Below are positions 1 to 10,161 of a DNA stretch of 10,161 nucleotides, in pieces. Position 1 is the stretch's first letter. Each line of letters begins with the position of its first letter. Source of the DNA: Bacillota bacterium (lineage in GTDB: Bacteria > Bacillota > Clostridia > Peptostreptococcales > Anaerovoracaceae); assembly GCA_017537495.1 (NCBI GenBank), contig JAFYKS010000088.1, forward strand, positions 1 through 10,161, in the 5' to 3' direction. The position numbers were made by a program, and so were the translations under genes. The notes under the pieces were generated by a model. That model was not told where the DNA came from and did not search any database. It worked only from the letters and a program-made list of their open reading frames with translations.

Positions 1-237
1 GGTGTATTCGGTTCTCAGCTGATTCCATGGCACGTATACCTGGGCTTCTATGTAGGTATTGCTTCTGGTGTATATCCACTGGTAGAAATCACCAACATGG
101 ACTTCCTGAAGTTCAACTTCATGGCATATATTGCTGTAGGTTCTCTGTTAATTCTGACCTTCACTGGTCTGGATAGATTCGTTCCTCTGTTCGCTCTGCC
201 ACAGGAACCAGAAGTAAGATTAAAGAAAGCAGCATAG
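1..237 (+). CDS. NhaC-family Na+/H+ antiporter, 3' end only (upstream tandem copy)
   Basis: Frame 1 is open from the first base to TAG at 235-237 and encodes the last 78 residues of a membrane transporter; the 5' part lies outside the window. The peptide aligns without gaps to the last 78 residues of the complete gene at 477-1928, with 69 of 78 residues identical by my count and the first 59 bases identical. Differences cluster in the cytoplasmic tail, which here ends LPQEPEVRLKKAA. It is therefore the C-terminus of a second NhaC-family protein (predicted sodium/proton or cation/solute exchange at the cytoplasmic membrane). Codon use is as strongly biased as in the downstream copy (GTA, GCT, CTG, AGA), suggesting high expression. 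A strong terminator follows directly. The family call rests on the full-length paralogue. Confidence 0.85.
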   Translation, partial: GVFGSQLIPWHVYLGFYVGIASGVYPLVEITNMDFLKFNFMAYIAVGSLLILTFTGLDRFVPLFALPQEPEVRLKKAA

Positions 238-251
238 TTTTTCTGGGAAAT

Positions 252-295
252 AAACTCTGCCAGACGGTAAGTTCTGGCAGAGTTTTTATTTTTTT
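252..295 (+). terminator. Intrinsic terminator after first NhaC copy
   Basis: A perfect 13-bp stem (AAACTCTGCCAGA at 252-264 paired with TCTGGCAGAGTTT at 273-285) has an 8-base loop and is followed by a T-rich run to 295. It begins 15 bases after the stop codon, so the two NhaC genes are probably separate transcription units. Confidence 0.9.
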
Positions 296-384
296 GTGCG
301 AATAAACATATAAAATGATGTGTTAATGTTATGTTAAATAAATGCGGAAAAACGTTAAGAAAATATAAAGAAAAATGTGTTTTT

Positions 385-411
385 TTGTTGATTTTTTGAC
401 GAAGATATGAT
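385..411 (+). promoter_or_regulatory. Weak candidate sigma-A promoter for second NhaC copy
   Basis: The AT-rich gap after the terminator holds TATGAT (406-411) as a plausible -10 element. Its upstream partner is poor: TTGTTG (385-390) lies only 15 bases away. No GG-N10-GC sigma-54 element was seen between the terminator and the gene. Some promoter is expected here because of the strong terminator at 252-295, but the exact boxes are uncertain. Confidence 0.3.
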
Positions 412-476
412 AGATTAGACGATGTACGTAATAACCACATTATATATTTATGGTGTTTAGAAAAGGAGAAAACAAA

Positions 477-1928
477 ATGTCTGCATTACTGAAATTCGTT
501 CCAGTATTTGTACTTGCTGGTCTGATGATTAGTGGTCAGGACGCATTAATCGCTGCTTTCTTAGCTTGCGTATGTGCGTTCATTATCGCAGGAGTTGTAG
601 CTAAGGTTAAATTCCAGGACGCTTTAGACTCCGCTATGAAGAGCGTTAGCCATATTCTGGTAGCTCTGTTTATTCTGATGTTTGCTTATGCAATGGCAGA
701 AGCATTCATGTCCTACGGTGTAGGCGCTGCAATCATTAACATTGCACTCTCCCTGGGTATCACTGCAAAGTCTGTAGCATGCGTTGGCTTTATCTGCTGC
801 TGTCTGCTGTCTGTTGCAACCGGTACTTCCTGGGGTACTTTCGCAGCTTGCGCACCAATCTTCATGTGGCTGTCCCACATCGTAGATGGTAACCCAATTC
901 TGACTGTCTGCGCTATCGCAGGTGGTGCTTGCTTCGGTGACAACATCGGTCTGATTTCCGATACAACTATCGTATCTTCCGGTATTCAGGGCGTAGAAGT
1001 TATCCACAGAATCAGACACCAGGGCGTATGGTCTGTAGGCTGTCTGGTACTGTCAGCAATCTGCTTCTTCGCAGCAGGTATCGTAATGGGTCTGCCTGGT
1101 GAAACTGTAGAAGCTGCTGGCGTAATGGCAGAAATTCCTGCTGACGTATTCGCTTTCCTGGAAGTTGAAAGACCTGCAGCATTAACTCTGCTGGAACAGG
1201 TATCCTCTGGTGTTCCTGTATACATGGTAGTTCCTCTGCTGATCGTAATCGCTCTGGCAGTTATGGGCTTCAACACCTTCATCTGTATTGGTTCCGGTCT
1301 GGTATCTTCTTATGTACTGGGTCTGGTAGCTGGTACTGCTGGTTCCGTTCAGTCCCTGCTGGATGACATCATCTACGTTGGTTTCGAAGGCGCTGGTGCT
1401 TGGGTAATCATCATGATGATGTGGGTTGCAGCATTCGGTGGTGTAATGCAGAAGATGGATGCATTCGCTCCTCTGGCAGCTCTGGTTGTAAAGATGTCCA
1501 AGAAGGTAAGACACCTGATGGGTTGGAACGCAGTTCTGTCCCTGTTAGGTAACGCTGCTCTGTCCGACGAAATGGCTCAGATCGTAACAATCGGTCCTGT
1601 TATCGGCCAGATCGTTGACGAAAACGTTGAAGGTTCCGAAGAAGATATGTACACTCTGCACTTAAGAAATGCTACATTCTCCGATGCTCTGGGTGTATTC
1701 GGTTCTCAGCTGATTCCATGGCACGTATACCTGGGCTTCTATGTAGGTATCGCTGCTGGTGTATATCCACTGGTAGAAATCACTAACATGGACTTCCTGA
1801 AGTACAACTTCATGGCTTACATTGCTGTAGGTTCCATCATTATCCTGACCTTCACTGGTCTGGACAGATTCGTTCCACTGTTCAAGCTGCCTGCAGAACC
1901 AGCTGTACAGTTAAAGAAGAAAGCTTAA
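477..1928 (+). CDS. NhaC-family Na+/H+ antiporter (complete tandem copy)
   Basis: A 483-residue polytopic membrane protein with about 11-12 hydrophobic segments. Family-typical motifs are visible: ATGTSWGTF around residues 115-122 and GACFGDNIGLISDTTIVSS around 150-168, matching the GTSWG and GD...ISDTTI signatures of the NhaC antiporter family. Such proteins exchange sodium for protons, and some relatives move organic acids or amino acids, so the substrate is open. I chose ATG 477 over the in-frame ATG 450 because AAGGAG (463-468) sits 8 bases before 477. Codon use is extremely restricted (Arg almost only AGA; many GTA, GCT, GGT, CTG), as in highly expressed genes. The upstream neighbour is a near-identical paralogue; downstream, after a terminator, is a Kdd-like sigma-54 activator, so a role in uptake or ion balance during amino-acid fermentation is a reasonable inference. 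Confidence 0.9.
   Translation: MSALLKFVPVFVLAGLMISGQDALIAAFLACVCAFIIAGVVAKVKFQDALDSAMKSVSHILVALFILMFAYAMAEAFMSYGVGAAIINIALSLGITAKSVACVGFICCCLLSVATGTSWGTFAACAPIFMWLSHIVDGNPILTVCAIAGGACFGDNIGLISDTTIVSSGIQGVEVIHRIRHQGVWSVGCLVLSAICFFAAGIVMGLPGETVEAAGVMAEIPADVFAFLEVERPAALTLLEQVSSGVPVYMVVPLLIVIALAVMGFNTFICIGSGLVSSYVLGLVAGTAGSVQSLLDDIIYVGFEGAGAWVIIMMMWVAAFGGVMQKMDAFAPLAALVVKMSKKVRHLMGWNAVLSLLGNAALSDEMAQIVTIGPVIGQIVDENVEGSEEDMYTLHLRNATFSDALGVFGSQLIPWHVYLGFYVGIAAGVYPLVEITNMDFLKYNFMAYIAVGSIIILTFTGLDRFVPLFKLPAEPAVQLKKKA
1692..1928 (+). repeat. Direct repeat of 1-237 (tandem gene duplication)
   Basis: Positions 1692-1928 correspond codon by codon to 1-237, with no insertion or deletion. The first 59 bases are identical. 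Later differences are a mix of synonymous changes and nine amino-acid changes, five of them in the C-terminal tail. The intergenic sequences after the two copies are unrelated, so the duplicated unit ends at or near the stop codon. Confidence 0.9.
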
Positions 1929-1970
1929 TCAGCTTCACCTTTAAACGGAACATATACGGTAAACGTATGT

Positions 1971-2003
1971 AACTGCGGAATAGAAATATTCCGCAGTTTT
2001 TTT
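1971..2003 (+). terminator. Intrinsic terminator after complete NhaC gene
   Basis: A perfect 12-bp stem (AACTGCGGAATA at 1971-1982, TATTCCGCAGTT at 1987-1998) closes on a GAAA tetraloop and is followed by a T run to 2003. It separates the transporter transcript from the activator gene. Confidence 0.92.
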
Positions 2004-2010
2004 ATATGCG

Positions 2011-2031
2011 ATGATTCAAAAATGATTCAAA
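2011..2031. promoter_or_regulatory. Tandem ATGATTCAAA repeats, candidate operator of the activator gene
   Basis: ATGATTCAAA occurs at 2011-2020 and again at 2022-2031, exactly 11 bases (one helical turn) apart and directly upstream of the -35 element at 2036. A related TGTTCAAA lies at 2051-2058 within the promoter spacer. The 14-mer TGATTCAAAAATGA (2012-2025) recurs at 4698-4711 upstream of a sigma-54 promoter. Binding by the adjacent activator, giving autoregulation, is inference. Confidence 0.5.
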
Positions 2032-2035
2032 GCGA

Positions 2036-2065
2036 TTGACAGAGGCAGCCTGTTCAAAGTATAGT
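2036..2065 (+). promoter_or_regulatory. Sigma-A promoter of the sigma-54 activator gene
   Basis: A consensus TTGACA (2036-2041) is followed by an 18-base spacer and TATAGT (2060-2065). Transcription would start near 2072, leaving a leader of only about 15 bases that begins at the AAAGGAGGA ribosome binding site (2072-2080). The short leader is unusual, but both boxes are good and nothing better lies between the terminator and the gene. Confidence 0.6.
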
Positions 2066-2086
2066 AATAAAAAAGGAGGAGACCGC

Positions 2087-4171
2087 ATGATTGTGAAACG
2101 TTTTGGTGTGAGCCGTGTACTGGAACCGAAGGGAACCATACCTGCGGCAGCATGGAAAATAGATAACAGCCGGAACCTGGGAAAAGGTGAAATACGCATC
2201 CGGCTGGAAATGCTGCACATTGAGTGGGATAACTTCTGCCAGATCTGCAGCCATTGCGGATATGATGAGACCGGGATTAAGGCCAGAATCATGCAGATTA
2301 CCCAGCAGAGAGGAAAAATGCATAACCCGTATACAGGCAGCGGCGGACTATTCATGGGCGTGATTGACGAAATCGGACCGGAGACTGATGCTGGTGATTT
2401 CAAACCAGGTGACAGGGTGTTCAGCCTGTCCTCTCTGACAGGGGTAGCAATGCATCTGGACCGGATTGATGGCATTGACTTTAACTACGGGCAGGTGACT
2501 TGCCAGGGGTATGTAATCTGCTTCGAGGCCACCAGTATGGTTAAATATGACGGAAAAGCATCGCCGAAATATCTTCTGTCTGCAATTGACGAAGAGGGAA
2601 ACTTTCTGGGGGTTCGCCAGGCAATACAGGACCAGCGTGCTGAACGGGTATCCATTATAGGCGGAAACCCTGTAACCACGCTGCTCTATGCGCAGATGCT
2701 TACCGACTGTTACGGCAAGGGTACTCATGTGACTGCTATTATGGACAGGAACTCATTGGGTATGCTGACCGAAAGGGAAATAACTGCAGCATTCCTGCCG
2801 ATCATTAAACGTACCTGCTTTGTGGATTTGAGCCGTCCTATTGAGGCTTATGAGTCTGTAGTAGAGCAGCTTTATGATCCCCGTCCCATGGATGCGGTAA
2901 TCAACCTGGAAGATATATCCGGATCTGAAATTGTAGCGACGCTGCTGGTAAAAGAGCGGGGGACCGTATTCTATACAAGCTTGAAGAATAACTACGGTGC
3001 AGGTCTGCTTGCTGCAGACTCCATGGGAAAAGAAGTCACATCTTATGCATTGGACGGATATGTGAGAGAGGCCCACGAGTTCGCTGCAGAACTGATTGAA
3101 AAAGTAAGTTCCAACCTGGAATTTCTGGATGCAATCTACGGCGTGAAAAAGAAACAGAACTATGACGTTCGGATTTTGAACCGTGAAAGAAAGTCAGAAC
3201 TGGCAACCGAACGGATTGATGACTTTGTATACCGCAGTCCGGTAACGGCTGCGATGATTGATGAAGCACTCAATGTGGCTCAGTATGACTGCAGTGTAAT
3301 TATCCAGGGAGAAACCGGTGTAGGGAAAGAAAAAATATTTAATATCATTCATCAGAACAGTCCGCGGCAGGGCAAACCGTGCGTAAAGATAAATTGTGCT
3401 ACCATTCAGGAAAACCTGGCAGAATCGGAGTTTTTCGGCTATGAGAAGGGCGCGTTTACGGGGGCACACACATCCGGCAAAGCAGGATATTTTGAGGTGG
3501 CCAATAACGGAACGCTGTTTCTGGACGAAATAGGTACGCTGTCGCTGAATATGCAGTCCAAACTTCTTCGGGTCCTTCAGGAAAATACATATTACCGGGT
3601 AGGGGGAACAGAGCAGAAACATACCAATGTCCGTGTGGTCTGCGCCAATAACGTGCCTTTACGAAAGCTTGTACAGGAGGGTAAATTCCGTGAGGACCTG
3701 TATTACCGCCTGAATATCTGTTCTATTGACGTTCCTCCGCTGCGGGAACGAAAAGAAGATATTGGATGCCTGGCGGACGCTTTTCTCAAAAGCTACAGCC
3801 AAAAATATGGTATGGAAAAAGAATTTGCTCCGGAAACACTGGTAAAGCTGGAAGCCTATCACTGGCCGGGAAATGTGCGGGAACTGGAAAATGCGGTCCA
3901 CCGTTTATACATTGGGGAACGTGAACGTGTAATCGGAGAAGATGCAGCAGACCGTCTTCTGAACGGATCTGTTTATGAGAACATGATTATCAATCTGAAG
4001 CAGGAGTTCAGCCGCAATGAAGGTGTGGATTTCAATCAGATTATGGAAGAGCAGGAAAAGAGGCTGATAGCCTATGCTCTGAAAAAAGAGGGAACAACCA
4101 GAAAAGCTGCAGAATATCTGAATCTGCCGCAGGCAACTCTGGCAAGAAAAAAAGTCCGCTACGGTCTGTAG
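2087..4171 (+). CDS. Sigma-54-dependent activator with Kdd-like (3,5-diaminohexanoate dehydrogenase-like) sensory domain
   Basis: A 694-residue enhancer-binding protein. Residues 1 to about 350 resemble L-erythro-3,5-diaminohexanoate dehydrogenase of lysine fermentation: EPKG (13-16), AWKIDN (22-27), [13 protein letters not shown] (75-87). The Rossmann region reads IIGGNPVTT (190-198), so the usual glycine-rich NAD loop is degraded and the domain may sense rather than catalyse. The AAA+ domain (about 383-625) has Walker A GETGVGKE (408-415), GAFTGA (455-460) for sigma-54 contact, Walker B LFLDEIG (477-483), [16 protein letters not shown] and WPGNVREL (593-600). A helix-turn-helix (about 670-689) ends the protein. 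ATG 2087 follows AGGAGGA by 6 bases; the in-frame TTG at 2036 lies in the promoter. Likely ligand: a diamino acid intermediate (inference). Targets may include the sigma-54 promoter at 4588-4604. Confidence 0.92.
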
Positions 4172-4182
4172 CGGACTTTTTT
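4148..4182. terminator. Bidirectional terminator shared by activator and 77-residue protein genes
   Basis: A 15-bp perfect stem (4148-4162 with 4168-4182) around a 5-base loop has A6 on one side and T6 on the other, so it can end transcription from both convergent genes. The activator's TAG stop (4169-4171) lies inside the right arm, so the last codons of that gene form the hairpin. Confidence 0.88.
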
Positions 4183-4198
4183 ATGTGATTACGTTCGA

Positions 4199-4432
4199 TT
4201 AGCGCATCATCTTGGTCTGCAGCAGGAAGTCTGCTCTTGCATTTTCCATTTCTTTCAGACATTCAGCGATTACTGTATCGATCAGTTCGTCGGACGCGTC
4301 GATGTAGTCTCTCTGGCAGATTGCCTTCATAGCAGTCTTCAGTACAGCTACCTTCATATCGCCGTTTAAGTAAGCAGCGTTTGCGTTCCAAGCTTCATTG
4401 AATGCATCTTTTAAATTGATTCTGATGGACAT
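4199..4432 (-). CDS. Unrecognised 77-residue cytoplasmic protein, probably highly expressed
   Basis: I do not recognise this family. The 77-residue product starts MSIRINLKDAFNEAW and ends LLQTKMMR. It has no signal peptide or membrane segment, looks mostly helical and acidic in the middle, and has two cysteines. The ATG at 4432-4430 is fixed by GGAGG (4445-4441) 8 bases upstream; a longer in-frame extension would run through that site. Codon use is restricted in the same way as the NhaC genes (GTA, GCT, AGA, CTG, AAC), pointing to high expression and a real gene. It has its own promoter region, with a sigma-54 element at 4588-4604 and a possible sigma-A promoter at 4520-4548, and it converges on the activator gene. 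A role tied to the activator's pathway is inferred from position only. Confidence 0.82.
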   Translation of the reverse strand: MSIRINLKDAFNEAWNANAAYLNGDMKVAVLKTAMKAICQRDYIDASDELIDTVIAECLKEMENARADFLLQTKMMR

Positions 4433-4478
4433 GATAATTACCTCCGGAGTTTTAAATTTTACATAAACAATAAACTTC

Positions 4479-4544
4479 AAACTGTTTCCTGCTAATGCAG
4501 TAGTGCACTTGTTATAATCATGTTACAATGGAAACTGTTTTCTG
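4479..4544. repeat. Two AAACTGTTTYCTG repeats flanking a promoter
   Basis: AAACTGTTTCCTG (4479-4491) and AAACTGTTTTCTG (4532-4544) are direct repeats 53 bases apart. Each contains the 9-base dyad AAAC-T-GTTT. One overlaps the -35 element of the minus-strand promoter at 4520-4548 and the other lies downstream of its start site, an arrangement seen with paired operators. No binder can be named. Confidence 0.45.
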
Positions 4545-4548
4545 TCAA
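4520..4548 (-). promoter_or_regulatory. Candidate sigma-A promoter of the 77-residue protein gene
   Basis: On the minus strand, TTGACA (4548-4543) is followed by a 17-base spacer and TAACAT (4525-4520). The -35 is perfect and the -10 moderate. A start near 4513 would give a leader of about 80 bases. It lies downstream of the sigma-54 element, so the gene may have two promoters. Confidence 0.45.
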
Positions 4549-4587
4549 TTGTTAAAATTGATACAAAATAAAATCAATTATGTATAT

Positions 4588-4604
4588 AGCATATTCCGTG
4601 CCAA
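4588..4604 (-). promoter_or_regulatory. Sigma-54 (-24/-12) promoter of the 77-residue protein gene
   Basis: The minus strand reads TTGGCACGGAATATGCT, matching the sigma-54 consensus TGGCACG-N4-TTGCW with one change (ATGCT for TTGCT). The invariant GG and GC are 10 bases apart. Transcription would start near 4577, about 145 bases before the ATG at 4432. Only the 77-residue gene lies downstream on this strand before the bidirectional terminator. A sigma-54 activator gene ends about 400 bases away, which makes chance less likely. Confidence 0.75.
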
Positions 4605-4620
4605 CTTTGCTGAGTATTTA

Positions 4621-4656
4621 GAGAAAAAAAGAAATGGCTGAATTCAGCCATTTCTT
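4621..4656 (-). terminator. Palindromic intrinsic terminator for pyrR
   Basis: A perfect 28-base palindrome (4629-4656, centre GAATTC) is followed on the minus strand by a T-rich tail (4630-4622). It lies about 95 bases past the pyrR stop codon and reads in the pyrR direction. It sits between the sigma-54 promoter and the proposed enhancer, so it also shields the 77-residue gene from pyrR readthrough. As a fully symmetric site it could also bind a protein. Confidence 0.75.
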
Positions 4657-4697
4657 GATTGCAGGTTAATTTCATATGTGTATATTCTGCTTAAGAT

Positions 4698-4724
4698 TGA
4701 TTCAAAAATGAATTGGGATGAATC
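4698..4724. promoter_or_regulatory. Candidate upstream activating sequence (GATTCA/TGAATC cluster)
   Basis: TGATTCAAAAATGA (4698-4711) repeats the 14-mer upstream of the activator's own promoter. Within the cluster, GATTCA (4699), TGAATT (4709) and TGAATC (4719) are spaced at 10-base steps, and ATTCA-AAAA-TGAAT forms a perfect dyad (4700-4713). It lies about 120-150 bases upstream of the predicted sigma-54 start site, the usual distance for an enhancer-binding protein. Occupancy by the activator at 2087-4171 is inference. Confidence 0.5.
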
Positions 4725-4751
4725 GTAAATGAGTCAATGCTGTAAATGTCA

Positions 4752-5309
<558 letters not shown>

Positions 5310-5322
5310 TCAGTATGGATAA

Positions 5323-5351
5323 AGAATATAATGTGTGTGGACTTTTGTCAA
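5323..5351 (-). promoter_or_regulatory. Sigma-A promoter of pyrR
   Basis: On the minus strand, TTGACA (5351-5346), a 17-base spacer and TATTCT (5328-5323) give a good promoter with a start near 5316, about 35 bases before the pyrR ATG. It overlaps the divergent promoter at 5338-5366. Confidence 0.65.
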
Positions 5352-5366
5352 GAAAATCTGTATAAT
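5338..5366 (+). promoter_or_regulatory. Sigma-A promoter of the lysO-like operon
   Basis: A consensus TATAAT (5361-5366) has TGGACT (4 of 6 matches, 5338-5343) 17 bases upstream. Transcription would begin near 5373, giving a leader of about 50 bases, too short for a lysine riboswitch. It overlaps the pyrR promoter on the opposite strand, so the two may compete. Confidence 0.6.
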
Positions 5367-5421
5367 AAGTTTCAACGAGGCAGGTGAGTCTGTCGAAAAA
5401 TAAGAGAGGGAAAAACTGAAA

Positions 5422-6411
5422 ATGGGTGATTTGATTTTATATCTGGGCGTGACATTTGCCGGGTTTGTAATCGGCAGCAAAGTCCGCAGCCATAAGGAAA
5501 AATTCAGCTGGACGGCCCGCGTTCAGATGGTGGCTTTGATTGCTCTGGTTCTGACCATGGGGATGCGTATGGGCTCCAATGAGGAGGTAATTGCCAATCT
5601 GAGTACCATTGGCATTTCTGCACTTCTGATGACAGTGGTGATTATGGCCTGTTCCATTCTGGCTATCTGGCTTGCCCGTCAGGCTATGGGCATCGACAGA
5701 TACGGCAGAATGAAGAATGCAGGAGCGGGTGTTTTGCCAAGTGAGGGCGGTGCAGAAACGGCAGCAGCGGAAGAGGAAGCGGCTGGCGGCAATTCCACTA
5801 CAGTGGCGATTATTGCATCCGTAGCTGCGGGAATGGCCTTTGGCTATCTGGTGATTCGCCGCGTGTTTGAGGGAAATATGGATCAGTTTGATTCTCTGGC
5901 CGGACTTACCATCAAAATCGGTCTTTGCCTGCTTCTGGTCTTCATCGGACTGGATCTGGGACTGGACGGAACGGTTGTGGATAATTTTAAAAAGGTTGGC
6001 CTGCGTATTCTGGTATTCCCCGCTGTCGGGGTTGTGGGGACTCTGGCAGGTGCTGCTGCATGTTCCATCTTTATGGACTTTTCACTGAAAGAGTGTCTGG
6101 CTATCGGTGCCGGCTTTGGCTGGTATACTCTGGCACCCGGTATCATCATGGAAAACGGTTATGTAACAGCCAGTGCAGTTGCATTTCTGCATAACGTAAT
6201 GCGCGAGCTGTTTTCTATCATCTTTATCCCGCTGATTGCGAAAAAAATCGGCTATATCGAAACTACCGGCATGCCCGGTGCGGCTGCCATGGACGTATGC
6301 CTGCCAATCGTGGAAAAATCCACACGCAGCGATATCGCCGTATATTCTTTCGTTTCCGGTGTGATTCTCAGCACCGCTGTACCGATTATGGTTCCGCTGA
6401 TTATCGGATAG
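5422..6411 (+). CDS. lysO: LysO-family lysine exporter, first paralogue
   Basis: A 329-residue polytopic membrane protein of the LysO (DUF340, formerly YbjE) family, whose E. coli member of about 299 residues exports L-lysine and its toxic analogue thialysine. Diagnostic segments are GFGWYTLAPG (231-240), the following AFLHNVMREL, and AAMDVCLPIV (about 288-297), matching FGWYSL...D.ARE and SMDFTLPV of the E. coli protein as I recall it. An Ala/Glu-rich cytoplasmic linker (about 104-125) separates the short N-terminal membrane half from the C-terminal half. ATG 5422 follows a purine-rich GAGAGGG. The stop codon overlaps the ribosome binding site of the next gene, a second paralogue 10 bases downstream, so the two are co-translated. 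The substrate could be lysine or a related diamino acid; the direction of transport is not visible. Confidence 0.85.
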   Translation: MGDLILYLGVTFAGFVIGSKVRSHKEKFSWTARVQMVALIALVLTMGMRMGSNEEVIANLSTIGISALLMTVVIMACSILAIWLARQAMGIDRYGRMKNAGAGVLPSEGGAETAAAEEEAAGGNSTTVAIIASVAAGMAFGYLVIRRVFEGNMDQFDSLAGLTIKIGLCLLLVFIGLDLGLDGTVVDNFKKVGLRILVFPAVGVVGTLAGAAACSIFMDFSLKECLAIGAGFGWYTLAPGIIMENGYVTASAVAFLHNVMRELFSIIFIPLIAKKIGYIETTGMPGAAAMDVCLPIVEKSTRSDIAVYSFVSGVILSTAVPIMVPLIIG

Positions 6412-6421
6412 GAGTGTTTTT

Positions 6422-7417
6422 ATGGATACGCTGAAACTTCTCGCCATGTACTGGAGCATTATGCTGGCATGTTATTTTATCGCCAGCCGTCTGCGTCACA
6501 GGGCAGAATCCTTTGGATTTCTGAACAGAATACTGACCTTCTTCATCATCCTGCTGGTATTTATCATGGGTCTGCAGATGGGGGCGGACGAAGAAGTGAC
6601 CTCCAGCCTGGGGACAATCGGACTGCAGGCGGTAATCATGACGGCTCTGGCCGTGGGCGGAAGTATGTTCTTTGTATTCCTTGGCCGCAAAATCTTCGGT
6701 CTGAACCGGCAGGGGGTATCCGCATCGGCTCCTGATGAAGCTGTTTCCGTGGAACCGGATGCTGCAGCAGCGCAGCAGAACAGCAACAGTGATCTGATTA
6801 TGACGCTGCTGATTCTGGCATTTGTGGCAATCGGCATGGGATGCGGATATTTTGCAGTACCGAAACTGTTTGCCGGAAACATGGATCTTTTCGAAACCCT
6901 CTGCAGCAAATCGCTGGTGATTGGGCTGAGTACTCTGCTGGGGATTATCGGCTTCAATATGGGCCTTTCCGGAGATATGGCAAAACATCTGCGGGGCGTG
7001 GGTCTCAGTGTGATCGTGATTCCTGTGCTGGCTGTGGCCGGTTCTCTGGTGGGAGGCGCGGTTTATGGACTGCTTTCTGATCTGTCTGTGGGTGAAGGAA
7101 TTGCTATCAGTGCCGGCTTTGGCTGGTACACTCTGGCACCCGGCCTGATTACGGAAGCCGGATACAATGTGGCAGGGGCAATTGCCTTCCTGCATAATGT
7201 AATGCGTGAGACTCTGGGCATCATCGGAATTCCGTTGTTCGCCAGATATATTGGATATCTGGAGGCAACGGCTGTACCGGGGGTTGCTGCCATGGACGTA
7301 TGCCTGCCGATTGTAGAACGTTCTACACGGCCTGAAGTAGTTGTGTACTCCTTTGTAACAGGACTTCTTATGTGCATCAGCGTACCTCTGATTGTACCGC
7401 TGATGGTTGGGATGTAA
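6422..7417 (+). CDS. LysO-family lysine exporter, second paralogue
   Basis: A 331-residue paralogue of the preceding gene with the same order of segments: MGLQMGADEEV near the N-terminal half (the first copy has MGMRMGSNEEV), an Ala-rich linker (about 99-122), GFGWYTLAPG (232-241), AFLHNVMRE, and AAMDVCLPIVERSTRPE (about 289-305). Only the linker and the intervening helices have diverged clearly. TAGGAG, which includes the previous stop codon, is its ribosome binding site. Tandem membrane paralogues of near-equal length and tight coupling suggest a heteromeric transporter or two specificities (inference). The next gene follows after 27 bases with no terminator, so all three are likely one operon. 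Confidence 0.83.
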   Translation: MDTLKLLAMYWSIMLACYFIASRLRHRAESFGFLNRILTFFIILLVFIMGLQMGADEEVTSSLGTIGLQAVIMTALAVGGSMFFVFLGRKIFGLNRQGVSASAPDEAVSVEPDAAAAQQNSNSDLIMTLLILAFVAIGMGCGYFAVPKLFAGNMDLFETLCSKSLVIGLSTLLGIIGFNMGLSGDMAKHLRGVGLSVIVIPVLAVAGSLVGGAVYGLLSDLSVGEGIAISAGFGWYTLAPGLITEAGYNVAGAIAFLHNVMRETLGIIGIPLFARYIGYLEATAVPGVAAMDVCLPIVERSTRPEVVVYSFVTGLLMCISVPLIVPLMVGM

Positions 7418-7444
7418 AGAATTATAGTTTTGGGGAGGAAATGT

Positions 7445-7774
7445 ATGAGTGACTTATATGGAAAAATGATGGATGACACGTTTGGACCTTATTATGAACG
7501 GTTCCGCCAGCTGAATGCACTGTCGAAAGAAAATGCAGTAACGAAAGCGCAATTGTTTCCGGAAGGACAGTCATTGCTGGACCCTGACAGAATGCATAAA
7601 ATGCTCAGTGCAGGAATTGTAAAGAGGGCGGGGCTGAACCGATACTGGCTGGATGAATCGCGGGCAGCTGATTCGAAAGGTGTACTGAAGCAGCGTATTC
7701 TTATTATTATAGCTGCCTTTGGTGTGGCAGGCTTGCTGTGGCTTCTGGAGGAGCTTGGAATCGTAATATTGTAA
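7445..7774 (+). CDS. Small protein with winged-helix-like segment and C-terminal membrane anchor
   Basis: A 109-residue protein I cannot assign to a named family. Residues about 24-70 (LNALSKENAVTKAQLF... then MHKMLSAGIVKRAGLNRYWL) have the spacing of a winged helix: helix, turn, recognition-like helix, then a GIVKR...NRYWLDE strand pair typical of the wing. The last 25 residues or so (RILIIIAAFGVAGLLWLLEE and after) form a single membrane helix, giving a cytoplasmic N-terminus tethered to the membrane. ATG 7445 is chosen because GGGGAGG (7432-7438) ends 6 bases before it; the in-frame TTG at 7430 overlaps that site. It is the last gene of the lysO-like operon and ends directly at a terminator. 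It may be an accessory or regulator of the exporters, but that is inference from position. Confidence 0.75.
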   Translation: MSDLYGKMMDDTFGPYYERFRQLNALSKENAVTKAQLFPEGQSLLDPDRMHKMLSAGIVKRAGLNRYWLDESRAADSKGVLKQRILIIIAAFGVAGLLWLLEELGIVIL

Positions 7775-7777
7775 ATG

Positions 7778-7811
7778 AAAAGACGGACTGCTTTTTTTCA
7801 GCCCGTCTTTT
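7778..7811. terminator. Bidirectional terminator between lysO-like operon and ABC permease gene
   Basis: Arms 7778-7790 (AAAAGACGGACTG) and 7799-7811 (CAGCCCGTCTTTT) pair over 13 positions with one A/C mismatch around a T-rich loop. A4 and T4 at the outer ends allow use from both strands. It fills the 41-base gap between two convergent genes. Confidence 0.8.
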
Positions 7812-7815
7812 GTGT

Positions 7816-10161
7816 TTATTCAATAGATTTCAGCGACTCCGTCATACTGATCTTTGCAAGTTTGCGCTGCATTACCAGATTCACCAGGAAGGCAAATGCG
7901 AAGGTGATGACAATTCCCAGAGCGTAGCTCAGTGGGCTGATATACATGTGGAAACTGAGAGCATCCACGGTTACCTGAGAGAGAACGAAGGTGTGAAGTG
8001 CTTTGCCAAGCGGCAGACCCACAACGGCAGCGATGGCAGTCAGCAGGATATTTTCACGGAATACATACTGTGCCGTTTCACCGGCGTAGAAGCCCAGAAC
8101 CTTGATGGTGGCGATTTCACGGATTCGTTCGGTAATATTAATGTTGGTCAGGTTGTACAGCACGATGAAGGCCAGGACACCGGCACAGGCGATAACCAGA
8201 AGTACAATGTAGCTAAGGGTGCCGATCATACCTTCGATACGTCCGCGCATATCTTCTGTCAGGCTGACTGCGGAAACGTTTCTTGCATCCAGCATGATAG
8301 TGCTGTCTCCGTAAGGATCTTCGATTTCTCCGTCTTCACCTGTCACACCCAGTACCAGGGCAGCGTTGGTTTCCATTGGTCCCCATCTGTTTTCGTAAGT
8401 TTCCTGACTGAGATACAGGTAGCTGTTAACGTAGTTGTCGCAAAGCCCGGAGAGCTCCAGCTCCATTTCCCGCATATCGCTGTCGTAAATAGTGAGCGTA
8501 TCTCCAACGCAAAGTCCCATATTGTCGGCCAGGTTGCTGTTCAGAACTGCTTTGCCCTCGGATGGCCAGTCAATCGGACCGTCATCGTTAAACAGTTCGA
8601 TATATGCCGGCATGGACTCTGCGTCATCACTGACAATCATGGTGACGGCTTTGGTGAAGCCGTTGGCCTTGGCATCCACAGAACTGGAGTGAACGAAGAG
8701 ACAGTCGTCGATAACGGAGCCTGCTTCTTCCAGGAACCGCTGCTGGTTCTTTTCGTTCATATCCTTCTTAAAGGATACGGTGTAGTCTACATGATAGATG
8801 GTATCGTACTGAAGGGCTGCCAGGTTGCTGACGGAATCGTTGATTCCCAGTCCGGTTACCAGCAGAGCGGTACAGCCGCTGATGCCGATTACCATCATGA
8901 TGAAACGTTTGCGGTAACGGAAGGTGTTTCGGATGGAAACCTTCACCAGGAAGCTGAGTCTGTTCCAGATAAACGGCAGGTATTCCATCCAGATTCGTTT
9001 GCCGGCCTGCGGTGCTTTCGGACGAATCAGCTGTGCCGGAACTTCACGAAGCTCTGCGCTGCAGCACCATACGGTAGTACCTACGCAGCAGGCAAGGGCC
9101 ACACCCAGGCAGATCAGCCCAAGGCCCCAGTTATAAATAAAGATAATATTGGCAAAGCCGTACATGAGACCGTATACGGTCCAGATAACCCATGGGAACA
9201 GGTGAATTCCGATAAAGAATCCAATCACAGAACCCAGGACAGCGGCACTGCCGGAATAAATTACGTACTTGCTCATAATCTGACGGCGGCTGTATCCCAG
9301 GGCTTTCAGAACGCCGATCTGGGTTCGCTGCTCGTCAATCATTCGTGTCATGGTAGTCATGCAGACCAGTGCTGCGATGAGGAAGAAGAATACAGGGAAG
9401 ACCCGTGAGATGCCGTCCACGATGGAAGAGTCACTCTCAAAACATGCATATCCCACATTCGCGTCTCTTCCCAGCACATAGGTGGTCGGATATTCAATAT
9501 CATCGATTTCTTTTTCCGCATCTTTCAGTTCTTTGCGGGCATCTGCGATTTTCACTTCGCCGTCCGCAATTTCTTTTTCTGCGTCCGCAATTTCTTTCTC
9601 TGCATCGGCTATTTTCCGGCGGGCATCGGCCAGTTCTTTTTCGCCATCCGCCAGCTGCTTTTCGCCGTCCGCAATTTCTTTTTCTGCGTCCGCAATTTCT
9701 TTTTCACCGTCGGCCAGCTGCTTTTCACCATCAGTGATTTCAGCCTCGCCGGCTTCGATTTCTGCAAGCGCCGCATCAAGCTCTGCTTTGGCTGGAGCCA
9801 GCTGCTGATCAATCTGTGCCTTCTGTGCATCATACATATACTGAGGCATCATACCGGAAGCCAGAGCCTGATTAATCTGGGCATAGGCGGCATCACGCTG
9901 TGCTTCGAACTCTGCCAGACCATCCTCGTAGGATGCACGTCCGTCAGCCAGTTCGGCTTTGGCGTCATCCAGCTTTCTGCGGTTTTCTTCCAGTTCTTTT
10001 CTGCCGTCAGCCAGTTTGACTTTTGCATCTTCGATTTTCCGTCTGTTTTCATTAATCTCTTTCTGTCCGTCAGTCAGTTCTTTTTTACCGTCGGCCAGCT
10101 CGTTTTTGCCTTTGACCAGTTCGCGCTTACCGTCTTCGAGCTCAGCGGCGGCTTCATCCAC
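7816..10161 (-). CDS. FtsX-type ABC transporter permease with coiled-coil hairpin, 5' end missing
   Basis: 781 codons are open to the window edge; the first visible codon is GTG, and no N-terminal membrane helix is present, so the start lies outside. Visible residues 1 to about 75 and about 114-225 are heptad repeats rich in ADGEKEL/IADAEKE units, separated by a non-repetitive stretch (about 82-113) that probably forms the turn of an antiparallel coiled coil outside the membrane. Then comes an FtsX core with RTQIGVLKALGYSRRQI after the first membrane helix, more helices, a SIRNTFRYRKRFIMM linker, a second extracytoplasmic domain, and a second FtsX core with ERIREIATIKVLGF. This duplicated layout is that of large permeases partnered with a LolD/MacB-like ATPase, often for lipid, peptide or envelope functions. 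The ATPase gene is not visible and may lie beyond the right edge. Confidence 0.88.
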   Translation of the reverse strand: MDEAAAELEDGKRELVKGKNELADGKKELTDGQKEINENRRKIEDAKVKLADGRKELEENRRKLDDAKAELADGRASYEDGLAEFEAQRDAAYAQINQALASGMMPQYMYDAQKAQIDQQLAPAKAELDAALAEIEAGEAEITDGEKQLADGEKEIADAEKEIADGEKQLADGEKELADARRKIADAEKEIADAEKEIADGEVKIADARKELKDAEKEIDDIEYPTTYVLGRDANVGYACFESDSSIVDGISRVFPVFFFLIAALVCMTTMTRMIDEQRTQIGVLKALGYSRRQIMSKYVIYSGSAAVLGSVIGFFIGIHLFPWVIWTVYGLMYGFANIIFIYNWGLGLICLGVALACCVGTTVWCCSAELREVPAQLIRPKAPQAGKRIWMEYLPFIWNRLSFLVKVSIRNTFRYRKRFIMMVIGISGCTALLVTGLGINDSVSNLAALQYDTIYHVDYTVSFKKDMNEKNQQRFLEEAGSVIDDCLFVHSSSVDAKANGFTKAVTMIVSDDAESMPAYIELFNDDGPIDWPSEGKAVLNSNLADNMGLCVGDTLTIYDSDMREMELELSGLCDNYVNSYLYLSQETYENRWGPMETNAALVLGVTGEDGEIEDPYGDSTIMLDARNVSAVSLTEDMRGRIEGMIGTLSYIVLLVIACAGVLAFIVLYNLTNINITERIREIATIKVLGFYAGETAQYVFRENILLTAIAAVVGLPLGKALHTFVLSQVTVDALSFHMYISPLSYALGIVITFAFAFLVNLVMQRKLAKISMTESLKSIE
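9495..9745 (-). repeat. In-frame 21-base heptad repeats, second coiled-coil arm
   Basis: About a dozen tandem, imperfect 21-base units encode seven-residue steps of the type I-A-D-A-E-K-E and L-A-D-G-E-K-Q. Each unit carries the same DNA core (TTTCTTTTTCTGCGTCCGCA or close variants on the + strand), so this part has probably expanded by unit duplication. Confidence 0.8.
9937..10161 (-). repeat. In-frame heptad repeats, first coiled-coil arm (runs off window)
   Basis: Seven-residue steps of the type L-A-D-G-K-K-E and N-R-R-K-I-E-D continue to the window edge. DNA similarity among units is weaker than in the second arm, pointing to an older, more diverged repeat tract. The two arms would pair across the turn encoded around 9823-9918. 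Confidence 0.7.

Follow-up and report, generated by a model that had tools for sequence, protein, structure and literature searches.

A dehydrogenase-like input domain on a sigma-54 activator: a putative ligand sensor for lysine fermentation and associated transport in Anaerovoracaceae

The window, i.e. the whole stretch of 10,161 nucleotides that was analysed, encodes a protein in which a full-length domain related to L-erythro-3,5-diaminohexanoate dehydrogenase (Kdd) is joined to a sigma-54 activator. The protein is best explained as a Kdd-derived ligand sensor that would control lysine fermentation and the associated transport, a reading to which we assign a probability of roughly 0.7. According to this model, a sigma-54 activator acquired a copy of Kdd as its N-terminal input domain, probably in a single event, and this copy would then have lost its cofactor loop and kept its substrate-side motif. 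Binding of a diamine or keto-amine of the pathway would release or assemble the AAA+ ring, and the ring would then open sigma-54 polymerase at -24/-12 promoters. Two main branches of the fusion are distinguished in Anaerovoracaceae: the kdd-type branch would control kal and the kdd-kamA-E genes, and the window-type branch NhaC and antiporter-family transporters, a 77-aa orphan protein and probably its own gene. The fold, the domain make-up, the common descent of the fusions, the loss of the loop, the retained motif, purifying selection (in one pair of sequences), the promoters and the enhancer motifs are supported by computation; the ligand, the end of catalysis and the way in which activation proceeds are inferred.

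Domain make-up of the fusion protein and changes in its sensor domain

The fusion gene is located on the forward strand at positions 2087-4171, where an ATG start codon at 2087 is preceded by an AGGAGG ribosome site and the stop codon ends at 4171; the program-called open reading frame starts upstream of this ATG, with a TTG at 2036. The deduced product of 694 aa comprises a full-length Kdd-like sensor domain (residues 1-345; 2087-3121), an AAA+ sigma-54 interaction domain with its lid (residues 383-619; 3233-3943) and a C-terminal HTH (residues 649-694; 4031-4168). The fused AAA+/HTH activator described in the first-pass annotation was confirmed, since Sigma54_activat (residues 383-547) and the AAA lid (residues 553-619) scored above the Pfam cut-offs and HTH_50 slightly below (E=1.3e-05, 25.2 bits versus a cut-off of 27). 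The AAA+ domain contains the Walker A (GETGVGK) and Walker B motifs and the GAFTGA loop of a bEBP, and the HTH is the expected C-terminal DNA-binding element; across the fusions, G[AS]FTGA was unmatched in nine of 71 sequences. The PrdR equivalog model NF041552 matched the C-terminal part only, with 332 bits compared with a cut-off of 795, which places the protein outside PrdR.

A Kdd-like character of the first ~350 residues had been proposed from the motifs EPKG (residues 13-16) and AWKIDN (residues 22-27) and from a 13-letter motif at residues 75-87, which starts with RGKMHNP (residues 75-81). The proposal was borne out. The NCBIfam model for Kdd, NF052381, which spans about half the enzyme, matched residues 7-171 with E=7.9e-38, the score of 130-134 bits remaining below the equivalog cut-off of 200 bits, so that the protein is not a Kdd equivalog. 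The 3,5-diaminohexanoate dehydrogenase of PDB entry 7dl3 aligned with residues 5-341 (E=1.3e-22), and among the matches listed the best non-Kdd dehydrogenase was a quinone oxidoreductase with E=0.54. A profile of eight fusion N-domains retrieved only three Kdd chains from the PDB at E<=0.01 (E=5e-64 to 2.5e-62), and its profile-profile comparison with ten Kdd enzymes yielded a probability of 100 over 330 columns (E=1.5e-71). Judged by this full-length homology, residues 1-345 belong to the Kdd fold and family.

A generic (zinc) alcohol dehydrogenase as sensor was ruled out by the PDB, profile and Pfam comparisons. Neither ADH_N nor ADH_zinc_N was detected in the window domain at E<=0.1, which leaves it outside the generic zinc alcohol dehydrogenases. 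At the same threshold ADH_zinc_N was recognised in all ten Kdd enzymes versus none of the eight fusion N-domains, three of which gave a weak ADH_N match (best E 0.0056). Chance joining or mis-assembly was likewise ruled out; the architecture recurs in database proteins and on long contigs.

At the Rossmann loop the Kdd enzymes read GGGGKSG or similar, and the window protein reads GGNPVT (residues 192-197). The loss of the loop described in the first-pass annotation, which gave the enzyme form as GAGG..G, was thus confirmed. The Rossmann GxxGxxG is kept in 43 of 48 enzymes and in five of seven early-branching fusion rows, which include one record twice, and in none of the 53 kdd-type and none of the 10 window-type fusions. 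All 63 derived fusions, the window's copy included, accordingly lack the NAD(P) loop of a Kdd enzyme. The counts over 70 fusions leave out L110 (no Walker A match), and P0114, P0031 and P0097 (length) as well as P0007 (no Walker A match) were left out before the 120-row conservation count. On the substrate side, R10, E35, G76, K77, N80 and P81 are invariant in all 70 fusions. V170, which is found in 48 of 48 Kdd enzymes, is replaced by Glu in 65 of the 70 fusions, by Gln in four and by Asp in one; the corresponding residue is E169 in the window protein and Glu in all seven early rows, and in the dehydrogenase superfamily this position is expected to lie beside the catalytic cleft. With respect to 130 reference positions that are at least 93% conserved in 65 Kdd enzymes, the window protein keeps 54 and its paralogue 49, and the early-branching proteins of G416, G484 and G111 keep 81, 77 and 100, respectively.

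Comparison with one same-genus relative of 92% identity gave dN/dS ratios of 0.055 for the N-domain, 0.045 for its Rossmann-like half and 0.031 for the AAA+ domain, which are only rough because the dS of this single pair is high (1.1, near saturation). As far as this pair indicates, the N-domain therefore looks maintained by purifying selection, not decaying.

The loss of the cofactor loop together with the retention of the substrate-side motif argues against both catalysis and NAD(H) sensing in the derived members. A trigger enzyme, whose N-domain would still oxidise 3,5-diaminohexanoate and signal by turnover in the manner of the bifunctional PutA, is in our view unlikely. The NAD loop of five of the seven early-branching rows and the 100 enzyme positions kept in G111 would suit such a protein, as would position 310 of the solved enzyme: Glu310 is reported to bind the NADPH amide (PMC9902596), aligns with D311 of the window protein and is Asp or Glu in all 70 fusions. 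These features are opposed by the missing loop of the 63 derived fusions, by the exchange of V170 for E169, by the eight scanned N-domains in which ADH_zinc_N went unrecognised and by free-standing Kdd enzymes that are already encoded in the genome. Catalysis thus appears to have been lost in the derived fusions. The NAD(H) state, which had been listed among the conceivable signals at the outset, is disfavoured: the parent enzyme does bind NADPH (PMC9902596), but the glycine loop expected to hold the dinucleotide is destroyed and the substrate-side motif is kept, and a redox sensor reading the NAD+/NADH ratio is accordingly considered very improbable.

Predicted targets of the kdd-type fusions

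The 2.1-Mb genome of the window, a 475-contig MAG, contains four Kdd-like frames, two of which are enzymes and two fusions. The second fusion, of 696 aa, is located on contig C43 directly upstream of two free-standing kdd genes and kamA, with kal divergent on its other side, and exact sigma-54 sites on C43 point to kal and to kdd. The genome also provides what a bEBP needs: rpoN is present, and the sigma-54 consensus search yielded 18 sites versus 2 in the reversed control, so that -24/-12 promoters were found. A match to KamD (lysine 5,6-aminomutase) was not obtained in this MAG, which is 90% complete. The initial suggestion that the sensor switches on the pathway agrees with the position of the paralogue beside kdd on C43, but not with that of the window copy, which lies at a transport locus.

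A scan of named genomes was evaluated for the best 80 loci of at least 590 matching stretches. A frame of more than 500 aa, i.e. a fusion, was present in 53 of them; the other 27 have shorter frames and include L108, which represents the initial part of a fusion that is split. The 53 fusions were divided into 44 taken as kdd-type and nine others, namely the window-type loci L072-L076 and the early-branching L115, L123, L134 and L139. Lysine-fermentation genes, with representatives of each pathway enzyme verified against NCBIfam, were found at 40 of the 44 kdd-type loci by ORF calling and at 41 after a tblastn recheck that added kal in L120, and no pathway gene was detected in L097, L117 and L119 even by this recheck. 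The homologues adjoin kal, kdd, kamA-E and kce, as expected from the first-pass annotation. It had named two outcomes as speaking against its reading, a better match to a generic alcohol dehydrogenase and homologues that never occur near fermentation genes; both were looked for and neither occurred. With L097 excluded, kdd lies within the next three ORFs downstream of the fusion at 35 of 43 loci and kal is divergent at 33 of 43. The usual order is kal(-) fusion(+) kdd kamA kamB kamC kamD, for example in Anaerovorax sp. IOR16 and Sinanaerobacter, and Emergencia timonensis follows it as far as its stretch extends. A sigma-54 activator of some kind was present in four of the 27 non-fusion loci, L108 among them.

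Intergenic stretches shorter than 700 bp were collected from 52 loci (51 named loci and C43), comprising 34 between kal and the fusion and 35 between the fusion and kdd. When no more than one mismatch to TTGGCAY-N5-TTGCW was allowed, sigma-54 sites directed at kal were present in 24 of the 34 stretches and sites directed at kdd in 30 of the 35, with 22 exact sites in each set; on the opposite strand they occur in none of the 34 and in one of the 35. Mononucleotide shuffles contained on average 0.05 (kal) and 0.0 (kdd) forward sites and 0.1 and 0.15 sites on the opposite strand. An earlier, looser promoter count (at most two mismatches, GG and GC required, upstream regions trimmed at neighbouring ORFs) gave lower figures: at fusion loci, sites precede kal in 22 of 31, kdd in 22 of 41 and kddb in three of three cases, as well as five of 159 other ORFs, and they are absent from all 46 upstream regions of the fusion genes themselves. 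At loci filed as enzyme-only, a control group that includes L076, L097 and L108 with fusions or a split one, the same count yielded three of 12 for kdd, none of eight for kal/kalb and two of 106 for other ORFs.

The hexamer CGGTTC occurs in both intergenic stretches of 26 of the 28 loci having both, compared with 0.4 expected; it forms 12 cases of GAACCG-N4-CGGTTC, and the half-site is present in 65 of 69 kdd-type stretches. Many of these half-sites precede the -24 element by no more than 34-45 bp and are hence nearer than a typical enhancer. On the basis of gene order and sites, kal and kdd-kam are the predicted targets of the kdd-type fusions.

The window locus and its relatives

Upstream of the window's fusion gene lies a forward-strand gene for an NhaC/ArcD-like transporter of the Na+/H+ antiporter family (450-1928), preceded by the 3' end of a second, tandem NhaC copy (1-237, forward strand; 87% DNA identity to 1692-1928). 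Downstream follow a gene for a 77-aa orphan protein on the reverse strand (4202-4432), a predicted target for which the comparisons made gave no identity, and two forward-strand genes for LysO lysine-exporter family proteins (5422-6411 and 6422-7417), the first found in four and the second in two of four further loci of the genus. These four loci (L214-L217) carry NhaC, PyrR and LysO around the fusion. The sister branch represented by the window copy thus adjoins transporters (NhaC, LysO) and the orphan, not the pathway operon. Riboswitch control of the transporters was considered and rejected, as no Rfam family reached its gathering threshold in the window.

A candidate operator or enhancer, TGATTCAAAAATGATTCA, is located at 2012-2029; its exact sequence recurs once in the genome, at positions 786-803 of contig C220. 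Immediately after it comes a sigma-70-like promoter for the fusion gene (TTGACA-18-TATAGT, 11/12; 2036-2065, forward strand), which is weak evidence alone because five promoter-like matches in the region compare with 5.2 expected by chance; the adjacency of the two elements suggests that the fusion gene is autoregulated. A sigma-54 promoter-like site, TTGGCACGGAATATGCT, lies on the reverse strand at 4588-4604 in front of the orphan gene. A two-mismatch scan of the window alone gave three such sites versus 4.5 expected and hence no enrichment over chance, so that the weight of the 4588-4604 site derives from its being the best-scoring one and from similar sites in relatives, not from the site count. 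A second candidate enhancer with one mismatch is situated 115 bp upstream of this site (4719-4736), next to a third, weaker one with two mismatches (4698-4715). For NhaC, no sigma-54 site was found within the window.

The common element of the window type is TGANTCA-N4-TGANTCA, which with at most one mismatch occurs at five places in the window's genome versus one in the reversed control. Besides 4719-4736, one-mismatch copies of the enhancer element are present on C309 and C354, and the exact copy on C220 is followed, at a distance of 127 bp, by a sigma-54 site with an antiporter-family gene that is cut by the contig end. A sigma-54 site is found near the fusion in each of seven window-type loci (the window, L069 and L072-L076), amounting to nine sites in 49 kb versus 0.2 in mononucleotide shuffles. 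Downstream of these sites are the orphan or its relatives (the window, L072, L073, L074 and L075), NhaC (L069), an antiporter-family gene (L075) and an aminotransferase gene (L076). Among the genus loci, L214 and L215 have the orphan with its sigma-54 site, and L214 shows an enhancer-to-site arrangement like that of the 4719 site. L217 has a one-mismatch sigma-54 site facing NhaC, with orphan and enhancer not found, and L216 has the orphan with neither a sigma-54 site nor an enhancer at one mismatch. The enhancer element was not found in L069, L072, L076, L216 and L217 at one mismatch or in its looser form. The predicted targets of the window type are therefore the orphan, probably the fusion gene itself and the Na+/H+-antiporter-family/NhaC transporters. 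In genome G633, kce is seven genes away from a window-type fusion.

Since the window-type fusions adjoin transporters, their branch might sense lysine, beta-lysine or another amine instead of the Kdd substrate, which we regard as possible though rather doubtful. NhaC, LysO, an amino-acid permease and an antiporter-family gene are neighbours of these fusions, the fusion of L076 follows the aminotransferase gene with its sigma-54 site, the fetched stretches of the five named loci L072-L076 are free of pathway enzyme genes, and positions 44, 46 and 48 of the domain are unlike those of the enzymes. However, all 10 window-type fusions retain R10, E35 and RGKxxNP, and both fusion types are present in each of five genomes of the window's genus.

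Distribution, origin and comparison with known regulators

Database proteins of similar length that match residues 1-345 numbered 114 for the window query and 974 for the paralogue query, the two sets overlapping. PF00158 was found in all 120 proteins listed of the 974; among the 114, P0114 is without the AAA+ domain and P0097 has only part of the Kdd-like domain. Database names, where given, are those of a generic sigma-54 regulator, with the exception of P0104, whose JGI name records the dehydrogenase half beside the regulator; the architecture had therefore already been seen by annotation software. Named species with the fusion include Emergencia timonensis SN18, Anaerovorax sp. IOR16 and Sinanaerobacter chloroacetimidivorans. 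For a viral origin, viral contigs were scanned once with one protein as the query, which detects close relatives only, and no match was obtained.

The Kdd model matched 82 of 398 genomes in a phylum sample and 32 of 391 in a class sample, and fusion frames of 686-731 aa were encoded by two and seven of these genomes, respectively, or eight in total, as the window's genome is in both samples. Each of the eight also encodes a Kdd enzyme. In the family survey the model matched 184 of 349 genomes, 167 with a match above the enzyme cut-off; 16 of the remaining 17 are less than 90% complete, and for the other, G942 (94% complete), incompleteness is not an easy excuse. A strict co-occurrence of fusion and enzyme thus held in the eight genomes but was broken by the wider survey. 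The survey bears on the idea that the N-domain senses no small molecule and instead forms assemblies with free Kdd subunits, by which it would report the occupancy of the enzyme. A free kdd gene adjoins most kdd-type fusions and the whole fold appears to be under purifying selection in the one pair compared, in line with such an assembly; with 17 of 184 matching genomes having no enzyme above the cut-off, we give it hardly any credence.

The origin of the proposed ligand sensor was addressed with two trees. The N-domain tree comprised 48 enzymes, of which 24 had been chosen randomly, and 39 of the 70 fusions; a branch with an SH-aLRT of 99 has all fusions on the same side. When the AAA+ halves of these 39 fusions were compared with 17 other activators, they likewise formed one group (SH-aLRT 99). 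Both trees are quick, unrooted searches with SH-aLRT support only and some long branches, and to call a fusion early-branching presupposes that the root lies among the enzymes. The grouping of both halves fits a single capture event, and the fusion probably arose by one capture of Kdd. Six members branch early in this sense, namely G111, an Oscillibacter MAG, G484, a Desulfobacteraceae MAG, G416 (the L115 record) and Cohnella, and four of them adjoin a distinct kdd-kal-kce set. Possible living intermediates that keep the NAD loop are G111, Cohnella and Desulfobacteraceae.

No KamD match was obtained in G111, which is 100% complete; its fusion therefore cannot read lysine flux via KamD. Because Kdd, Kal and Kce are the common context even in this mutase-free genome, the most likely ligand would be 3,5-diaminohexanoate or its keto product, 5-amino-3-oxohexanoate. 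As a tentative scenario, which we put forward as somewhat less probable than not, an ancient capture made a catabolic enzyme the sensor of its own pathway; the early-branching fusions may be enzyme and activator at once, and Anaerovoracaceae would have retired the chemistry, duplicated the fusion and re-aimed one copy at transport.

The sensor probably serves the cell to tell when the chemicals of the pathway are present. In a gut bacterium, lysine fermentation is described as leading to butyrate (PMC4697335). Among the matches listed in the open-access literature, neither a description of a Kdd-activator fusion nor a regulator of lysine fermentation was found. Lysine 2,3-aminomutase is mentioned among the sigma-54-regulated genes enriched in Bacilli, in a source in which the word lysine appears once (PMC12316311). 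The fusion is accordingly a candidate regulator of lysine fermentation with predicted operators and promoters, encoded also in species-named non-MAG genomes, and the graded series from near-intact to retired enzyme within the sensor makes the change from enzyme to sensor testable step by step.

With Kdd (NF052381; PDB 7dl3, 7dl0 and 7dl1) the fusion shares full-length homology, G76, K77, N80 and P81 and most of TGSGG; it differs by its AAA+/HTH part, the lost Rossmann loop, Glu in place of V170 and the score below the cut-off. With bEBPs such as PrdR and NtrC1 it shares the AAA+ domain with GAFTGA, the lid and the C-terminal HTH, PrdR being the best NCBIfam match to its C-terminal part, whereas its input part has the fold of a dehydrogenase. 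Eleven bEBP input types (PAS, GAF, HPr, PrpR_N, ACT, CBS, Fer4, Fe-hydrogenase, FeS, V4R and receiver) were reported from a survey of 57 Clostridiales species; a dehydrogenase is not among these eleven, and the word lysine is absent from the main text (PMC6615313). The fusion would therefore extend the range of bEBP input domains by a dehydrogenase fold. In the same survey OrdR is predicted to activate, through sigma-54, the operon ord-ort-ora-orr-nhaC for ornithine oxidation (PMC6615313); there, too, sigma-54 governs an operon for the fermentation of an amino acid together with nhaC, but the pathway is that of ornithine. Enzyme folds as sensors are already known from MocR/GabR, in which an aminotransferase-like sensor is joined to a GntR-family DNA-binding domain (PMC5320631). 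In both cases a one-component regulator has taken over the fold of an enzyme of amino-acid metabolism for sensing; in MocR/GabR it is a PLP aminotransferase fold with bound PLP on a GntR domain, whereas in the fusion it is an MDR-type dehydrogenase fold with a lost cofactor loop on a sigma-54 AAA+ activator.

Gene neighbourhood of the fusion in the window

The window carries a tandem duplicate of an NhaC-family transporter gene (positions 1-237 and 450-1928), the first copy of which is interrupted by the contig end, and NhaC is divergent to the fusion gene in the relatives L215, L216, L217 and L069. The minus-strand gene at 4202-4432 specifies an orphan protein of 77 aa that has 35 relatives in the database and no Pfam family of its own. 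The arrangement of a sigma-54 site followed by this orphan recurs next to window-type fusions, the branch located beside transporters; the relative at locus L074 comprises 247 aa, the unit being seemingly repeated. A permease-like ORF occupies 7816-10161 (minus strand) and includes a long repetitive coiled-coil-like stretch at 9500-10161 with repeats of the type ADAEKEIADGEKQL.

Unusual fusion loci and the kdd-kal-kce set

In an Anaerovorax odorimutans MAG (L078), a tandem pair of different fusions is located immediately upstream of kamA. At L076, the fusion follows a class-III aminotransferase gene with a sigma-54 site, which suggests that the sensor family may have spread to further amine pathways. 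In the assemblies as given, the fusion gene is present in two frames at L139 (535+161 aa) and L108 (322+361 aa), reflecting either a sequencing error or a real split.

A distinct kdd-kal-kce set was detected at L064, L115, L123 and L139, in stretches without kam genes. Its bearers are the early-branching genome G111, one MAG each of the Clostridiales and the Desulfobacteraceae, and Cohnella kolymensis. A search covering the whole genome of G111 yielded no match to the lysine 5,6-aminomutase KamD. The kdd-kal-kce set may have a different 3-amino acid as its degradation substrate.

Half-sites of the kdd-type loci

In the fusion-kdd and kal-fusion intergenic regions of L005 and the named kdd-type loci, many upstream GAACCG/CGGTTC half-sites are separated from the -24 element by only 34-45 bp, a spacing that is unusually close for an enhancer.
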